Assembly: GCF_001938565.1 (NCBI RefSeq)
Contig: NZ_MSYM01000013.1
Location: forward strand, 1,496 to 65,495
Direction of reading: 5' to 3'
Origin: Rhodoferax antarcticus ANT.BR
Lineage (GTDB): Bacteria > Pseudomonadota > Gammaproteobacteria > Burkholderiales > Burkholderiaceae_C
DNA: 64,000 nucleotides
The notes under the pieces are model-generated. The model was not told where the DNA came from and made no database searches. It was given only the letters and a program-made list of their open reading frames with translations. Of this stretch, positions 1-64,000 are shown piece after piece. Position numbers and translations under genes: made by a program. Positions within the stretch are counted from its first letter, which is position 1, and every line of letters begins with the position of its first letter.

Positions 1-1
1 G

Positions 2-76
2 GTCGCAAGCGACTTGACGGCGGGTCGAGGGAAATGCACAATACGCACCGAAGTCCCCACTTCAATGACGTTATGA
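2..76 (+). CDS. possible C-terminal end of a gene entering from the left
   Basis: An open frame runs from the window edge to TGA at 74-76 and encodes about 24 residues ending TEVPTSMTL. It stops exactly where a strong hairpin terminator begins, which is the main reason to think it is real. Too short to identify. The phage-type regulators just downstream make a prophage gene plausible, but that is inference. Confidence 0.25.
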   Translation, partial: VASDLTAGRGKCTIRTEVPTSMTL

Positions 77-114
77 AACAGCCCGCAGTTGACGCTACGG
101 GCTGTTTCGCTTTT
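75..114 (+). terminator. rho-independent terminator
   Basis: A perfect 11-bp stem pairs GAAACAGCCCG (75-85) with CGGGCTGTTTC (98-108) around a 12-nt loop and is followed by GCTTTT. It ends the gene entering from the left and lies downstream of the converging minus-strand HTH gene. Confidence 0.8.
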
Positions 115-136
115 CCCGGCCTCGATTTCAGTCAAT

Positions 137-409
137 CTATGGCATGGGTGGTATCTCCTTCTGGGTTGGAACTGGTCGCTGTCGCCGATTGGCTGACGGA
201 CCTCTGGGTTTGAAGCTGTAGCGTGTCGGCCACAACTCCCGGATTTCAAGCCCTACCACTTGGGCTATATGCTGTGCCACAGAGTAGGCAGTGATTCGAT
301 CATGAATGACATTGCCAACCACTGCCTGCGACACCCCGAGTTGTCGGGCAAGAAGGGTCTGGGTGACCCCGGCCTGACGCAGTCGATAGTTGATCTCAAA
401 TGCTTCCAT
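137..409 (-). CDS. Ner/Nlp-like small HTH transcriptional regulator
   Basis: This 90-residue protein is one helix-turn-helix domain (about residues 5-60, with QTLLARQLGVSQAVVGNVI as the recognition region) plus a short basic tail (KPRG..NRRQRPV). The layout resembles the small Ner/Nlp regulators of Mu-like phages, which repress the early promoter and oppose the C repressor. It is divergent from the larger HTH repressor at 489 across a 79-bp gap containing a palindromic operator, as in a lysis/lysogeny switch. No other Mu-like genes are visible, so it may be a leftover control module. Family assignment rests on size, HTH and context. Confidence 0.65.
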   Translation of the reverse strand: MEAFEINYRLRQAGVTQTLLARQLGVSQAVVGNVIHDRITAYSVAQHIAQVVGLEIRELWPTRYSFKPRGPSANRRQRPVPTQKEIPPMP

Positions 410-430
410 TCGTGACAGTCTTGCGTGTTG

Positions 431-486
431 GGTGTAAATTATCTCTATTTAGACTACAAATGTCTTTATAGAGATAAATATACACC
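431..486. promoter_or_regulatory. divergent operator between two HTH regulators
   Basis: GGTGTAAATTATCTCTAT (431-448) is repeated inverted at 468-486, the reverse complement of the right arm being GGTGTATATTTATCTCTAT, with one inserted base. A smaller pair AGAC (451-454)/GTCT (462-465) is nested inside. The site fills the gap between the two divergent HTH genes and ends two bases before the ATG at 489. A bound repressor would therefore block both promoters. It is AT-rich compared with both genes. Confidence 0.7.
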
Positions 487-488
487 AA

Positions 489-1181
489 ATGAAACATAAA
501 GATCAAGAAGAATCTGCCTACGACACCCTGGCTGACCTGCCCGCACGTTTGACACAGGTGCTTGCCCATCAGGGCATCTCGCAAACCGAGCTGGCCAGAC
601 AGATTGGCATGTCGCCTGGCTTCATCAGCGATGTGATGCGGGGGCACAAGCGCCCAGGTGCAGAATTCTTCGTGGCTGTGCGCAAGCTCTTCTGCGTCTC
701 AATCGACTGGTTGATGACCGGTGACGGCACCATGATGGGCGATGTCGGTATCCGCCATGAACTGCTGCAGGCCATCCGGATTCAAATTGCCGTCGCCCGC
801 GCGGCGGTCAACGAGGATGATCCCGCTGCACGCGCCTTGCTGATCCTGATTCGCGAGGGGCAGTTGGTCAACGCCGCGAAGGATGCGCATTTTCAGGGTC
901 TGCTGGAGCGTATCGCGCCAACTGACCGCGACCTGGATCTGGCGGTGGAGCTTTACAACGGCCATTTGGGAGCCACCGACCCGATTGTCCAGCGACGCAA
1001 TTTATTGGCGGCCGCCGTGGCTCACTTTGAAGCGCGCAAGCCCATTGACAAGATGGCGGCGATGACGGGCTTGCCCAAAGCAACTGCACCATCACGGGTG
1101 CAGATCAACACCGGTCGGAGACAGCGCATTGCGGGCAACGATTACATCGACCACCGTCCGCAAGGTGACGGGAAGAAATGA
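489..1181 (+). CDS. XRE-family (CI/C-like) HTH repressor
   Basis: This 230-residue protein has an N-terminal XRE helix-turn-helix at about residues 20-75 (VLAHQGISQTELARQIGMSP, then ISDVMRGHKRPG and IDWLMTGDG). That last motif is typical of phage repressor-like proteins in Proteobacteria. The remainder is helical with no recognisable peptidase motif, so it does not look like a LexA-type self-cleaving repressor. It is transcribed away from the Ner-like gene and probably autoregulates through the 431-486 operator. The Lys/Arg-rich tail resembles nothing I recognise. The role as lysogeny repressor or immunity regulator is inferred from layout. Confidence 0.75.
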   Translation: MKHKDQEESAYDTLADLPARLTQVLAHQGISQTELARQIGMSPGFISDVMRGHKRPGAEFFVAVRKLFCVSIDWLMTGDGTMMGDVGIRHELLQAIRIQIAVARAAVNEDDPAARALLILIREGQLVNAAKDAHFQGLLERIAPTDRDLDLAVELYNGHLGATDPIVQRRNLLAAAVAHFEARKPIDKMAAMTGLPKATAPSRVQINTGRRQRIAGNDYIDHRPQGDGKK

Positions 1182-1223
1182 GCCCATCGGCCAACTGATT
1201 TCTTAACCCTCCAGGAGCTCCTG

Positions 1224-1799
1224 ATGAACCAGCAAACCACACCAACGTTGCCATCGCACGCGAATCTTCAAGTCAACCATGGCGACCACCACCGGATCGC
1301 GTTCAGGGACTACCATGAAGGTAGTACGCCGGATTCGATCAAGATGTACCTGGCGACCACACCCGCTGCCCAGATCGACGCGGAGTCCATAGATAACGAA
1401 TTTCTCTTTCGCCATCGTTTTGGGTTCGATGCCAACCCGTCAGGTCGCGCCGAGGTCATTGCATTGAAAAGGCAATTTCAGATAACGGATGCGGAAGTTA
1501 TTTCCTTACGTCGCTCTGGGCTGCTTTCCATCAAACGAACCGAAGTCAGAATTGCGCCAGATCGTTGGGTGCCCATGATGGGCTGGTTTTACCTGAGCAT
1601 CATCAGCATTTATTTGCTGCCCAGCTTGCTTGTCATCGCCTTTGGTTCTGCACCACTATGGAAACAATATCTTGGCGTCATTTCTCTGGGTGCTATCTGG
1701 CTTGCAGCGATATGGTTCGTATGCAAGACTCACATCCATCCGTGGAGGTTGCTCAAGCAAGTTGGCGCTTTGCACGTTGCAGGAAATTCTGCGGTTTGA
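1224..1799 (+). CDS. small membrane protein of unknown function
   Basis: This 191-residue protein is not one I recognise. The first 110 residues are soluble and rich in charged residues. Two hydrophobic segments follow at about 114-136 (WFYLSIISIYLLPSLLVIAFG) and 145-163 (YLGVISLGAIWLAAIWFV), with a short cytoplasmic tail. It lies 42 bp after the repressor in the same direction, so it may be co-expressed. Its Shine-Dalgarno AGGAG is inside the perfect palindrome CAGGAGCTCCTG (1212-1223), which touches the ATG and could lower translation. Superinfection exclusion or lysogenic conversion is possible, but this is speculation from position. Confidence 0.6.
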   Translation: MNQQTTPTLPSHANLQVNHGDHHRIAFRDYHEGSTPDSIKMYLATTPAAQIDAESIDNEFLFRHRFGFDANPSGRAEVIALKRQFQITDAEVISLRRSGLLSIKRTEVRIAPDRWVPMMGWFYLSIISIYLLPSLLVIAFGSAPLWKQYLGVISLGAIWLAAIWFVCKTHIHPWRLLKQVGALHVAGNSAV

Positions 1800-1948
1800 G
1801 GACGGGACGGGAGACCCAAAAGGCTTACCCATCCAAGAGTGATCCATCCAATCTCTGGGAATGGTCACCCTCCGAACTCGATTTTACCCGATCTCCCCCA
1901 TTTATCCCGTCAACTCATTTTTAGCCTATTATTTTTTATAATATATTT

Positions 1949-2608
1949 TTACGTATATTCAAAGAAATGTTTAAATTCTGATAATATGTCTTTGAGCATC
2001 AGTGCAATCGAAGTAGTCAGTAATATTGCCATGATAACGTTAAATCTTCTTAAATTGCCAAAGTTTTTTCTAGCAGTAGCTCCGATCGCGCTCCAACCAA
2101 GAAGTGACAGCGAGCAGGCAAAAAAGAACACTACGCAAAATAATATCAAAGTAAAATTATAGTAATCGCTCGAATTTACATAAATTGATACTGCAGCAAT
2201 GGAAACAATCCACGCCTTTGGATTAGAAACCTGTGCTAATACTCCAGAGAATACGCTTGGTGCTTTGGTAATTGTTTCAGTAAAAGCATCGGTCATATCT
2301 GCCCTTGCAATTCGGTAGGCTAAATTAAGCATGTAAATCGCTCCACCCAGCGTGAGTAGCACGCGCACAATTGGAATTTTAACTATAAGTTCTCCGAGTC
2401 CAATTCCAACGGCCAATAGAACTCCAATAAATCCAAACGTTGCACCGATTACATATGGTATGCTTTGGATAACTCCAAAGCGTGCACCAGACATTGCCAA
2501 TATAATGTTTATAGGCCCAGGACTTGCTGATGTTGCAAATGCAAACACGCTCATCGGCAATAATTTTTCCATTACTAGTGATATGACCATCCCAATTTCT
2601 GAACTCAT
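1949..2608 (-). CDS. LysE/RhtB-family amino-acid exporter
   Basis: This 219-residue integral membrane protein has about six hydrophobic segments and the family signature SPGPIN at residues 29-34. LysE/RhtB proteins export amino acids or amino-acid analogues across the inner membrane. It is the last gene of the five-gene minus-strand operon. Its ATG overlaps the stop of the molybdoenzyme gene by four bases (ATGA), so translation is coupled. The gene is AT-rich, unlike the chromosome from 8.6 kb on. An exporter at the end of a small enzyme cassette suggests the product is an amino-acid-like compound that must leave the cell (inference). Confidence 0.85.
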   Translation of the reverse strand: MSSEIGMVISLVMEKLLPMSVFAFATSASPGPINIILAMSGARFGVIQSIPYVIGATFGFIGVLLAVGIGLGELIVKIPIVRVLLTLGGAIYMLNLAYRIARADMTDAFTETITKAPSVFSGVLAQVSNPKAWIVSIAAVSIYVNSSDYYNFTLILFCVVFFFACSLSLLGWSAIGATARKNFGNLRRFNVIMAILLTTSIALMLKDILSEFKHFFEYT

Positions 2609-3261
2609 AGATCTGCGTCTTTCACTTCCCCAGTACCCTTAAAAAGAAATTTTCTTTGGATATCTACAGCGTAGTATTTTTTAGGTAAAACTGTGCCATC
2701 AACGCTGTATCCAGCGTATTTTTCCCAATACCCGATCTCGTTAAGACGTGTCACCTCAAGTGTAGCTAGACATTTCACGCATTTGTACAGATAAAGACCG
2801 AAATCAATAAGCCGTAAAGGAAAACCGTTTTCAAGCGGTAAGACTTCGCCATCAACATGATATGCTAAAATCGCCTCACGTTCTATTGCTGAAGTTAAGT
2901 GAATTGTTGAATCGTACTTTCCATTTACTGTGCCGACACTATTTTGTTTTATGTACAAAGAGCGATCGGTTATATCCACGCCTGCAATAGCAAGTACATC
3001 TTTGAGTAATACACCTTTCCAGTGTCTCTTAATACTCCATAGACAAACACAAACGTTTCTTCTATGGTAATCAACAGATGGCATGGTCAGAAGCTCTTCG
3101 TATCCGATAGTCACTGGCTTTTCAACTTCACCAAATATTTCTAGTTTCCAGTTTATGAGATCTACAGGACATACACCCTCCTGGAAATATCGGAGTGAAG
3201 ATGGTTTTTTGTGAAGAAATGGGGTTTTCAGAGAACCATCATTCATATATAAATTGCTCAT
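2605..3261 (-). CDS. sulfite-oxidase-fold molybdopterin enzyme
   Basis: This 218-residue protein matches the molybdopterin-binding oxidoreductase domain of the sulfite oxidase/MsrP superfamily. It has INWKLEIFGEVEKPVTIGYEELLTMP (paraphrasing residues 36-61 of the fold's opening), then CVCLWS at 71-76 where Cys71 fits the molybdenum-ligating cysteine, and later ENGFPLRLIDFGLYLYKCVKCL. No Tat or Sec signal is visible, so it is probably cytoplasmic, unlike MsrP. There is no heme or dimerisation domain. It overlaps the FGE-like gene by 23 bp and lysE by 4 bp. The substrate is unknown. In this operon it may oxidise or reduce an intermediate or a sulfur centre. Confidence 0.75.
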   Translation of the reverse strand: MSNLYMNDGSLKTPFLHKKPSSLRYFQEGVCPVDLINWKLEIFGEVEKPVTIGYEELLTMPSVDYHRRNVCVCLWSIKRHWKGVLLKDVLAIAGVDITDRSLYIKQNSVGTVNGKYDSTIHLTSAIEREAILAYHVDGEVLPLENGFPLRLIDFGLYLYKCVKCLATLEVTRLNEIGYWEKYAGYSVDGTVLPKKYYAVDIQRKFLFKGTGEVKDADL

Positions 3262-4000
3262 TTAGTACACATCGAATTCCGACAATATTGTCTCTCAACT
3301 CTGGAGAATAATAATCGCGGCTAGCGCAGCGTAGGCAGTCTTCATCGTGGAGTCCGGATCCACCTCGAACAACATGAGGCAGGTTCTCTGCGGTTGCGTA
3401 AATCGGATCTATCTTAAATTCATCCCACCTGTAATCTGGTGAGATGTTGTCCAAGCACCATTCATTTAAATTTCCTGCCATGTCGTGGCATCCGTTCCTT
3501 GAAACAGCTAAGGGGTGCGCATCAACGCTTGTGCTACGACGATTTAGCTCAGCAGGCTCGCATCCGGGTGCGAAATTCGCCAACGATTCAGTGGGTCGTT
3601 CATTTCCCCACGGATACAGATCTATTCCTCCGCAAGCGGCGTATTCCCATTGAGCCTCAGTTGGAAGTGATTTGCCTTCGAACTTTGAAAACGCTATCGC
3701 CTCCCACCAAGATACACCCGTGACCGGTTGCTTTGGTTGGTTCCAATTGAAGTCATTCCAATAAAGTGGTTTTTGTTCATCTAAGCTCGTAACGAAATCC
3801 CATCCTTGGTCAGTCCAAAACTCTCGTCGTGAGTAACCATCTGCCAAAATAAACTTTGTATATCTTTCGTTTGTGACGGGAAACCTATCTATCCAGAACC
3901 CCGAAAGGGCGATCTTTTTGATTGGTCCTTCATTGGTATAAATTGAACTACCGCGACAGAAAATGGCCGGGGCAATATAAACCATATCTATAGTATTCAT
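3239..4000 (-). CDS. FGE/SUMF1-fold protein (formylglycine-generating-enzyme-like)
   Basis: This 253-residue protein is a single SUMF1/FGE domain. Visible motifs are PVTNERYTKF (41-50), PVTGVSWWEA (92-101), LPTEAQWEYAA (112-122), the NLNEW motif (177-181), RGGS (212-215) and GIRC (241-244). True formylglycine-generating enzymes carry two copper-binding cysteines shortly after RGGS. Here the first position is not Cys; the nearby cysteines are C222 and C225. It therefore looks like a divergent member, such as those in ergothioneine-type or PvdO-type chemistry, rather than a sulfatase activator, and no sulfatase is nearby. It overlaps the DUF2000 gene by 4 bp and the molybdoenzyme gene by 23 bp. 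Confidence 0.8.
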   Translation of the reverse strand: MNTIDMVYIAPAIFCRGSSIYTNEGPIKKIALSGFWIDRFPVTNERYTKFILADGYSRREFWTDQGWDFVTSLDEQKPLYWNDFNWNQPKQPVTGVSWWEAIAFSKFEGKSLPTEAQWEYAACGGIDLYPWGNERPTESLANFAPGCEPAELNRRSTSVDAHPLAVSRNGCHDMAGNLNEWCLDNISPDYRWDEFKIDPIYATAENLPHVVRGGSGLHDEDCLRCASRDYYSPELRDNIVGIRCVLNEQFIYE

Positions 4001-4398
4001 CGTAATAGTTGAAGATTGCCAGTCATTTTATTTATCAATTTTTTACCACCATATGCCATCAACCCGAATATCTTAATCTCATTTAGACTGCTCTTAGAAA
4101 CTTGAATTTCATAGTCATCATACGTCTTTGTTCGCATTGCGCATTCGTTAAACACCACCACAAACAATTCTGATCCACATTGCTCTATGAACATTGATCT
4201 AAGTTTTTCTGTGGAAGCCTGGAGCAACGGTATTGGAATAGTGGTGATACCTAAGAATTGATGCCCATCGGCTGACTCAACTTCCTTCCCTACGAGTTCC
4301 GGGTACTTGGCGCCCAAACTCAGTGTCAAAATGGCAGCAATATTTGCTTTTAAACCAGTTGTTAGTGAATCTTCGACGACAATTACAGCTTTAGTCAT
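3997..4398 (-). CDS. DUF2000 family protein
   Basis: This protein of about 133 residues belongs to DUF2000, a small alpha/beta family with a peptidyl-tRNA-hydrolase-2-like fold. The match rests on the opening (AVIVVEDSLTTGLKANIAAIL), the central GITTIPIPLLQAS, and the FNECAMRTKTYDDYE block. A longer frame opens at GTG 4407. I prefer ATG 4398, because GAGGTGA sits five bases upstream of it, inside the end of the bacA-like gene. The function of the family is unknown. Here it is translationally coupled on both sides in the five-gene cassette, which suggests a catalytic or binding step in the same pathway. Confidence 0.75.
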   Translation of the reverse strand: MTKAVIVVEDSLTTGLKANIAAILTLSLGAKYPELVGKEVESADGHQFLGITTIPIPLLQASTEKLRSMFIEQCGSELFVVVFNECAMRTKTYDDYEIQVSKSSLNEIKIFGLMAYGGKKLINKMTGNLQLLR

Positions 4399-4993
4399 TG
4401 AAATCACCTCTGCCTGCGAACACCGTCCAAAGCATTGGAATTACTCCAGTATCGACCATCTTTATCAATCCATTTTTTTCGCAGGCCAATTGGGTAGTTA
4501 AACAGGCATCTACTTCACCAGCCATAGCCAGACGTGCAGCCTCACCTGTTGAGAATACTTCAATGATGATGTGATCGCAGTTCGGTATCAATTTCGAAAT
4601 TAAATGGGCCGGTGCCCTGTGTGATGCAACTCGCATCGGCGTGCTCCTGAGGTTTATTGCACCGTGCTTGGTAGCCAGCACATAAGATGGTGTATCAAGA
4701 AAGAACGCAGCTATAGGCTTTAACTTGCGAGAAATATAGAATTTATTCACATCTTGATACGCATTGGCGACCAGAAAGGCCGCACTCCCTTTGCTCTTGA
4801 TGACAAATTCCTCTGCTTTCTCGTAGCTGTTAAATAGTTGGACATCGTCTGTAAGATGTTTCGCGGCAAACTCGCTACTAGTACCAGATGGGCCGAGCGT
4901 TGCAATGACTTTACGACAGCAGTCAAACGATTCATCATGACGAATGATGAATTGAAGCAATTGAGTTTCGCCAGAACAGACTATCTCTCTCAA
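4391..4993 (-). CDS. BacA-like prephenate decarboxylase homologue
   Basis: This 200-residue protein resembles Bacillus BacA. Residues 32-41 read TLGPSGTSSE (BacA has TLGPEGTSSE), the middle has FLDTPSYVLATKHG, and the end has IPMLWTVFAGRGDF. The length and the position of the motif about 31 residues from the start also match. BacA decarboxylates prephenate without aromatisation, giving dihydro-4-hydroxyphenylpyruvate for bacilysin; AerD and SalX are relatives. I see neither the TRF motif of prephenate dehydratase nor an ACT domain. The start is TTG with GGGAGGA four bases upstream. It is the first gene of the operon. BacB, BacG and BacF homologues are absent, so the product should differ from bacilysin's anticapsin. 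Confidence 0.75.
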   Translation of the reverse strand: MREIVCSGETQLLQFIIRHDESFDCCRKVIATLGPSGTSSEFAAKHLTDDVQLFNSYEKAEEFVIKSKGSAAFLVANAYQDVNKFYISRKLKPIAAFFLDTPSYVLATKHGAINLRSTPMRVASHRAPAHLISKLIPNCDHIIIEVFSTGEAARLAMAGEVDACLTTQLACEKNGLIKMVDTGVIPMLWTVFAGRGDFND

Positions 4994-5914
4994 TTTATCC
5001 TCCCTACTTGATATGGAATAGTCAGTCCAAGTTCCAAGTGGAAAACGGATTGACTTGCACGAACACAGCGCTGTTCCAAATTCTGTACCGATTGATAGCT
5101 CAAGTATTGTAAAAAATACAGATCACCTAAATTCTACAGTTTCAGTGCATTAAGGCGTGTTAAATCCATACAAATCAATGACTTACGGATGATATTTATT
5201 AGTTTTCAGCAATGATTGTTACGACCTTCGATATCTAAGGAGGAACAGGGGTGTTTTGTACCACGGCGAATGAGGGGCTTTGGAGTTCGATAGCCTTGGT
5301 GAAGCTGGGACGAAATCTGTTGAAAGCCACGCCATCACTGGGTTTTCTATAAATTGTCCCCGGCTTTCCTGACTCGCTTTTTCTGCGAGACAGCCTTTTG
5401 ATCATCGGTATTCAAGGGAATGATGCTGAAGCGTCTCGCAGTAAGTCAGGGTATGAATTCTATAAAACGGCTGTTTGGCAAGCGAAGCGCGACAGGCCGT
5501 AGGCATCAAGCCGAGGAGCGGTGGGCAACCCACGCACCCCGCAGGGGCCGTCCATAGGCTTGTCCTGTGGGCGGGTGGGTTGTCCACGGCGGACGTGAGT
5601 TGTGAGATGCAGAATCTGCTGGGCTTAAAAAGATTGTAAGGAAGGTGAAACTTTCCCTACGCTACAGCGAGACGCATCTGTTTCACGCTACGTCAGGGGC
5701 AGGCGCAACGGCAGCGCACGAACTGCACATGGTTGTTGCGAAGGGTGGCCTGTACACGGCGGGCGCATGTTAAAGATACGTCCGGTTATCGGAACTGTCT
5801 ACATCGAATAGGTTGGGACGCAAAGTCTGAAATATCGCGGTACGTAACAAATGATGACTGATGCGCGGCTAGTGGCAGGTTGCTGCTGGTGAGCATCACG
5901 GCAGACCTCAGTGT
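4994..5914. other. intergenic region upstream of the bacA-like operon, no confident gene
   Basis: AT-rich sequence (4994-5250) presumably carries the operon promoter; I see no convincing -35/-10 pair. From 5250 on base composition rises. A 33-codon frame (GTG 5251 to TAA 5350-5352) has a perfect AAGGAGG upstream but no recognisable product. Inverted repeats CTGCGAGAC (5383-5391)/GTCTCGCAG (5433-5441) and a GTGGGCAACCCAC...GTGGGTTGTCCAC stem-loop (5521-5587) look like debris of mobile elements. Confidence 0.5.
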
Positions 5915-6305
5915 CAAGTAGGTTGCTCAGCGATACAAGTCATTGATAGATATCGTGGGCAGTTTTCGGATGCTGAAGTTGAGCGGGGCTTCAAGGTGGT
6001 GAAGTCGGAGTTGGAGATTGGTCCGGTGTACCACCGCTTGCCTGAACGCATACGCGCCCATGCCTCAATTTGTTTTGTGGCGCGGGGCTGTACCGGGTGA
6101 TGCGTATGCGCCTACGCTCAGCCAATACCGACTTCACGCCGGAGCGGGCGCTGCAGTCGCGCAAGCGGATTCAGCATCACCGTGTCTCACTCAGTGGCGC
6201 GCAGCCGCTGAGCGGGGTGTCATCCATGAGCGAGGAGGACAGCCAAATGCTGAAAGCGCTGAAGGTCAAACAACCGAAAACAAACCGACAATTGAGCCTC
6301 TTGTA
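5915..6305 (+). pseudogene. C-terminal remnant of an IS1634-type transposase
   Basis: A broken frame gives AEVERGFKVVKSELEIGPVY, HRLPERIRAHASICF, then after a frameshift near 6075-6085 YRVMRMRLRSANTDFTPERA and IQHHRVSLSGAQPLSG, ending NRQLSLL at TAG 6303-6305. This is the characteristic C-terminus of IS1634-family transposases. The catalytic N-terminal two thirds are missing or unreadable and the frame is shifted, so it is inactive. It separates the AraC gene from the bacA-like operon and marks past transposition in the island. The 5' limit is approximate. Confidence 0.75.
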
Positions 6306-6673
6306 GGGGCACGTTCTGAACTCGAACCCAATAAAACAAGGACTTACGTCGTTAGCTGTCTAACTCTGGCTTACAGCCCACTTCTATATGAATTGTGCGC
6401 TTTACAAGTTTAATCATGGCTGGTATATTCCACGCCGCCTGCGGCGTTCCCTCTCAACGCGAACGTCAGTGAGTCGTATGGTCTCGTTGGTACCTGATAC
6501 CCAATCTCTTCAAGTTAAAAGCCTTTTATCGTTAAAAGCCACGAATTCGAGTCAAAATGGCACAAAGGTATGGCTCGGAAGGCCTGATTTCGAAGTAGTC
6601 GTCGCTAACTTGAGAAGATTGATCCGATATCCCACCCCTTGGGGCGGGGTTTCCCATCTGTTAAGTCAGATAA
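6306..6673. other. non-coding interval
   Basis: No supported gene. A GC-rich imperfect palindrome around 6631-6650 (CCACCCCTTGGGGCGG) lies just past the stop of the minus-strand AraC gene and may slow transcription, but it has no U-run, so I do not call it a terminator. Confidence 0.4.
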
Positions 6674-7510
6674 TTAGTGTCCAAGGATTTGTTTAGGCGT
6701 TATACCGGTAGTTCTTTTAAAAGCCTTGATAAAATGAGCCTGATCATAGAATCCCAGTTTGAACATTACATCCAACGGACTTATGCCTCTAAGTAGCATT
6801 GCCTTGGCACTCGCCATGCGTCGCACAGTCCAATACGCATAAGGCGATATTCCGACTTTCGCACGAAAGACGTTTACGAGATAATTGGGCTGCAATCCAA
6901 CCATTTTGGCCAGATCGCCAAGACTAACCGCCTTGCTGTTAAGTTCAAATGGACTTAAGGCTATTGAATTTGCTAAACTGTCAAGATAGTCTTTGACTCG
7001 CTGAACTGCAGCAACCTCTTGTCCAGCCTTGCGGACAGAAAGTCCAGCATAGCGAGTCATTAGGGTCTCCAACGTCAGCGTCAGTTGGGTGTCAACTGAT
7101 ATTTTCCAACCGGAATTTTTGGGTCTACTTAGTGCGTATGCGAGTGCGTCAAAAAGTTTCCGGATTTTCCCATCGACATCATGGGCAACACAATTCTGGA
7201 AACCTTTAATGGGTTGGTGATCAAGCATTTCCCTCAATTCGTCTTCACTAACGTAAAGCATTTTGTATTTCAGCGACTTAGTTACCGCGTACCCAGTGTG
7301 GGGTTCATCTGGATTCATCAGTGAGACGGTGCATGCTGGAAGCACTTCTTTGGAACCTCTTACAAAGTTGCCGCCAACGCCACCTTCAATCATTCCAATT
7401 GCAAATGCGTCATGGGAATGTTTTCCAAATGACTCACCTTTGATGCAGACATCAAGCATTTCTATGCCGCGATGCCAGGTTAAAACGTGCAATGCATTCT
7501 TATGAGTCAT
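6674..7510 (-). CDS. AraC-family transcriptional regulator
   Basis: This 278-residue protein has an N-terminal cupin-type sensing domain (about 20-160, with FGKHSHDAFAIGMIEGG) and a C-terminal double helix-turn-helix AraC domain (about 185-278, with LAKMVGLQPNYLVNVFRAKVG and the closing GFYDQAHFIKAFKRTTGITP). Its GC content is closer to the bacA-like operon than to the core chromosome. AraC proteins of this layout often control neighbouring LysE exporters. The operon starts 1.7 kb away, in the same direction and downstream, separated by IS debris. A link to that operon is therefore plausible but unproven. Confidence 0.85.
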   Translation of the reverse strand: MTHKNALHVLTWHRGIEMLDVCIKGESFGKHSHDAFAIGMIEGGVGGNFVRGSKEVLPACTVSLMNPDEPHTGYAVTKSLKYKMLYVSEDELREMLDHQPIKGFQNCVAHDVDGKIRKLFDALAYALSRPKNSGWKISVDTQLTLTLETLMTRYAGLSVRKAGQEVAAVQRVKDYLDSLANSIALSPFELNSKAVSLGDLAKMVGLQPNYLVNVFRAKVGISPYAYWTVRRMASAKAMLLRGISPLDVMFKLGFYDQAHFIKAFKRTTGITPKQILGH

Positions 7511-8104
7511 TCCCTACATACTCCCTTGAAACCAATGATTCGCTGTGGTTTTATTACAGCACACAGTGTCTAGCCTCTGGCAGACCGGACAATTATCCCT
7601 ATCAGTGCCTAGAACCTTGATGCAGCCGGAGTGTAAGGTTTGTGATCATCGTTGAAGACTCCACTCGAGCGCACCTGAGGCACTTCGATGGTGACTTCAA
7701 CCATGCGGGCCAGGACGGACTTGTTTTGTAGCCGTTGGTGTAGACACGCTGGACACAGCGCTCACAGGGGGGTGTTTGCTGGGCGCTCAATGCGCGATTT
7801 TTCGTTGATCAGTATGCGCAGGGCTTCACCTGCACCATTCAGACCTTTGGCGAGCAGGCAGGCTTAGTCATTAAGCTTGGTACGTTGTAGCTTCGAAATA
7901 CGTTCTTTCTGCGGTGGTTCAGGCTTGCCAGTCAGCTTCCTGGGGGGCCTCCGGCGGCCTGGCAGGGGCCTAATTTAAAAAGCATCAAATCCTAGACTCA
8001 AGAGTCAAGCAACCCCGACCTTGCAACGGGACTTGTGTGGGTGTCCAGCCACTGATGATCAATACCAAGATCGTTTGAACTTCTGTTCAGCCTGACCCTG
8101 ATGC
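7511..8104. other. degenerate sequence, probable mobile-element debris
   Basis: No intact gene. On the minus strand, shifted frames between about 7900 and 7615 read LRILINEKSRIERP, then VLARMVEVTIEVPQVRSSG and VFNDDHKPYTPAASRF before a stop near 7615. These look like the tail of a decayed protein that I cannot name. Its closeness to the IS21-type end at 8105-8225 suggests it belonged to a transposable element. Confidence 0.35.
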
Positions 8105-8225
8105 GGCAGTGGCGTTTTAAATCGGAATGGCTGGCAGGGTCTGGACCGGAATGGGTGGCATTTGTGAATCGGAACGACTGGCCGGTTTGAATCGGAACGA
8201 CTGGCGTTTTTGACCGGAATACGCA
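8105..8225 (-). mobile_element. terminal repeats of an IS21-family element
   Basis: Read on the minus strand, the segment begins TGCGTATTCCGGTC and then carries several copies of the unit CCAGTCGTTCCGATTC and close variants (CCACCCATTCCGGTCC, CCAGCCATTCCGATTT). IS21 elements end in TG...CA and carry such multiple subterminal transposase-binding repeats. No istA or istB is recognisable beside it, so this is an orphan end. The outer CA at 8224-8225 marks the junction with the CHRD gene. Confidence 0.7.
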
Positions 8226-8236
8226 CGTGTGCCGCA

Positions 8237-8581
8237 ATGTCCGAAGACCTCAAGCTAACTGGCGCGCAGGAAGTCCCGCCTGTCAGCACATCCGCAACCG
8301 GATCAGGGTCGATCATGGTCGCTGACGACGGCGCAGTCATCAAAAGCCTCAAGACCACAGGTGTTGTCGGCACCGCTGCTCACATTCACACCGGCGAGAA
8401 AGGTGTAAATGGGCCGCCCATCGTCACGCTGACCAAGACAGCCGATGGCGTTTGGTCGGTGCCGCCCGGCGCCAAGCTGAGTGCAGAGCAGGCCAAGCTT
8501 TATAAAGCAGGTGGGCTGTACCTGAACGTGCACTCTGAAGCGCACAAGGGCGGCGAGGTTCGTACCCAGTTGACGCCATAG
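8237..8581 (+). CDS. CHRD-domain protein, N-terminally truncated by an IS end
   Basis: The 114 residues from ATG 8237 form a nearly complete CHRD domain: LKLTGAQEVPPVSTSATGSG at the front, then AAHIHTGEKGVNGPPIV and LYLNVHSEAHKGGEVRTQL. CHRD proteins are normally exported, with a signal peptide directly before this motif. Here the IS21 end stops 11 bases upstream, so the original start, promoter and signal peptide are gone. A frame from TTG 8210 would begin inside the IS end. It is probably non-functional as a secreted protein, though the domain itself is undamaged. Confidence 0.7.
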   Translation: MSEDLKLTGAQEVPPVSTSATGSGSIMVADDGAVIKSLKTTGVVGTAAHIHTGEKGVNGPPIVTLTKTADGVWSVPPGAKLSAEQAKLYKAGGLYLNVHSEAHKGGEVRTQLTP

Positions 8582-8620
8582 GGTGCGATTGCCGATCGCG
8601 CCCATGGACGCCTGCACCGC

Positions 8621-9667
8621 GTGGTAAAGCGCACCTGGACATCGATCTGGGCGCGGGGGATTGCCAGCAGTCTCGCGGTGATGCGCAAGCTGGCAAAGCC
8701 TGCGCTTAAGCGCCCACCCGCCCGCAAGGCAAAGGCTGCTGCGCGTGCCCCCGTTCCTATAGGTACTGGCGCGGTGAACCGGGTCAGCGCAAACGCCAAG
8801 CAAAGCACGGGCCGCTGGTCAGCAGGGGTAGCGCTTAGCACGGGCGGTGCGAGCCGCTATAAGCTGTATCGCCCGCCCGGCCTCCAGCCCGGCGAACGGG
8901 TACCGATGCTCGTCATGTTGCACGGCTGCAACCAAGACGCTGATCGGTTCGCCGCCAGCACGCGGATGAATCAGATCGCCGCGCGTGCACATTTCGTCGT
9001 TCTCTACCCCGAGCAAGATCACCTGGCAAATCCGCAGGGCTGTTGGAACTGGTACGACACCAAATCAGGCCGTGCCTACAGCGAAGCGGCGCGGGTCATG
9101 GCCGTTATCGAGCAGGCCTGCCTGAAGTACCCGGTGGACCGGCAACGGGTGGCGGTTGCGGGGCTGTCTGCTGGCGCTGGCATGGCTGCGCTACTGGCCA
9201 CGCGCTACCCTGAGCGCTTCAAGGCGGTGGTCATGCACTCCGGCATCCCACCAGGCACCGCAAACTCCGCCCTTACCGCGCTGCGTGCGATGCAAGGGCG
9301 ACGTGCTACAGCACCTTTACCAGCCACGCCCCCGACGATGGGCGCAGGCTTGGCGCCGCTGCTGGTGATCCACGGCACAGTCGACGCCGTGGTTGACGTG
9401 CGCAACGGACGCGCCGCCGCGCAGGTATGGGCCGACGCTGCAGACGCCCGGGCCGCGCCAGAGCGTGACGTCCAGCGGGGCAAGCGCTACGCCATGAAGG
9501 TGACCGATTTCAAGCACAAAGGCAGCACGGTGGTCACGCTCGCGGTGATTGGCCGCCTGGGTCACGCCTGGAGCGGCGGTGCCGCGAAACAGGCCTTCAG
9601 CGATGCCAAGGGGCCCGACGCGTCACGCATGGTCTGGGCCTATGCCGCAAAGCAGTTCCGTAAGTGA
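8621..9667 (+). CDS. PHB-depolymerase-family esterase (LpqC-like)
   Basis: This 348-residue alpha/beta hydrolase belongs to the extracellular PHB depolymerase/feruloyl esterase-like family. It has the oxyanion-hole HGCNQDA (101-107), CWNWYD (141-146), lipase box GLSAG (181-185, Ser183), an acidic residue region LLVIHGTVDAVVDVRNG and a late histidine in GRLGHAWSGG. It probably hydrolyses short-chain polyesters or other esters. The N-terminus is basic and Ala-rich (residues 21-47) without a clear signal peptide. The start is GTG 8621, or ATG 8681 if shorter. It lies 39 bp after the CHRD gene. Confidence 0.8.
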   Translation: MVKRTWTSIWARGIASSLAVMRKLAKPALKRPPARKAKAAARAPVPIGTGAVNRVSANAKQSTGRWSAGVALSTGGASRYKLYRPPGLQPGERVPMLVMLHGCNQDADRFAASTRMNQIAARAHFVVLYPEQDHLANPQGCWNWYDTKSGRAYSEAARVMAVIEQACLKYPVDRQRVAVAGLSAGAGMAALLATRYPERFKAVVMHSGIPPGTANSALTALRAMQGRRATAPLPATPPTMGAGLAPLLVIHGTVDAVVDVRNGRAAAQVWADAADARAAPERDVQRGKRYAMKVTDFKHKGSTVVTLAVIGRLGHAWSGGAAKQAFSDAKGPDASRMVWAYAAKQFRK

Positions 9668-9812
9668 GCTTTGGCCCCCGCTTTTTTTCGGTCATGTGCT
9701 TTTGCAGCTGTGCGCTCGCCTGAATACGGTGGTCATGGATTCCGTGCAAATCAGATGGCGCTTGTGCGAAAAATTTTGGGACACTACTGACTTTTTTATA
9801 TAGGACTGAGAC

Positions 9813-10994
9813 ATGACTGACTCCATCGTGATCGTCGGCGCGGCCCGCACCCCCTTGGGCAGTTTTCAGGGGGACTTTTCCGCGCTGGCCGCGCATGACC
9901 TGGGCGCTGCCGCCATCCGCGCCGCCATCGAGCGCTCAGGCGTTTCGCCTGACGCAGTGGACGAAGTGCTGTTTGGCAATGTGCTCCCAGCCGGCCAGGG
10001 CCAAGCGCCGGCGCGCCAGGCCGCGCTCAAGGCAGGTTTGCCCATCAGCGCAGGCGCGGTCACCCTGTCCAAAATCTGCGGTTCGGGCATGCGCAGCGCC
10101 ATGTTTGGCCATGACATGCTGCTGGCAGGCAGCGCCGATGTGCTGGTCGTCGGCGGCATGGAGAGCATGACCAACGCGCCCTACTTGCTGCCCAAAGCGC
10201 GCGCTGGCCACCGCATCGGCCATGACCGCATCCTTGACCACATGATGCTTGACGGCCTGGAAGACGCCTATGAAGCGGGGCGCTCAATGGGCACCTTTGG
10301 CGAAGACTGCGCCGCCAAATTCGGCTTTACCCGTGAGCAGCAAGATGCCTACGCCATTGAGAGCGTGACCCGTGCGCAAAACGCCATCAACTCGGGTGCG
10401 TTTGCCGCCGAGATCACCCCGGTCACGGTCAAGGCCCGCGCTGGGGATAAGGTCATCAGCATTGACGAAGGCCCAGGCCGCATCAGGCTCGACAAGATCC
10501 CCACGCTCAAACCCGCGTTCAAGAAAGACGGCACCATTACCGCCGCCAGCAGCTCCAGCATCAACGACGGCGCCGCCGCGCTGGTGCTGATGCGCGAATC
10601 GACAGCGGTGAAACTCGGTTGCAAACCGCTGGCGCGCATCGTGGCGCATGCGGTGCACGCCCAAGAGCCGGCCTGGTTTGCCACTGCGCCGGTCGGGTCG
10701 GTACGTAAAGTGCTGGCGCGTGCGGGTTGGAGCGTGAATGATGTGGACCTGTGGGAGGTGAACGAAGCCTTTGCCGTAGTGGCCATGGCGCTGATGCACG
10801 ACCTGAACCTGAGCCACGACATCGTCAACGTGAACGGCGGCGCCTGCGCCCTGGGCCACCCGATTGGTGCCAGCGGCGCGCGCATCATGGTCACGCTGAT
10901 ATACGCCTTGCAGGCGCATGGGCTGAAAAAAGGTGTTGCTACCCTGTGTATTGGCGGTGGCGAGGCGACAGCCATTGCGCTGGAGATGCTCTGA
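9813..10994 (+). CDS. acetyl-CoA acetyltransferase (thiolase)
   Basis: This 393-residue protein has the usual length of a biosynthetic/degradative thiolase II. The nucleophile is Cys89 (SKICGSGM), and the catalytic His349 (GHPIGASGAR) and Cys379 (CIGGGEA) are present, as is the NEAFA motif. It condenses two acetyl-CoA or cleaves acetoacetyl-CoA. Acetoacetate is an end product of leucine breakdown, so the gene fits the liu-type genes between 20 and 30 kb, although it is not in their operon. The ATG has AGGA about seven bases upstream. A dispersed repeat follows the stop. Confidence 0.92.
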   Translation: MTDSIVIVGAARTPLGSFQGDFSALAAHDLGAAAIRAAIERSGVSPDAVDEVLFGNVLPAGQGQAPARQAALKAGLPISAGAVTLSKICGSGMRSAMFGHDMLLAGSADVLVVGGMESMTNAPYLLPKARAGHRIGHDRILDHMMLDGLEDAYEAGRSMGTFGEDCAAKFGFTREQQDAYAIESVTRAQNAINSGAFAAEITPVTVKARAGDKVISIDEGPGRIRLDKIPTLKPAFKKDGTITAASSSSINDGAAALVLMRESTAVKLGCKPLARIVAHAVHAQEPAWFATAPVGSVRKVLARAGWSVNDVDLWEVNEAFAVVAMALMHDLNLSHDIVNVNGGACALGHPIGASGARIMVTLIYALQAHGLKKGVATLCIGGGEATAIALEML

Positions 10995-11042
10995 TTTAGA
11001 TAGCTGTTGGCGCTTTATCTGTAAGGGCTGGCGTTCGATTTG
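10995..11042 (+). repeat. Comamonadaceae-type dispersed repeat, copy 1
   Basis: TAGCTGTTGGCGCTTTATCT followed by GTAAGGGCTGGCG, in the orientation starting with TAGCTG. It lies directly after the thiolase stop. Confidence 0.75.
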
Positions 11043-11268
11043 ACATATTTTTTTCGGCTGGTGAAATGCGATATCCCGGCCCGTTTTGACAGCAACCAGC
11101 GGTCAAAGCGTTCAAGCCGGTTGCCAGCATCAATCCCCCTACCTTTCGTGAACGATTGCCGATGCGTGACCCTTTGAGGACTACATCAATTCCACTTTCG
11201 AGGTGTCTGAAATTTCTGTCGGTTGCGGCTTGGAGCTTCTTCGTGCGTGCGCTCGGTTGCCATTAGCG
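11043..11268. other. non-coding interval
   Basis: No supported gene, terminator or repeat. It lies between the first dispersed repeat and the remnant operon on the minus strand. Confidence 0.4.
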
Positions 11269-11427
11269 CTACTTGTCCAATGGGATGGATGTTTGGGTTA
11301 CGTTCTCCAGACTGAACGTCTGCTCCCCGATGATTTCGTTCACTTTTTCAGCAGTCAATCCAGCGTCAATCAACTGTTTGCGCAAGCCCTCAATGCGACG
11401 CTCAAATGCAGCCCTTGCCTGGGTCAC
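11269..11427 (-). CDS. small ORF coupled to a VapD-like gene
   Basis: This 52-residue frame from GTG 11427 contains RRIEGLRKQLIDAGLTAEKV and NEIIGEQTFSLENV. Its start overlaps the stop of the VapD-like frame (GTGA), the usual spacing of a two-gene toxin-antitoxin operon. It is predicted mostly helical. I recognise no family. It might be an antitoxin or accessory partner, but this rests on the overlap only. Confidence 0.4.
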   Translation of the reverse strand: MTQARAAFERRIEGLRKQLIDAGLTAEKVNEIIGEQTFSLENVTQTSIPLDK

Positions 11428-11687
11428 CCCATCGACAATGAACTAGACACGCACTTATCAAACCAAGCAAAGCGGATCGCAACCTCTTGGCGTGCAAGCG
11501 TCCCATGGGCTTGACGAACTCCAAGTTCGCTTAAATAGACGGTCCTTTGGATGTTGGCGAAGCGGTGCCGAGATAAAACGCGTTGGATGTCGGCACAGCC
11601 GTTTCTCCAACTAGGATTGCGATAGTGCTGCTCCAGCAGCTTCGCGTCCAGGTCAAAAACGATTAAACAGCGATCCGTCGGTTTTCC
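11424..11687 (-). pseudogene. VapD-like (Cas2-fold ribonuclease family) frame without a visible start
   Basis: An 87-codon open frame on the minus strand gives CLIVFDLDAKLLEQHYRNPS, then WRNGCADIQRVLSRHRFANI, RTVYLSELGVR and ARQEVAIRFAWFDK. This fits VapD (FDLD near the start, N/S-W then DI..VL..GF, VY, WF), a small endoribonuclease related to Cas2. No ATG, GTG or TTG precedes FDLD; TGA lies just upstream at 11688-11690. The start may be lost, making it a pseudogene, or be non-canonical. The length is close to the family's usual 90-95 residues. Confidence 0.55.
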
Positions 11688-11711
11688 TCAATTTGGCTTA
11701 AGACTTTGGCA

Positions 11712-12272
11712 TTAATCCAGCAGGCTCGCCACCGGGCCGCGCCAGCCAATGCTGGCCAGATCTGCCTCGCAGTCGGTGCCTTCAAACACAAACAACTCAA
11801 AGCGTTCGGCCGCATTGCGTCGGTACACCTCCAGCCGGGCGGTTTCGGCGTCGAGCAGGGCGTATTCTTTCAGCGAGCTCAGTTTTTGCAGGCTGATGAA
11901 ATTTTGGCCCCGGTCGTAGGCTTGCGTGGAGGGCGACAGCACTTCGAGTATCAGCACGGGCTCGCTGACGGCAACTGCGCTCATGTCGCCCAGGTCTTGC
12001 GCGCTGCAGGTCACCAGCACATCGGGGTAAAACCAATGCTCTGTGACGTTCACGGCCACCTTCACATCGCCTGAGAACACTTTGCAGGGCGAGCCCGCCA
12101 AGTGGGACTTGAAAGCTAACACGCTGGCAACGGTTGCCAGGTTATGCCGCAGCGTGCCACCGGTCATGGCAAACACTTCGCCGCCAAAGAAGACATGCTT
12201 CTCAGGCTGCTGACTTTCCCAGTTCAGATAGTCCGAGACGCTCAAGACAGATTTTTCGAGGGAATCGGTCAT
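11712..12272 (-). CDS. Uma2-family (DUF820) restriction-endonuclease-fold protein
   Basis: This 186-residue protein starts at ATG 12272; a longer frame to 12302 is less likely. It shows the Uma2 pattern: VSDYLNWESQQPEKHVFFGG, then an early conserved His (LRHNLA), YPDVLVTC (the PD of the PD-(D/E)XK-like core), LILEVLSPSTQAYDRGQNF (the ExK-like region) and EYALLD. Members are common in cyanobacteria and scattered elsewhere; their role is poorly defined. It is divergent from the acyl-CoA dehydrogenase gene. Confidence 0.8.
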   Translation of the reverse strand: MTDSLEKSVLSVSDYLNWESQQPEKHVFFGGEVFAMTGGTLRHNLATVASVLAFKSHLAGSPCKVFSGDVKVAVNVTEHWFYPDVLVTCSAQDLGDMSAVAVSEPVLILEVLSPSTQAYDRGQNFISLQKLSSLKEYALLDAETARLEVYRRNAAERFELFVFEGTDCEADLASIGWRGPVASLLD

Positions 12273-12432
12273 GGTGTATTTCCTGTTGCGAAAAATGTAC
12301 ATTGTCGGGTGGAGGCGTTATTTTGAACATCCGTGCCATGACCGCGCTATGACCGCCGTGCCGCCGCCGTGGCCCATAATCAAGCTCATTGACGTGAACG
12401 TCAACTGGCTAACGCTTTTTTTGGAAGAACCC

Positions 12433-13563
12433 ATGCTGCTGACAGATGACCAAGAAATGATCCGCGACGCAGTGCGTACCTTTGCCCAGGCCGAACTTTG
12501 GCCCAACGCCGCCAAGTGGGACAAGGAGCACACCTTCCCGAAAGAGGTGCACAAAGGCCTGGCCGCCTTGGGTGCCTACGGCATTTGCGTGCCCGAAGAA
12601 CACGGCGGTGCCGGGCTGGATTACCTGACGCTGGCCCTGGTTTTGGAAGAAATCGCCGCAGGCGACGGCGGCACCAGCACGGTGATTTCCGTTACCAACT
12701 GCCCGGTCAACGCCATTTTGATGAAGTTTGGAGATGCCGCGCAAAAGAAGCAATGGCTTGAACCTTTGGCGCAAGGTCAGATGCTGGGTGCGTTCTGTTT
12801 GACCGAGCCGCATGTTGGTAGCGACGCATCGGGCCTGCGCACCACCGCCATCAAAGATGGTGACAGCTATGTCATCAACGGCGTCAAACAGTTCATCACC
12901 AGCGGCAAACATGGCGACGTGGCCATTGTCATCGCGGTCACCGACAAGGGCGCGGGCAAAAAAGGCATGAGCGCCTTCCTGGTGCCCACCAACGCGCCGG
13001 GTTATGTGGTGGCGCGCCTTGAAGACAAGCTGGGCCAGCATTCCAGCGACACCGCGCAGATCAATTTCGACGATTGCCGCATTCCCGCAGAAAACCTGAT
13101 TGGCAAAGAGGGCGAAGGCTATGGCATCGCCCTGGGCGGCTTGGAGGGTGGGCGCATTGGCATCGCCGCGCAAAGCGTGGGCATGGCGCGCAGCGCGTTT
13201 GAGGTGGCGGTGGCCTATGCCAAAGACCGCACCAGCTTCGGCCAACCCATTTTCAACCATCAGGCGGTCGGCTTCAGGCTTGCCGAGTGCGCTACGCAAT
13301 TGGAAGCAGCTCGGCAACTCATTTGGCACGCTGCTGCGCTGCGCGACGCTGGGCGACCCTGCCTGAAAGAAGCCGCCATGGCCAAACTGTTTGCCAGTGA
13401 AATGGCTGAGAAGGTCTGCAGCGTTGCCATTCAGACACTCGGTGGCTACGGTTATGTGAGCGATTTCCCGGTGGAGCGCATCTACCGCGACGTGCGTGTT
13501 TGCCAGATTTACGAAGGCACCTCTGACGTGCAGAAGATCATTATTCAGCGGGCGCTGGGGTGA
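12433..13563 (+). CDS. acyl-CoA dehydrogenase (short-chain type)
   Basis: The 376-residue FAD flavoenzyme oxidises acyl-CoA to 2-enoyl-CoA. It shows the N-terminal helical domain, FCLTEPHVGSDASGLRTTA (FAD/substrate sheet), QTLGGYGYVSDFPVERIYRD and VCQIYEGTSDVQ, whose Glu is the usual catalytic base. I set the start at ATG 12433 (MLLTDDQEMIRD), where family members begin, with GGAAG upstream; the frame remains open to 12271. Butyryl-CoA-like or branched-chain specificity cannot be decided by eye. It could supply the isovaleryl-CoA step missing from the liu genes downstream, but it is 8 kb away. Confidence 0.9.
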   Translation: MLLTDDQEMIRDAVRTFAQAELWPNAAKWDKEHTFPKEVHKGLAALGAYGICVPEEHGGAGLDYLTLALVLEEIAAGDGGTSTVISVTNCPVNAILMKFGDAAQKKQWLEPLAQGQMLGAFCLTEPHVGSDASGLRTTAIKDGDSYVINGVKQFITSGKHGDVAIVIAVTDKGAGKKGMSAFLVPTNAPGYVVARLEDKLGQHSSDTAQINFDDCRIPAENLIGKEGEGYGIALGGLEGGRIGIAAQSVGMARSAFEVAVAYAKDRTSFGQPIFNHQAVGFRLAECATQLEAARQLIWHAAALRDAGRPCLKEAAMAKLFASEMAEKVCSVAIQTLGGYGYVSDFPVERIYRDVRVCQIYEGTSDVQKIIIQRALG

Positions 13564-13705
13564 GCGTGGTCGGTTTTTACGCCCTGAGTTCGAGCGGGCA
13601 ATCCATTTTTCAGCGCGGCACCGTTCTGTACTCGGCACATGCGTGGGTGTTGTGGGGTGAAAACCCATCCGCCGCTGTGTTGCCTTTGCCAGGCGTGACC
13701 TGAGT

Positions 13706-14335
13706 ATGGGCGTCGAAGACCGCGACTGGCACCGCAACGCGCAGCGCGAGCGCGACAAGCAGCGCCAGCTGGATGAAACCCGCCAGAAGTTCACTTCGTT
13801 TTCCAGCAAAAACATGGGGCGTAAAACCACGTCAAACTCGACAGCACCTGTGCACGCACCGCGCCAGACCGGCTTGATCCCGATGCTGCTGTTCTGGTTC
13901 GCGGTGATGGGGCTGGTTTACGGGCTGATGACGTTTTACCTCAAGCCCAAACAGACGCAGGTGCTGGCCAATGGCGACTTGGTGATTCCACGGGCGCAGG
14001 ACGGCCACTTTTATACACCGGGCACCATCAACGGGCGCGAGGTGGTGTTTTTGGTGGACACCGGGGCGTCGCTGGTGAGCGTGAGTGAGTCGCTGGCTCA
14101 GGTTGCCGGCATTCGCGCCGGCGTGCCCACCACCTTTCACACCGCCAACGGCGCGCGCCCAGGGCGCGTGGTGAACGGCGTAGATGTGAGCGTCGGGCCA
14201 ATGCATGTCACCAACCTCAAAGTCGGCGTGGGGCTGAACCTGGGCAGCGACACGCAGGCGCTGCTGGGGCAGTCGTTTCTCTCAAAGTTTGACATCAGCT
14301 TGACCCAGAACCAAATGACTTTGCGGGCGCGTTGA
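13706..14335 (+). CDS. membrane-anchored retropepsin-like aspartic protease
   Basis: This 209-residue protein begins with a charged cytoplasmic stretch (RDWHRNAQRERDKQR). One membrane segment follows at about 57-79 (LIPMLLFWFAVMGLVYGL), then a periplasmic clan AA aspartic protease domain. The catalytic motif is DTGAS at 118-122, preceded by NGREVVFLV and followed by TANGARPGRV and ALLGQSFLSKFD. Such single-domain proteases of about 120 residues (TIGR02281 type) are widespread in Proteobacteria and act as dimers. Physiological substrates are unknown. It stands alone between the acyl-CoA dehydrogenase and a dispersed repeat. Confidence 0.85.
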   Translation: MGVEDRDWHRNAQRERDKQRQLDETRQKFTSFSSKNMGRKTTSNSTAPVHAPRQTGLIPMLLFWFAVMGLVYGLMTFYLKPKQTQVLANGDLVIPRAQDGHFYTPGTINGREVVFLVDTGASLVSVSESLAQVAGIRAGVPTTFHTANGARPGRVVNGVDVSVGPMHVTNLKVGVGLNLGSDTQALLGQSFLSKFDISLTQNQMTLRAR

Positions 14336-14346
14336 GGGTCAATCTT

Positions 14347-14404
14347 ATTAAATAATGATAGCTGCTCGCGCTTATTTCATGTGGGCTAGAGGCTATTTTT
14401 ATAT
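14347..14404 (+). repeat. dispersed repeat, copy 2
   Basis: ATAGCTGCTCGCGCTTATTT then GTGGGCTAGAGGCTATTTTT, ending at the ATG of the MBL-fold gene. In this position it forms the whole leader of that gene. Confidence 0.8.
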
Positions 14405-15328
14405 ATGAATCTTCAGGCAACGCTACCCCGTGGACTCTCCGTGCTGGAGCGCGGCTGGCTGTCTAGCAACAACATCCTGATCCAGGGCGAAGCAGGCACC
14501 GCGCTGATCGACAGCAGCTACCACACCCATGCGCCGCAAACGCTGGCGCTGGTGCAGAACGTGCTCAAAGACCAGCCGTTGGACTTGCTCATCAACACCC
14601 ATTTGCACAGCGACCATTGCGGTGGCAATGCCGCACTGCAAGCGGCTTATCCGCAGGTACGCACCCTGATCCCACCGGGGCAGGCGGGCGATGTGCGGAA
14701 TTGGAACCCCTATGCCCTGAGCTACACACCCACCGGGCAACACTGCCCGCGCTTCGGCTTTGACGGTGTGTTGCAGCCCGGGGCTGACTTGCGCCTGGGT
14801 GACGCGCTGTGGCAAATCCATGCCGCACCCGGGCATGACAGCCACTCGGTGGTCCTGTTTGAGCCGCAAAGCCGCTGCCTCATCTCAGCCGACGCGTTAT
14901 GGCAGCGCGGTTTTGGGGTGGTGTTCCCAGAGTTGGACGGCGAGGGCGCGTTTGACGAGGTGGCCGCCACGCTGGATGTGATTGAAGCGCTGCACCCGTC
15001 GGTGGTGATTCCCGGCCACGGCACGCCGTTTACCGATGTAGCGCAGGCTTTGACGGTGGCACGCCAGCGGCTGGTCAGCTTTGTGGCCAGCCCGCGCAAG
15101 CACATTCAGTACGCTGCCAAAGTCATGCTCAAGTTCAAGCTGCTTGAAGCCCAGCGCATCACCCGCGCCGACCTGCTGGCCTGGGCGCAGGGCACGCCTT
15201 ACCTGGCGCACTTGTTTGCCCAGCAGTTTGGTGGCGCACCATTTGCCCAGGGGCTGGACGCGCTGGTGAGCCAGCTGGTGCGCTCGGGCGCAGCCACCAC
15301 GCAAGCCACGGTCGTTTTTAACGCCTGA
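14405..15328 (+). CDS. MBL-fold metallohydrolase
   Basis: This 307-residue protein belongs to the metallo-beta-lactamase superfamily. The zinc motif HLHSDH is at 66-71, a further His at about 144 in PGHDSH, Asp in LISADALW, and a late His in VIPGHGTPF. The C-terminal 90 residues are an extra helical domain seen in many hydrolases of this group. The substrate cannot be named; glyoxalase-II-like thioesters or lactones are the usual range. The repeat directly before the ATG leaves no clear Shine-Dalgarno sequence. Confidence 0.8.
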   Translation: MNLQATLPRGLSVLERGWLSSNNILIQGEAGTALIDSSYHTHAPQTLALVQNVLKDQPLDLLINTHLHSDHCGGNAALQAAYPQVRTLIPPGQAGDVRNWNPYALSYTPTGQHCPRFGFDGVLQPGADLRLGDALWQIHAAPGHDSHSVVLFEPQSRCLISADALWQRGFGVVFPELDGEGAFDEVAATLDVIEALHPSVVIPGHGTPFTDVAQALTVARQRLVSFVASPRKHIQYAAKVMLKFKLLEAQRITRADLLAWAQGTPYLAHLFAQQFGGAPFAQGLDALVSQLVRSGAATTQATVVFNA

Positions 15329-15416
15329 CGCCGTCGAGCCGCGTGCGGCCCTCAGGCGAGTGCTTGCCTCAAGTCAAGCGCGGCTATGATTTGGCCAGTT
15401 TTTCAGAGGTTTCTTC

Positions 15417-16805
15417 ATGCGTATCTTGATTTTGGGGGCCGGTCGCGTTGGCGAGAGTGTGGCCGAAACCTTGGGGTCGGAGCAAAACGACATTACCTTG
15501 ATTGACCCCGACCCGCAGCGCCTGCGGTATTTGGAAGACCGGCTGGATCTGCGGGGCGTGGTTGGCAACGGCATCCAGCCGTCGGTGCTCCGTCGTGCCG
15601 GTGCTGAGGATGCTGACCTGTTCATCGCCTGTGCATCGCTGGATGAAACCAACCTGGCCGCCTGCAAGGTTGCCAAGACGGTGTTTGGTATCCGCACCAC
15701 CATTGCCCGTTTGCGCTCGCAAGAGTTTGAGGACGGCACGCCCTTGCTGGGAGCTGAGGGTTTTGGCGTGGACCATGTGATCTGCCCCGAAGAGTCGGTG
15801 ATGCACTATGTGCACAAACTCATTGATTACCCCGAAGCTTTACAGATTGTGGAGTTTTCCCAGGGCCGCGCGCACCTGATTGCCGCGCGGGCTGCGGTAG
15901 ACAGCGTGATGGTGCACCACACCATCGGCGAATTTAAAAAACTCTTTCCGAATACACCGATGCGCGTGGTGGCGGTTTACCGGCAAGAGGATGAACTGCC
16001 CATCACCTCCCAGACCCGGGTGTTGCCGGGTGACGAGGTGTTTGTGTTGGCCGACAAAAATAAGATCCGCGAGGTGCTCAGCGCCATCCACAAGGACGAC
16101 AGGCCGGTGCGCCGGGTGATGATCGCAGGTGGCGGCAAGGTCGGCTTGCGGCTGGCGCGCAGTTTGGTTGGGCAGTGTGATGTGAAGCTGATTGAGCTCG
16201 ACCGCAAGCGCTGTGAATACCTGGCCACCGAGTTGCCCAGCAATATGCTGGTGCTGTGTGGCGACTCGGCCGACGAAGAGCTACTGATGGAAGAAAGTGT
16301 CGGCGATATGGACCTGTTCATCGCCCTGACCAGCGATGACGAGGACAACATCCTGTCATCCATGCTGGCCAAGAGGCTGGGCGCGCGCCGCGTGATCTCG
16401 CTGATTAACCGGCGCGTTTACGCCGAAATGATGCAGGGCAGCGCCATTGACATTGCCATGTCGCCCGCGCAAACCGTCATCGGCGAACTATTGGTGCACG
16501 TGCGCCGTGGTGCGGTGGCAGCGGTGCACAGCCTGCGCCGGGGTGCCGCTGAAGCCATTGAAGGCATTGCGCGGGGAGATGCCCGCTCTTCCAAGCTGGT
16601 GGGGCGGCGCGTCAAAGACATCAGCCTGCCCGAGGGCGCGCGCTTTGGTGTGGTGGTGCGCGGCGAGGGTGCAGACTGCGAGGTGCTCATGCCGCACCAC
16701 GATCTGGTGGTGGAAACCGGTGACCATGTGATCATCTTCATCCCCAATAAGCGAATGCTGCGACAGGTGGAAAAGCTTTTCCTGGTCAGTGCCACCTTTT
16801 TCTAG
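15417..16805 (+). CDS. trkA: Trk potassium uptake system regulatory protein TrkA
   Basis: The 462-residue peripheral membrane protein has two tandem RCK_N/RCK_C units. The NAD-binding glycine motifs are ILGAGRVGESVA (residues 5-16) and IAGGGKVGLRLA (about 230-241). Each acidic strand end follows (LIDPD, LIELD). TrkA gates the TrkH channel by binding nucleotides. The start ATG has AGAGG nine bases upstream. trkH follows after six bases, so the two form an operon. Confidence 0.95.
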   Translation: MRILILGAGRVGESVAETLGSEQNDITLIDPDPQRLRYLEDRLDLRGVVGNGIQPSVLRRAGAEDADLFIACASLDETNLAACKVAKTVFGIRTTIARLRSQEFEDGTPLLGAEGFGVDHVICPEESVMHYVHKLIDYPEALQIVEFSQGRAHLIAARAAVDSVMVHHTIGEFKKLFPNTPMRVVAVYRQEDELPITSQTRVLPGDEVFVLADKNKIREVLSAIHKDDRPVRRVMIAGGGKVGLRLARSLVGQCDVKLIELDRKRCEYLATELPSNMLVLCGDSADEELLMEESVGDMDLFIALTSDDEDNILSSMLAKRLGARRVISLINRRVYAEMMQGSAIDIAMSPAQTVIGELLVHVRRGAVAAVHSLRRGAAEAIEGIARGDARSSKLVGRRVKDISLPEGARFGVVVRGEGADCEVLMPHHDLVVETGDHVIIFIPNKRMLRQVEKLFLVSATFF

Positions 16806-16811
16806 GCTGAA

Positions 16812-18272
16812 ATGAACTTTTTCGGCCCGGTTTTGAATGTTCTGGCGCGCATCATCGTCGGCTATTCCCTGATGTTTTTGATGCCCTTGGCCTGGTCCTG
16901 GGGCATGGGTGAGGTTGGCATGGTGGGCGTCTGGCTCAATGGCTTGGCGCTGACCTTAGTGGTGGGGCTGGTGATGGGCCTGGTGAGTCGATCCCATCGC
17001 CGTGAGTTGCAGCCGCGCGACGGTTTTTTACTGGTGAACCTGGTTTGGCTGGTGCTGCCGGCCCTGTCTGCCGTGCCCTTGATGCAGGCCATTCCCGCCC
17101 TGAGCTTCACCGACGCCTATTTTGAGTCCATGAGCGGGCTCACCGCGACCGGCGCCACCGTCATGAGTGGGTTGGACCTGTTGCCGGTGTCGGTGAACGT
17201 GTGGCGCTGCTTTTTGCAACTGGTGGGTGGCTTGGGCATCATGCTGCTGGTGGTGGCGGTGCTGCCGTTGCTTGGGCTGGGCGGCGTGCAGCTCTACAAG
17301 GCTGAAACTCCTGGCCCGATGAAAGATGCGCGGCTCACCCCGCGCATTGCCGAGACTGCGCGTGGCCTGTGGGCGGTGTACTTTGTGATGTCGGCCCTGT
17401 GCCTGCTGGCCTACCACTGGGGCGGCATGAGCTGGGCAGATGCCTTTATGCACATGTGCAGCACCATGGGCTTGGGCGGTTTTTCATCGCATGACGCCAG
17501 CTTTGGCTACTGGGATTCACCGCTGCTGGAAATGGTGGCAGTGCTGTTCATGGCGCTGGCAGGCATCAGCTTTGCGCGCTATTTCATTGTGTGGCGTGCC
17601 AAGTCGCTGCGTTCGCTGGTGCGCGATCTGGAAGTGCGGGCTTACGTGACCGTGCTGCTGGTATCCACCTTCGGTTTGGCCGCGGTGCTGTTGCTGCACC
17701 AAACTCAGCCGAGCATTCTGGAGAGTTTGCGGGCCTCGGCCTTCCATGTGGTGTCGGTGGCCACCACCACCGGCTACGCCTCGCAAGACTACACGCTGTG
17801 GCCGGTGTTTGCCCCGGTGCTGTTGATGTCACTGGGCTGCTTTGTGTCCTGTGCCGGCTCCACCGGTGGCGGCATCAAGATGGTGCGCATGATCATCCTG
17901 TTTAAGCAGACCAAGCGCGAGCTGGTGCGGGCCTTGCACCCCAGTGTGGTCAACCCGGTGGTGATGGGGCACCAGGTGATTCCGGCCACGGTGAGCGCCT
18001 CGGTGATCGCCTTTATGCTGATCTATATCGCCTCGGTTGTCTGGTTGACCATGCTGCTGTTGCTCTCAGGGCTGGACATCGTGACCGCATTCTCTGCGGT
18101 GGTGGCCACCATCAACAACATCGGGCCAGGACTGGGGCTGGTGGGGCCTGCGGGCAATTTTGGTGTGTTGACCGATTTTCAGACCTGGGTATGCACGCTA
18201 TGCATGTGGATGGGTCGGCTGGAGTTGCTGGCGGTGATGGTGTTGTTTATGCCGCAGTTTTGGCGCAAGTGA
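16812..18272 (+). CDS. trkH: Trk potassium transporter membrane subunit TrkH
   Basis: The 486-residue multi-spanning membrane protein carries the repeated pore motifs of the TrkH/KtrB family: SGLTATGATVM, CSTMGLGGFSS, VSVATTTGYASQD and TINNIGPGLGLVG. The GSTGGGIK segment is the regulatory loop region after the third pore helix. It takes up K+ together with TrkA, encoded six bases upstream. Confidence 0.95.
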   Translation: MNFFGPVLNVLARIIVGYSLMFLMPLAWSWGMGEVGMVGVWLNGLALTLVVGLVMGLVSRSHRRELQPRDGFLLVNLVWLVLPALSAVPLMQAIPALSFTDAYFESMSGLTATGATVMSGLDLLPVSVNVWRCFLQLVGGLGIMLLVVAVLPLLGLGGVQLYKAETPGPMKDARLTPRIAETARGLWAVYFVMSALCLLAYHWGGMSWADAFMHMCSTMGLGGFSSHDASFGYWDSPLLEMVAVLFMALAGISFARYFIVWRAKSLRSLVRDLEVRAYVTVLLVSTFGLAAVLLLHQTQPSILESLRASAFHVVSVATTTGYASQDYTLWPVFAPVLLMSLGCFVSCAGSTGGGIKMVRMIILFKQTKRELVRALHPSVVNPVVMGHQVIPATVSASVIAFMLIYIASVVWLTMLLLLSGLDIVTAFSAVVATINNIGPGLGLVGPAGNFGVLTDFQTWVCTLCMWMGRLELLAVMVLFMPQFWRK

Positions 18273-18388
18273 AAGCGCTGGGCTCGATGTGAGCCGACTC
18301 ATTGAGGCTGGCGCTCGCGTGCTGCGCAGCTCGTCAGAGTTTCAGGCGTTGCTCAAATCACTGGGCGCGATGCCTGATGCACCATAGA

Positions 18389-18448
18389 TTTATATAAAAA
18401 ATCGGGCTCTAGCCCTTACAGATAAAGCGCAAGCAGCTATGAATTTTA
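18389..18448 (-). repeat. dispersed repeat, copy 3
   Basis: GGGCTCTAGCCCTTACAGAT then AAAGCGCAAGCAGCTAT. Its right end contains the start codon of the HAD gene (ATG 18439), so the repeat supplies the leader and possibly the ribosome-binding region. Confidence 0.85.
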
Positions 18449-19098
18449 AAGCAATCTTGTTTGACTGTGACGGCGTGCTGGTGGACAGCGAAGCCATCAC
18501 CTGCGGCGCGCTGCGCGATCAATTGGAGGCGTCTGGCTGGCGCATGACGCTGGCCGAGTGCATGGCCTATTTTGTGGGCAAAGCCGTGCGTGATGAGCGT
18601 GTCGTCATCGAGGCACGCACCGGTCAGCCGCTCACCGAGGCCTGGATGCAAGCGTTTTACGCGCAACGCGACCAGGCGCTGCGGGCTAATTTGCAGATCA
18701 TTCCAGGCGCGTTGGCAGCGGTGCAGGCGGCGCAGGCCCACACCGGCGGGCAGACAGCTTGCGCTTCAGGCGCAGACCGTTTCAAGGTGGAGATGATGCT
18801 CAGCCAGGTTGGGCTGATGGATTTTTTCGCTGGCCGCATCTTCAGCGGGCACGAAATGCCGCGCTCCAAACCCGCGCCCGACGTGTATCTGGCCGCTGCC
18901 GCACACCTGCAGGTGCCGGGTTCAGAGTGCTTGGTGATTGAAGACACCACTGTCGGCGTGACCGCCGGTGTGGCCGCCGCTGCCACCGTGTGGGCCTATT
19001 GCCCGCTGCCTGACGCGGGTGCGGCGCTGCTGCAGGCGGGGGCGAGTCGGCTGTTTTCGCGCATGTCTGATCTTCCAGAGTTGCTGCTGGCGCGCTGA
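18439..19098 (+). CDS. HAD-superfamily phosphatase (subfamily IA)
   Basis: The 219-residue protein has the HAD motif I DCDGVLVDSE (Asp9 nucleophile, Asp11), motif II within ACASGADRF, a Lys in RSKPAPDVYL and the motif IV acidic pair in LVIEDTTVGV. The cap is the small helical type after motif I. Likely substrates are sugar phosphates or phosphoglycolate-like compounds; the exact one cannot be read from sequence. The first codons overlap the dispersed repeat. Confidence 0.88.
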   Translation: MNFKAILFDCDGVLVDSEAITCGALRDQLEASGWRMTLAECMAYFVGKAVRDERVVIEARTGQPLTEAWMQAFYAQRDQALRANLQIIPGALAAVQAAQAHTGGQTACASGADRFKVEMMLSQVGLMDFFAGRIFSGHEMPRSKPAPDVYLAAAAHLQVPGSECLVIEDTTVGVTAGVAAAATVWAYCPLPDAGAALLQAGASRLFSRMSDLPELLLAR

Positions 19099-19125
19099 TT
19101 TGAAAATAGTTGGGAAAGTTGCAGC

Positions 19126-19148
19126 CACTGCCTATTCCTGAGGCAGTG
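19126..19148. terminator. hairpin between convergent genes
   Basis: CACTGCCT (19126-19133) pairs with AGGCAGTG (19141-19148), and flanking TGCA/TGCA bases can extend the stem. It lies between the convergent HAD and AraC genes. There is no U-run on either strand, so termination is only plausible. Confidence 0.4.
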
Positions 19149-19234
19149 CGTTGCAGGCCGCACCAGATAAGGCTTTGCCGGGTTGTCCTGTGACTGGTGC
19201 ACAAAGTTATCCACAAAATCTGTGGGTTGATACC

Positions 19235-20299
19235 TTAAGCGTTTGTGTTAAGCGCTGCCTGTTTGCGAAAGCCTGCCGGTGCCTGCCCCGTCCACCCCCG
19301 AAACGCGCGGATAAAGCTCTTTTCATTCAGGAACCCAACCGCCTGCGCCACCTGCTTGATCGGTCGCTGGGTGCGCAGCAGCAGGTCGATGGCGCGGGCC
19401 TGGCGGACTTCGTCTTTCAGCCCTTGCAGTGACGCGCCTTCTTCTTGGAGCTGGCGGTGCAGGGTGCGGGGTGACATGGCCAGCAGCGCTGCCAGATCGT
19501 CGGCGCTATGCGTTTCGTTGGGCTGGCTGGCCAGGGCCTGGCGTACGCGCTGCACCAGCAGGCGGTCGCGGCGGTATTGCAGAACGGTCAGCGGCAGGGC
19601 GCGCTTGAGCATCTGGCGCAAGGCGGCTTCGTCACGGCGCAGCGGCAGGCGCAGGTAGTTTGAGTCAAAAATAATAGCTGTCCGCGCTTGCTGGAAAAGG
19701 GTTGGAGCCGGAAAAAGCACGTTATAGACGTCTTGATGGGCGGTCGCGGCAAAGGCGAATTGCGCCTGATTGAGCGCGATGCGCGAGTCAATCAGCCAGC
19801 ACGCCAGGCCGTGAAAATTGCGCAGCACCGATACCAGACAAAACTCGCGCAGCGCGCCCAGGTCGCGGTGTTCGGTGATCTCAAGCGTCGCCACGCCGCC
19901 CGCATCACGTAGCGTGAGCGTGATGTCGTCGGCAATCAAGCCATGGTGGCGGCACCAGCGTTTTAATGCCACACCCAGATTTGGCGCGCTGATGGAGGCG
20001 CGTGCCAGCATGCCGTAGCTGCCCCAAGGCAGGCGCCGGCTGAACCAGCCCAAGCCTTCATCGTCGAGCTCCTGCATGGCGGCGCCGGAGATGCGCTCCA
20101 TTTGTGCGGCGGTGATGCGCGTGGCTGGATCACCAAGTTTTTCTGGCGTGATTTGTGCCGCTTCCAGCGCCTGGCTTGGGTCTTTGCCCTGTTTGGCGTA
20201 GGCCTGCACAATGGCTTGAACAAATGCGATGGGTGTAACCGCTGGGCCAATTTTGGGTTTTTGGGCTAAATTAGGTGAGCCGGGGATGCGTTCAGGCAT
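19235..20299 (-). CDS. AraC-family regulator, probably of the adjacent acyl-CoA carboxylase genes
   Basis: The 354-residue protein has the Arabinose_bd-type N-terminal domain (PF12625-like, about 20-210: FSRRLPWGSYGMLARASISA, HHGLIADDI) and a C-terminal AraC helix-turn-helix (DDLAALLAMSPRTLHRQLQEEG, NEKSFIRAFRGWTGQAPAGF). It is divergent from the methylcrotonyl-CoA carboxylase gene, the position of regulators of leucine/isovalerate or acyclic terpene use. Residues about 195-212 (FQQARTAIIFDS) are encoded across a copy of the dispersed repeat, so part of the sensing domain is repeat-derived. Confidence 0.85.
   Translation of the reverse strand: MPERIPGSPNLAQKPKIGPAVTPIAFVQAIVQAYAKQGKDPSQALEAAQITPEKLGDPATRITAAQMERISGAAMQELDDEGLGWFSRRLPWGSYGMLARASISAPNLGVALKRWCRHHGLIADDITLTLRDAGGVATLEITEHRDLGALREFCLVSVLRNFHGLACWLIDSRIALNQAQFAFAATAHQDVYNVLFPAPTLFQQARTAIIFDSNYLRLPLRRDEAALRQMLKRALPLTVLQYRRDRLLVQRVRQALASQPNETHSADDLAALLAMSPRTLHRQLQEEGASLQGLKDEVRQARAIDLLLRTQRPIKQVAQAVGFLNEKSFIRAFRGWTGQAPAGFRKQAALNTNA
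19666..19715 (+). repeat. dispersed repeat inside araC-type gene, copy 4
   Basis: ATAATAGCTGTCCGCGCTTG followed by GGGTTGGAGCCGG, a degenerate but recognisable copy. It is read in frame on the opposite strand by the AraC regulator. Confidence 0.6.
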
Positions 20300-20476
20300 G
20301 GGTTGACGGACTTCTTTGGGTGGCTTGCGTACGGGCGCGATATGGGCAGGAGAGTTTGCACCTGAATGGCAGTATTTGCAACCTGTGTGACACCTGCGGC
20401 GCGCCTTGTTGCTCTATGCTTGACGCTGCACAATGGCGCAAAACCTTCAGCGTCAACCCGATACAGAAAGACTGCC

Positions 20477-22099
20477 ATGCCCGCACTCGACTCGAAACTC
20501 AACGCCCGCTCTGCCGATTTCCAGATCAACGCCCATGCCATGCGCGGTCTGGTGGATGACCTGAACGCCCAGGTCACGCAAGTGGAGCTTGGCGGCGGCG
20601 AAGCCGCCCGCGCCAAACACACCGCGCGCGGCAAACTGCTGCCACGCGACCGCGTGCAAATGCTGCTCGACCCCGGCACACCGTTTCTTGAGCTCTCGCC
20701 ACTGGCAGCACTCGGCATGTACCCCGACCGCGATGGCACCGACAGCGCGCCCGGCGCGGGCATCGTCGCGGGCATCGGCCGTGTCAGCGGGGTGGATTGC
20801 ATGATCGTCTGCAACGACGCCACCGTCAAAGGCGGCACCTACTACCCGCTGACGGTCAAGAAACACCTGCGCGCGCAGGAAATTGCCCAGCAAAACCGTT
20901 TGCCTTGCATCTACCTGGTGGACTCGGGCGGTGCCAATTTGCCCAATCAGGATGAGGTGTTTCCAGACCGTGACCATTTCGGGCGCATTTTCTTCAACCA
21001 GGCCACCATGAGCTCGCTGGGCATTGCGCAGATCGCGGTGGTCATGGGCAGTTGCACGGCGGGTGGCGCTTATGTGCCGGCCATGAGTGATGAGGCCATC
21101 ATCGTCAAGAACCAGGGCACCATCTTTTTGGGCGGCCCACCGCTGGTGAAAGCCGCCACCGGCGAGGTGGTGACGGCGGAAGATTTGGGCGGCGGCGACG
21201 TGCACACCCGCCTCTCAGGCGTGGCTGACCATCTGGCACAAAACGACATGCATGCGCTGGCGCTGGCGCGGCAATCAGTTAAGAATTTATATAAAAATAA
21301 GCCTCTAGCCCTTATGGATCATGCGCCAGCAGCTCCTAAATACGTAGCAGAAGAGCTTTACGGCGTGATCCCGGTGGACACCCGCAAGCCTTTTGACGTG
21401 CGCGAAATCATTGCCCGCATCGTTGACGACTCCGACTTTGACGAGTTCAAGTCGCGCTTTGGCATCACGCTGGTGTGCGGCTTTGCGCGGGTGGAAGGCA
21501 TGCCGGTGGGCATCATCGCCAACAACGGTATCTTGTTCAGCGAGTCGGCCCTGAAAGGCACGCACTTCATCGAGCTGTGCTGCCAGCGCAAGATTGCGCT
21601 GGTGTTTTTGCAGAACATCACCGGCTTCATGGTCGGGCGCAAGTACGAAAACGAAGGCATTGCCCGCAACGGCGCGAAGATGGTTACTGCGGTGGCCACT
21701 GCTGCTGTGCCCAAATTCACCATCATCATCGGCGGCAGTTTTGGCGCGGGCAATTACGGCATGTGTGGCCGCGCGTTTAGCCCGCGCTTTTTGTGGATGT
21801 GGCCGAACGCGCGCATCAGTGTCATGGGTGGCGAGCAGGCGGCCAGCGTGTTGGCCACGGTGCGCCGCGATGGCATTGAGCTCAAGGGTGGCACCTGGAG
21901 CATGGAGGAAGAAGAAGTCTTCAAAGCCCCCATCCGCCGCCAATACGAAGAACAAGGCCACCCCTATTTCGCCACCGCGCGCCTGTGGGACGACGGCATC
22001 ATCGACCCCGCCGACTCCCGCCGGGTGCTGGCGCTGGGCTTGAGCGCAGCCCGCAATGCGCCGGTGGAAGACACGCGGTTTGGACTTTTTCGCATGTGA
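20477..22099 (+). CDS. liuB: methylcrotonyl-CoA carboxylase, carboxyltransferase (beta) subunit
   Basis: The 540-residue acyl-CoA carboxyltransferase transfers carboxyl from biotin to 3-methylcrotonyl-CoA. The start is ATG 20477 (MPALDSKLN). Visible motifs include [39 protein letters not shown], the oxyanion-hole strings [18 protein letters not shown] and [18 protein letters not shown], and [14 protein letters not shown]. The paired biotin carboxylase and the liuC/liuE-type neighbours point to leucine degradation rather than propionyl-CoA. Residues about 269-290 ([20 protein letters not shown]) are encoded by an inserted dispersed repeat in the linker between the two carboxyltransferase halves. 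Confidence 0.9.
21284..21345 (-). repeat. dispersed repeat inside liuB, copy 5
   Basis: AAGCCTCTAGCCCTTATGGA then CGCCAGCAGCT, a good match to the intergenic copies, read straight through in frame as part of the carboxyltransferase linker. Confidence 0.85.
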
Positions 22100-22130
22100 T
22101 GTGTATGATTTGTTAAATTCATACACATCA
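22097..22130. promoter_or_regulatory. palindromic operator of the vapBC module
   Basis: A perfect 12-bp inverted repeat, TGATGTGTATGA (22097-22108) and TCATACACATCA (22119-22130), has a 10-bp AT-rich spacer that may hold the -10 region. The left arm begins with the stop codon TGA of liuB. VapB-VapC complexes bind such palindromes to autoregulate. Confidence 0.8.
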
Positions 22131-22141
22131 AAGGCTAAATC

Positions 22142-22477
22142 ATGCGAACCAATATCGAAATTGACGACAAGCTCATGGACTTTGTCATGGCCACCGGCGA
22201 GTTCAAAACCAAGCGCGAGGCGGTGGAAGAGGGCTTGAAGTTGATCAAGCGGCGCAAGGTTTATGACGCTCTTTTGGCCGCCCGTGGCACCTTGCACTGG
22301 GATGACTCCGACGAAGCCTGGGCCAAATACCGTGCCGAGCAAACAGCTATGGCCAAGGCCCGGGCGGCTGGCGAGCCCATAACGGGTGAGCTTGACCCGC
22401 TTTTCGAAATTTCCATGTCAGACATGGTGCAGCAGCCCTCAGCCGCTTACACCGTTACTAAGGACAACACCAAATGA
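22142..22477 (+). CDS. VapB-type antitoxin
   Basis: The 111-residue protein opens with a ribbon-helix-helix-like VapB domain (MRTNIEIDDKLMDFVMATGE, then KTKREAVEEGLKLIKRR), which binds DNA. The longer C-terminal half should wrap around the toxin. It overlaps vapC by four bases (ATGA), the usual antitoxin-first arrangement. It is preceded by a perfect palindrome. At 111 residues it is longer than most VapB proteins because of an added tail (LDPLFEISMSDMVQQ). Confidence 0.85.
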   Translation: MRTNIEIDDKLMDFVMATGEFKTKREAVEEGLKLIKRRKVYDALLAARGTLHWDDSDEAWAKYRAEQTAMAKARAAGEPITGELDPLFEISMSDMVQQPSAAYTVTKDNTK

Positions 22478-22875
22478 TTCTGGTGGACTCCAGTGTGTGG
22501 ATTGACTTCTTTCGGGAGACGCAAAACAAGCACACCCTGCAATTGGTCAAGTGGCTACAAGGCAATGACATAGAACTGGCTGTGGCCGATTTGGTCATTT
22601 TTGAGGTCATGCGCGGTTTTTTGCTGCCCAAAGATCAAGTTCGCGCCAAGCAGTTGCTGCTGTCGCTAACCGTGGTTGAAATCGGCGGGCTTGACAACGC
22701 GCTCATCGCTGCAGAGCACTACCACGCGCTGCGTCAGCGTGGCTACACCATCCGCAGCCCCATCGACGTGCTGCTGGCCAGTTACTGCATCACCCACGGC
22801 CACCATTTGCTGCACCGCGATGCAGATTTTGATGTGATGGAAATTCTCAGAGGTTTGAAAACATGGCCGCATTGA
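22474..22875 (+). CDS. VapC-type PIN-domain ribonuclease toxin
   Basis: The 133-residue PIN domain has the acidic residues expected: MILVDSSVWIDFF (Asp5), DLVIFEVMRG (Glu near 49), SPIDVLLASYC (Asp near 96) and LHRDADFDVM (Asp near 116). VapC toxins cleave tRNA or rRNA and are neutralised by VapB. Its last 13 bases overlap the start of the enoyl-CoA hydratase gene at 22863, so the module is spliced tightly into the catabolic operon. Confidence 0.88.
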   Translation: MILVDSSVWIDFFRETQNKHTLQLVKWLQGNDIELAVADLVIFEVMRGFLLPKDQVRAKQLLLSLTVVEIGGLDNALIAAEHYHALRQRGYTIRSPIDVLLASYCITHGHHLLHRDADFDVMEILRGLKTWPH

Positions 22876-23645
22876 CTATTGAGACCGACGTTGTCGCCAC
22901 CGTCACCCTGAACCGCCCCGAGGTGCGCAACGCCTTCAACGACGAGGTGATTGCTGAACTGACTCAGGCTTTTGCCGCACTGGGCCAAAACGCACAGGTG
23001 CGCACCATCGTTCTTGCCGCTGACGGCCCGGCCTTCTGCGCCGGGGCGGACCTGAACTGGATGCGCCGCATGGCCGACTACACCCATGCCGAAAACCTGC
23101 TTGACGCCGCGCAGCTGGCCGAGATGCTGCGCGTGATCTACACCTGCCCCAAACCCACCGTGGCGCGCATTCAGGGCGACGTGTATGCCGGTGGCATGGG
23201 CTTGGTAGCTGCGTGCGACATGGCCGTTAGCGTGGACACGGCCAACTATTGCCTGAGCGAGGTCAAGCTGGGCTTGTACCCGGCCACCATCAGCCCGTAT
23301 GTGATCCGCGCCATGGGCGCGCGTGCGGCGCACCGCTACTTTTTGACCGCCGAGCGTTTTGACGCGGTGGAGGGCTTGCGCATCGGTTTTGTGCATGCGG
23401 TGGTGGGCGCTGAGCAACTCGACGCCAAGGTCGATGAGATCACCCGCGCGCTGGTCAATGCCAGCCCGAATGCGGTCAAACAATGCAAAACCCTGCTGCA
23501 CGACGTGGCCGGGCAAGACATCAACGCCAAGCTGATCGCGCACACGGTTGAGGGCATCGCCAGCATTCGTGCCAGCGCCGAGGGCAAGGAGGGCGTGCAG
23601 TCGTTCCTGCAAAAGCGCAAGCCCCACTGGCTTGCCCAAAGCTGA
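22863..23645 (+). CDS. liuC: methylglutaconyl-CoA hydratase (enoyl-CoA hydratase family)
   Basis: The 260-residue crotonase-fold protein has the oxyanion-hole segments FCAGADLNWM (about 59-68) and QGDVYAGGMGLVAACDMAV (about 106-124), plus SEVKLGLYPATISPYV. The LNWM and ISPYVI features are typical of LiuC/AUH-type hydratases. It converts 3-methylglutaconyl-CoA to HMG-CoA, the step after the carboxylase. The Shine-Dalgarno AGAGG lies inside vapC. Confidence 0.85.
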   Translation: MAALTIETDVVATVTLNRPEVRNAFNDEVIAELTQAFAALGQNAQVRTIVLAADGPAFCAGADLNWMRRMADYTHAENLLDAAQLAEMLRVIYTCPKPTVARIQGDVYAGGMGLVAACDMAVSVDTANYCLSEVKLGLYPATISPYVIRAMGARAAHRYFLTAERFDAVEGLRIGFVHAVVGAEQLDAKVDEITRALVNASPNAVKQCKTLLHDVAGQDINAKLIAHTVEGIASIRASAEGKEGVQSFLQKRKPHWLAQS

Positions 23646-23668
23646 GCGCAACGTGCGCACTGACCTCT

Positions 23669-24388
23669 ATGGACGCACTTTGGCAAACCCTGACCGGCTG
23701 GCTGCACGCCATGGGCTTGTCGCTGGGCGACAGCCCGCTCGGGCTGGTTGGGCCGGTGGCGGCTCAGGCGGCAGACAAGATGGATATGCCCGGCTTGCTG
23801 GCGCTAGCCGCCGCGCTGGGCTGGGCCAGTGGTTTTCGGCTGTACGCCGCGGTGTTTCTGGTGGGCATGGCGGGTGCGCTGGGCTGGATCGCGCTGCCCC
23901 AGGGGCTGATGGTGCTGCAACATCCGGCCATGCTGGCCGCCAGCGGCTTCATGCTTTGCGTCGAGTTTTTCGCCGACAAGATTCCGGGGCTGGACGCACT
24001 CTGGGACATGCTCAACAGCGTGCTGCGCATTCCTGCCGGTGCCGTGCTGGCCGCTGGCGCCTTGGGCGCGGACAGCGCCACCATGGGGCTGGTCGCCGCG
24101 TTGCTGGGCGGATCGCTGGCGGCCACCAGCCAGGCCACCAAGACCACCACGCGCGCGGCCATCAACACCTCACCCGAGCCGTTTTCCAACATTCTGGCCA
24201 GTCTGGCCGAAGACGGCCTGGTGCTGGGCGCCGTCTGGCTAGCCACCACGCACCCGCTGATTTTTGGCGTGGTGCTGGCCGTCACCGTGGTGCTGATGTG
24301 GCTGGTGACCGTTTCACTTTTCAGGTTTCTGCGCGCTGCGCTACGCCGCTTGACGGCACTTTTTGACAATTCCCAGAAGGTGGTTTGA
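23669..24388 (+). CDS. DUF4126 membrane protein
   Basis: The 239-residue inner-membrane protein has five or six hydrophobic segments. The DUF4126 signature is GLLALAAALGWASGFRLYAA near the start, then DKIPGLDALWDMLNSVLRIP and ATKTTTRAAINTSPEPFSNI. The function is unknown. It sits between liuC and the biotin carboxylase gene, where it separates the usual liuC-liuD pair, and it ends in the bases that start the biotin-carboxylase stub at 24389. Confidence 0.85.
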   Translation: MDALWQTLTGWLHAMGLSLGDSPLGLVGPVAAQAADKMDMPGLLALAAALGWASGFRLYAAVFLVGMAGALGWIALPQGLMVLQHPAMLAASGFMLCVEFFADKIPGLDALWDMLNSVLRIPAGAVLAAGALGADSATMGLVAALLGGSLAATSQATKTTTRAAINTSPEPFSNILASLAEDGLVLGAVWLATTHPLIFGVVLAVTVVLMWLVTVSLFRFLRAALRRLTALFDNSQKVV

Positions 24389-24517
24389 ATGTTTACCAAA
24401 ATCCTCATCGCTAACCGAGGCGACCAGCCGCAAAGCGGCGCAGCAGCGAAGCTAAATTGCATGATGCGCGTAGCGCATGCAGGCGATTGCACCCCGATGG
24501 AGGTGGCGTATGTTTAA
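24389..24517 (+). pseudogene. 5' stub of a second biotin carboxylase gene
   Basis: This 42-codon frame begins [12 protein letters not shown], the canonical N-terminus of biotin carboxylases, then turns into unrelated sequence (QPQSGAAAKLNCMMRVAHAG). The real gene, starting at 24510 with [12 protein letters not shown], uses different codons for the same residues, so this is not a recent tandem duplication. The stub overlaps the real start by eight bases, ending in TAA 24515-24517. It may be the relic of an original gene replaced by recombination, and it could still be translated as a coupling leader. Confidence 0.65.
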
Positions 24518-26561
24518 TAAGATACTGATTGCCAATCGGGGTGAAATCGCCTGCCGCGTAGCCGCCACCGCGCGCCGCATCGGCATCAAAACCGTGGCGG
24601 TGTATTCCGACGCGGACGCCTCTGCCAAACACGTGGCCGCCTGCGACGAATCTGTGTTTATTGGCGGCAGCGCCCCCAAAGACAGCTATTTGCGCTGGGA
24701 ACGCATCATTGAAGCGGCCCAAGCCACGGGTGCGCAGGCGGTGCACCCCGGCTACGGGTTTTTGAGCGAAAACGAAGACTTTGCCAAAGCCTGCGCAGCC
24801 GCCGGACTGGTGTTTATCGGCCCACCGGCGTCAAGCATTCGGGCGATGGGTTTGAAGGCGGAATCGAAACAGCTGATGGAGCGCGCCGGTGTGCCGCTGG
24901 TGCCCGGTTACCACGGCGCGGCCCAGGGCGAGGCGCTGCTGCAGCAGGAAGCCGACCGCATCGGTTACCCGGTGCTGATCAAAGCCAGCGCGGGTGGCGG
25001 CGGCAAGGGCATGCGTGCGGTGGACAAAGCTGAAGACTTTCTGGCCGCGCTGGAGTCATGTAAGCGCGAAGCTATCAACAGCTTTGGTAGCGACGCAATG
25101 TTGATTGAAAAATACGTGCAGCGCCCGCGCCACATTGAAATTCAGGTGTTTGGCGACACGCAGGGCAACTATGTCTATTTGTTCGAGCGCGACTGCTCGG
25201 TGCAACGGCGCCACCAGAAAGTGTTGGAAGAAGCGCCCGCGCCAGGCATGACCCCCGAGCTGCGCCGCGCCATGGGCGAAGTGGCGGTGGCCGCTGCGCG
25301 CGCCGTGAACTACGTGGGTGCGGGCACGGTGGAGTTCATCGTCGAGCAGCCCGGCGGTTACGAGCGCCCCGAAGACATGAAGTTTTACTTCATGGAGATG
25401 AACACGCGCCTGCAGGTGGAGCACCCGGTGACTGAAGCGATCACCGGACAAGACCTGGTGGAGTGGCAACTGCGCGTGGCCAGCGGCGAGCCGCTGCCGC
25501 TCAAACAAGAGCAGCTCAGCATCACCGGCCACGCCATAGAGGCACGCATCTGCGCCGAGAACCCCGACAACAATTTCCTGCCCGCCACCGGCACCTTGGA
25601 GGTGTACGCCAAGCCCGTGCATGTGTCGTTTCAGCCGCCTGTGGATGTTGCTGACAACACCAGCGCGCTTCGCAACCAGCCCATCCGCTTTGACGACGGT
25701 GTGCGCCAGGGTGACGCTATCAGCCCGTTTTACGACTCGATGGTGGCCAAGCTCATCGTCCATGGCGACACGCGCGCACAGGCGCTGGCCCGGCTGGACA
25801 CCGCGCTGGCACAAACTCACATCGTCGGCCTGACCACCAATGTGCAGTTTTTGCGCTACGTGGCACAAAGCGAATCGTTTGCCCAGGGCAATCTGGACAC
25901 CGGCCTGATCCCGCGCGAAGCCGCCGTGCTGTTCAACCAGGAGCGCGTGGGCCTGGCGCTGGCTGCGGCCGCTGACGTAGCGCAAACCCTGCTCGACGAG
26001 GGCAGCACGCAAACTACCGATCCGTTCAGTAAAACCGACGGCTGGCGCAGCCACGGTGTTTTTACCCGGCGTTTCGCGTTTGAATTTGGCGGTGAACAAG
26101 TGCAGGCGGGCCTGACCTACTTGCACGACGGTGCGCTGTCCTTCAAGGTCGGTGACACTGCTGGCGTGCTGAGTTTTGCCGCCACGCCGCAGGGCATTGA
26201 CGTGCAATATGCCGGCCAGCGCGCCTTGGTGAATGTGTATCGAAAAGGCGAGGTAGCCCATATCCACACTGCGCAAGGTGCTACACAAATCATTGCGGTT
26301 GATTTGCTGTTGCACGCCGGTGAAGCCCCCGCCGAAGGTGGCCGCCTGACCGCGCCGATGCCGGGTAAGGTGGTGTCGTTTTCGGTGCAGGCCGGTGATA
26401 CGGTCAAAAAAGGCCAGCCGCTGGCGGTGATGGATGCCATGAAAATGGAGCACACCATTGCCGCGCCGATGGACGGTGTGGTGGCCGAGCTGCTCTACGC
26501 GCCGGGCGATCAGGTGCCCGAAGGGGCTGAGTTGCTCAAGCTCAACAGCCTGCCGGTTTAA
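24510..26561 (+). CDS. liuD: methylcrotonyl-CoA carboxylase, biotin carboxylase/BCCP (alpha) subunit
   Basis: The 683-residue protein has a biotin carboxylase core (1-450: [55 protein letters not shown]-type block near 300), a linker, and a C-terminal biotinyl domain with AMKMEHT (Lys is biotinylated). It carboxylates biotin using ATP and bicarbonate and passes it to LiuB. I chose ATG 24510 with GGAGG upstream. The length fits MccA/LiuD and is longer than AccC alone, encoded at 46.3 kb. Confidence 0.92.
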   Translation: MFNKILIANRGEIACRVAATARRIGIKTVAVYSDADASAKHVAACDESVFIGGSAPKDSYLRWERIIEAAQATGAQAVHPGYGFLSENEDFAKACAAAGLVFIGPPASSIRAMGLKAESKQLMERAGVPLVPGYHGAAQGEALLQQEADRIGYPVLIKASAGGGGKGMRAVDKAEDFLAALESCKREAINSFGSDAMLIEKYVQRPRHIEIQVFGDTQGNYVYLFERDCSVQRRHQKVLEEAPAPGMTPELRRAMGEVAVAAARAVNYVGAGTVEFIVEQPGGYERPEDMKFYFMEMNTRLQVEHPVTEAITGQDLVEWQLRVASGEPLPLKQEQLSITGHAIEARICAENPDNNFLPATGTLEVYAKPVHVSFQPPVDVADNTSALRNQPIRFDDGVRQGDAISPFYDSMVAKLIVHGDTRAQALARLDTALAQTHIVGLTTNVQFLRYVAQSESFAQGNLDTGLIPREAAVLFNQERVGLALAAAADVAQTLLDEGSTQTTDPFSKTDGWRSHGVFTRRFAFEFGGEQVQAGLTYLHDGALSFKVGDTAGVLSFAATPQGIDVQYAGQRALVNVYRKGEVAHIHTAQGATQIIAVDLLLHAGEAPAEGGRLTAPMPGKVVSFSVQAGDTVKKGQPLAVMDAMKMEHTIAAPMDGVVAELLYAPGDQVPEGAELLKLNSLPV

Positions 26562-26565
26562 CCCG

Positions 26566-26630
26566 AACTTATAAGCTTTTTAGGCCTCTAGCCCTTATAT
26601 TTAAAGGGTGAGTAGCTATTAACTTAAAAG
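26566..26630 (-). repeat. dispersed repeat, copy 6
   Basis: TAGGCCTCTAGCCCTTATAT then AAAGGGTGAGTAGCTATT, between the liuD stop and the ghrA pseudogene. Confidence 0.85.
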
Positions 26631-26634
26631 TACT

Positions 26635-27200
26635 ATGGGTGCCTTCCACATCACCTTCTGCTGCAGCAACACCGAACCAGAGCCGTGGCTGGAGGGCTTG
26701 CGCGCCGCGCTGCCAAAGGCGCAGGTGTCGGTTTGGCAAAGTGGCGCAGCGCTTGCTGACTACGCCGTGGTCTGGGCACCGCCGCAGCAATTTATGGACG
26801 AGCAGCTGCAGCTCAAAGGCATTTTCAACATCGGCGCGGGCGTGGATGCGTTGATGAAACTGCGCCTGCCGCCAAACGCGGTGGTGGTGCGCCTCGAAGA
26901 CGCTGGCATGGCCGTGCAAATGGCTGAGTAGGTGTGCCAGGCAGTGATCCGGTACTTTCGTGACCTGAACGCCTACGCCGGCGATATTCGCGCCGGGCAC
27001 TGGACCTATTACAAACCGCGCCAGCGCAGCGACTTTTCCGTCGGGGTGATGGGGCTGGGTGTGTTGGGCGCGCGGGTGGCGCAGGCGCTGCAGCAGTTTG
27101 AGTTCCCGGTCAGCGGCTGGAGCCGCTCGCCCAAGGCGCTGCACGGTGTGCGCACCTTTATGGGTGCCGCGCAGTTGCCCGACTTTCTGGCCAGCAGCTT
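26635..27200 (+). pseudogene. ghrA: glyoxylate/hydroxypyruvate reductase A, interrupted and truncated
   Basis: The frame begins MGAFHITFCCSN and continues through IFNIGAGVDALMKL and RLEDAGMAVQMAE to an in-frame TAG at 26929-26931. It then resumes in the same frame with ICQAV-like YFRDLNAYAG, the NAD-binding VGVMGLGVLGARVAQAL and VSGWSRSPKALHGV. Near 27200 it runs into ISL3 sequence and the C-terminal third, with the catalytic His, is missing. GhrA reduces glyoxylate and hydroxypyruvate. One nonsense codon plus a truncation make it inactive. Confidence 0.85.
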
Positions 27201-27204
27201 GAGC

Positions 27205-27808
27205 TCTGCGCAGAAGTCCACCACTGTTTGGTGGTCGCGTCCCTCGCAGGCAAAGAGCAGACGTTTTGCTTGAAGGTCATGCACCACAGTGATGTCGTTC
27301 TGACCTTTGCGCAGGCTGGTCTCATCAATGCCGACAATCTTCACCTCAGACATGTCGTCGAGCTTGCGGGCGCCCCTACATAGTGTTCAATACGCCGCCA
27401 TAGCTGTTTGTCCGCGCAGCGCAGCAATGCTGCGGCTTGGCGCACCGGCAGTTCCTGACACAGCGACAGCGCCAGGGCTTCAAACAGTGCGTAGAAGCCA
27501 CTTCCTTCGCGCGCCCAGGGCCCTGGCATCTGCGTGGTCTTGGCGCAACCACTGCAGGTAATGCGAGGTACTTGAGCGTGCAGCCATGCCTCGTACTGAA
27601 AGAAGTCCAGATGTCGCCAGTCTCGCTTTTGTCGGTCACAAATGCCTTGGTCGCTGAGTCCACAGGCCGGGCAAATCAGTCGCATGCCATCACAGGTGAG
27701 CTCAAAGTCGATGCGCCGGTGAGCGGTGTCTAGTTCAACTTTTTCGACACGCCAGGGTGCAGCTAAGCCCAGCGCACTGGTGAACAAGGATTCGATTCCA
27801 ATTCCCAT
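27205..27808 (-). pseudogene. ISL3-family transposase, frameshifted and truncated
   Basis: From ATG 27808 the minus strand reads MGIGIESLFTSALG, the zinc-finger region LICPACGLSDQGICDRQKR, WRHLDFFQYEAWLHAQVPRI and a helix-turn-helix (QAAALLRCADKQLWRRIEHY). A frameshift near 27355 leads to SEVKIVGIDETSLRKGQN (first DDE Asp in GIDE) and LLFACEGRDHQTVVDFC. There it stops at the junction with ghrA. The rest of the catalytic domain and the far IS end are lost. Confidence 0.85.
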
Positions 27809-27840
27809 TTCTATATGGCTTGTGTTGGTTAAACATCCGC

Positions 27841-27892
27841 CCGGTGGATTTGTGGACAACCCGCTGCGCGCGTTGCCCACAAGCCCCACCGG
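27841..27892. repeat. stem-loop upstream of the ISL3 transposase
   Basis: CCGGTGG...CCACCGG encloses TTGTGGACAAC...GTTGCCCACAA. This large hairpin lies upstream of the transposase start and probably belongs to the IS end. A related GTGGGCAAC/GTTGTCCAC stem occurs at 5521-5587. Confidence 0.5.
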
Positions 27893-27972
27893 ACCCTACT
27901 ACTGCATTGTATTTTTCAGGGCAAGTTCCACACGAAACGACGAAGGGCCCGCGTGACCCGGAAGATGACCGC

Positions 27973-28176
27973 GTGCGGGTCAAAGATGACTACAAGCTTT
28001 TGGCGCAGTGTGACTGTGAAGCCATCAGTCATTTAATCAGTGAAGATGCCAGCACGTTGTACAAATATTTAGACCGAGCTAGGGGTGCCGGGTTAACCAC
28101 AACCAAAGCAGTCTTGCTGCGAGATGGTTTTGACACTGCATGGTTTGAGAACGGTCAAACACGATTGCTGCCGTAA
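27973..28176 (+). CDS. short ORF of unknown identity
   Basis: This 67-codon frame from GTG 27973 contains DYKLLAQCDCEAISHLISED and KAVLLRDGFDTAWFENGQTR. I recognise no family. It lies between the ISL3 remnant and the DUF4160 remnant, so it may be a gene fragment. Evidence is limited to an open frame with reasonable composition. Confidence 0.25.
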   Translation: MRVKDDYKLLAQCDCEAISHLISEDASTLYKYLDRARGAGLTTTKAVLLRDGFDTAWFENGQTRLLP

Positions 28177-28267
28177 ACACGAACCCCTTGGCAGCTTTGT
28201 CGGCGAAGCAGCGCCGTTGAACGGGTGCATTGTTTTGGCGTGCAGTGCCGCATGGCGGCCAAAGTGA

Positions 28268-28414
28268 AAGCTGCCAGTGACCGGGTTTCGAGTAAAGGTT
28301 TGCGCCATACTTGACACTTGGTTTTCGTCGCAGGATTTGAGCAAGCTGCTCAGTCTGGTGGAGCAACATCAAGCAACTTTTGTGGAGGCCTGGGATGAAT
28401 TTTTCAATGCTTAA
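28268..28414 (+). pseudogene. possible DUF4160 C-terminal remnant
   Basis: The open frame ends LSKLLSLVEQHQATFVEAWD then EFFNA and TAA at 28412-28414. It resembles the tail of DUF4160 proteins, which end in a helix with a conserved Trp and usually precede DUF2442 genes, as here. The upstream half, including the family's PHxH core, is not present. Confidence 0.4.
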
Positions 28415-28667
28415 ATTGGCGCCTAGGGCCATGGCGGTTGTGTGCTCCGAAGACGAATTGCGAGTGTCCTTGGCCGATGGACGATCGCTCTCGGTGCCGA
28501 TGGCCTGGTTTGCACGGCTGGCACATGCTTCACAAGCCGAGCGGGCGCATGACGAATTGCTGGGCGATCGCGAAGGTATTCATTGGCCGGAGATCGATGA
28601 AGATATTTCTATTGCCGCACTTTTGCTAGGCCAGCCGTCTGTGCAGGCTAGACGCGCACTGGCTTGA
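28395..28667 (+). CDS. DUF2442 protein
   Basis: The 90-residue protein matches DUF2442: CSEDELRVSLADGRSLSVPM, then WFARLAHASQAERAHDELLG and IHWPEIDEDISIAALLLG, where HWPxxDEDI is the hallmark. DUF2442 proteins are small and often coupled to DUF4160 as a suspected toxin-antitoxin-like pair. The start is ATG 28395 with GGAGG upstream, or ATG 28407. It overlaps the DUF4160 remnant, so it may have lost its partner. Confidence 0.75.
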   Translation: MNFSMLKLAPRAMAVVCSEDELRVSLADGRSLSVPMAWFARLAHASQAERAHDELLGDREGIHWPEIDEDISIAALLLGQPSVQARRALA

Positions 28668-28824
28668 TCGCCCTGATCGAAGCCAAGCAGGCACTGTTCT
28701 ACGCCAGCCTCGAACTGAAAGCACAACAGTTTCCAGCTGCGCGTCAGCAACGCGCAAGCCCGACAGTGGTGCGTGACTGATGCTTGTAAGACCCCTCCTT
28801 TATTGAAACGAAACGGAACCATCC

Positions 28825-29736
28825 ATGACTCTCCCCACCCACGTCAAACTCATCGATGTCGGCCCGCGTGACGGGCTGCAGAACGAAAAGCAAACCGTTC
28901 CCGCCGCCGTCAAGATCGAGCTGGTGCATCGCCTGCAAGATGCTGGTCTGAAAGAAATTGAAGTCACCAGCTTTGTCAGCCCCAAATGGGTGCCGCAAAT
29001 GGCCGACAACCTGGAGGTCATGGCTGGCATCGCGCGCCAAAGCGGTGTGCGCTATTCGGTGCTCACGCCCAACATGAAGGGCTTTGAAGCTGCGCTGGCC
29101 AGCAAGCCTGATGAAATCGTCGTGTTTGGTGCCGCCAGCGAGGCCTTTAGCCAAAAAAACATCAATTGCAGCATTGCCGAGAGCATTGAGCGATTCGCGC
29201 CGGTGGTGGCAGCCGCGCTGGCCGCTGGCATCAATGTGCGCGGTGCCATGAGTTGCACCGTGGGCTGCCCGTATGAGGGCGACATCGCCCCGGAGCGTGT
29301 GGGCTACCTGGCCGGGTTGATGAAGGGCATCGGTGTGCAACGGGTGGATGTTGCCGACACGATCGGTGTCGGCACCCCTTTAAGCGTGCAGCGCGCCATC
29401 GAGGCGACGCTGGCCCATTTCGATCTCAACCACATCAGCGGCCACTTTCACGACACCTATGGTCAAGCGCTGAGCAACACCTTGGCGGCGCTACAGCTGG
29501 GGGTGTTCAACTTCCAATCGTCAGTGGCTGGCTTGGGCGGCTGCCCGTATGCCAAAGGCGCTACCGGAAATGTAGCAACTGAGGACGTGGTGTATCTGTT
29601 GCACGGCATGGGCATCGCCACCGGTATTGACCTGGACAAGCTCATCGACGCGGGCCAGTTCATCAGCGACTTTCTGGGGCGGCCGACTAACTCGCGCGTT
29701 GGTAAGGCACTGCTGAACAAGCGTTTATCCGCATGA
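28825..29736 (+). CDS. liuE: hydroxymethylglutaryl-CoA lyase
   Basis: The 303-residue TIM-barrel lyase cleaves HMG-CoA to acetyl-CoA and acetoacetate, the last step of leucine breakdown. It has VGPRDGLQNEK (12-22, metal-binding Asp and catalytic Arg), SFVSPKWVPQMAD, HFHDTYGQAL (metal His pair) and the signature GLGGCPYAKGATGNVATEDV containing the active-site Cys. It would follow LiuD functionally; remnants of ghrA, ISL3 and DUF2442 separate them by 2.2 kb. The Shine-Dalgarno sequence is weak. Confidence 0.93.
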   Translation: MTLPTHVKLIDVGPRDGLQNEKQTVPAAVKIELVHRLQDAGLKEIEVTSFVSPKWVPQMADNLEVMAGIARQSGVRYSVLTPNMKGFEAALASKPDEIVVFGAASEAFSQKNINCSIAESIERFAPVVAAALAAGINVRGAMSCTVGCPYEGDIAPERVGYLAGLMKGIGVQRVDVADTIGVGTPLSVQRAIEATLAHFDLNHISGHFHDTYGQALSNTLAALQLGVFNFQSSVAGLGGCPYAKGATGNVATEDVVYLLHGMGIATGIDLDKLIDAGQFISDFLGRPTNSRVGKALLNKRLSA

Positions 29737-30248
29737 GTCACGACGCCAGCAAACCCCTGCCCGAAGGTGTGCAGCGCGTGGCGCAGGTGCTGCGCGACAA
29801 AGGTCACCCGCATGCGCCGGTGATGCTCAGCGATGCGGCCCGCACGGCCCAGCAGGCCGCCGATGCGCTGGGCATCGCGCTCGGGCAAATTGCCAAAAGC
29901 ATCATCTTCAAACGCAAGCCTGACGCTGCTGCCGTGCTGGTCATCACCTCGGGTGACCGACGTGTGGATGAAAAAAAGGTCCAGGCGCTGGTGTGCCAAG
30001 ACGGGCAAAAGCTCGGCCGGGCCGACGCCGACTTTGTCAAAGCGAGTACCGGGTTTTCGATAGGCGGTGTGGCCCCGGTGGGCCACGCGGTGCCGCTGGT
30101 CACGCTGATTGACCGCGAGCTGTTGCGTTTTGACGAAATCTGGGCGGCAGCAGGCCATCCGCATGGCGTGTTTAAATTGCATTCTGAGCATCTGGCGCAC
30201 CTCACAGGCGCGCCCGTAGCCGATGTCACAGAACAGGCAAACACATGA
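29733..30248 (+). CDS. YbaK/ProX-type aminoacyl-tRNA deacylase domain protein
   Basis: The 171-residue protein belongs to the YbaK/aminoacyl-tRNA-synthetase-associated domain family, which hydrolyses mischarged tRNAs such as Cys- or Ala-tRNAPro. Visible features are IAKSIIFKRK with its conserved Lys, LVITSGDRRVD and the GFSIGGVAPVGH loop typical of the family. It overlaps liuE by four bases (ATGA) and is followed by a DUF1289 gene with the same overlap, so it is part of this operon. Confidence 0.85.
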   Translation: MSHDASKPLPEGVQRVAQVLRDKGHPHAPVMLSDAARTAQQAADALGIALGQIAKSIIFKRKPDAAAVLVITSGDRRVDEKKVQALVCQDGQKLGRADADFVKASTGFSIGGVAPVGHAVPLVTLIDRELLRFDEIWAAAGHPHGVFKLHSEHLAHLTGAPVADVTEQANT

Positions 30249-30496
30249 CACTTAATGCAAAAGCTATGATTTTTCTAGCTGCTACCGCACGCGACATAAG
30301 GGCTGGAGGCCAAAAGTATGACAAAGGTGTGCCGTCGCCCTGCATGTCTGTCTGCCAGATGGATGACGACACCGCGCTGTGCCAGGGCTGCCTGCGCACG
30401 CTGGGCGAAATTGGTCAGTGGGGTAACGTGGACGACAAGCAACGGCGCGCCATCTGGCAAGCCATCGAGGCGCGCATCGTTCAATACGCACCATGA
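30245..30496 (+). CDS. DUF1289 protein with a repeat-derived N-terminus
   Basis: The 83-residue protein carries the DUF1289 cysteine motif PSPCMSVCQMDDDTALCQGC and LRTLGEIGQW, a probable metal-binding fold of unknown function. DUF1289 proteins normally begin a few residues before PSPC. Here about 25 extra residues (AKAMIFLAATARDIRAGGQ) are encoded by a dispersed repeat lying between the ATG, which overlaps the ybaK-like stop, and the domain. An internal GTG just before PSPC is an alternative start that would exclude the repeat. Confidence 0.75.
   Translation: MTLNAKAMIFLAATARDIRAGGQKYDKGVPSPCMSVCQMDDDTALCQGCLRTLGEIGQWGNVDDKQRRAIWQAIEARIVQYAP
30260..30318 (+). repeat. dispersed repeat at the start of the DUF1289 gene, copy 7
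   Basis: CTAGCTGCTACCGCACGCGA then CATAAGGGCTGGAGGCC, with the core GCGC interrupted. It is translated if ATG 30245 is the start. Confidence 0.7.
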
Positions 30497-31119
30497 AACA
30501 CATCACTTTTTACCTGGATTTCATCTCGCCCTACGCCTACCTGGCGTTCGAAAAGCTGCCCGAGGCGCTGCTGGGCCACAGCTACAGCGTCACTTACCGG
30601 CCGATTTTGTTCGCGGCATTGCTCAAGCACCACAGCCAACTTGGCCCGGCGGAAATACCGGCCAAGCGTGCGTGGACGGACCGCCATGTGTTGTGGCTGG
30701 CGCAACAAAACGGTGTGGAACTGCAACTGCCTGCCCAGCATCCGTTCAACCCGCTGGGCCTGCTGCGGCTGGCGCTGGCCTGCAGCGATTCAGGTTTGCC
30801 CAGCCGATATGTGTGTGAACGCATCTTTCGCCATGTTTGGCAAGGTGGCCAGGACGCAGCCGATGCGCAGCGCCTGCAGGCCTTGACGGCGCAATTGGCC
30901 CCACCGCACGGTGTCAATGACGCACTGGCCAGGATTCAGCTCAGAAGCCATACCGACGACGCCATTGCCAAAGGCGTGTTTGGTGCGCCCACCTTCGAGG
31001 TGGATGGCAAATTGTTCTGGGGCCTGGATTCGCTGCCGATGCTCAAGGCCTATCTGGACGAAGACCCGTGGTTTGGCAGCGCGTGGGCCGCTGCAGACCA
31101 AGTTGGCCAGTGGCCGTAG
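30493..31119 (+). CDS. 2-hydroxychromene-2-carboxylate isomerase family (DsbA-fold)
   Basis: The 208-residue protein belongs to the kappa-class GST/2-hydroxychromene-2-carboxylate isomerase family. It opens with FYLDFISPYAYLAFEKLP, where the Ser in the SPYAY motif takes the place of a redox Cys, has the helical insert HPFNPLGLLRLALAC, and ends GVFGAPTFEVDGKLFWGLDS (cis-Pro in APTF). In naphthalene degraders this enzyme isomerises a ring-cleavage product using glutathione. No aromatic pathway is seen nearby, so the substrate is open. It overlaps the DUF1289 stop by four bases. Confidence 0.85.
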   Translation: MKHITFYLDFISPYAYLAFEKLPEALLGHSYSVTYRPILFAALLKHHSQLGPAEIPAKRAWTDRHVLWLAQQNGVELQLPAQHPFNPLGLLRLALACSDSGLPSRYVCERIFRHVWQGGQDAADAQRLQALTAQLAPPHGVNDALARIQLRSHTDDAIAKGVFGAPTFEVDGKLFWGLDSLPMLKAYLDEDPWFGSAWAAADQVGQWP

Positions 31120-31121
31120 CT

Positions 31122-31283
31122 TAGTAGTCCGTTTCATCAAAACAGTTACATGAAATCGTGTCTTTTCCTGCCTGGCGTTGTTGTTCGTCGATGCCATAGC
31201 TACGGCTATGTCGCCTCCTCTCGCCTAGCCAGCCAGAAAAATCCATCGATTCCATTTCGTAACCGTTTTGGCGAAGCAAACTA
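31122..31283. repeat. long imperfect palindromic element
   Basis: The left arm (from about 31122) reads AGTAGTCCGTTTCATCAAAA then CAGTTACATGAAAT. The right arm, reverse-complemented from 31283, reads CTAGTAGTTTGCTTCGCCAA then AACGGTTACGAAAT. Both arms continue with a TTTTCTGGC-like block, and the centre is CATAGCTACGGCTATG. The whole fills the gap between two convergent genes and could fold into one large hairpin. It looks like a non-autonomous MITE-like or REP-type unit. Confidence 0.7.
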
Positions 31284-32297
31284 CTAGCCGCCGGACTCGA
31301 CCTCAAACGCTTTGTGTTTGCCCTGCGCCAGAAACTGCGCCGCTTGGCCGAGCGCAGCAGTGAGCGCCGCTTTCAGCGTGTGCGGCGGGTTGATCACAAA
31401 CACCCCGCTGGCAGGCAAGCCGGGGCGCACTACCTCGCCAGCATCGTCGTGCCCCAGCTTGCTGGACTTGACGGTGAGCGTGGCGTTTAACCAAGGCAGC
31501 TTCTCGCGGTTAGCCAGGGTTTTGAGCTTGCGCGGCAGGTCGTGCGCCTGCGGGCGCGGAATGATCGGGTACCAGACCATGTAGGTGCCGGTAGGGAAAC
31601 GTTTCACCGAATCGGTCATCATTTCCACCACGCGCGGGTAGTCGCTTTTGATCTCGTAGCTCGGGTCGCACAGCACCAGCGCACGGCGCGAGGGCGGGGG
31701 TAAAAACTTCTTCAACGCCTCAAAACCGTCCTCCGGCAGCACCGCAATGGAACGCCCGGCGTTGAGCTGGGCAATGTTGGCCGCCAGAGTTTTAGCGTCG
31801 GTGGGATGGATTTCAAACAGTTTCAGCCGATCGCGGTCGCGCTCTTGCAACAGGTGGTGGATGATGAAAGGCGAGCCTGGATACACCTTGTGGCTGCCCG
31901 CCTTGTTGAAGCTGGCCACCATGTCCAGGTAGTCTTGCAAGGCTGGGGCCAGCGCGGCAACCGGGCTTGGTTTTTTGGCGCCTTTGGCTGCAGCAGGTGT
32001 TTTGGCTGCTGCACTATCCATAGCTGTCTGTGCTTGATTGGCGGGGGCTACAGGCTTATTTTCTATAGAAGCTGGGGGTGCGATGGCGGCCAGCAGTTTC
32101 AGGTAACCATCCGCCGCTTCGCCACTGGTCTGGGCGTAATCGCCGTCCAACCGGTACAGGCCAGCTCCGGCGTGGGTGTCAAACACGTTGAGTGCTGTGT
32201 CTTTTTGGGTCATGTGGCGCAGCACCGCCAGCAGGGCGGTGTGCTTGAGAACGTCGGCATGGTTGCCGGCATGGAAGGCGTGGCGATAACTGAACAT
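31284..32297 (-). CDS. rlmJ: 23S rRNA (adenine2030-N6)-methyltransferase RlmJ
   Basis: The 337-residue protein has the RlmJ start MFSYRHAFHAGNHADVLKH, the SAM-binding VFDTHAGAGLYRLD, the YPGSP motif and the catalytic LCDPSYEIKSDYPRV (DPPY-like, here DPSY). E. coli RlmJ is about 280 residues. The excess is mostly an Ala/Pro-rich insertion at about 73-115, and residues 76-95 of it (ASIENKPVAPANQAQTAMDS) coincide with a dispersed repeat. It also serves in DNA uptake/utilisation in some species (ComJ/YhiR). Confidence 0.92.
   Translation of the reverse strand: MFSYRHAFHAGNHADVLKHTALLAVLRHMTQKDTALNVFDTHAGAGLYRLDGDYAQTSGEAADGYLKLLAAIAPPASIENKPVAPANQAQTAMDSAAAKTPAAAKGAKKPSPVAALAPALQDYLDMVASFNKAGSHKVYPGSPFIIHHLLQERDRDRLKLFEIHPTDAKTLAANIAQLNAGRSIAVLPEDGFEALKKFLPPPSRRALVLCDPSYEIKSDYPRVVEMMTDSVKRFPTGTYMVWYPIIPRPQAHDLPRKLKTLANREKLPWLNATLTVKSSKLGHDDAGEVVRPGLPASGVFVINPPHTLKAALTAALGQAAQFLAQGKHKAFEVESGG
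32013..32070 (+). repeat. dispersed repeat inside rlmJ, copy 8
   Basis: ATAGCTGTCTGTGCTTGATT then GGGGCTACAGGCTTATTTTC, a diverged copy in the insertion of RlmJ, read in frame on the opposite strand. Confidence 0.7.
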
Positions 32298-32306
32298 CTC
32301 GTGATG

Positions 32307-32336
32307 TTACCGCGTTGCCCGGGAAATTTGTATAAT
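32307..32336 (+). promoter_or_regulatory. sigma-70 promoter of rplM-rpsI
   Basis: TTACCG (32307-32312), 18 bp, then a perfect TATAAT (32331-32336). Transcription would start near 32343, leaving a leader of about 150 nt before rplM, long enough for the L13 autoregulatory binding known in E. coli. It is divergent from rlmJ. Confidence 0.7.
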
Positions 32337-32495
32337 GGCGGGCTTCGCAGCGCTTTTGTGGCTCCGCGGCGAAGCAGCTCTTTAGTATCGTCTCACGACC
32401 CTGCGCCGAGTTAACCCCACCTAAGAGATTCCCATCAGAGGAACGCCGACCGTGGAAAAGAGCCCTGCAAACCCTCTATATAAAAGAGAAACCTC

Positions 32496-32924
32496 ATGTC
32501 AACTTTCAGCGCAAAACCCGCTGAGGTCGTGCACGAGTGGTTTGTGATTGACGCGACCAACAAGGTCCTCGGACGAGTAGCCAGCGAAGTTGCTCTCCGT
32601 TTGCGCGGCAAACACAAGGCCATTTACACGCCTCACGTCGATACCGGCGACTTCATCATCGTCACCAACGCAGCTCAGCTGCGCGTGACCGGTGCCAAGT
32701 CTACGGACAAAATCTACTACAGCCACTCTGGTTACCCAGGCGGCATCAGTTCTACCAACTTCCGTGACATGCAAGCCAAATTCCCTGGCCGCGCTTTGGA
32801 AAAAGCCGTCAAGGGCATGCTGCCCAAGGGCCCGCTTGGCTACGCCATGATCAAGAAGCTCAAGGTGTACGGTGGTGCAGAGCACCCGCACACTGCCCAG
32901 CAACCCAAAGTGTTGGTTCTTTAA
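32496..32924 (+). CDS. rplM: 50S ribosomal protein L13
   Basis: The 142-residue protein has the full L13 pattern: [56 protein letters not shown] and the end [20 protein letters not shown]. It is the first gene of the conserved rplM-rpsI operon, with rpsI 11 bp downstream. GAGAA lies before the ATG. Confidence 0.98.
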
Positions 32925-32935
32925 GGAGCTTTGAG

Positions 32936-33328
32936 ATGATTGGTGAATGGAACAATGGTACCGGCCGTCGCAAATCGAGCGTCGCCCGTGTTTTCCTGAA
33001 AAAAGGCTCTGGCCAAATCGTGGTGAACGGCAAAGACATTCAAAACTTCTTTGGCCGTGCAACCTCGATCATGATCTGCAAGCAGCCCCTGATGCTGACC
33101 AACCACGCGCAAACCTTTGACATCATGGTCAATGTGGCAGGCGGCGGTGAGTCCGGTCAAGCCGGTGCAGTGCGCCACGGTATTACCCGTGCCCTGATCG
33201 ACTATGACGCAACGCTCAAGCCTGAGCTGAGCAAAGCCGGTTTTGTGACTCGCGATGCCCGTGAAGTGGAACGTAAGAAGGTTGGTTTGCACGGTGCTCG
33301 CCGTCGCAAGCAGTTCTCCAAGCGTTAA
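32936..33328 (+). CDS. rpsI: 30S ribosomal protein S9
   Basis: The 130-residue S9 has [20 protein letters not shown] near the start, the [20 protein letters not shown] core and the basic C-terminal tail [14 protein letters not shown] that reaches the P-site tRNA. The ATG is preceded by AAGGAGCTTTG. A hairpin terminator follows at 33346. Confidence 0.98.
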
Positions 33329-33345
33329 TTCAGCTTCTCCCAAAT

Positions 33346-33384
33346 GGCCGCCTGGATGCAAGTCCCGGCGGCCGTTTGCTTTTT
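33346..33384 (+). terminator. rho-independent terminator of rplM-rpsI
   Basis: GGCCGCC (33346-33352) pairs with GGCGGCC (33367-33373) and is followed by GTTTGCTTTTT. Confidence 0.75.
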
Positions 33385-33500
33385 GGCGTGTGGCCGCTGC
33401 GCCGCCAATGACCATACGCCAATTGGCGGCAAACCAGGCTTGAAGTTGCTCTGGATCAAGTTGTTGTAGTATTGCTCTACTCAATTATTTGGAGACCCGT

Positions 33501-33863
33501 ATGAGCGCTGTAGCCGAAGCTATTCAAACCGAAATGCCTGCACCGATTTTGTTCACCGACAGCGCCGCTGCCAAGGTGGCTGACCTGATCGCCGAAGAAG
33601 GTAACCCTGATTTGAAGTTGCGTGTGTTTGTACAAGGCGGTGGCTGCTCCGGCTTCCAGTATGGCTTCACCTTTGACGAAATCACCAACGAAGACGACAC
33701 CACTATGACGAAAAACGGTGTGTCGCTGTTGGTTGACGCGATGAGCTATCAGTATCTGGTGGGCGCTGAAATCGACTACAAGGAAGACCTGCAGGGTGCC
33801 CAGTTCGTCATCCGCAACCCGAATGCCACCACCACCTGTGGATGTGGTTCTAGTTTCTCCTGA
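33501..33863 (+). CDS. erpA: iron-sulfur cluster insertion protein ErpA
   Basis: The 120-residue A-type carrier has the three cluster-ligating cysteines in [11 protein letters not shown] and [11 protein letters not shown]. It delivers [4Fe-4S]/[2Fe-2S] clusters to target enzymes, here possibly including MiaB. I start at ATG 33501 with GGAG eight bases upstream; an in-frame TTG at 33489 is part of that ribosome-binding site. It is monocistronic. Confidence 0.93.
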
Positions 33864-33940
33864 TACTGTCTCTCAGGCATGTTGGTAGCACTATGCCTGG
33901 ATACGACTGATCTACAAACGAAGTGATCCAGTAACTTGCC

Positions 33941-33970
33941 AAAAAACCGTCTAACCAGGCGGTTTTTTTA
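33941..33970. terminator. bidirectional terminator between erpA and anmK
   Basis: AAAAAACCG (33941-33949) and CGGTTTTTTT (33960-33969) form a stem with A/T runs on both sides, so it can end both convergent transcripts. Confidence 0.8.
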
Positions 33971-33983
33971 CGCCTGATGTGGC

Positions 33984-35174
33984 TCAGGCTGGGTAGATGG
34001 CGCCCAGAATTCTGCGGCCTGCTGCACCGGTGACGCTCGGCAGGTTGCCAGGTTTGTGGTGCATGGTCTGGTAAGCCAACCAGGCAAATGCAGCGGCTTC
34101 CACCTCCAGCGGCGGTAAGCCGTCTTGGTCTGAGGTGCTCACCGGTATACCCGCAAGATGCGCTTGCAAGCGTTGCAGCAGATGGTGGTTGAAGGCACCG
34201 CCACCACAAACAATTAATCTTTTGCTCTCTTTTGCGTAGCTGCTAATGCAGTCAGCACAAGCGCTAGCAGTCAATTCCGTCAGTGTCGCTTGAACGTCTT
34301 GCGCCGGTGCGTTGGTAAAACCCTGTAACTTGTCCTGCAGCCAGTCTGAATTGAACAGGTCTCGACCCGTGCTTTTAGGCAGTGGCTGGCTGAAGTACGG
34401 CTCGTCAAGCAGGCGTGCCAACAGGTCGGGCAGACATTGCCCGCTGGCCGCCCAGGCACCGCCTTGGTCAAAGGGCTGGCCGGTCTGCTGCAAGCACCAG
34501 GCATCCATCAAAGCGTTGCCGGGGCCGCAGTCAAAGCCCAGCACAGGGTCTGACGCCTGGCCAGGCAGCACGCTCAGGTTGGCGATGCCGCCCAGGTTGA
34601 GCACCGCCACAGTCACCCCTGGTTGGCTAAAGACCTGCTGGTGAAACGCTGGTACCAAGGGCGCACCCTGGCCGCCAGCGGCCACGTCACGGCTGCGAAA
34701 GTCTGCCACCACGGTGATGCCGGTCAGCTCTGCCAGCAAAGCTGGGTTGTTCAGTTGCAGGGTGTAGCCAGCACCCATAGCGGCTTCGGACCAACGTTGC
34801 GGTTGGTGGCGTACCGTTTGACCGTGCGCGCCTATCGCCAACACATCGGTGGCGTTCAAGTCCAAGTTTTGCGCCTGTTGTATCAGTTGGTGGACCACTT
34901 GCGCATACGCGGCTGCAATGCGATTGCCGGCCAGTGCCGCACGGTGCAATTCGTTGTAAGAGGCAATGTTGAGAGAGAGCAATTCGGCTCTGAAAGTGGG
35001 CTCAAAGGGCAGGCTTGCCTGTGCCAAAACATGAACGCCGGGCCCAGCCAGATCAAGCAAAACGCCGTCCACGCCGTCCAGAGACGTACCGGACATCAAG
35101 CCAATACAAAGCGCCTTCTTAATACTGTTTCCAGAGGCCAGCGCTTCAAACGGTTGGCCAACCCCTGCGCTCAT
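33984..35174 (-). CDS. anmK: anhydro-N-acetylmuramic acid kinase
   Basis: The 396-residue cell-wall recycling kinase phosphorylates and opens 1,6-anhydro-MurNAc. It has the N-terminal ATP-binding CIGLMSGTSLDGVDGVLLDL, GAHGQTVRHQP, LNLGGIANLSVLP, GFDCGPGNALMDAW and the late GGGAFNHHLLQRL. Its ATG overlaps the stop of the M23 peptidase gene by four bases, so the two murein genes are coupled. AmpD, which acts in the same recycling route, is encoded at 50.7 kb. Confidence 0.95.
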   Translation of the reverse strand: MSAGVGQPFEALASGNSIKKALCIGLMSGTSLDGVDGVLLDLAGPGVHVLAQASLPFEPTFRAELLSLNIASYNELHRAALAGNRIAAAYAQVVHQLIQQAQNLDLNATDVLAIGAHGQTVRHQPQRWSEAAMGAGYTLQLNNPALLAELTGITVVADFRSRDVAAGGQGAPLVPAFHQQVFSQPGVTVAVLNLGGIANLSVLPGQASDPVLGFDCGPGNALMDAWCLQQTGQPFDQGGAWAASGQCLPDLLARLLDEPYFSQPLPKSTGRDLFNSDWLQDKLQGFTNAPAQDVQATLTELTASACADCISSYAKESKRLIVCGGGAFNHHLLQRLQAHLAGIPVSTSDQDGLPPLEVEAAAFAWLAYQTMHHKPGNLPSVTGAAGRRILGAIYPA

Positions 35175-36637
35175 TCAAACCGTGTTGGCTGCAGGCTGGC
35201 TGCTGCGTGCAGCCCGACTCGCGCCTCGCTGGCAGCCTGCTTGAACACAGGCAGTACAGCTGCCGACACCGGCACGGTTTCGCTCTTTTGAGCCATCTTC
35301 ATTGGGTCATGCTGCACCCCATTCACCCGCACTTCAAAATGCAGATGTGGGCCGGTGGCCCAGCCGGTAGAGCCGACCAGGCCGATGGTTTGACCTTGCG
35401 TAACGTTGTCACCACGCTTGACCATCAGTCGGCTCAGGTGGGCATAGACGGTTTCGGTGTTGTTGCGGTGCTGGACAAAAACCACGTTGCCATAGCCGTT
35501 TTGCACCCCAGAAAAAGCCACAACCCCATCGCCCACAGTGCGCGCCGGTGTGCCGGTAGGTGCCGCAAAGTCGGTGCCTAAATGCTTGCTCCACTGTTTC
35601 AGGATCGGGTGAAATCGCTCTGAAAAACCGCTGCTAACCCGCGAAAAAGCCACTGGAGCGCTGAGGAAAGCGCGGCGCAGGCTCTGGCCGTCAAGCGTGT
35701 AATAGGCACCGGCGTTAGCTTGTCCGGCACTGTTGGTGCCTGGCGGCTGAAACCACATGGCCTGAAACACCTTGCCCGCGTTGACAAACTCGGCGCTCAA
35801 CACGCGGCCCGTGCGCAAGCGCTCGCCGTCGCCTTCCAGCACTTCATAGACCACATTGAAGCGGTCGCCTTTGCGCAGTGAGCGGCGAAAGTCGATATCG
35901 CCAGAGAACAGTTCCGCTAATTGAGTGGCAACGCTATCGTGCAAACCCGCGTCATCTGTCGCGGCGAACAGTGATGACTGGATGGTGCCGCTTGCCAAAC
36001 GCGCTGTTGCCACCAGCGGCGCAGATTCCAGATGGGCGGTGAAGCCCTGAGCATCACGCTGCACGACCATTCGATTGAACTCAGGACCATCGTCAGGGCT
36101 CCAGCGCACGCTCAGCTTGCTCAACTGATGGTTGTCGAGGGTTTCGATGGTGACATGGCGCCCGCTGCGGCTCAGCAAAGCCTGCCGCGCTAGGGGTTGG
36201 GTGCGTAAAAACTGGGCCGCTTGCGGGTCATTCACACCCATACGTTTGAGCAAGGTGTCGGTGGTGTCAGTGCTGCGGGTGATGTCAGAGCGATACAGAT
36301 TCAGCACAGCGGTGCTCTGGTCGGTCTCAGACTCAGCCAGAGGCTGTTGTGGCTGCACCGCCTCGAGCACCATTTGGACCGGCAGTTCCGACACATCGGG
36401 GCCTAAGGAAGCCAGCGCCCAAGCGCCGCCGCCGCCTGCCAAAAGTGTGGCAGTGACAACGGCTGTGAGGTGTTTGGGGTATTTTGCCAGCGTGTTCGCT
36501 GAAGTTGCCAGCAGAGACTGGCCGCGGATCAAGACGGAATGGATCAAGGGAACATCCTGTATTGGAGCGTGGATTGCATACAACAGAGGTAGCAGAGACC
36601 CTGAGAAACACCCACTTAAAATCATACCGATTAACAA
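35171..36637 (-). CDS. M23 family murein endopeptidase (MepM-like)
   Basis: The protein of up to 488 residues has one N-terminal membrane anchor (HLTAVVTATLLAGGGGAWAL), a long periplasmic region similar to the OapA/Csd3 type, and a C-terminal LytM/M23 domain: HLGTDFAAPTGTPA with zinc His and Asp, VYAHLSRL and ATGPHLHFEVRVNG. It cleaves peptide crosslinks during wall growth. The exact start is uncertain; the first 30 residues from 36637 look unlike relatives, and a start near residue 30-35 (LIHSVLIRGQ) is likely. It overlaps anmK. Confidence 0.85.
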   Translation of the reverse strand: MLIGMILSGCFSGSLLPLLYAIHAPIQDVPLIHSVLIRGQSLLATSANTLAKYPKHLTAVVTATLLAGGGGAWALASLGPDVSELPVQMVLEAVQPQQPLAESETDQSTAVLNLYRSDITRSTDTTDTLLKRMGVNDPQAAQFLRTQPLARQALLSRSGRHVTIETLDNHQLSKLSVRWSPDDGPEFNRMVVQRDAQGFTAHLESAPLVATARLASGTIQSSLFAATDDAGLHDSVATQLAELFSGDIDFRRSLRKGDRFNVVYEVLEGDGERLRTGRVLSAEFVNAGKVFQAMWFQPPGTNSAGQANAGAYYTLDGQSLRRAFLSAPVAFSRVSSGFSERFHPILKQWSKHLGTDFAAPTGTPARTVGDGVVAFSGVQNGYGNVVFVQHRNNTETVYAHLSRLMVKRGDNVTQGQTIGLVGSTGWATGPHLHFEVRVNGVQHDPMKMAQKSETVPVSAAVLPVFKQAASEARVGLHAAASLQPTRFE

Positions 36638-36684
36638 AACTTAGTATAAACCCCTCCCCTCAAGGTGGATGCGGGAAAACCCAT

Positions 36685-37929
36685 ATGACTCAGCAAAAAA
36701 CCACAGATTTTCCCCTCTCTGACAGCGTTCGCGAAGCCCTTGCAGTGACTTTGCGCGGCTGCGAAGAGTTGATACCGCAAAAAGACTGGGTCAAAAAGCT
36801 GGTGCGCTCCGAGGCCACGGGCACGCCGCTGCGGATCAAGCTCGGCCTGGACCCGACTGCGCCCGACATCCACATTGGCCACACCGTGGTGCTGAACAAG
36901 ATGCGTCAGTTACAGGACTTGGGTCACACGGTGATTTTTTTGATTGGTGATTTCACCACGCTCATTGGTGATCCGTCCGGGCGCAACAGCACCCGCCCGC
37001 CCTTGACCCGCGAGCAGATCGACATCAACGCTCAGACTTACTACCGCCAGGCTTCGATGGTGCTGGACCCATCCAAAACCGAGATTCGCTACAACAGCGA
37101 ATGGTGCGATGCGTTGGGTTCGCGCGGCGTGATCCAACTGGCAGCGCGCTACACCGTGGCGCGCATGATGGAGCGCAACGACTTTCATGACCGCTTTCAC
37201 GCCGGCGCACCCATTTCTGTGCACGAATTTTTGTACCCACTGATGCAGGGCTACGACTCGGTGGCATTGAAGAGTGACCTGGAGTTGGGCGGCACGGACC
37301 AGAAATTCAACCTGCTGGTCGGCCGCCATTTGCAAGCCGAATACGGCCAGGAGCCGCAATGCATCTTGACCATGCCGCTGCTCGAAGGGTTGGACGGCGT
37401 GGAGAAAATGTCCAAGAGCAAAAACAATTACATCGGCATCAGCGAAGGCGCCAACACCATGTTTGCCAAAGTGTTGAGCATTTCTGACCTGCTGATGTGG
37501 CGCTGGTACACGCTGCTGAGTTTCCAGTCAGAAGCACAGATTGCCGCACTGAAGGCCGAAGTGGCTACCGGGCGTAACCCGAAAGACGCCAAGGTGGCCC
37601 TGGCCAAAGAGATCACCACGCGTTTTCACAACGCCGCAGCGGCGGATACTGCCGAGCAGGATTTCATCAACCGAAGCCAAGGCGGCATCCCGGACGGGAT
37701 CAATGAGATCAACCTGCCGCTGGGCGAAGGCGGTGCCGCTTTGGGCATTGGTGCGCTGCTGAAATCTGCCGGGCTGGCCGCGTCGAGTGGCGAGGGCAAC
37801 CGCCTGATAGACGGTGGTGGCGTGCGCGTGGATGCTACTGTGGTCAACGACAAAGGTCTGAAGCTGGGCGCTGGGACCTATGTGCTGCAGGTGGGCAAGC
37901 GCAAATTTGCGCGCGTGACGCTGGGCTGA
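36685..37929 (+). CDS. tyrS: tyrosyl-tRNA synthetase
   Basis: The 414-residue class I synthetase has HIGH in DIHIGHTVVLNK, the tyrosine-pocket GGTDQKFNLLVGR, KMSKSKNN, and a C-terminal S4-like RNA-binding domain (RLIDGGGVRVDATVVNDKG). The spacing corresponds to the TyrZ-like subgroup with KMSKS. I start at ATG 36685 (MTQQKTTDF). It is divergent from the M23 gene. Confidence 0.96.
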   Translation: MTQQKTTDFPLSDSVREALAVTLRGCEELIPQKDWVKKLVRSEATGTPLRIKLGLDPTAPDIHIGHTVVLNKMRQLQDLGHTVIFLIGDFTTLIGDPSGRNSTRPPLTREQIDINAQTYYRQASMVLDPSKTEIRYNSEWCDALGSRGVIQLAARYTVARMMERNDFHDRFHAGAPISVHEFLYPLMQGYDSVALKSDLELGGTDQKFNLLVGRHLQAEYGQEPQCILTMPLLEGLDGVEKMSKSKNNYIGISEGANTMFAKVLSISDLLMWRWYTLLSFQSEAQIAALKAEVATGRNPKDAKVALAKEITTRFHNAAAADTAEQDFINRSQGGIPDGINEINLPLGEGGAALGIGALLKSAGLAASSGEGNRLIDGGGVRVDATVVNDKGLKLGAGTYVLQVGKRKFARVTLG

Positions 37930-37965
37930 ACAGCCGCTTGAGTGCAATGCCACTCCCGTCAAGCG

Positions 37966-38031
37966 TTTTATAAGGTCTTTTGGGCTCTAGCCCTTATGCC
38001 TTAAGCGCGAGCAGCTACTATTTTAATAGTT
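37966..38031 (-). repeat. dispersed repeat, copy 9
   Basis: TGGGCTCTAGCCCTTATGCC then TTAAGCGCGAGCAGCTACTA, downstream of tyrS. It is one of the cleanest copies. Confidence 0.88.
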
Positions 38032-38174
38032 ACCAGCCTTGGGTTGAACCCTGGTACAAGTTCTGGATTAGCCAGAATATAAGACACGTTTTAACTTGAA
38101 CGACGATTGAATTGCCCCATGCCCTTACCTGACTGCCATGGCAACGAAGCCGCTTCAAAGCATAAAAATCCTGC

Positions 38175-38247
38175 TGTCAATGCCAGCGTTGCGAGGCAGT
38201 CCTGCGATTCGGCGGCATGGATTGCTTCACTGGCGTTCGCAATGACA
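38175..38247. repeat. palindromic GTCATTGCGA-type repeat
   Basis: The left arm TGTCAATGCCAGCGTTGCGA pairs with the right arm (ending TTCGCAATGACA) over about 28 positions with mismatches. The outer words TGTCAATG/CAATGACA and GGCAGTCC/GGATTGCT resemble the widespread CGTCATTGCGAG...AGCAATCC repeats of many bacteria. It is non-coding, between copy 9 and dtd. Confidence 0.65.
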
Positions 38248-38339
38248 GCTCGACCTCACCTTAAAACTTTCATATCCGACGCCTTATCTGACACCTCGCC
38301 GCTTGAGCGGCGTGCGCCCGCGTGGGCGATGGTGCCGCC

Positions 38340-38798
38340 ATGATGGCGCTGCTACAGCGTGTGCGCTGTGCTCGGGTCGAGGTGGCCGGGCAGGTGATTG
38401 GCGCGATTGATGCCGGTTTGCTGGTGTTGCTGTGTGCCGAGCGCGGCGACACCGCTGCCGTCTGCGACAGGATGTTGTCCAAGATCCTCAAGCTACGCAT
38501 CTTCAATGATGCCGCTGGCAAAATGAACCACAGCGTGCAGGACATGGACGGTCATGGCGCAGCCGGTGGCCTGTTGCTGGTCAGCCAGTTCACGCTGGCC
38601 GCAGACACCGCTGGCGGCAACCGGCCCGGGTTTACCGGTGCCGCCCCACCTGACGAAGGCCGCCGCTGGTTTGACTATCTGGTTGCACAGGCGCGGCAAA
38701 AGCACGCTGTGGTGCAAACCGGTAAGTTTGGTGCCGACATGCTGGTGCATCTGGTCAACGATGGACCGGTCACCATTGCGCTGCGTCTGACCGCCTAG
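38340..38798 (+). CDS. dtd: D-aminoacyl-tRNA deacylase
   Basis: The 152-residue protein starts [17 protein letters not shown]. It carries both Dtd hallmarks, SQFTLAAD (canonical SQFTL) and the NDGPVTIAL motif (canonical NxGPVT) whose cis-Pro reads substrate chirality. It removes D-amino acids and glycine from mischarged tRNA. The start is ATG 38340 or 38343; the Shine-Dalgarno sequence is weak. rodA follows 28 bp later. Confidence 0.93.
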
Positions 38799-38826
38799 TC
38801 GTTCACGCACCGGATAATGAGGCCCC

Positions 38827-39981
38827 ATGTCTTTTGTTTTTGAACGTCCCTCGCTTTGGCGCCGCATTTCGCCGTGGCTGGGTGGTTTTGACGGGCCCCT
38901 GGCGCTGGCCGTGCTGCTGCTGGTCTGTGCAGGGTTGATCACCATGTACTCCGCAGGTTTCGACCACGGCAGCCGGTTCCAGGACCATGGGCGCAACATG
39001 CTCATAGCTTTTGCCATACTTTTTACGGTCGCGAAAATTTCGCCACAGCGCTTGATGAGCTTAGCGGTTCCGCTTTACATGGTGGGCGTCGCCTTGCTGA
39101 TTGCCGTGGCGTTTTTTGGGGTCACCAAGAAAGGCGCAACCCGCTGGCTGGATGTGGGAGTGGTCATTCAGCCCAGCGAAATCCTGAAGATTGCCATGCC
39201 GTTGATGCTGGCCTGGTGGTTTCAGCGGCGTGAAGGTCAGCTGCGTGCCTTGGACTTTCTGGTGGCAGGGGTACTGCTGGCGCTGCCGGTGGGCCTGATC
39301 ATGAAGCAGCCTGACCTTGGCACCTCCTTGTTGGTGCTGGCAGCTGGCCTGTCGGTGATCTTTTTTGCCGGCTTGAGCTGGAAACTGGTGATGCCGCCGC
39401 TGCTGCTGGGCTTGGTGGGGATCACGCTGCTGGTAGTGTTTGAGCCTGAGCTTTGCGCGCCCGGTGTCGACTGGCCGCTACTGCGGGAGTATCAACAACA
39501 GCGGGTTTGTACGCTGCTGGACCCTGGCCGCGACCCGCTGGGCAAGGGTTTTCACATCATCCAGGGCATGATTGCCATCGGCTCGGGCGGTGTCTGGGGT
39601 AAGGGCTTCATGCAGGGCACCCAAACGCATCTTGAATTCATCCCGGAGCGCACCACCGACTTTATTTTTGCGGCGTTTTCTGAGGAGTTTGGTCTGGTGG
39701 GCAACCTGCTGCTGATTGCCACCTTCCTTTTCCTTGTGCTGCGAGCGCTGGCCATTGCGCTGGAGGCCCCCACCGTGTTTTCCCGGCTGTTGGCCGGTGC
39801 CATGGCAGCTATCTTCTTTTGCTATGCGTTTGTGAATATGGGCATGGTCAGCGGCATTTTGCCAGTGGTGGGGGTGCCGCTGCCGTTCATCAGCTACGGC
39901 GGTACGGCGATGGTGACGCTCGGCTTGGGGCTGGGCATTCTGATGTCGATTGCCAAGTCAAAGCGGCTGGTGAAGTCATAA
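38827..39981 (+). CDS. rodA: rod-shape peptidoglycan glycosyltransferase RodA (MrdB)
   Basis: The 384-residue SEDS-family polytopic membrane protein has about ten hydrophobic segments. Diagnostic strings are GATRWLDVGVVIQPSEILKI, MKQPDLGTSLLVLAAGL, KGFMQGTQTHLEFIPERTTD, FIFAAFSEEFGL and PLPFISYGGTAMV. RodA polymerises lipid II for cell elongation with PBP2. No mreBCD or pbp2 lies in this window, so it is separated from the usual mre cluster or follows dtd here by rearrangement. Confidence 0.93.
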   Translation: MSFVFERPSLWRRISPWLGGFDGPLALAVLLLVCAGLITMYSAGFDHGSRFQDHGRNMLIAFAILFTVAKISPQRLMSLAVPLYMVGVALLIAVAFFGVTKKGATRWLDVGVVIQPSEILKIAMPLMLAWWFQRREGQLRALDFLVAGVLLALPVGLIMKQPDLGTSLLVLAAGLSVIFFAGLSWKLVMPPLLLGLVGITLLVVFEPELCAPGVDWPLLREYQQQRVCTLLDPGRDPLGKGFHIIQGMIAIGSGGVWGKGFMQGTQTHLEFIPERTTDFIFAAFSEEFGLVGNLLLIATFLFLVLRALAIALEAPTVFSRLLAGAMAAIFFCYAFVNMGMVSGILPVVGVPLPFISYGGTAMVTLGLGLGILMSIAKSKRLVKS

Positions 39982-40026
39982 CACCAGTGGGCGTCGGGTC
40001 TGCCCCCAAGCCCTAAAATCGCGGCC

Positions 40027-41487
40027 ATGATTTCACGCGAACCCACCATCGAGCGCCTAGGCGTTGCCAAGTCCCTGCTGCTGACTCCTTTTTGTCTGGA
40101 TGAGGGGCACCTCAGTCGGGCCTTGGCGGCCATCAAGGCGCACCAAGTCGACGAGGCGGACCTGTATTTCCAGTACACCCGCAGCGAAGGCTGGAGCCTG
40201 GAAGAGGGCATCGTCAAAACCGGCTCCTTCAGCATTGATCAGGGCGTGGGGGTGCGCGCGGTGAGTGGCGAGAAAACCGCCTTTGCCTACTCGGATGACA
40301 TCTCTGAGGCGTCGCTCATGGATGCGGCCCGCACTGTAAGGACTATTTCGGCTGCAGCCCAGAACCGCAAAGGGCGAGTAGCTACTAAAAAAATAGCGCC
40401 TTCGCGTGCTCTTTATCATGGGCTGGACCCTATTGCCAGCTTGGACAGCACAGCCAAAGTGGCCTTGCTGGAAAAGGTCGAAAAGTTGGCGCGCGCCAAA
40501 GACCCGCGTGTGGCGCAGGTGATGGCTAGCCTGGCCGCCGAGCATGACGTGGTGCTGGTGGCGCGTGCTGACGGCACCCTGGCCGCTGATGTGCGCCCGC
40601 TGGTGCGTCTAAGTGTGACGGTGATTGCCGAGCAAAAAGGCCGCCGCGAGGTGGGCTCAGCAGGCGGTGGCGGGCGCTTCGGTTTTGCTTATTTTGACGA
40701 CGCACTGATTGAAAAGTATGTGGACGAGGCGGTCAGTGCTGCGCTGACGAACCTGGAGGCGCGCCCGGCACCTGCTGGCGAGATGACTGTGGTGCTTGGC
40801 CCGGGCTGGCCTGGCATCTTGCTGCACGAGGCCATTGGTCACGGGCTGGAGGGCGATTTCAACCGCAAGGGCTCCAGCGCCTTTAGTGGACGTATTGGCC
40901 AGCGGGTAGCAGCCAAAGGTGTGACGGTGCTGGACGACGGCACCCTGGCCGACCGCCGTGGTTCACTCAATGTGGACGACGAAGGCAACGCCAGCGGACG
41001 CAATGTGTTGATTGAAGACGGCATTTTGAAGGCCTACATTCAGGACGCGATGAACGCCCGCCTGATGGGCGTCCCGCCCACCGGCAATGGCCGGCGCGAA
41101 AGTTACGCCCACGTTCCGCTGCCACGTATGACCAACACCTACATGCTGGCTGGCGACAAAGCGCCGGAAGAAATTGTGGCCAGCATCAAACGTGGCTTGT
41201 ATGCCACCAACTTTGGTGGTGGCCAAGTGGACATTACCTCTGGCAAGTTTGTGTTTTCAGCCAGCCAGGCTTACTGGGTGGAAAACGGCAAAATTCAGTA
41301 TCCGGTGAAGGGCGCCACGCTGGTGGGTAGCGGGCCAGAATGCCTGAAACGCGTCAGCATGATTGGCAACGACATGCAACTCGACAGCGGTGTCGGCACC
41401 TGCGGCAAAGAGGGTCAAAGTGTGCCGGTTGGAGTGGGCCAGCCGACCCTGCGGCTGGATGGGTTGACGGTCGGCGGCACGGCCTGA
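40027..41487 (+). CDS. tldD: metalloprotease TldD
   Basis: The 486-residue TldD subunit has the zinc motif HEAIGH at 267-272, GLEGDFNRKGSSAFSG, and the C-terminal zinc-ligand region of the family (VGSGPECLKRVSMIGND, GVGTCGKEGQSVPVG). TldD/TldE heterodimers degrade unfolded peptides and process microcins such as microcin B17. Residues about 117-137 (RVATKKIAPSRALYHGLDPI) are encoded through a dispersed repeat in a surface region of the N-terminal domain. Confidence 0.93.
   Translation: MISREPTIERLGVAKSLLLTPFCLDEGHLSRALAAIKAHQVDEADLYFQYTRSEGWSLEEGIVKTGSFSIDQGVGVRAVSGEKTAFAYSDDISEASLMDAARTVRTISAAAQNRKGRVATKKIAPSRALYHGLDPIASLDSTAKVALLEKVEKLARAKDPRVAQVMASLAAEHDVVLVARADGTLAADVRPLVRLSVTVIAEQKGRREVGSAGGGGRFGFAYFDDALIEKYVDEAVSAALTNLEARPAPAGEMTVVLGPGWPGILLHEAIGHGLEGDFNRKGSSAFSGRIGQRVAAKGVTVLDDGTLADRRGSLNVDDEGNASGRNVLIEDGILKAYIQDAMNARLMGVPPTGNGRRESYAHVPLPRMTNTYMLAGDKAPEEIVASIKRGLYATNFGGGQVDITSGKFVFSASQAYWVENGKIQYPVKGATLVGSGPECLKRVSMIGNDMQLDSGVGTCGKEGQSVPVGVGQPTLRLDGLTVGGTA
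40376..40436 (+). repeat. dispersed repeat inside tldD, copy 10
   Basis: GAGTAGCTACTAAAAAAATA then GCGCCTTCGCGTGCTC and TCATGGGCTGGACCC, a recognisable copy read in frame. Confidence 0.65.
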
Positions 41488-41583
41488 TCAGGCATCACTT
41501 CCGCCATGGCTCACCAGAAGGCCCAATACCGATGCTTCAGTCTGTCAGGTTTTGGTGAAATGACTGTGCTACATTCAAACTCC

Positions 41584-41652
41584 ATGACATCAGTGACCTT
41601 CTTCTTTAGCTACTTTTGGTTCTCAAGCGCCGCTGGCGGAAGAGAGTTCTGA
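41584..41652 (+). CDS. aroG leader peptide (Phe-rich attenuator peptide)
   Basis: A 22-codon frame from ATG 41584 contains FFFSYFWF: six Phe in the whole peptide plus one Tyr and one Trp. It ends at TGA 41650-41652, 31 bases before a strong terminator and 98 bases before aroG. An in-frame ATG at 41560 would give 30 residues. The organisation is that of pheL-type attenuators: stalling at Phe (or Tyr/Trp) codons when charged tRNA is scarce would prevent the terminator. GCTGGCGG (41632-41639) can partly pair with CCGCCGGCAGC (41688-41698), the terminator's left arm, giving an antiterminator. Confidence 0.75.
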   Translation: MTSVTFFFSYFWFSSAAGGREF

Positions 41653-41683
41653 AACGTTCCCAAACCAAACGTCCTGATTCTTC

Positions 41684-41713
41684 AAAACCGCCGGCAGCCC
41701 CGGCGGTTTTTTT
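41684..41713 (+). terminator. attenuator terminator before aroG
   Basis: AAAACCGCCGG (41684-41694) pairs perfectly with CCGGCGGTTTT (41700-41710) and is followed by a run of seven T from 41707. It stands between the leader peptide and aroG, which follows on the same strand 38 bp later, so it must regulate rather than end the unit. Confidence 0.85.
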
Positions 41714-41750
41714 ATGTGTTTTTGATGCCAAACCTGCAAGGAAATCTTCC

Positions 41751-42893
41751 ATGAATGCCAAAACTGTTGTCAGTGCTGATCCAGATGCCTGGAACCATTC
41801 TTTGAATGCCAACGCCCCTGATCGAACAGGTCAGACCGACAACGAACGCATCAAGGACATCACCGTGCTACCGCCACCCGAACATTTGATCCGGTTTTTC
41901 CCCATCAAGGGCACACCGGCCGAGACCATGATCAGCGCCACCCGCCGCAACATTCACAACATCACGACCGGCAAGGACGATCGCGTGCTGGTGGTCATTG
42001 GCCCATGCTCCATTCATGACCCGGCTGCTGCCATGGAGTACGCCCGCAAATTGAAGGTGCAACGCGAAAAATACGCCGATTCGCTGGAAATTGTGATGCG
42101 CGTGTATTTTGAGAAGCCACGCACCACCGTTGGCTGGAAGGGCCTGATCAACGACCCGTACCTGGACGAGAGCTTCCGCATCGACGAAGGTTTGCGCATG
42201 GCGCGTCAACTGCTCATCGACATTAACCGCCTGGGCTTGCCTGCAGGTAGCGAGTTTCTCGACGTCATCTCGCCGCAGTATCTGGGCGATTTGATCAGTT
42301 GGGGGGCGATTGGCGCACGCACCACCGAGAGCCAGGTGCACCGCGAACTGGCCTCAGGCCTGTCGGCACCGATTGGTTTCAAAAATGGCACCGACGGCAA
42401 TATCCGCATCGCCACCGACGCGATCCATGCTGCAGCGGGCGGTCATCACTTTTTGTCGGTGCACAAAAATGGCCAGGTGGCCATCGTCCAGACCAAGGGC
42501 AACAAGGATTGCCATGTGATTTTGCGCGGTGGCAAGGCGCCCAACTTTGACGCTGTGAGCGTCGCTGCTGCCTGCACCGAACTGGAAAAGTCCAAACTGC
42601 CGCAGACCCTGATGGTGGATTGCAGCCACGCCAACAGCAGCAAGCAGCACGAGAAGCAGATCGACGTGGCGCGCGACATTGCTGGGCAGATTTCAGGTGG
42701 CTCGAAGCAGGTGTTCGGTGTGATGGTGGAAAGCCACCTGAGCGCAGGTGCACAAAAGTTCACGCCTGGCAAGGACAAAACCGACAAGCTGGTTTATGGC
42801 CAAAGCATCACCGACGCTTGCCTGGGCTGGGACGATTCGCTACAGGTGCTGGAATTGCTGTCGCAAGCGGTGCTGACGCGACGCGCCGCTTGA
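41751..42893 (+). CDS. aroG: DAHP synthase, class I (AroG/F/H type)
   Basis: The 380-residue 3-deoxy-7-phosphoheptulonate synthase catalyses the first step of aromatic amino acid biosynthesis. It has VVIGPCSIHDPAAAMEYA, MRVYFEKPRTTVGWKGLIND, the metal/PEP residues in ISPQYLGDLISWGAIGARTT, CHVILRGGKAPNFD and MVDCSHANSSKQHEKQ. I start at ATG 41751 with AAGGAAA upstream; frames upstream only read through the attenuator. Feedback class cannot be told by eye, but the Phe-rich leader suggests control by phenylalanine. It supplies the chorismate/prephenate route that a BacA-like enzyme would draw on. Confidence 0.95.
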   Translation: MNAKTVVSADPDAWNHSLNANAPDRTGQTDNERIKDITVLPPPEHLIRFFPIKGTPAETMISATRRNIHNITTGKDDRVLVVIGPCSIHDPAAAMEYARKLKVQREKYADSLEIVMRVYFEKPRTTVGWKGLINDPYLDESFRIDEGLRMARQLLIDINRLGLPAGSEFLDVISPQYLGDLISWGAIGARTTESQVHRELASGLSAPIGFKNGTDGNIRIATDAIHAAAGGHHFLSVHKNGQVAIVQTKGNKDCHVILRGGKAPNFDAVSVAAACTELEKSKLPQTLMVDCSHANSSKQHEKQIDVARDIAGQISGGSKQVFGVMVESHLSAGAQKFTPGKDKTDKLVYGQSITDACLGWDDSLQVLELLSQAVLTRRAA

Positions 42894-43002
42894 GCCGGAT
42901 GCAGATCGCGAAGCTTGCGCCTTGAGCCGATGCAGCCAAGAGATCAGCGTGTCGAGGGCGATCGTCACAGGTAAAAACCCGTGCCTCTTGTCACTTTAAG
43001 GG

Positions 43003-43065
43003 TTATATGCCTTTTTGGCCTCTAGCCCTTACAGATCAAGCGGTAGTAGCTATATATTTTGTAGT
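43003..43065 (-). repeat. dispersed repeat overlapping the 3' end of mpl, copy 11
   Basis: GGCCTCTAGCCCTTACAGAT then AAGCGGTAGTAGCTATATAT. The repeat provides the stop codon region and the last few residues of Mpl. Confidence 0.8.
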
Positions 43066-44462
43066 GAATACAATAGTTTGGCATGCACGCCACCAAAGCC
43101 GCCGTTGCTCATGCACACGATGTGGTCACCCGCGCGGGCTGCCCGTGTGGCGGCGGCTACCAGCACGTCTAGCTGGTCACTGACCAGCGCCCGGTCAGCC
43201 ATCGGTGCCAGGGCGCTTGCCGCATCCCAGTCGAGCCCCGCACTGTGGCAGAAAGCCAGGTCAGCGTTCTCCAGGCTCCAGGGCAGCAGTGCTTTCATGG
43301 TGCCCAGCTTCATCGTGTTGGAGCGCGGCTCAAACACCGCCAGGATACGCTCTCCGCTTGGCAGCGAGTTGCGCAGACCGTCCAGCGTTGTGCGGATGGC
43401 AGTGGGGTGGTGCGCGAAATCGTCATAAACCGTGACCGTGCCAGCCGTAGCGTCATGGCCCACCGTGACCGTGCCGCGCACCTCCATGCGGCGTTTGACG
43501 TTCTCGAACCTACCTAACGCGGTGGCTGCGGCCTCTGGCGCAACGCCCAGATGTTCTGCTGCAGCGATGGCGGCCAGCGCATTCAGTTGGTTGTGGACAC
43601 CGGTCAGCCCCCAACGCACGTGACCTGCGGCATTGCCATGGTGGAGCACCTCAAAATCGTTGGCGGAGCCCACGGCGGTGAAGTCGCCCACTGCCGCGCC
43701 AAAGCTACGCACCTCGCTCCAGCAGCCCATGTGCAGCACTCGGGCCAAGCTTTCTTCCAACCCGTTGACCACAATCCGGCCACTGCCGTGTGCACCAGTG
43801 CCTGGGACGGTGCGAACAAGATAGTGGAATTGGCGCTCGATAGCGGCAAGATCATCAAAGATGTCAGCGTGATCGAATTCCAGATTGTTCAGCACGGCAG
43901 TGCGCGGACGGTAATGCACAAATTTGCTCCGCTTGTCGAAAAACGCCGTGTCGTACTCATCAGCCTCAATCACAAAGGCTTTTCCAGTACCCAGTCTGGC
44001 AGAGATGCCAAAATTCAAAGGCACACCACCCACCAGAAAGCCAGGTTGCAGGCCTGCGCATTCCAGCACCCAGGAGGTCATAGCGGCGGTGGTGGTTTTG
44101 CCGTGCGTACCGGCAATGGCGACCACATGGCGGCCCTGCAAGATGTGTTCGCTAAGCCACTGGGGGCCGCTGGTGTAGGGCAGGCCAGCGTCCAGAATCG
44201 CCTCCATCAACGGGAACTTCGGGTTGCCGTCGCTCAGACGTGCGCGGCTCACCACGTTGCCCACCACAAAGATGTCAGGATTCAGGTTGATTTGGTCCGC
44301 CGCAAAGCCGTCCAAGAGGTCAATTCCCAAGGCACGCAACTGGTCGCTCATCGGCGGGTAAACACCCGCATCGCAACCGGTGACCTTGTGACCCGCCTCG
44401 CGCGCCAAAGCAGCCAGACCGCCCATGAAGGTGCCGCAAATACCCAAAATATGAATGTGCAT
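43050..44462 (-). CDS. mpl: UDP-MurNAc:L-Ala-gamma-D-Glu-meso-DAP ligase
   Basis: The 470-residue Mur-ligase-family enzyme recycles the murein tripeptide. It has an N-terminal Rossmann domain (HIHILGICGTFMGGLAALAR), the ATP-binding VVAIAGTHGKTTTAAMTSW, VIEADEYDTAFFDKRSKFVH and the C-terminal VYDDFAHHPTAIRTTLDGLR. It works in the same recycling pathway as AnmK and AmpD, also encoded in this window. The final residues come from a dispersed repeat. Confidence 0.95.
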   Translation of the reverse strand: MHIHILGICGTFMGGLAALAREAGHKVTGCDAGVYPPMSDQLRALGIDLLDGFAADQINLNPDIFVVGNVVSRARLSDGNPKFPLMEAILDAGLPYTSGPQWLSEHILQGRHVVAIAGTHGKTTTAAMTSWVLECAGLQPGFLVGGVPLNFGISARLGTGKAFVIEADEYDTAFFDKRSKFVHYRPRTAVLNNLEFDHADIFDDLAAIERQFHYLVRTVPGTGAHGSGRIVVNGLEESLARVLHMGCWSEVRSFGAAVGDFTAVGSANDFEVLHHGNAAGHVRWGLTGVHNQLNALAAIAAAEHLGVAPEAAATALGRFENVKRRMEVRGTVTVGHDATAGTVTVYDDFAHHPTAIRTTLDGLRNSLPSGERILAVFEPRSNTMKLGTMKALLPWSLENADLAFCHSAGLDWDAASALAPMADRALVSDQLDVLVAAATRAARAGDHIVCMSNGGFGGVHAKLLYSLQNI

Positions 44463-44547
44463 GCTCTGATTCTAGAGAACGCACTACCTGCGCCGCTTGG
44501 CCTTGCGTCTGGGCGGGTGGTGTGAATCAGGGCAAAATCCGCGCTCT

Positions 44548-45141
44548 ATGAACGATTTGCAGACCGAGATCGCGGCGCAAGCTGCCCGCTGGGTGGTGGA
44601 GGAGGGGCTTGAATATGGCCCTGCAAAGCGCCGCGCCGTGAAAGCGATGGGTTTGCCAGGGCGCACCGCACTGCCCGGCAACGATCAGCTCGAAGATGCA
44701 GTTCGCGACTACCTGGCGGTGTTTTGCTGCGACACCCAACCGCAAGAGCTGCTGGCGTTACGCCGCTTGGCCCTGGTCTGGATGGAGCGCTTGGAGGAGT
44801 TTCGGCCGCACCTTGGCGGTGCGGTTTGGCGCGGCACCGCCACGCGGCTGTCAGATATTTACCTGCAGTTGTTTTGTGATGACTGCAAATCGACAGAAAT
44901 TGCGTTGATTGACAGGAAAGTGCGCTACCTTCCGCACAGGGTGACCGGTTTTAATGGTGAAACCGTCGATGCGCTCAGTGTTCATGCGTTTTGTGCAGAG
45001 TTGCAAGAGGAGATTGGTGTGCATTTGATGATTTATGACCGTGACGATGTGCGCGGCGCCCTGATTCCTGACGGCAAAGGGCGCGCACCACGCGGCGATC
45101 TGCGGGCGTTGCGCCGTGTGTTGGCTGAGGTGCAGGCTTGA
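44548..45141 (+). CDS. conserved hypothetical protein
   Basis: The 197-residue protein is one I cannot name, though the pattern looks like a conserved Burkholderiales protein. Features are EEGLEYGPAKRRAVKAMGLP at the N-terminus, a helical middle (LRRLALVWMERLEEFRPHLG), LSDIYLQLFCDDCKSTEIAL with two Cys, and a C-terminal LMIYDRDDVRGALIPDGKGR. It has no signal peptide. I chose ATG 44548 over an upstream ATG at 44497. It is divergent from mpl and coupled to the next gene by a four-base overlap. Confidence 0.7.
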   Translation: MNDLQTEIAAQAARWVVEEGLEYGPAKRRAVKAMGLPGRTALPGNDQLEDAVRDYLAVFCCDTQPQELLALRRLALVWMERLEEFRPHLGGAVWRGTATRLSDIYLQLFCDDCKSTEIALIDRKVRYLPHRVTGFNGETVDALSVHAFCAELQEEIGVHLMIYDRDDVRGALIPDGKGRAPRGDLRALRRVLAEVQA

Positions 45142-45680
45142 GCGCGCCAGCCTCTGGCCATTCGCGCCGGGCCTGGCTGGCTGCTGCTGGTGTTGCCGTG
45201 GTGGCGGGCGTTACGGCCTACGCGTTGCGCCGCCAGCCTGAAGTCAGCAGACAGCCCGGGCCGGTCGAGGAGGCCTTTTGGCAAACAGAATTCAGCCAAC
45301 TTGATGGCGCCACTTTGCCTATGGCGTCCTTCCGCGGGCAAAACCTGTTGGTGAATTTCTGGGCTACCTGGTGCCCCCCGTGTGTGGCTGAACTGCCTCT
45401 ATTGAGCGCCTTTCATAATGAAAACAAGCCTAAAAACTGGCAAGTTTTGGGTTTGGCCGTAGACCAGCCCAGCGCTGTCAAGCGTTTTCAGGCCCAAAAT
45501 CCTCTATCTTTTCCGGTGGCTTTGGCGGGCATGGACGGCACGGAGATCAGCCGCTCGCTGGGGAATTTGAGTGGTGGTTTGCCGTTTACTGTTGTTTTTA
45601 GTCCTGCGGGTGCGGTGGTGCATCGTAAAATAGGACGCGTCTCGCCGGATGATCTGGCTGCCTGGGTGCAAGCAGGCTAA
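45138..45680 (+). CDS. TlpA/ResA-like thioredoxin-fold protein
   Basis: The 180-residue periplasmic thiol-disulfide protein starts at TTG, overlapping the preceding stop (TTGA). It has an N-terminal membrane anchor or twin-arginine-like region (SRRAWLAAAGVAVVAGVTAY) and the redox motif WCPPC within NFWATWCPPCVAELPLL. A cis-Pro follows in GLPFTVVF. It probably reduces or keeps reduced cysteines of exported proteins such as c-type cytochromes; the specific partner is not evident here. Confidence 0.85.
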   Translation: MSAPASGHSRRAWLAAAGVAVVAGVTAYALRRQPEVSRQPGPVEEAFWQTEFSQLDGATLPMASFRGQNLLVNFWATWCPPCVAELPLLSAFHNENKPKNWQVLGLAVDQPSAVKRFQAQNPLSFPVALAGMDGTEISRSLGNLSGGLPFTVVFSPAGAVVHRKIGRVSPDDLAAWVQAG

Positions 45681-45748
45681 GCTGACAAAAGGCTTTTTGG
45701 TTGTAAAATGCTGGTTTTTAGATTGATATTTAAGTCATTTGCTGACAG

Positions 45749-45779
45749 TTGACAGAAGTTGGCGTAAATTCAGTCTAAA
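45749..45779 (+). promoter_or_regulatory. candidate promoter of accB
   Basis: TTGACA (45749-45754) is a perfect -35 hexamer. The best -10, TCTAAA (45774-45779), is 19 bp away and poor. It is reported because accBC normally has its own promoter and the gap is only 125 bp. Confidence 0.35.
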
Positions 45780-45805
45780 TCCCCCTACTGCATGTTGGAG
45801 TGTTT

Positions 45806-46249
45806 ATGGACCTTAGAAAACTTAAAACCCTCATTGACCTGGTTTCAGAGTCGAATGTTTCGGAGCTCGAAATCACCGAAGCCGAGGGTAAGGTGCGCAT
45901 TGTCAAGGCCAGCGCCGCGATAGCTCCGCAATTTGTTCAGATGACCACGCCAGTGGCATCGGTGGCAGTGGCAGGCCCTGTGGCGACCGCTGAGCCTGCT
46001 GTGGCGATTGAAACCGGCCACATCACCAAGTCACCCATGGTGGGTACCTTTTACAGGTCAGCCACCCCTGGCGCCAAATCCTTTGTGGAGATGGGTGATG
46101 CGGTCAAGGAAGGCGATACTTTGTGCATCATTGAGGCGATGAAGATCCTCAACGAGATTGAGGCTGACAAAACCGGCACCATCAAGCGCGTCCTGGCGGA
46201 AAACGGGCAAGCGGTTGAGTATGGCCAGCCGCTGTTCATCATCGAGTGA
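45806..46249 (+). CDS. accB: acetyl-CoA carboxylase biotin carboxyl carrier protein
   Basis: The 147-residue BCCP has [20 protein letters not shown], a flexible Ala/Pro/Val linker (about 45-75) and a C-terminal biotinyl domain with [20 protein letters not shown] and [14 protein letters not shown] (Lys biotinylated). I start at ATG 45806 with GGAG five bases upstream rather than the upstream in-frame GTG. accC follows after 15 bp. Confidence 0.96.
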
Positions 46250-46264
46250 CGCCGGGCGCCATCT

Positions 46265-47617
46265 ATGTTTAAAAAAATCCTGATCGCCAACCGTGGCGAA
46301 ATTGCCTTGCGCATTCAGCGCGCCTGTCGTGAGATGGGCATCAAGGCGGTCATGGTCTACTCTGAGGCTGATCGTGACGCCAAATATATCAAGCTGGCCG
46401 AGGAGGCTGTTTGCATTGGCCCGGCCCAGTCGGGCTTGAGTTATCTGAATATGCCGGCCATCATCTCGGCGGCAGAGGTGACAGACGCGGAGGCTATCCA
46501 CCCCGGCTATGGTTTTTTGAGCGAGAACGCCGATTTTGCCGAGCGGGTCGAGCGTAGCGGCTTTCAGTTCATTGGTCCCACGCCGGAATCCATCCGGATC
46601 ATGGGTGACAAGGTGTCGGCCAAGCAGGCCATGATCAAGGCGGGTGTGCCTTGCGTGCCGGGCTCGGAAGGCGAGTTGCCAGACGACCCCGTGCAGGTCA
46701 AGCGTATCGCCAAAGCCGTCGGCTACCCGGTGATCATCAAGGCTGCCGGTGGTGGGGGCGGGCGTGGCATGCGGGTGGTTCACACCGAAGCGGCGCTCAT
46801 CAATGCCGTGGCCATGACCAAGAGCGAAGCCGGAGCCGCCTTCAACAACTCGGCGGTTTACATGGAGAAGTTTCTCCAGAATCCGCGCCACATTGAAATC
46901 CAGATCCTGGCTGACAAATTCAAGAATGCGGTGTATTTGGGTGAGCGGGATTGCTCTATGCAGCGCCGCCACCAAAAAGTGATCGAGGAGGCACCTGCCC
47001 CCGGTATTCCCCGCAAGATCATCGACCGTATTGGTGAGCGCTGTGTGGCGGCTTGCAAACGCATCGGCTACCGCGGCGCGGGGACGTTCGAGTTTCTATA
47101 TGAAGACGGTGAGTTTTACTTCATTGAGATGAACACTCGCGTGCAAGTTGAGCATCCGGTTACGGAAATGACTACCGGCATTGATATCGTCAAAACCCAG
47201 ATCATGGTGGCGGCCGGTGAAAAGTTGCCGTTCACGCAGCGTCAGATCCAGATCCGTGGCCATGCCATTGAGTGTCGTCTGAACGCCGAAGACCCTTACA
47301 AGTTCGTTCCGTCGCCCGGGCGTATCACCATGTGGCACCCACCCGGTGGGCCGGGCATCCGGGTTGACTCCCATATCTACACGAACTATTTTGTGCCGTC
47401 GAATTACGACTCGATGATTGGCAAGGTGATCGCCCATGGCGATACCCGCGAGCAGGCCTTGGCCCGCATGCGCACGGCGTTAGGCGAGACGGTTGTAGAA
47501 GGTATCAATACCAATATCGCGCTGCATCGTGAGTTGATGATCGACGCAAAATTCATGGAGGGTGGTACCAACATTCACTATTTGGAAGGCTGGCTGGCTG
47601 ACCGCGCTCACAAGTAG
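46265..47617 (+). CDS. accC: acetyl-CoA carboxylase biotin carboxylase subunit
   Basis: The 450-residue stand-alone biotin carboxylase starts [19 protein letters not shown] and has [53 protein letters not shown] and [14 protein letters not shown]. Together with AccB it carboxylates biotin for fatty acid synthesis. It lacks the biotinyl domain that distinguishes the liuD product. Confidence 0.97.
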
Positions 47618-47626
47618 GGGCGACGC

Positions 47627-48514
47627 ATGTTTGAACTGCGATTGATGTGCCCAGCGGATCGGGTCGAACCGCTCAGCGAGGCACTGGAGGTGCTCGAGGC
47701 GCTGAGTGTCAGTGTGGAAGATGCCGACGCCCAGACCGACGCCGAGCAAGCCCTGTTTGGCGAGCCCGGTATGCCTGCACCCAAGGATGGCTGGCAACGG
47801 TCACGCGTGCTGGCTTTGTTTGCGGAGCAGGCTCAGGCGCAAAGTGCCTTGCAACTGCTGCGATTACAAGACTTTTTTGTCGGTTGCGAAGCGTTGGGCA
47901 TTGAGCACGTGCCCGAGCAGGATTGGGTTCGGCTTACTCAGTCGCAGTTTGCGCCGGTGGAGATCACACCTGAGTTCTGGATCGTCCCCACATGGCACGA
48001 GCCGCCTGACGCAGCGCGAGTGGTGATCAGGCTGGACCCGGGCTTGGCGTTTGGTACCGGTACACACCCCACCACCCGCATGTGCCTGCGCTGGATTGCG
48101 CGCAATGAGGCGGATGTAGCGCTGTCCAGGGTTCTGGACTATGGCTGTGGCTCAGGCATTCTCGCGGTCGGTGCTGCCAAGTTTGGCGCCTCAGATATTG
48201 ATGCGGTGGACATTGATACCGGTGCGGTCGAGGCCACGCGCCTCAACGCGCAAGCCAACCATGTGCAACTGCGCGCAGGTTTGCCAGAGTTGGCGTCTGG
48301 GAGTTACCAAACGGTGCTGGCCAACATTCTGGCCACACCCTTGACAGTGTTGGCTCCGCTGTTGTGGTCGCGCGTGGCAGACGGCGGTCATTTGGTGCTG
48401 GCGGGCATTCTGGAGCGCCAGGCTGACGAACTCAAGGCTGCTTATGCACCTTATTGCAGCTTGACGGTTACGGAGCAGGAAGATGGCTGGATTTTGATGA
48501 CGGCAAAGCGTTGA
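47627..48514 (+). CDS. prmA: ribosomal protein L11 methyltransferase
   Basis: The 295-residue protein has an N-terminal L11-recognition domain and a C-terminal SAM-dependent methyltransferase domain: LDPGLAFGTGTHPTTRMCLR, VLDYGCGSGILAVGAAKFGA and LANILATPLTVLAPLLW. It trimethylates ribosomal protein L11. It follows accC by nine bases; accB-accC-prmA is a standard order in Burkholderiales. Confidence 0.95.
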   Translation: MFELRLMCPADRVEPLSEALEVLEALSVSVEDADAQTDAEQALFGEPGMPAPKDGWQRSRVLALFAEQAQAQSALQLLRLQDFFVGCEALGIEHVPEQDWVRLTQSQFAPVEITPEFWIVPTWHEPPDAARVVIRLDPGLAFGTGTHPTTRMCLRWIARNEADVALSRVLDYGCGSGILAVGAAKFGASDIDAVDIDTGAVEATRLNAQANHVQLRAGLPELASGSYQTVLANILATPLTVLAPLLWSRVADGGHLVLAGILERQADELKAAYAPYCSLTVTEQEDGWILMTAKR

Positions 48515-48550
48515 GGCGCTAGACTCAACGGCCGTTCCACCCCCCCGTTT

Positions 48551-49558
48551 ATGAGTCTCCTGACACGTTGCCCCGCCTGCACCACCCTCTACAAGGTTGT
48601 GCCCGACCAGTTGCGCATTTCCCAGGGATGGGTCAAGTGCGGACACTGCGACGAAATTTTTGACGCCTCCCAGCATCTTTTGGAGGCGTCGATTGAGCCG
48701 GCAGAAGTCGTCAGCGCGCCACCGCCTGAGTCGCTAGTCGACCCCATCGACGAGGCCTCGGCGGATGATTTGGCACTTCCCGCAGAACGTGATCAGGATG
48801 ATTGCGCAGCGGTGAATCATCTAGAAGAGCCAGAGCCAGAGCCAGAAGCCATTGGCGCTCTGGTCGGCCACGAAGATCTATCGGTTGTTTCTGCCGAGTG
48901 GGAACCCTCGAATCCCGATGCGCCCGAAGTTCAAAACGTTATTTCAAGCGCAGCGTCTGAAACCACCACTGAACCAGCGCTGCCTAGCGCACCTGAACCT
49001 GTTAATGAACCCGTCGCGCCAGAACCCAAAGCTGCGTCAATATCGTTCATGCGTGACGCAGCTCCCATACCGATTTGGGAACCTGGCACTGTCAAGCGGG
49101 CCCTGGCGGGAATTGCTATTGTGTTGACTCTGGGTTTGGGTGCTCAGTGGGTTTATCAGGACCACGACCGGCTGTCGGCCTCACGGCCAAACTGGCAGCC
49201 TGCGTTGACCAAGGTGTGTGCTTTTCTACGCTGCTCGGTCCAACCATTACAAAAGATTGAATCGATGGCGATCGATTCGGCTGCTTTCACCAAACTGGGC
49301 CCCGACCGTTATCGCCTGAGCTTTGTCCTCAAAAATACCGACCCTCTGATGCTGGCGGTGCCCAGCGTTGAATTGACGCTGACCGACGTGCAGGATCAGG
49401 TGGTGGTTCGCCGTGTGTTGTCGCCGCGCGAGTTGGCAGCGGCCTCTGAACGTCTGCCCGCTGCTTCTGAATGGCCGGTGGCGGTGAATCTGCGTGTTAC
49501 GTCGGATGTATCTTCGTTGGCCGTGGTGGGTTACCGCTTGCTGGCTTTTTACCCCTGA
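48551..49558 (+). CDS. DUF3426 zinc-ribbon membrane protein
   Basis: The 335-residue protein has an MJ0042-type zinc ribbon at the N-terminus (TRCPACTTLYKVV, then WVKCGHCDEIFDA; four Cys). A long acidic Pro/Glu-rich region follows, then one membrane segment at about 181-200 (RALAGIAIVLTLGLGAQWVY) and a periplasmic DUF3426 domain (YRLSFVLKNTDPLMLAVPSV). It is conserved after prmA in this order. The function is unknown. Confidence 0.88.
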   Translation: MSLLTRCPACTTLYKVVPDQLRISQGWVKCGHCDEIFDASQHLLEASIEPAEVVSAPPPESLVDPIDEASADDLALPAERDQDDCAAVNHLEEPEPEPEAIGALVGHEDLSVVSAEWEPSNPDAPEVQNVISSAASETTTEPALPSAPEPVNEPVAPEPKAASISFMRDAAPIPIWEPGTVKRALAGIAIVLTLGLGAQWVYQDHDRLSASRPNWQPALTKVCAFLRCSVQPLQKIESMAIDSAAFTKLGPDRYRLSFVLKNTDPLMLAVPSVELTLTDVQDQVVVRRVLSPRELAAASERLPAASEWPVAVNLRVTSDVSSLAVVGYRLLAFYP

Positions 49559-49565
49559 TCAGCGC

Positions 49566-49595
49566 AGAAAAAACCCTGGAAAAATGCCAGGGTTT
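49566..49595 (-). terminator. terminator of the histone-like gene
   Basis: AAACCCTGG (49571-49579) and CCAGGGTTT (49587-49595) form a nine-bp stem. On the minus strand it is followed by TTTTTT, so it mainly terminates the gene ending at 49619. It can also stop the convergent DUF3426 transcript. Confidence 0.8.
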
Positions 49596-49618
49596 GATGC
49601 TGCGAGCGCTCACGCCAA

Positions 49619-50245
49619 TCAGGGCTTGGACCCGGTAGGAAATGGCCACGCTGCCTGAGGATTGAGCTTAGTCTTGGAGGCTGGCGCTAGCGTGGCAGCC
49701 GCTGTTTTTGGCGTCTTGGCAGCAGGCGCTGCAGCTTTGACCGGTGCTGCGGCTTTCGCTGGTGCTGCAGCTTGGGCGGGTGCGGCAGCTTTAGCAGGCG
49801 TCGCCGCTTTCTTGGCGGGCGCAGCAGCCTTTTTGGCTGGCGCTGGCGCTGGGGCTGGCGCTGGCGCTGGGGCGGCAGCGGCTGCTTTTTTCACCGGGGG
49901 TGCAGCTTTCTTCGCGGTGACAGGTGCCTTTTTGGCAGCAGCGGTTTTCGCAGGAGCAGGCGAAGGCGTAACCTTTTTGGCGGGCGCGGCATTCGGTGCG
50001 GGTGCTGCCTTGGTTGGTACTGCAACGGCTTTTTTCGCGAGCGCAGTGGCTTTCTTGGCTGCAGGTGCTGCCCTTTTCTTAGCCACAGGTGCCGCAGCTT
50101 GTTTCACCGCCGCCACAGATTTTTTGGCCGAAGCAGCAGGCTTGGTCGGGCTGGCTTTTTTAGCTGCTGGCGCAGGTGTTTTGGCCACAACAGCCGTGGG
50201 TACTGGAGCCGCTTTTTTCGCGGCGGGTTTTTTAGCAATGACCAT
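49619..50245 (-). CDS. Ala/Lys-rich histone H1-like protein
   Basis: About 208 residues are made almost entirely of AAKKA, AKKAAP and APAP repeats, ending in the unrelated motif LNPQAAWPFPTGSKP. Such H1-like, DNA-compacting proteins occur in many Burkholderiales and chlamydiae (HC2), and their length varies between strains by repeat slippage. AAGGAG lies six bases before ATG 50245. The opposite strand is open over the whole gene because of the repeat composition, which is an artefact. Confidence 0.8.
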   Translation of the reverse strand: MVIAKKPAAKKAAPVPTAVVAKTPAPAAKKASPTKPAASAKKSVAAVKQAAAPVAKKRAAPAAKKATALAKKAVAVPTKAAPAPNAAPAKKVTPSPAPAKTAAAKKAPVTAKKAAPPVKKAAAAAPAPAPAPAPAPAKKAAAPAKKAATPAKAAAPAQAAAPAKAAAPVKAAAPAAKTPKTAAATLAPASKTKLNPQAAWPFPTGSKP

Positions 50246-50424
50246 CAACTTCTCCTTGGGGTAGCTACAAAGAGCACCTTATGTCAATGATTTGGCATAA
50301 AGTGATTCAGGTTGTTGGGGCTGCCCCAGCACCATGAATGGGAACACACAGGCACGCGACAAAGCAGTTTTCGTCTGGCTTGTGAAAGAGGGTGGGCTCG
50401 CATCGTCTGGTTCAACGTGAGGCC

Positions 50425-50643
50425 TCAACCGGCAGGGTCGCGGTAGCCTTGAAGGGGTTGATGACGCGCGACCAGCCCTGAATCTGGCAGTGCGAAAGAG
50501 GCGAAGGGTTGGCAGTAGGAGTGACTTTTTGGGACCGGGGCGACATAGTATTTTCCAATCCGCAAATTATCAGAGTTCATTGCACAAATTGAAAGCTGCA
50601 CAAGCAAGCAAATGGTGATGAAGCCTGCGATGTTGCGTATCAA
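50425..50643 (-). CDS. possible small exported protein
   Basis: The 72-residue frame starts MIRNIAGFITICLLVQLSIC, which resembles a signal peptide, followed by a short polar region. No family is recognised. It lies 38 bp downstream of ampD on the same strand. Base composition is compatible with coding but the evidence is weak. The rest of 50249-50681 shows nothing else. Confidence 0.35.
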   Translation of the reverse strand: MIRNIAGFITICLLVQLSICAMNSDNLRIGKYYVAPVPKSHSYCQPFASFALPDSGLVARHQPLQGYRDPAG

Positions 50644-50681
50644 CAGCGACTCTGTGGCGCTGCTGTGTGCGCAGGCCTTGT

Positions 50682-51293
50682 TCAGGCGCGTACCGCTGCT
50701 GGCAACAGCCTTGCGTCTAGGGCCAGAGAGCGCTCTAACAGGTGCCAGTCAAAACCGGCGCCGGGGTCGTGTTTGCGACCAGGCGCAATGTGTTCGTGCC
50801 CTGCCAGGTGCTCGATGGGGTAACGCTGCTGGATGCTGGCGCACAGAGCAACCAGGGTCGCGTATTGGGCAGGCTCAAAGCGGGTGCCCTCCAGGCCTTC
50901 AAGTTCGATGCCGATGCTGAAGTCGTTGCAATTGCTGCGACCCCGGTAGCTGGAGGCGCCGGCATGCCACGCGCGATCGTCGCAGCTGACAAACTGCCAA
51001 AGCTCACCGCTGCGGCGAACATAAAAATGCGAGGACACCGTCAGCCCCTGAATGCGATGAAAATACGGGTGGGCTTGCCAGTCCAACCGGTTGGTGAAAA
51101 GTTGCTGAACTTCGTCACCACCATACTGGCCCGGTGGCAGGCTGATGGAGTGCAGCACGATCAAATCAACACAGCTGCCTTTTGGACGTGGGCCAAAGTT
51201 GGGTGAGGGCAGTTGGGCTGCAAACTGGTAGCAGCCGTCACGCCACAAGGCGTTCGGGGCGACAGCCCCGCAGCGTTCAGTCGGCGGCGTCAT
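50682..51293 (-). CDS. ampD: 1,6-anhydro-N-acetylmuramyl-L-alanine amidase AmpD
   Basis: The 203-residue cytoplasmic zinc amidase cleaves anhydro-muropeptides during wall recycling. It has SPNFGPRPKGSCVDLIVLHS (first zinc His), GLTVSSHFYVRRSGELWQFV, RAWHAGASSYRGRSNCNDFS and GHEHIAPGRKHDPGAGFDW (zinc His and catalytic residues). I start at ATG 51293, which overlaps the end of pilR by 17 bases. Confidence 0.93.
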   Translation of the reverse strand: MTPPTERCGAVAPNALWRDGCYQFAAQLPSPNFGPRPKGSCVDLIVLHSISLPPGQYGGDEVQQLFTNRLDWQAHPYFHRIQGLTVSSHFYVRRSGELWQFVSCDDRAWHAGASSYRGRSNCNDFSIGIELEGLEGTRFEPAQYATLVALCASIQQRYPIEHLAGHEHIAPGRKHDPGAGFDWHLLERSLALDARLLPAAVRA

Positions 51294-52764
51294 CCGGGTT
51301 ATCTTCAGTGCCGGGGGCATCAATTTTGAGCCGTGCCATGCGATAGCGCATTTGGCGCAAATTCAAACCCAACCGCGCGGCTGCCGCAGTGCGGTTGAAT
51401 TGGGTAGCGCGCAGCGCCTGCAGCAACAGGCTGCGCTCCAGTTGGTCGAGTTGCGTTTGCAAGTCGCCGGCCACAGGTTCCGGCGCGATCTGTTCACGGG
51501 TGGGCAACGCAGCCGCAGCAAATTCGAGGGCATCCAGCGTGGAGTCGCTGAGCGTTGTCGTGCCTTGCACCGGGCGATCAAGCTGCAGGCTCTGCCCGTC
51601 TCCCAGTGCCACGGCACGGTACAGCAGGTTTTCCAGTTCGCGCACATTCCCCGGCAAGGTCAGACACGCCAGCTCCTGCAGCACTTCAACTGGCAAGGTC
51701 GGCACCGGTGTGTCTGATTCCTGGGCAATACGTGCCAGCAAAACCTGACACAGTTCGGGCAGATCTTGGGCCCGCTCTCGCAGAGGTGCAATCGTCAGGT
51801 CGATCACGTTGAGCCGAAAAAACAGGTCTTGGCGAAAGTTGCCGTTCTGCACCTCTTGCGACAGGTTTCTATGGGTGGCGCTGACGATGCGCACGTCCAC
51901 CGCCTCTTCCTGGTTCGAGCCCAGCGGGCGAATGCGCCGCTCCTGGATGGCGCGCAGTAGTTTGGACTGCATCGGCAACGGCAAGTCACCAATCTCATCT
52001 AGGAACAAAGTGCCGCCACGCGCCGCCTGGAAAAAACCTTCGCGGTCTTGGGTGGCTCCGGTATAAGCCCCTTTGCGCGCACCAAAAAATTCGGCCTCCA
52101 GCAGCGTCTCAGGAATAGCGCCGCAGTTCACCGCAACCCAGGGGCCTTTGACACGGTGACTGTTGGCATGAATGGCATAGGCCACCAGCTCTTTGCCGGT
52201 GCCAGATTCGCCCGTAACCATCACCGGCGCCATGCTGGTGGCCACCTTGAGGATGCGCGTCTTGATCTGTTGCATGCACTGCGAGTGTCCGATCAGCCGG
52301 TCCAGCGCACGCTGGCCCAACGCCCCGGCGACCACGCCTGGCGTCGGTTTGCTGAAGAGGGCACCTTCGTCTGCTGACCCCGGTGTCACGCTGCGCACCG
52401 CCGAAGCCACCACCGCCCGGAACTGCTTCAGATCAACCGGTTTGGTCAGGTAGTCAAAGGCGCCTGCCTTGAGCGCTTCCACCGCATTCTGAGCCGACCC
52501 ATAGGCGGTAATAACGATGCTGCGTTCGTTGCGGGCCTGGGCTTTGATGTCGGTGATGAGCGCCATGCCCAAGCCATCGGGCAGCCGCATGTCAGTGATC
52601 ATCACATCAAAGCGGTGCGCTTCCAGCAGCGCACGCGCCTGCTGAAGGTTCTCCGCCGTGTCAACCTGATGACCCTCTCGCAACAGGGTCAGCTCGTACA
52701 GCGTGCGCAGGTCGGGCTCGTCGTCGACGACCAAAATCCGGGCGTGGCTGGCAGGTGTGGTCAT
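51277..52764 (-). CDS. pilR: NtrC-family response regulator, probably PilR
   Basis: The 495-residue protein has a receiver domain (ILVVDDEPDLRTLYEL, phospho-Asp in MITDMRLPDG, Lys in YLTKPVD), an AAA+ sigma-54 activator domain (VTGESGTGKELVAYAIH, EAEFFGARKGAYTGAT, GTLFLDEIGDLPLPMQSKLL) and a Fis-type HTH (FNRTAAAARLGLNLRQMRYR). The sigma-54 contact loop reads GAYTGA instead of the usual GAFTGA. Coupling to the PilS-like kinase by a four-base overlap supports PilR, the activator of type IV pilin transcription. No pilin gene is in the window. Confidence 0.85.
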   Translation of the reverse strand: MTTPASHARILVVDDEPDLRTLYELTLLREGHQVDTAENLQQARALLEAHRFDVMITDMRLPDGLGMALITDIKAQARNERSIVITAYGSAQNAVEALKAGAFDYLTKPVDLKQFRAVVASAVRSVTPGSADEGALFSKPTPGVVAGALGQRALDRLIGHSQCMQQIKTRILKVATSMAPVMVTGESGTGKELVAYAIHANSHRVKGPWVAVNCGAIPETLLEAEFFGARKGAYTGATQDREGFFQAARGGTLFLDEIGDLPLPMQSKLLRAIQERRIRPLGSNQEEAVDVRIVSATHRNLSQEVQNGNFRQDLFFRLNVIDLTIAPLRERAQDLPELCQVLLARIAQESDTPVPTLPVEVLQELACLTLPGNVRELENLLYRAVALGDGQSLQLDRPVQGTTTLSDSTLDALEFAAAALPTREQIAPEPVAGDLQTQLDQLERSLLLQALRATQFNRTAAAARLGLNLRQMRYRMARLKIDAPGTEDNPDDAAD

Positions 52765-54482
52765 GGTGTTGCGGGCTGGTCAGGTGCTGGCTTGAAAACA
52801 ACGCGAAATTCGTTGCCTGGTACCAGCTGCTGGTTCAGTAATCTGTCGCTGCGGTCGTAGGAGATGGTGGCGCCATGGCTCTCGCACAGCTCACGGCAAA
52901 TATACAACCCCAGCCCGCTTGAGCGGCTCTCAGACGAAAAAAAAGGCTCAAACAAATGCTGCTCTACCGACGGGTCCAGCACCGTTCCGTCGCTCCAAAC
53001 GCGTAGCGTCAGTCCAATTTTTGAAGGCATCTGGCCGCCACTCTCCAGGCTGACCTGAATGCTGCTGGGGCGGTGGCTAGCGAAGCGCTGAGCGTTGTCT
53101 AGCAGATTGATCAACACCCGGCGCAAGTGCTCCACATCAAACCAGCCGTTAAGTGGCTCTATGGGCAGGCTCAAGCCGAGCTCGCCACCGGCCGCATGCT
53201 GATTGCCCCAATCCCGACAAATGCGCTCTGTGCTTTTGCAGATGTCCAGCGACTTTGCGGAGTCTGCCCGGCCGGGTTCACCCGCATGCGCGAGGTGCAG
53301 CACATCTTTGACGATGTTTTCCAGTCGCAGTGCGTTTTGACCGACCATTTGCGCCAGGCGTTGTTGCGCCGGGTCGCTCAGGTCCTCGGTCAATAGGGCG
53401 TTCGCCTGAGTGATAGCGGCTAGCGGGTTGCGAATTTCATGTGCCACCGCAGCCGACATGCGACCCATGCCTGCCAGTTTTTCGGCCCTGATGCGCGCCT
53501 GAATCTCACGCTGATCCTGCATGAACACCACGCACAGGCCCTGCACTTGCTCTTGAGTTTGGCCCTTCAGTGAGCCGGTCAGCTGGGTGCGTACTCGCAG
53601 CCTGCGCGGGCTGCTACCTGGCCTGTCAACGGTGATGTCAGCCTGTTGCGGGTGGTGGCTGGCAAAGCTGGCGTGCACCAACTGCATCAAAGTCTGCCAG
53701 CCAGGACGGGTGCTCAGGTCGAGCTCGTCATTTTGCGCCCTCGTGTCTAGCAGCAGACAGGCCGCTGGGTTGGTGGAACGGACCTTGCCACCTTCGTCGA
53801 CGACCAGCACGCCATCGGTCAGCGACTTGATCACCAGCTCGTTCACCCGGCGCTGCTCGGCGACAGCCAGCTGGTTGCGCTGCGCCCGCAACTCCACATT
53901 GGCCAGGCGTGTCGCCAGTTGGCTTGCTATGAATGAAATAGCGAAACACCCAGCACCCGTGAGCGCTGCCTGCAAAAAATTGCCTGTGACATCGCCGGTG
54001 TGCCGGGTCATTAGCCAAGCGGCATGGGCAAACAACAGCAAGGTGACGCTGGCCGCAGTGGCCATGGCCAGCAGCATGGACCCCAGCACGCCGACCACCA
54101 GCACCGGTAGTGCAAACAAAGGCGTGTAGTCAATGGCACCACCTTGCACGATTTGCAGAGTGGCAAAAGCCAGCACATCCACCCCCACGGTCTGTAGCCA
54201 GGAGGCGTCAAAAGACCGCTGCAGTTGCTGTGGCTGCCCGGTCAGGCGCACCGCCAGCGCCGCTGCAAAATAAGTCAGGCAGATCAACAGGGGCGCGCTG
54301 CTTTGTTGCGGTATCAGCGCATAAATGCCGACCTGAAACAGTGCCAGCATCAACCCCAAGGTGGCACGGGCGGTCATGAAACCGCGCCACAGGCGTTCAA
54401 ACTCCTGCGGCTGATCCAGCTCAGCGTGTGAAGCGTTAGGGAAGGAAGTTGGCCAGAGGGAGTTCACTGGCGCAGCAGCCAA
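52761..54482 (-). CDS. pilS: PilS-like sensor histidine kinase
   Basis: The 573-residue kinase has about six N-terminal membrane segments (residues 35-210), a PAS-like region, the H box MGRMSAAVAHEIRNPLAAIT, an N box LRRVLINLLDNAQRF and G boxes including SSGLGLYICRELCESHG. This is the PilS layout. It is the partner of the downstream regulator, with overlapping stop and start codons. It is preceded by a small PP0621-type gene one base away. Confidence 0.87.
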   Translation of the reverse strand: MAAAPVNSLWPTSFPNASHAELDQPQEFERLWRGFMTARATLGLMLALFQVGIYALIPQQSSAPLLICLTYFAAALAVRLTGQPQQLQRSFDASWLQTVGVDVLAFATLQIVQGGAIDYTPLFALPVLVVGVLGSMLLAMATAASVTLLLFAHAAWLMTRHTGDVTGNFLQAALTGAGCFAISFIASQLATRLANVELRAQRNQLAVAEQRRVNELVIKSLTDGVLVVDEGGKVRSTNPAACLLLDTRAQNDELDLSTRPGWQTLMQLVHASFASHHPQQADITVDRPGSSPRRLRVRTQLTGSLKGQTQEQVQGLCVVFMQDQREIQARIRAEKLAGMGRMSAAVAHEIRNPLAAITQANALLTEDLSDPAQQRLAQMVGQNALRLENIVKDVLHLAHAGEPGRADSAKSLDICKSTERICRDWGNQHAAGGELGLSLPIEPLNGWFDVEHLRRVLINLLDNAQRFASHRPSSIQVSLESGGQMPSKIGLTLRVWSDGTVLDPSVEQHLFEPFFSSESRSSGLGLYICRELCESHGATISYDRSDRLLNQQLVPGNEFRVVFKPAPDQPATP

Positions 54483-54707
54483 TCAGGACTCTGACAGCTG
54501 CAGATGCTCGGCACAGCAGTAACTGCCTTGACGACCCGTGATCGCATCAGCGGCCGGAAGGTGCAAACCACACTGCTGGCAGCGCACCATGTCCTCCAAC
54601 TGTGGCTCGGCGGCTCGGGTAGCACGGTCGGGCTTGACCGAACCGGCCCGGCTTCTCCATAGCCAGACAATCACCAGCACAGCGGCCAGAAGTAACAGGC
54701 CTCTCAC
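54483..54707 (-). CDS. PP0621-family small membrane protein
   Basis: The 74-residue protein has an N-terminal membrane helix (GLLLLAAVLVIVWLWRSRAG) and a zinc-ribbon-like C-terminus (MVRCQQCGLHLPAADAITG, then YCCAEH). This matches the PP0621 family often found beside pilS in Pseudomonas and Burkholderiales. The function is unknown. It overlaps the cytochrome-assembly-like gene by four bases. Confidence 0.8.
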   Translation of the reverse strand: MRGLLLLAAVLVIVWLWRSRAGSVKPDRATRAAEPQLEDMVRCQQCGLHLPAADAITGRQGSYCCAEHLQLSES

Positions 54708-55510
54708 AAGGTCTGCCCCATCATCACCTCAAGCACAAAGCGCGACCCCACATACGCCAGCAGTAGCAGCCCGGTGCCCATGTAAAGCACGCGAACCGCT
54801 TGCCGACCGCGCCAGCCAAAGCGCGCGCGCCCGATCAGCAGCACACCAAAAGTTAGCCATGACAGCACCGAGAAAATGGTTTTGTGGTCCCACTTGATGG
54901 CGTGCGCGCTGCCATACAAATAGTTGCCAAAGAAGAAGCCGGCAATCAGGGTGGCTGTCAGCAGCAGGAAGCCTACATGCACAAAGCGGAAGGTCAGGCG
55001 CTCCATGGTCAGCAAAGGCATGCCGGTAAAACCGTCTGCGCCGATGCGAATGCGCGCCTCAGCACGCGTCATCATCCAGGCGTGGACTACCGCCGCAGCA
55101 AACAAACCGTAGGACGCAATGCCCAGCGCCCAGTGCAGTGGCAACCAGGCTGACAAATTCGCACTCAGTGGCTCACCCGGAAAAAGCAGGGTCAGCAGCA
55201 CGACCGCCGCGCCAATGCTTGACAGAACCCAGGGCGTTTTGAGTTGTGGAAAAACAAAAATTTCAACCGCATACACCAGCCCGACCAGCCAGGCGGTAAT
55301 CGACAGCGCGGGGGCAAACCCGAACAGTGGGCGTTCCCCACCCCACAAGCTCCAGCCAAGCAAAGCGCCATGCAACGACCACGCCAACCACACGGCCACA
55401 CGCGACAGTGTTTGGTCAGTACGCGTGGCACCGGTGGCAGATACCGCATAGGCAGCAGAGGCCGCCAGCGACAGCACAAGTGTTAGAGGGGAAGCACTGG
55501 GTAAAATCAT
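54704..55510 (-). CDS. CcsA/YpjD-type cytochrome c assembly membrane protein
   Basis: The 268-residue polytopic protein has about eight hydrophobic segments. It matches the CcmC/CcsA/HemX family by LHWALGIASYGLFAAAVVHA (conserved His), MERLTFRFVHVGFLLLTATL, YLYGSAHAIKWDHKTIFSVL (WDxK-like variant of the heme-handling motif) and LSWLTFGVLLIGRARFGWRG. Such YpjD proteins lie next to ffh in many Proteobacteria. It is divergent from ffh. Confidence 0.85.
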   Translation of the reverse strand: MILPSASPLTLVLSLAASAAYAVSATGATRTDQTLSRVAVWLAWSLHGALLGWSLWGGERPLFGFAPALSITAWLVGLVYAVEIFVFPQLKTPWVLSSIGAAVVLLTLLFPGEPLSANLSAWLPLHWALGIASYGLFAAAVVHAWMMTRAEARIRIGADGFTGMPLLTMERLTFRFVHVGFLLLTATLIAGFFFGNYLYGSAHAIKWDHKTIFSVLSWLTFGVLLIGRARFGWRGRQAVRVLYMGTGLLLLAYVGSRFVLEVMMGQTL

Positions 55511-55587
55511 GGCAACAGTTTACCGTTTTGTCATTTGCCTTATCTCAAAGGCTCCAACTCAGGCTCCGCCCGCCGGACACCCCCCAC

Positions 55588-56961
55588 ATGGCTTCTGCTC
55601 TTACCGACAAACTCTCCCGACTGGTCAAGGAAATCCGTGGTCAGGCCCGCATCACCGAGGCCAACGTGGCCGACATGCTGCGCGAAGTCCGCATGGCACT
55701 GCTGGAGGCCGACGTTGCCTTGCCGGTGGTGCGCGACTTCATTGCCCGGGTGAGGGAAAAAGCGCTGGGCCAGGACGTGCTGGGCTCGCTGACGCCCGGC
55801 CAGGCACTGGTGAGCATTGTGAACAAAGAGCTCGCCGCCACCATGGGAGACGGTGTCGCCGACATCAACTTGGCCGCCCAGCCGCCTGCGGTGATTTTGA
55901 TGGCAGGCCTGCAGGGTGCCGGTAAAACCACCACCACCGCCAAGCTGGCCAAGCACCTGATCGAAAAGCGCAACAAAAAAGTGCTGACCGTCTCTGGCGA
56001 CGTGTATCGCCCCGCGGCTATTGAGCAGTTGAAAACCGTCACCGCCCAGGCGGGGGCCGAGTGGTTTCCCAGCACGCCAGAGCAGAAGCCGGTGGACATT
56101 GCCCTGGCCGCGCTGGACTTCGCCAAAAAACATTACTTTGACGTGCTGCTGGTCGACACCGCCGGGCGCCTGGCCATCGATGACGTGTTGATGCGCGAGA
56201 TCAAAGACTTGCACGCCGCCATCCACCCGGTCGAGACGCTGTTTGTGGTGGATGCGATGCAAGGCCAGGACGCGATCAACACCGCTCGCGCCTTTAAAGA
56301 GGCGTTGCCGCTCACCGGCATCATCCTGACCAAGCTCGATGGCGACTCACGCGGTGGCGCGGCGCTCTCGGTGCGGCAGATCACTGGCGCACCGATCAAA
56401 TTTGCCGGCACCAGTGAAAAGCTCGATGGCCTAGAAGTGTTTGACGCCGAACGCCACGCTGGGCGCGTGCTGGGCATGGGCGACATTCTGGCGCTGGTGG
56501 AGCAGGTGACTGCCGGGGTCGATATGGCCAGCGCGCAAAAGTTGGCCGCCAAGGTCAAGAGCGGCGCCACCTTCGATTTGAACGACTTTTTGAGCCAGAT
56601 CCAGCAGATGCGTCAAATGGGTGGTTTGGGCAGCCTGATGGACAAGTTGCCCAGCGCCATGGCTGCCAAGGCCGGCCAGGTCGATATGGGCCGGGTTGAA
56701 AAAGACATCAAGCGCAAGGAAGGCATCATCCACAGCATGACGCCCAAAGAGCGCACCAAGCCCGATCTGATCAAAGCCACCCGCAAGCGCCGCATTGCTG
56801 CGGGTGCCGGGGTTCAGGTGCAGGAGGTGAACCGCATGCTCAAGGAGTTTGAGCAGATGCAGGACATGATGAAAAAAATGAAAGGCGCCGGCATGATGAA
56901 AATGATGAAGCGCCTGGGTGGCATGAAAGGCATGGGCGGCATGCCCAAGATGCCGTTTTAG
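55588..56961 (+). CDS. ffh: signal recognition particle GTPase Ffh
   Basis: The 457-residue SRP54 homologue has an N domain (ALTDKLSRLVKEIRGQARIT), a GTPase domain (ILMAGLQGAGKTTTTAKLAK, LLVDTAGRLAIDD, TKLDGDSRGGAALS) and a methionine-rich M domain at the C-terminus (QMQDMMKKMKGAGMMKMMKR). It binds 4.5S RNA and signal sequences. I start at ATG 55588 (MASALTDKL). Confidence 0.97.
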   Translation: MASALTDKLSRLVKEIRGQARITEANVADMLREVRMALLEADVALPVVRDFIARVREKALGQDVLGSLTPGQALVSIVNKELAATMGDGVADINLAAQPPAVILMAGLQGAGKTTTTAKLAKHLIEKRNKKVLTVSGDVYRPAAIEQLKTVTAQAGAEWFPSTPEQKPVDIALAALDFAKKHYFDVLLVDTAGRLAIDDVLMREIKDLHAAIHPVETLFVVDAMQGQDAINTARAFKEALPLTGIILTKLDGDSRGGAALSVRQITGAPIKFAGTSEKLDGLEVFDAERHAGRVLGMGDILALVEQVTAGVDMASAQKLAAKVKSGATFDLNDFLSQIQQMRQMGGLGSLMDKLPSAMAAKAGQVDMGRVEKDIKRKEGIIHSMTPKERTKPDLIKATRKRRIAAGAGVQVQEVNRMLKEFEQMQDMMKKMKGAGMMKMMKRLGGMKGMGGMPKMPF

Positions 56962-56974
56962 GGCGCATCCGTAA

Positions 56975-57026
56975 TCAAACTTTTAAGCCTCTAGCCCTTA
57001 TCTTCAAAGGGCTGATAGCTATTTAA
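56975..57026 (-). repeat. dispersed repeat, copy 12
   Basis: TTAAGCCTCTAGCCCTTATC then AAAGGGCTGATAGCTATT, between ffh and the convergent hypothetical gene. Confidence 0.85.
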
Positions 57027-57040
57027 TTGCGAGTGTCTGT

Positions 57041-57370
57041 CTACTGGAACATCGCCTGAAAGTTCTGTGTGCCGAGATAGCTCACCAAAATCCACAGAGC
57101 CACCAGCACCGCCCAAATGATGTTCGACACCTTGTTGCTGGGGGGGTTGATGATGGCCTCCTTCGCACGCGACATTGGGGTGCCCGGGGTGGTGTCCTGA
57201 GGTACCTTCCCCATGCTTTCATCAACGATCAGGTTGGTCTGAATACGTGCGGTCGTCATGATCTGATCGATCAACGCCCGTGCTTCACGGGTTTGGTCGG
57301 TTCGCTGCAGTTTCTGGGCTTGCTGGGTGATGGCCTTGAAGGCGGCATATTGCGATTCTGAAGGGTTCAT
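57041..57370 (-). CDS. small tail-anchored hypothetical protein
   Basis: The 109-residue protein starts at ATG 57370 (MNPSESQYAAFKAITQQAQK) with GGAG upstream. It is helical and polar up to about residue 80, then has a single C-terminal membrane segment (NIIWAVLVALWILVSYLGTQ). This topology suggests a tail-anchored protein. It is not assigned to a family. It is convergent with ffh across a dispersed repeat. Confidence 0.65.
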   Translation of the reverse strand: MNPSESQYAAFKAITQQAQKLQRTDQTREARALIDQIMTTARIQTNLIVDESMGKVPQDTTPGTPMSRAKEAIINPPSNKVSNIIWAVLVALWILVSYLGTQNFQAMFQ

Positions 57371-57544
57371 CTGGTGGCTCCGGGTGAAAAATTTCGGGCT
57401 ATTTTCGCCTCGAAAGAGGCCTGCGGTCTTGCCCTGAATCAAGGAAAGCGTCCGCAAGTACTGGGCCGCTACTGCGACTCAGTTCATGGATTCTGGCCAC
57501 CCTCGGGTAGACCCGTTATTTCACCCTCCCCAGCGCGCTCAGGC

Positions 57545-58390
57545 CTATTCTTGCATCTCCGGCGCGGCATGTGACGCGCTTGGCGTGATGGTTGCGTCGC
57601 GCGCGCTGCTGCGGGTGCGTCGCAACGCATGACGCTGTGCGCGGGCGCTGCGCCGTTTGCTGCGCTTGGCTGACTTCCAGAGCACATAGCCATACAGCAG
57701 TCGGGCCAGGTATCCCACGCCTAATAGCGCCGCCAGCCCGATCAGCCATGGGGTGATTTGGTCAATCAGTTTCTCACGCATCATGCTGGCCATTTCTCTG
57801 TCCAACTGAGCTTGCGCGGCGGATCTGGGGGGCTGGGCCGGGTCTTGGCCGCCAGGTGCGTCCCACCGGCCAGGGCCTTTGACGCTGGGGTCGGGTTTAT
57901 CCTGTTCGCGCCATTGGTTTTTGTTCAGGCCCAGATCAGATTTCAATTCGTGCAGGGCTTGCACCGCACCAGACTCGACCAACTTTTCGAACACCGGCCG
58001 AACGCCTTCCTTGATGGCGCTGTGAACCGACACGTCGGCAGGGGTGTGCGTCTGGCCCGGCGACGCGGTGGGGGTGGCACCGGTACGCTGCGGCATCACT
58101 GGGCCAGCAGGCGGCGGGGGCAATGTGCGCTGAGCCTTCTCGGCAGGCTCTGGCCGGGTGAGCGCGGTGCCTCTGGTGCCTGTGCGCAGCGGTTCTGCAT
58201 CCACTGGCAGGGGTTCAGATGCCACTGTCACACCTTTGCGGGTGTCGATGGTCGTATCCGCCGACTCGGTGCCGTCGTACAAAACAATGGGCTCGGCAAG
58301 CGCCGATGTGAGCAACCCCAAACACAGTGCACAGACCGCGCTAAGCCGGGTGGAAGCAGTCCAAAGTAGACGCGGTAATCTCTGGTGCAT
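57545..58390 (-). CDS. exported hypothetical protein with C-terminal membrane anchor
   Basis: The 281-residue protein starts with a likely signal peptide (RLSAVCALCLGLLTSALAEP). A Pro/Thr-rich disordered region follows (residues about 60-125), then a helical stretch (KEGVRPVFEKLVESGAVQAL, SDLGLNKNQW). Near residue 215 there is a membrane helix (ITPWLIGLAALLGVGYLARL) with a very basic cytoplasmic tail (KRSKRRSARAQRHALRR). I do not recognise the family. Confidence 0.65.
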   Translation of the reverse strand: MHQRLPRLLWTASTRLSAVCALCLGLLTSALAEPIVLYDGTESADTTIDTRKGVTVASEPLPVDAEPLRTGTRGTALTRPEPAEKAQRTLPPPPAGPVMPQRTGATPTASPGQTHTPADVSVHSAIKEGVRPVFEKLVESGAVQALHELKSDLGLNKNQWREQDKPDPSVKGPGRWDAPGGQDPAQPPRSAAQAQLDREMASMMREKLIDQITPWLIGLAALLGVGYLARLLYGYVLWKSAKRSKRRSARAQRHALRRTRSSARDATITPSASHAAPEMQE

Positions 58391-58582
58391 AACGCTGTTG
58401 ATTTTTCAGGACCGTGGAAAACCGCAGTGGTGCGAGTTAAACGCATCCAACTGTGAAGGAATGCTGAACGGGCGGACTTGATCGACGCATCAGTTACAAA
58501 TTTTAGCGCTGACCAAAGGCCAGCTCAGCGTGTCGCGGAGGCATTTGTTAGGTGGATGCAGCGCTGGACCGCTTTGGCTACG

Positions 58583-58648
58583 AAAAATATAAGATTTAAG
58601 CCTGTAGCCCTTATGCTTAAAGCGCTAGCAGCTATTTTTTTAATAGCT
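58583..58648 (-). repeat. dispersed repeat, copy 13
   Basis: AAGCCTGTAGCCCTTATGCT then TAAAGCGCTAGCAGCTATTT, ending at the stop of miaB. It is among the best-preserved copies. Confidence 0.9.
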
Positions 58649-58649
58649 A

Positions 58650-60011
58650 CTAACCTGCTGTGAGTTCCAGCGTGTGCACCTCGCCACGCAGGGTGTAGGT
58701 GCGGGTCTCGGAAATGCTGACGTCCACCATTTGCCCGATCAGGCGCGGCTGGCCAATGAAGTTCACCACCCGGTTGCATTCGGTGCGGCCCATCAGCTCG
58801 CCGCCGTCACGCTTGGAGGCGCCTTCCACCAAAATGCGCTGCACCGTGCCGACCAGGCCCTGGCTGATGCGCGCCATGTTGGCGTTAATGGCGGCTTGCA
58901 CCTCGTGCAGGCGGCGCAGCTTGACGTCGTGCGGCGTGTCGTCAGGCAGATTGGCCGCCGGGGTGCCAGGGCGTGGGCTGAAGATGAAGCTGAAACTGTT
59001 ATCGAACCCCACATCGTCGATCAGCTTCATCAGCTTGGCGTGGTCGTCTTCGGTCTCGCCGGGAAAGCCGACGATGAAGTCGGAACTCAGCGCCATGTTC
59101 GGGCGGATGGCGCGCAATTTACGCACCGTGCTCTTGTATTCCATGGCGGTGTAGCCGCGTTTCATGGCCATCAGCAAGCGGTCCGAGCCGTGTTGTACCG
59201 GCAGGTGCAGGTGGCTAACCAGTTTGGGCAGCTTGTCGTAGGCGGCAATCAGCGCGGGCGTGAACTCGTTGGGGTGGCTGGTGACATAGCGCATGCGCTC
59301 AATGCCGGGAATGTCAGACACGTATTCCAGCAGGGTGGCAAAGTCGGCCATCTCGCCGGTGTCGCTGACCGTGCCAGGGTGGCTGATCATCTTGGCGCGC
59401 CAGGCGTTCACGTTTTGGCCCAGCAAGGTGATCTCCTTCACACCTTGATCTGCCAGGCCAGCCACCTCCACCAGAATGTCTTCAAACGGGCGGTGAATTT
59501 CCTCGCCGCGCGTGTAAGGCACTACGCAGTAGCTACAGTATTTGGAGCAGCCCTCCATGATGCTGACAAACGCGCTGGCACCTTCCACACGCGCGGGCGG
59601 GAGGTGGTCAAATTTTTCGATCTCGGGAAAACTGATGTCGACCTGCGAGCGGTTTTGCCGTGCGCGCTCGTCGAGCATCTGCGGCAAGCGGTGCAGCGTC
59701 TGCGGGCCAAACACCACATCCACATAAGGCGCGCGGGCAATGATGGCCGCGCCTTCCTGGCTGGCCACGCAGCCGCCGACGCCGATCAAGGCGCCTTTCT
59801 TCTTCAGGTGTTTGACGCGGCCCAGGTCAGAAAACACTTTTTCCTGCGCCTTTTCGCGCACCGAGCAGGTGTTGAAGAGGATCAGGTCAGCCTCTTCCAC
59901 GTTGTCGGTGGGCTCATAGCCTTGTGCGGCGCCGAGCACGTCGCTCATTTTGTCCGAGTCGTACTCGTTCATCTGGCAACCGTAGGTCTTGATGAATACT
60001 TTTTTGCTCAT
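58650..60011 (-). CDS. miaB: tRNA-2-methylthio-N6-dimethylallyladenosine synthase MiaB
   Basis: The 453-residue radical-SAM methylthiotransferase has an N-terminal UPF0004 domain ([17 protein letters not shown] with cluster Cys, [26 protein letters not shown]), radical [20 protein letters not shown] and a C-terminal TRAM domain. It modifies A37 of tRNAs reading UNN codons. It is flanked by dispersed repeats at both ends (58583 and 60027). Confidence 0.96.
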
Positions 60012-60026
60012 GGCGATAGGGGGAAT

Positions 60027-60088
60027 GATAATTTTGATAGCTGCTGGCGCTTAATGTATAAGGGCTGGAGCCCGATTTCTTATATAAA
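60027..60088 (+). repeat. dispersed repeat upstream of miaB, copy 14
   Basis: GATAGCTGCTGGCGCTTAAT then TAAGGGCTGGAGCCCGATTT. It starts 16 bases before the miaB start codon on the minus strand, so it forms the 5' leader of that gene. Confidence 0.88.
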
Positions 60089-60145
60089 GGGGGCCGTTGG
60101 CCAGGCGCTGAACCCGGCCCTGCGCGTGGCAAGCCTTGCGTGCCG

Positions 60146-60556
60146 TCAGTTGCTAGCCGGACGCGCGTCAGACTCGAAGCGGATGTTGCTGATGGTGTCG
60201 TTGCCGGGGCGCTTTTGCTGGGCTTCGGCGTCGGTCAGAATCCACACCTCGTGAATCAACCCTTGGCCGTCGCGCACATAGTTCACGCGCAACTGCTGCC
60301 CCACCAGCGTGCCCGACATGACGATCAAATTGTTTGTGCCTCTGATGCGCGCGCCGGGTGAGAGCCTAGCTGGTGCACCGTCGAGCAAAATTGTCGGCGG
60401 TGTGGTCACCTGAAAAATGCCGCGCAGCGCCTTGGCAGGAAAAGGTCGCGTCATTCCCTGCGCCTCGGCCACCGAGGGCAACAGGCAGGCGACGAAGGTC
60501 AGGCACAGGGCCAGAATTAACAAGGGGGCTTTGAAAGCGCGGAGCCAGCGGTTCAT
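60146..60556 (-). CDS. exported hypothetical protein
   Basis: The 136-residue protein starts at ATG 60556 (or 60565) with a clear signal peptide (APLLILALCLTFVACLLPSV, cleavage near SVAEAQG). The mature part, with AKALRGIFQVTTPPTILLDG and ARIRGTNNLIVMSG, appears to be a small beta-rich domain. It resembles a conserved Burkholderiales protein of unknown function; its neighbour miaB gives no clue. Confidence 0.7.
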   Translation of the reverse strand: MNRWLRAFKAPLLILALCLTFVACLLPSVAEAQGMTRPFPAKALRGIFQVTTPPTILLDGAPARLSPGARIRGTNNLIVMSGTLVGQQLRVNYVRDGQGLIHEVWILTDAEAQQKRPGNDTISNIRFESDARPASN

Positions 60557-60714
60557 GGTGTACATCCAGAGGCTGTTGAAGAAGGCACGATTTTAGGTCA
60601 GCGCGGTGCGGGTGTCATGCCGACAGATGTGCCAGACGTGCGGGTGCTGTGCGCGGAGGATGTGCCGGTGCTGTGCGGGGAACGAGCCGGTAGCGTGCCG
60701 GTAGCGTGCCAGCG

Positions 60715-61983
60715 TCAGGCTGGCGCCTTGGGCGGCAGCACGCCAGCGGCGCGCAGTTTGTCTTTTTTACTCGGCCGCAGGCCTTTCACGCCGCCATTGC
60801 CCATGCCAGCGGGTGCATCGGCAGAGGTGGAGACCGGCGGTGCCACGTCTTGCGCCTCGAAACCGGGCACGCTTTCGAGTTCAAGTTGAACCTGCTGGCG
60901 TTTTTCGATCAGCCGCCAATGGGCCTGCGTGCTGCTGCTGACAAAACTCAGTGCCAGACCGGGCTCGCCGGCGCGCCCGGTGCGGCCAATGCGGTGGGTG
61001 TAGTCCTGGGTGGAGCGTGGTAGATCAAAGTTCACCACCACCGGCAAGCCAACGATGTCCAGCCCGCGCGCCGCCACGTCTGTGGCTACCACCACTTGCA
61101 GCCGCTCCAATTTGAAGTCGGTCAGCACCTGCGTGCGTTTGCCCTGGCTGAGTTCGCCATGGAAGGGCTCCGCGGTCAGGCCGCCCTTGCGCAGCTTGTC
61201 GGCGACGATCTCGGCGGCGAATTTGGTCGCCACAAACACCAGGGCGCGCGGCCAGGCGTGCTGTTGCATCAGCTGGCGCAGCAGCTGGGTGCGCTTGGCC
61301 GTGTCGACCGCGATGGCGCGTTGGATGATTTCCATCGGCTGCTGCTGGGCGGCATCCACCTCAACCCGCACGGGGTCGTGCAGCAGGGTGTTGGCCAGTG
61401 CGGTCACGCCAGGGCTGAAAGTCGCCGAGAAAAACAGGTTTTGCCGCTGGGCGGGCAACTGCATCAGCACTTGGGCCAGCTCATCGGCAAAGCCCAGGTC
61501 AAGCATACGGTCCGCCTCGTCGAGCACCAGAAGGGCTACCGCATCCAACTTTAGGGCGTTGTGCGCCACCAAGTCCAGCAGCCGCCCAGGCGTGGCCACC
61601 ACCACGTCGGTGCCGCCGCGCAGGCTCATCATTTGCGGGTTGATGGACACGCCGCCAAAAAACACCGACACCTTCACGCGCTGCGGCAGCTTCTGCGCCA
61701 GCGCCTGGATTACTTCGCCCACTTGCGCGGCCAGTTCGCGCGTGGGCACCAGCACCAGCGCTTGGGGTTGGCGCACCCGGCGGGTGTTGGGTTGCAGGCG
61801 TTGCAGCAGCGGCAGGGCAAACGCCAGGGTTTTGCCAGAACCTGTTTGCGCAGAGCTTAGCAAATCGCGCCCAGCCAGCGCTGGCGCAATGGCCTCCTGC
61901 TGGATCGGTGTGGGGCGGCTGTGGCCGAGTTGCGCCACGGCAGCCAGCAAGGCGGGCGAGAGGCCCAGGGAAGAAAAAGTCAT
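60715..61983 (-). CDS. rhlE: DEAD-box RNA helicase RhlE
   Basis: The protein of about 422 residues has the Q motif SSLGLSPALLAAVAQLGHSR, motif I AQTGSGKTLAF, Ia PTRELA, motif II VLDEADRML, motif III FFSATF, ATDVAARGLDI and motif VI HRIGRTGRAG, and ends in a short basic tail (RPSKKDKLRAAG). RhlE-type helicases help ribosome maturation and RNA decay, often at low temperature. I start at ATG 61983; an in-frame ATG at 62001 is possible. Confidence 0.93.
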   Translation of the reverse strand: MTFSSLGLSPALLAAVAQLGHSRPTPIQQEAIAPALAGRDLLSSAQTGSGKTLAFALPLLQRLQPNTRRVRQPQALVLVPTRELAAQVGEVIQALAQKLPQRVKVSVFFGGVSINPQMMSLRGGTDVVVATPGRLLDLVAHNALKLDAVALLVLDEADRMLDLGFADELAQVLMQLPAQRQNLFFSATFSPGVTALANTLLHDPVRVEVDAAQQQPMEIIQRAIAVDTAKRTQLLRQLMQQHAWPRALVFVATKFAAEIVADKLRKGGLTAEPFHGELSQGKRTQVLTDFKLERLQVVVATDVAARGLDIVGLPVVVNFDLPRSTQDYTHRIGRTGRAGEPGLALSFVSSSTQAHWRLIEKRQQVQLELESVPGFEAQDVAPPVSTSADAPAGMGNGGVKGLRPSKKDKLRAAGVLPPKAPA

Positions 61984-62211
61984 GGTGTGGTTAAAGGTCA
62001 AAGGTCAAAAGCGGGTTGCGCGTCAAGGAAAATGCGTGCTGAGCGGCAGGTGTAACACAACCAGCGCGCGACCTGGCGGCACTGGTAGAGGCTGGCCGCA
62101 TAATCGTTACCCTGAGAATTCTGCTGGTGCGCGCTGCCACCCCGTGTGCGCAGCAATGGGTTACCAAGGTGGCCGTTGGCCAGCAGGATTCAAATTGATG
62201 CAAAGGACACC

Positions 62212-62529
62212 GTGAAAAAAACATTCAAAATCAACATCGAAGGCAAAAACCGCGACCGCGTGCTGGAAGCCACCAAGCATGAAATCCGCCAGTACATGAA
62301 GCGTGAGCGCAACAAGGCGCTGACCGAAGGCGTGGATTTTTGGGACTTTGACTGCCGTTTTGGCCTGAGCGAGGAAGCCGCTGCCAGCGCGCATCCCGCC
62401 AACATAACCGCGCTGATTGACGCTGCCGCTCAGGATGGTGCACAGGCGTTTTATCTGGAACTCGTTGCCAAGCCGGGCGTTCGCCAGCCGCGTGGCGAGG
62501 CGCCCGAGGCCACCGAGGCACCGCAATAG
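62212..62529 (+). CDS. DUF6172 family protein
   Basis: The 105-residue protein starts at GTG 62212 with AAGGA five bases upstream (VKKTFKINIEGKNRDRVLEA). A frame to 62146 is open but lacks a ribosome-binding site. It is a compact domain with KHEIRQYMKRERNKALTEGV and DFWDFDCRFG, conserved in Proteobacteria as DUF6172. The function is unknown. The terminator at 62557 follows. Confidence 0.8.
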   Translation: MKKTFKINIEGKNRDRVLEATKHEIRQYMKRERNKALTEGVDFWDFDCRFGLSEEAAASAHPANITALIDAAAQDGAQAFYLELVAKPGVRQPRGEAPEATEAPQ

Positions 62530-62556
62530 CTCTCGCTGCCCAAGCCGCCACAAGAA

Positions 62557-62591
62557 AAAACCCGCACAGGCTTTTGCCGATGCGGGTTTTT
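62557..62591 (+). terminator. rho-independent terminator
   Basis: AAAACCCGCA (62557-62566) pairs with TGCGGGTTTT (62581-62590), with a T-run following. It closes the DUF6172 gene. Confidence 0.85.
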
Positions 62592-62734
62592 GTATGTTGG
62601 CGACGGGTGATTCGCGATCCTGTGCGCGTTCAACCGCGCCCCTACCTTCAAACTTTCAGACGATGTCAGATCATTGCGACGGCATTTCGGATATGGCTCG
62701 TGAACGAAAATGGCGCTTTCAAACCATTTGATCT

Positions 62735-63985
62735 GTGAAAAAACTGCTCCTGCCATTAACCTCCCTCCTGAGCGGTGTCGCGCTGCTGGTGTTGGGCACC
62801 GGCTTACTCTTTGCGGTGATCGGTGCGCAGGCGGCAGCGGCAAACTTTTCGGTGTTGGTCACCGGCCTGATCAACTCAGGCTACTTTGCCGGCTTTGTGT
62901 TTGGCACCTACGCGTGTCCGCAAATCATACGAAGGTTTGGACATATTCGCGCTTTTGCCGCGATGGCATCGGTGGCGTCAACCTTGCCCTTATTGCACGC
63001 GCTTTGGCTCAATGCGGGGTTTTGGGCGGCCCTGCGCTTCACCAATGGCGTTTGCCTGGTCGGCTTGTACATTGTGGTGGAGAGCTGGCTCAATGTGGTG
63101 GCCCCCAGTTCACACCGGGGCAAGGTGTTTGCGGCCTACATGGCGGTCAGCGGGGTGGCCATGGCACTTGGGCAATGGCTGATTCTGGTGGGTGACCGCT
63201 TTGGTTTTGTGCCCTTTGCCATGGTGTCCATTCTGTTTTCGTTTGCCTTGTTGCCGATCACGCTGACGCCGGTCAACGAGCCCGAGCCGATGCCTGTGCC
63301 CAAACTGGGTTTGCTCAAGCTGTATGCCACCTCTCCCATCGGTGTCATTGGCGCGGTAGCGTCCGGCTTGTTAACGGGCGCGTTCTACAGCCTGGGCCAT
63401 GTGTTTGGTGAGCGTGTGGGCTTGAGCGAAGTGGGCATTGCGACGTTTATGGCGGCGACCATTCTTGGCGGTGCCGCCTTTCAGTGGCCGGTGGGGCATT
63501 TATCTGATCAGAACGATCGGCGCTGGGTATTGTTTGGTGTCTGCGTGAGTGGCGTGGTGGTAGCGATGCTGGGGTTCTACTGGGCATTGGCGGCACCCTG
63601 GGCACTGATTCTGCTGGGTATTATTTATGGCGGCTTGACTTTCACCATCTATGGTTTGTCGGTGGCGCATGTCAACGACTTGATCAGCCGGGATCGGGTG
63701 CTGGAGGTGACCGGCGGCTTGCTGCTGCTGCACGGTGTTGGTGCCACGCTGGGACCCGCCTTGGCCGGTGGGTTCATGGATTGGCTTGGACCGGGCAGTT
63801 TGCTGCTGTACTTCGCGGGTGTGTTGGCACTGTTGGCCGTGGCCGTGTGGCGCCTGATTCGCCTGCTGCCGCTGAACCGTGGGGAACCAGGGCAAAAGGA
63901 TGCTTATGTGGTCATGGGCGCCGGATCGCAGGCCGTTCTCAAACTGGACCCACGCGGCCCGGAAGATGAAGCGGCTCCACCGTGA
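62735..63985 (+). CDS. MFS transporter, YcaD-like
   Basis: The 416-residue major facilitator protein has about twelve hydrophobic segments, starting at GTG 62735. Landmarks are LLFAVIGAQAAAANFSVLVT, GYFAGFVFGTYACPQIIRRF (MFS loop 2-3 region with RRFGHIRAF), ESWLNVVAPSSHRGKVFAAY and PVGHLSDQNDRRW. The ESWLN segment is typical of the YcaD group, whose substrates are unknown. Confidence 0.88.
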   Translation: MKKLLLPLTSLLSGVALLVLGTGLLFAVIGAQAAAANFSVLVTGLINSGYFAGFVFGTYACPQIIRRFGHIRAFAAMASVASTLPLLHALWLNAGFWAALRFTNGVCLVGLYIVVESWLNVVAPSSHRGKVFAAYMAVSGVAMALGQWLILVGDRFGFVPFAMVSILFSFALLPITLTPVNEPEPMPVPKLGLLKLYATSPIGVIGAVASGLLTGAFYSLGHVFGERVGLSEVGIATFMAATILGGAAFQWPVGHLSDQNDRRWVLFGVCVSGVVVAMLGFYWALAAPWALILLGIIYGGLTFTIYGLSVAHVNDLISRDRVLEVTGGLLLLHGVGATLGPALAGGFMDWLGPGSLLLYFAGVLALLAVAVWRLIRLLPLNRGEPGQKDAYVVMGAGSQAVLKLDPRGPEDEAAPP

Positions 63986-64000
63986 GCGACCCAGTACAGC
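63983..64000 (+). CDS. possible start of the next gene (partial)
   Basis: A GTG at 63983 overlaps the TGA of the MFS gene (GTGA) and opens VSDPVQ to the window edge. Such overlaps are common here, but six codons are not enough to judge. Confidence 0.25.

Follow-up and report, generated by a model that had tools for sequence, protein, structure and literature searches.

The five overlapping genes at positions 1949-4993 of the window (the whole 64,000-nucleotide stretch analysed, from Rhodoferax antarcticus ANT.BR) are headed by a protein of the BacA type, not a prephenate dehydratase, and an AraC-type regulator at 6674-7510 belongs to the same cassette. The cassette is rare, horizontally moved and under purifying selection. 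The most fitting interpretation is a mobile unit for biosynthesis and export. We consider it reasonably likely that a small amino-acid-like metabolite is produced and then exported by this mobile five-gene operon together with the regulator, and the cassette probably diverts an aromatic amino acid precursor into an exported small molecule. We infer prephenate as the substrate and an amino-acid-like product. The features of the cassette and its surroundings are as follows.

4391..4993, minus strand: BacA-like protein, 200 aa, TTG start behind GGAGG; prephenate dehydratase (PDT) fold without the dehydratase catalytic residues
3997..4407, minus strand: DUF2000 protein, 136 aa, GTG start; PF09391
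3239..4000, minus strand: stand-alone FGE-fold protein, 253 aa, without leader; nearest profile the EgtB C-terminal domain
2605..3261, minus strand: small, leaderless molybdoenzyme of the sulfite-oxidase/MsrP fold, 218 aa, with an invariant C71-x-C73
1949..2608, minus strand: LysE-type exporter, 219 aa
6070..6306, plus strand: remnant (C-terminal part) of an IS1634-type transposase; two of the four matching records are annotated as IS1634 family transposase
6674..7510, minus strand: AraC-type regulator (cupin-like sensor and HTH)

All five ORFs are intact and neighbouring genes overlap by 17, 4, 23 and 4 bases along the operon, in agreement with the earlier note on this DNA. The GC content of 1949-4993 is 41.9% (39.9-43.9% in 1-kb windows) versus 59.7% from 8.6 kb on, which confirms the reported AT-richness, although the 38-40% GC given for it was slightly too low. 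That note placed the five-gene operon correctly, but omitted the regulator and missed the mobile, patchy distribution. The regulator is separated from the operon by 1,680 bases that hold IS1634 debris, and the regulator of the Halomonas cassette is its positional ortholog with 42% identity. Promoter scanning gave 9 hits where 9.1 were expected by chance, terminator scanning returned fewer than chance, and no structured RNA was matched by Rfam in positions 1-9000.

A single genome scan revealed all six genes, including the regulator, with the same order of the structural genes in 10 of 15 loci, and the complete loci are hosted by Halomonas, Xenorhabdus, Vibrio and Aliivibrio. The cassette is thus more than a chance assembly, since the same arrangement of the five genes is seen again in further bacterial orders; the expected co-occurrence of the five families and the idea of a dedicated, conserved operon are both supported by this recurrence. 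Two of the ten complete loci carry an imperfect BacA-like gene, which is split in one (L018) and matched by its C-terminal part alone in the other (L020). The cassette was absent from all 368 further genomes sampled within the class. The flanks differ between loci and contain transposases in three of the eight loci with scanned flanking ORFs. The GC contents of cassette and flank are 42 and 60% in the window, 43 and 63% in Halomonas, and 39 and 62% in G124; the contrast is smaller in Ca. Burkholderia verschuerenii (55 versus 64%), which counts against the preferred reading. A search for the FGE-like gene in G124 gave no match, so that this genome shows just a partial SUOX gene and LysE at the contig edge. 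The dN/dS values range from 0.04 to 0.32 in all 21 estimable gene pairs, covering all five genes, with two further pairs saturated. Carriage as provirus or phage cargo was rejected by a viral contig scan, in which 10 stretches matched a pattern and none encodes a relative. A defence system was rejected as well, with none of the five cassette proteins matching PADLOC, and so was presence in E. coli, where the Xenorhabdus FGE gene gave no match by distant blastn.

The first gene scores 18.2 bits against the Pfam PDT model, under the cut-off of 25.2. In the aligned columns, the Glu of the ENS motif and the Thr of the TRF motif, which we take to be marks of prephenate dehydratases, are both present in 25 of 25 dehydratases, and no BacA-like row, the window row included, has either (0 of 17); the string ENS occurs elsewhere in two of these 17 rows. 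All 17 BacA-like rows carry Met at the position of the TRF Thr. The tree separates these rows from the 25 dehydratases with a support of 100/100, which together with the active-site residues rules out a prephenate dehydratase and upholds the earlier assignment to the BacA kind. The BacA reference in both tree and alignment is the Streptomyces goshikiensis protein, standing in for B. subtilis BacA, AerD and SalX. The AlphaFold2 model (pLDDT 79) has the PDT catalytic-domain fold, with 6vh5 (E 7.9e-10, TM 0.62), 2qmx and 3mwb as top Foldseek matches. Searching solved structures with the sequence gave no matches, and the family profile found no dehydratase among them, just chance-level hits to ribosomal L18 and thiolase, which counts against the preferred reading; among solved structures, the link to dehydratases comes from fold comparison only. 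A periplasmic binding protein was also rejected, as the protein has no leader and binding-type folds rank below the dehydratases. Pfam PBP_like is touched by three of 14 BacA-like family members, at best with 3.9e-4.

The other four family calls are borne out by Pfam cut-offs, the BacA-like one resting on tree and residues. The DUF2000 protein matches PF09391 at 1.9e-34 (118.9 versus a cut-off of 25 bits), with 2gax as the nearest solved structure (E 1.2e-4), and the cassette copies cluster weakly in its tree (72/69). LysE is matched at 2.9e-12 (46.9 versus 25.6 bits) and displays eight hydropathy peaks over 1.6; its nearest model is a cysteine/O-acetylserine exporter, far below cut-off. The FGE-like protein matches FGE-sulfatase at 2.1e-47, above cut-off, and by profile its domain is nearest to the C-terminal domain of EgtB. 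Compared to the EgtB/SenA/OvoA sulfoxide (selenoxide) synthases, however, it lacks the N-terminal domain, as the match to EgtB 4x8b starts at residue 174 of 447, and its scores are far below the equivalog cut-offs (129 versus 360 bits for EgtB). The iron of EgtB is held by the N-terminal domain. The active-site cysteine pair of FGE provides the copper ligands and is not kept here. In one alignment a gap stands opposite the first Cys, and the second pairs with C222, a position held by Asn in Halomonas and by Tyr in the other ten of 12 sequences; in a second alignment the first pairs with the invariant H218 and the second lies within an insertion. The protein is thus without the defining parts of both FGE and EgtB, which counts against the preferred reading. 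Its AlphaFold2 model (pLDDT 43) was set aside.

The molybdoenzyme matches Oxidored_molyb at 6.4e-29 over profile positions 5-169 of 169, a complete Moco domain. Its C71, invariant in 12 of 12 sequences, aligns with the Mo-ligand Cys of YedY (MsrP; 1xdq). The cassette enzyme differs from MsrP in having an extra invariant Cys two residues on, where YedY has Glu, and no leader: there is neither a hydrophobic leader nor an RR within the first 35 residues. Scores against MsrP, SorA and SoxC are 55.6, 63.5 and 47.7 bits, compared to equivalog cut-offs of 207, 600 and 420. The host encodes MoaC for molybdopterin, which counts for the preferred reading.

BacA, AerD and SalX divert prephenate into non-proteinogenic amino acids, and prephenate decarboxylases are markers of pathways leading to unusual amino acids that are often antimicrobial. 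We propose that the BacA-like enzyme would convert prephenate to dihydro-4-hydroxyphenylpyruvate, removing CO2 without aromatising the ring. DUF2000 may act on this compound or on an intermediate close to it, in place of the cupin BacB of bacilysin, and the FGE-like protein and the small molybdoenzyme might jointly perform redox tailoring. The cassette encodes no aminotransferase, which counts against the preferred reading; the nitrogen of any amino-acid product would therefore have to be supplied by an aminotransferase of the host or by a co-substrate that is itself an amino acid. LysE would export the product, and the AraC protein would control the operon. In a more specific, and very unlikely, version, a thiol such as cysteine is attached to a dienyl ring derived from prephenate: the diene would come from the BacA-like enzyme, the EgtB-fold protein would create the C-S bond in sulfoxide form, reduction to the thioether would fall to the MsrP-like molybdoenzyme, and LysE would release a ring-substituted cysteine. 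It would explain the missing aminotransferase, but an EgtB-type iron domain is absent from the FGE-like protein. If true, this would amount to a sulfur amino acid pathway of a new kind, with roles for DUF2000 and a cytosolic sulfite-oxidase-fold enzyme. The cassette is small enough to be expressed whole in a laboratory strain, making its product and a first DUF2000 function directly testable.

The substrate of the PDT-fold protein is where a biosynthetic alternative enters. The 17-row clade includes the first gene of an S. goshikiensis BacA-cupin-SDR-dehydrogenase-MFS-aminotransferase operon, and also TdaC (by its label tdaC), which serves tropodithietic acid; membership is therefore no proof of prephenate decarboxylation, which counts against the preferred reading. 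The protein might, like TdaC, use no prephenate and instead, for example, dehydrate or decarboxylate some other ring compound or CoA-derived acid. The BacA-like proteins of other cassettes share just 27-43% identity with the window's, so their substrates may differ. The BacA-like proteins of the cassettes hold together only weakly in the tree (24/40), a single group appearing in 36% of bootstrap trees from a bootstrap that had not settled; long branches lead to the S. goshikiensis and TdaC rows. These points also count against the preferred reading. Against the alternative stands the motif: the window protein shares the Met/Trp/Phe pattern with the S. goshikiensis protein, Trp and Phe being found in 14 of 17 rows, unlike the Phe and His of the TdaC group (3 of 17). 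We regard this alternative as possible, if unlikely.

A cassette for detoxification, repair or export, in which an amino acid taken up from outside, oxidised or toxic, is handled by LysE and the MsrP-like enzyme and modified by the remaining proteins, appears quite unlikely. MsrP models are matched by 10 of 10 molybdoenzyme members and amino-acid efflux models by nine of nine exporters, and Pfam places an AraC ligand-binding domain in the regulator. However, MsrP is periplasmic and carries a leader, which the cassette enzyme lacks; moreover, the BacA-like gene comes first in the operon in complete loci, and the other BacA-like genes in the sample sit in biosynthetic neighbourhoods, alongside NRPS, PaaK or bac-type genes. 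GqqA (7am0) ranks 5-7 among the top fold matches and some LysE relatives export homoserine lactone, which would suit an acylase degrading acyl-homoserine-lactone signals with LysE exporting a product. Plain dehydratases rank equal or higher, so the match reflects the shared fold only, and the molybdoenzyme and FGE-like gene would be left unexplained; we consider this extremely improbable.

A route with this gene combination is not described in the literature searched, which mostly did not cover subscription papers. Within that scope, the searches returned nothing on DUF2000, no gene cluster of FGE with sulfite oxidase, no combination of SUMF1, molybdopterin and LysE, and no cluster for a prephenate-derived nonproteinogenic amino acid with a LysE family member. 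The finding matters in that one minimal gene set with regulator and exporter moves among Burkholderiales-like hosts, Halomonas, insect-associated Xenorhabdus and marine Vibrionaceae.

The bacilysin/anticapsin (bac) operon likewise combines a BacA-type start with a compact, exporter-containing layout. However, the cassette has none of its cupin BacB, dehydrogenases, aminotransferase BacF, ligase BacD and MFS exporter, and possesses DUF2000, the FGE-like protein, the molybdoenzyme and LysE instead. All known bacilysin tailoring enzymes are thereby replaced by DUF2000, a small cytosolic molybdoenzyme and a protein of the EgtB fold that lacks the EgtB iron domain. The stretch from the BacA-like gene to LysE holds no additional gene, hence no cupin BacB, dehydrogenase or aminotransferase, either in the window or in any of the ten complete loci, consistent with the earlier proposal of a route without them. 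The tropodithietic acid (tda) cluster of Phaeobacter, to which TdaC belongs, has other residues neighbouring the TRF position and other partner genes. The Dabb-DUF2000-PaaK-BCAT-BacA-like-CMD-OCD-LysE operons of Pantoea and Pseudomonas aeruginosa plasmids have BacA-like, DUF2000 and LysE genes in common with the cassette, which counts for the preferred reading; they differ in lacking an FGE-like or sulfite-oxidase-fold gene and in possessing a ligase, an aminotransferase, OCD, CMD and an Lrp regulator. ORFs in an order like that of these operons were also seen, by eye, in Photobacterium.

The cassette in the window consists of five intact ORFs, neighbouring members of which overlap by 17, 4, 23 and 4 bases, with a GC content of 41.9% against 59.7% from 8.6 kb onward. 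This confirms the earlier note's observation of five overlapping minus-strand genes that are AT-richer than the chromosome. Four of the five proteins were firmly assigned by Pfam, the exception being gene 1, which scores 18.2 bits against the prephenate dehydratase model, under the cut-off of 25.2. The operon and its upstream elements are as follows:

1949-4993, minus strand: operon of BacA-like (gene 1), DUF2000, FGE-like, SUOX (sulfite-oxidase-fold molybdoenzyme) and LysE genes
6070-6306: remnant of an IS1634-type transposase, inside the 1,680-base gap between the operon and the AraC-type regulator
6674-7510: AraC-type regulator (Pfam), upstream of the operon

In the host genome (window location G000:C4:1496-65495), gene 1 is single-copy, and it was found in none of 59 other relatives searched. 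Immediately left of the window is a gene for a transposase that has an integrase core (L058). Left of the cassette, positions 137-1799 hold two HTH regulators and a 191-residue ORF (1224-1799) without a Pfam match, at a GC content of ~54%.

An alignment of 42 rows, 25 dehydratases and 17 BacA-like proteins other than B. subtilis BacA, AerD and SalX themselves, separates the two families at diagnostic positions. The Thr column of the dehydratase TRF motif is Thr in 25/25 dehydratases and Met in 17/17 BacA-like rows, and a second column is Glu in all 25 dehydratases and in none of the 17. The tree splits the two sets at 100/100, placing gene 1 outside the dehydratases, in line with the family proposed earlier. 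An AlphaFold2 model (pLDDT 79) has prephenate dehydratases as its best structural matches and also matches GqqA, a quorum-quenching acylase of the same fold; a dehydratase identity is nevertheless ruled out by the Thr-to-Met exchange, the absent Glu and the tree split. Gene 1 thus encodes a BacA-like protein, not a dehydratase. The BacA-like rows include Phaeobacter TdaC and a Streptomyces goshikiensis protein, annotated BacA, that heads a cupin-SDR-dehydrogenase-MFS-aminotransferase operon; by motif the window protein is of the S. goshikiensis type (14/17 rows), unlike the TdaC type (3/17). The window and Halomonas proteins join at 95/95, and support for uniting all cassette proteins is no more than 24/40, in a tree with unsettled bootstrap, 25 of 39 inner branches open and long S. 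goshikiensis and TdaC rows.

The five genes co-occur elsewhere. A tblastn search of plasmids found adjoining SUOX, FGE-like and DUF2000 relatives in Vibrio halioticoli, where the locus reads as the same five genes in the same order, followed by an AraC regulator. A scan of 84,980 genomes with a two-row SUOX alignment matched 39 stretches, 15 of them encoding a relative, a lower bound because the scan requires exact short peptides. All five genes plus AraC are present at 10 of these 15 loci (L012, L014-L022). Two of the ten, otherwise complete, carry a damaged BacA-like gene: that of Vibrio sp. J1-1 (L018, 6229-6893) is broken across two frames, and that of Xenorhabdus khoisanae (L020, 6558-6812) is matched in the C-terminal part alone. 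The X. bovienii cassette is spread over two contigs, one with AraC, LysE and part of SUOX (L023) and the other with the remainder (L025), and Ca. Burkholderia verschuerenii (L013), whose contig starts within the FGE-like gene, shows FGE-like, SUOX and LysE genes together with a convergent AraC gene. In V. metschnikovii (L024, 7502-8909) and a Vibrio MAG (L026, 3011-3445), the BacA-like gene is kept as its first half, which runs directly into the SUOX end, which looks as if both derive from one internal deletion. The Halomonas AraC gene lies upstream, 126 bases ahead of the BacA-like gene, an arrangement like that of the window except for the IS debris (regulators 42% identical); at the other nine of the ten complete loci the AraC gene lies downstream. 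The FGE-like and SUOX ORFs, taken from their first starts, overlap at six of the ten and are separated at four.

The sequence comparisons show the cassette to be mobile, maintained by selection and rare. Its GC content is lower than that of the flanks in three high-GC hosts, namely the window (42 vs 60%), Halomonas (43 vs 63%) and G124, another genome of the host's family (39 vs 62%, over 986 bases only); the contrast is smaller in Ca. B. verschuerenii (55 vs 64%). In Xenorhabdus, Vibrio and Aliivibrio, where seven AT-rich loci apart from the V. halioticoli plasmid were compared, the cassette lies 0.2-5.3 points under its flanks. Flanking genes vary from locus to locus and include transposases at 3 of the 8 loci with flank ORFs scanned. 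Estimable dN/dS values are 0.04-0.32 (21/21 gene pairs; two further pairs were saturated). At E 1e-30, the SUOX profile had a single match, G124, among 398 further genomes from the host's family and none among 368 others of its class.

The window FGE-fold protein has EgtB as its best NCBIfam model (129 bits, under the cut-off of 360), which is matched by 12/12 family members. Among solved structures, the family profile is nearest to EgtB (6.4e-31) and the single sequence to FGE (8.3e-24), but the protein lacks both the N-terminal domain of EgtB and the cysteine pair of FGE. In the SUOX-fold protein, which has no leader, the Moco domain is complete; its C71 corresponds to the Mo-facing Cys of YedY, and a second invariant Cys follows two residues later (12/12). 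The host encodes MoaC. LysE members match cysteine/O-acetylserine (9/9) and homoserine/threonine (9/9) exporter models, all far under cut-off, and the solved relative of the DUF2000 protein, 2gax, is itself without assigned function.

PMC9147277 and PMC10157211 describe BacA, AerD and SalX as leading prephenate to non-proteinogenic amino acids. Since it combines a BacA-like first gene, tailoring proteins, an amino-acid exporter and a single regulator, the cassette is best read as a biosynthesis and export unit under one regulator, which partly supports the earlier interpretation that it makes and exports a modified amino acid. It would belong among the prephenate-decarboxylase-type cassettes as a variant with a gene combination of its own, for which no description was found in the literature searched, most subscription papers lying outside its reach. 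A bolder and much less likely reading, in which cassette enzymes join a cysteine-type thiol to a prephenate-derived diene and then reduce the sulfoxide, would account for the EgtB-fold protein, the MsrP-like protein and the lack of an aminotransferase; against it, the iron domain of EgtB is missing from the cassette. An aminotransferase gene lies close to the X. khoisanae cassette (L020, 10706-12037) and a PhzF gene close to that of V. halioticoli (L008, 3097-3966), neither recurring at the loci with flanks scanned.

BacA-like genes also belong to a second type of operon, in which Dabb-DUF2000-PaaK-BCAT-BacA-like-CMD-OCD-LysE is accompanied by a divergently oriented Lrp gene. It occurs on Pantoea and P. 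aeruginosa plasmids, by annotation, and in Photobacterium, from ORFs read by eye (L002 4645-10731, L004 4747-10856, L003 4706-10764). DUF2000 and LysE thus accompany BacA-like genes in Pantoea and P. aeruginosa operons that otherwise differ from the cassette, which supports an early step and a kind of product common to the two operon types. Stand-alone Pantoea DUF2000 genes (L011 4983-5405, L009 5977-6399), nested within the PaaK-operon copies in the DUF2000 tree, have a divergent Lrp gene alongside and, in one case, an adjoining aroD. On Streptomyces plasmids (L005 3190-8840, L006 3188-8732), a Dabb-PaaK-BCAT-PDT-OCD-DUF1330-PhzF cluster adjoining NRPS or PKS genes is a further BacA-like context. 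A Staphylococcus xylosus plasmid (L030 3763-6504) encodes a BacA-like protein next to ATP-grasp and DMT transporter genes, in a cluster interrupted where the circular record ends, and a Pseudoalteromonas plasmid (L032 5127-12525) carries a PDT-like protein of the TdaC/S. xylosus type together with an aminotransferase, two ATP-grasp proteins and a DAHP synthase.
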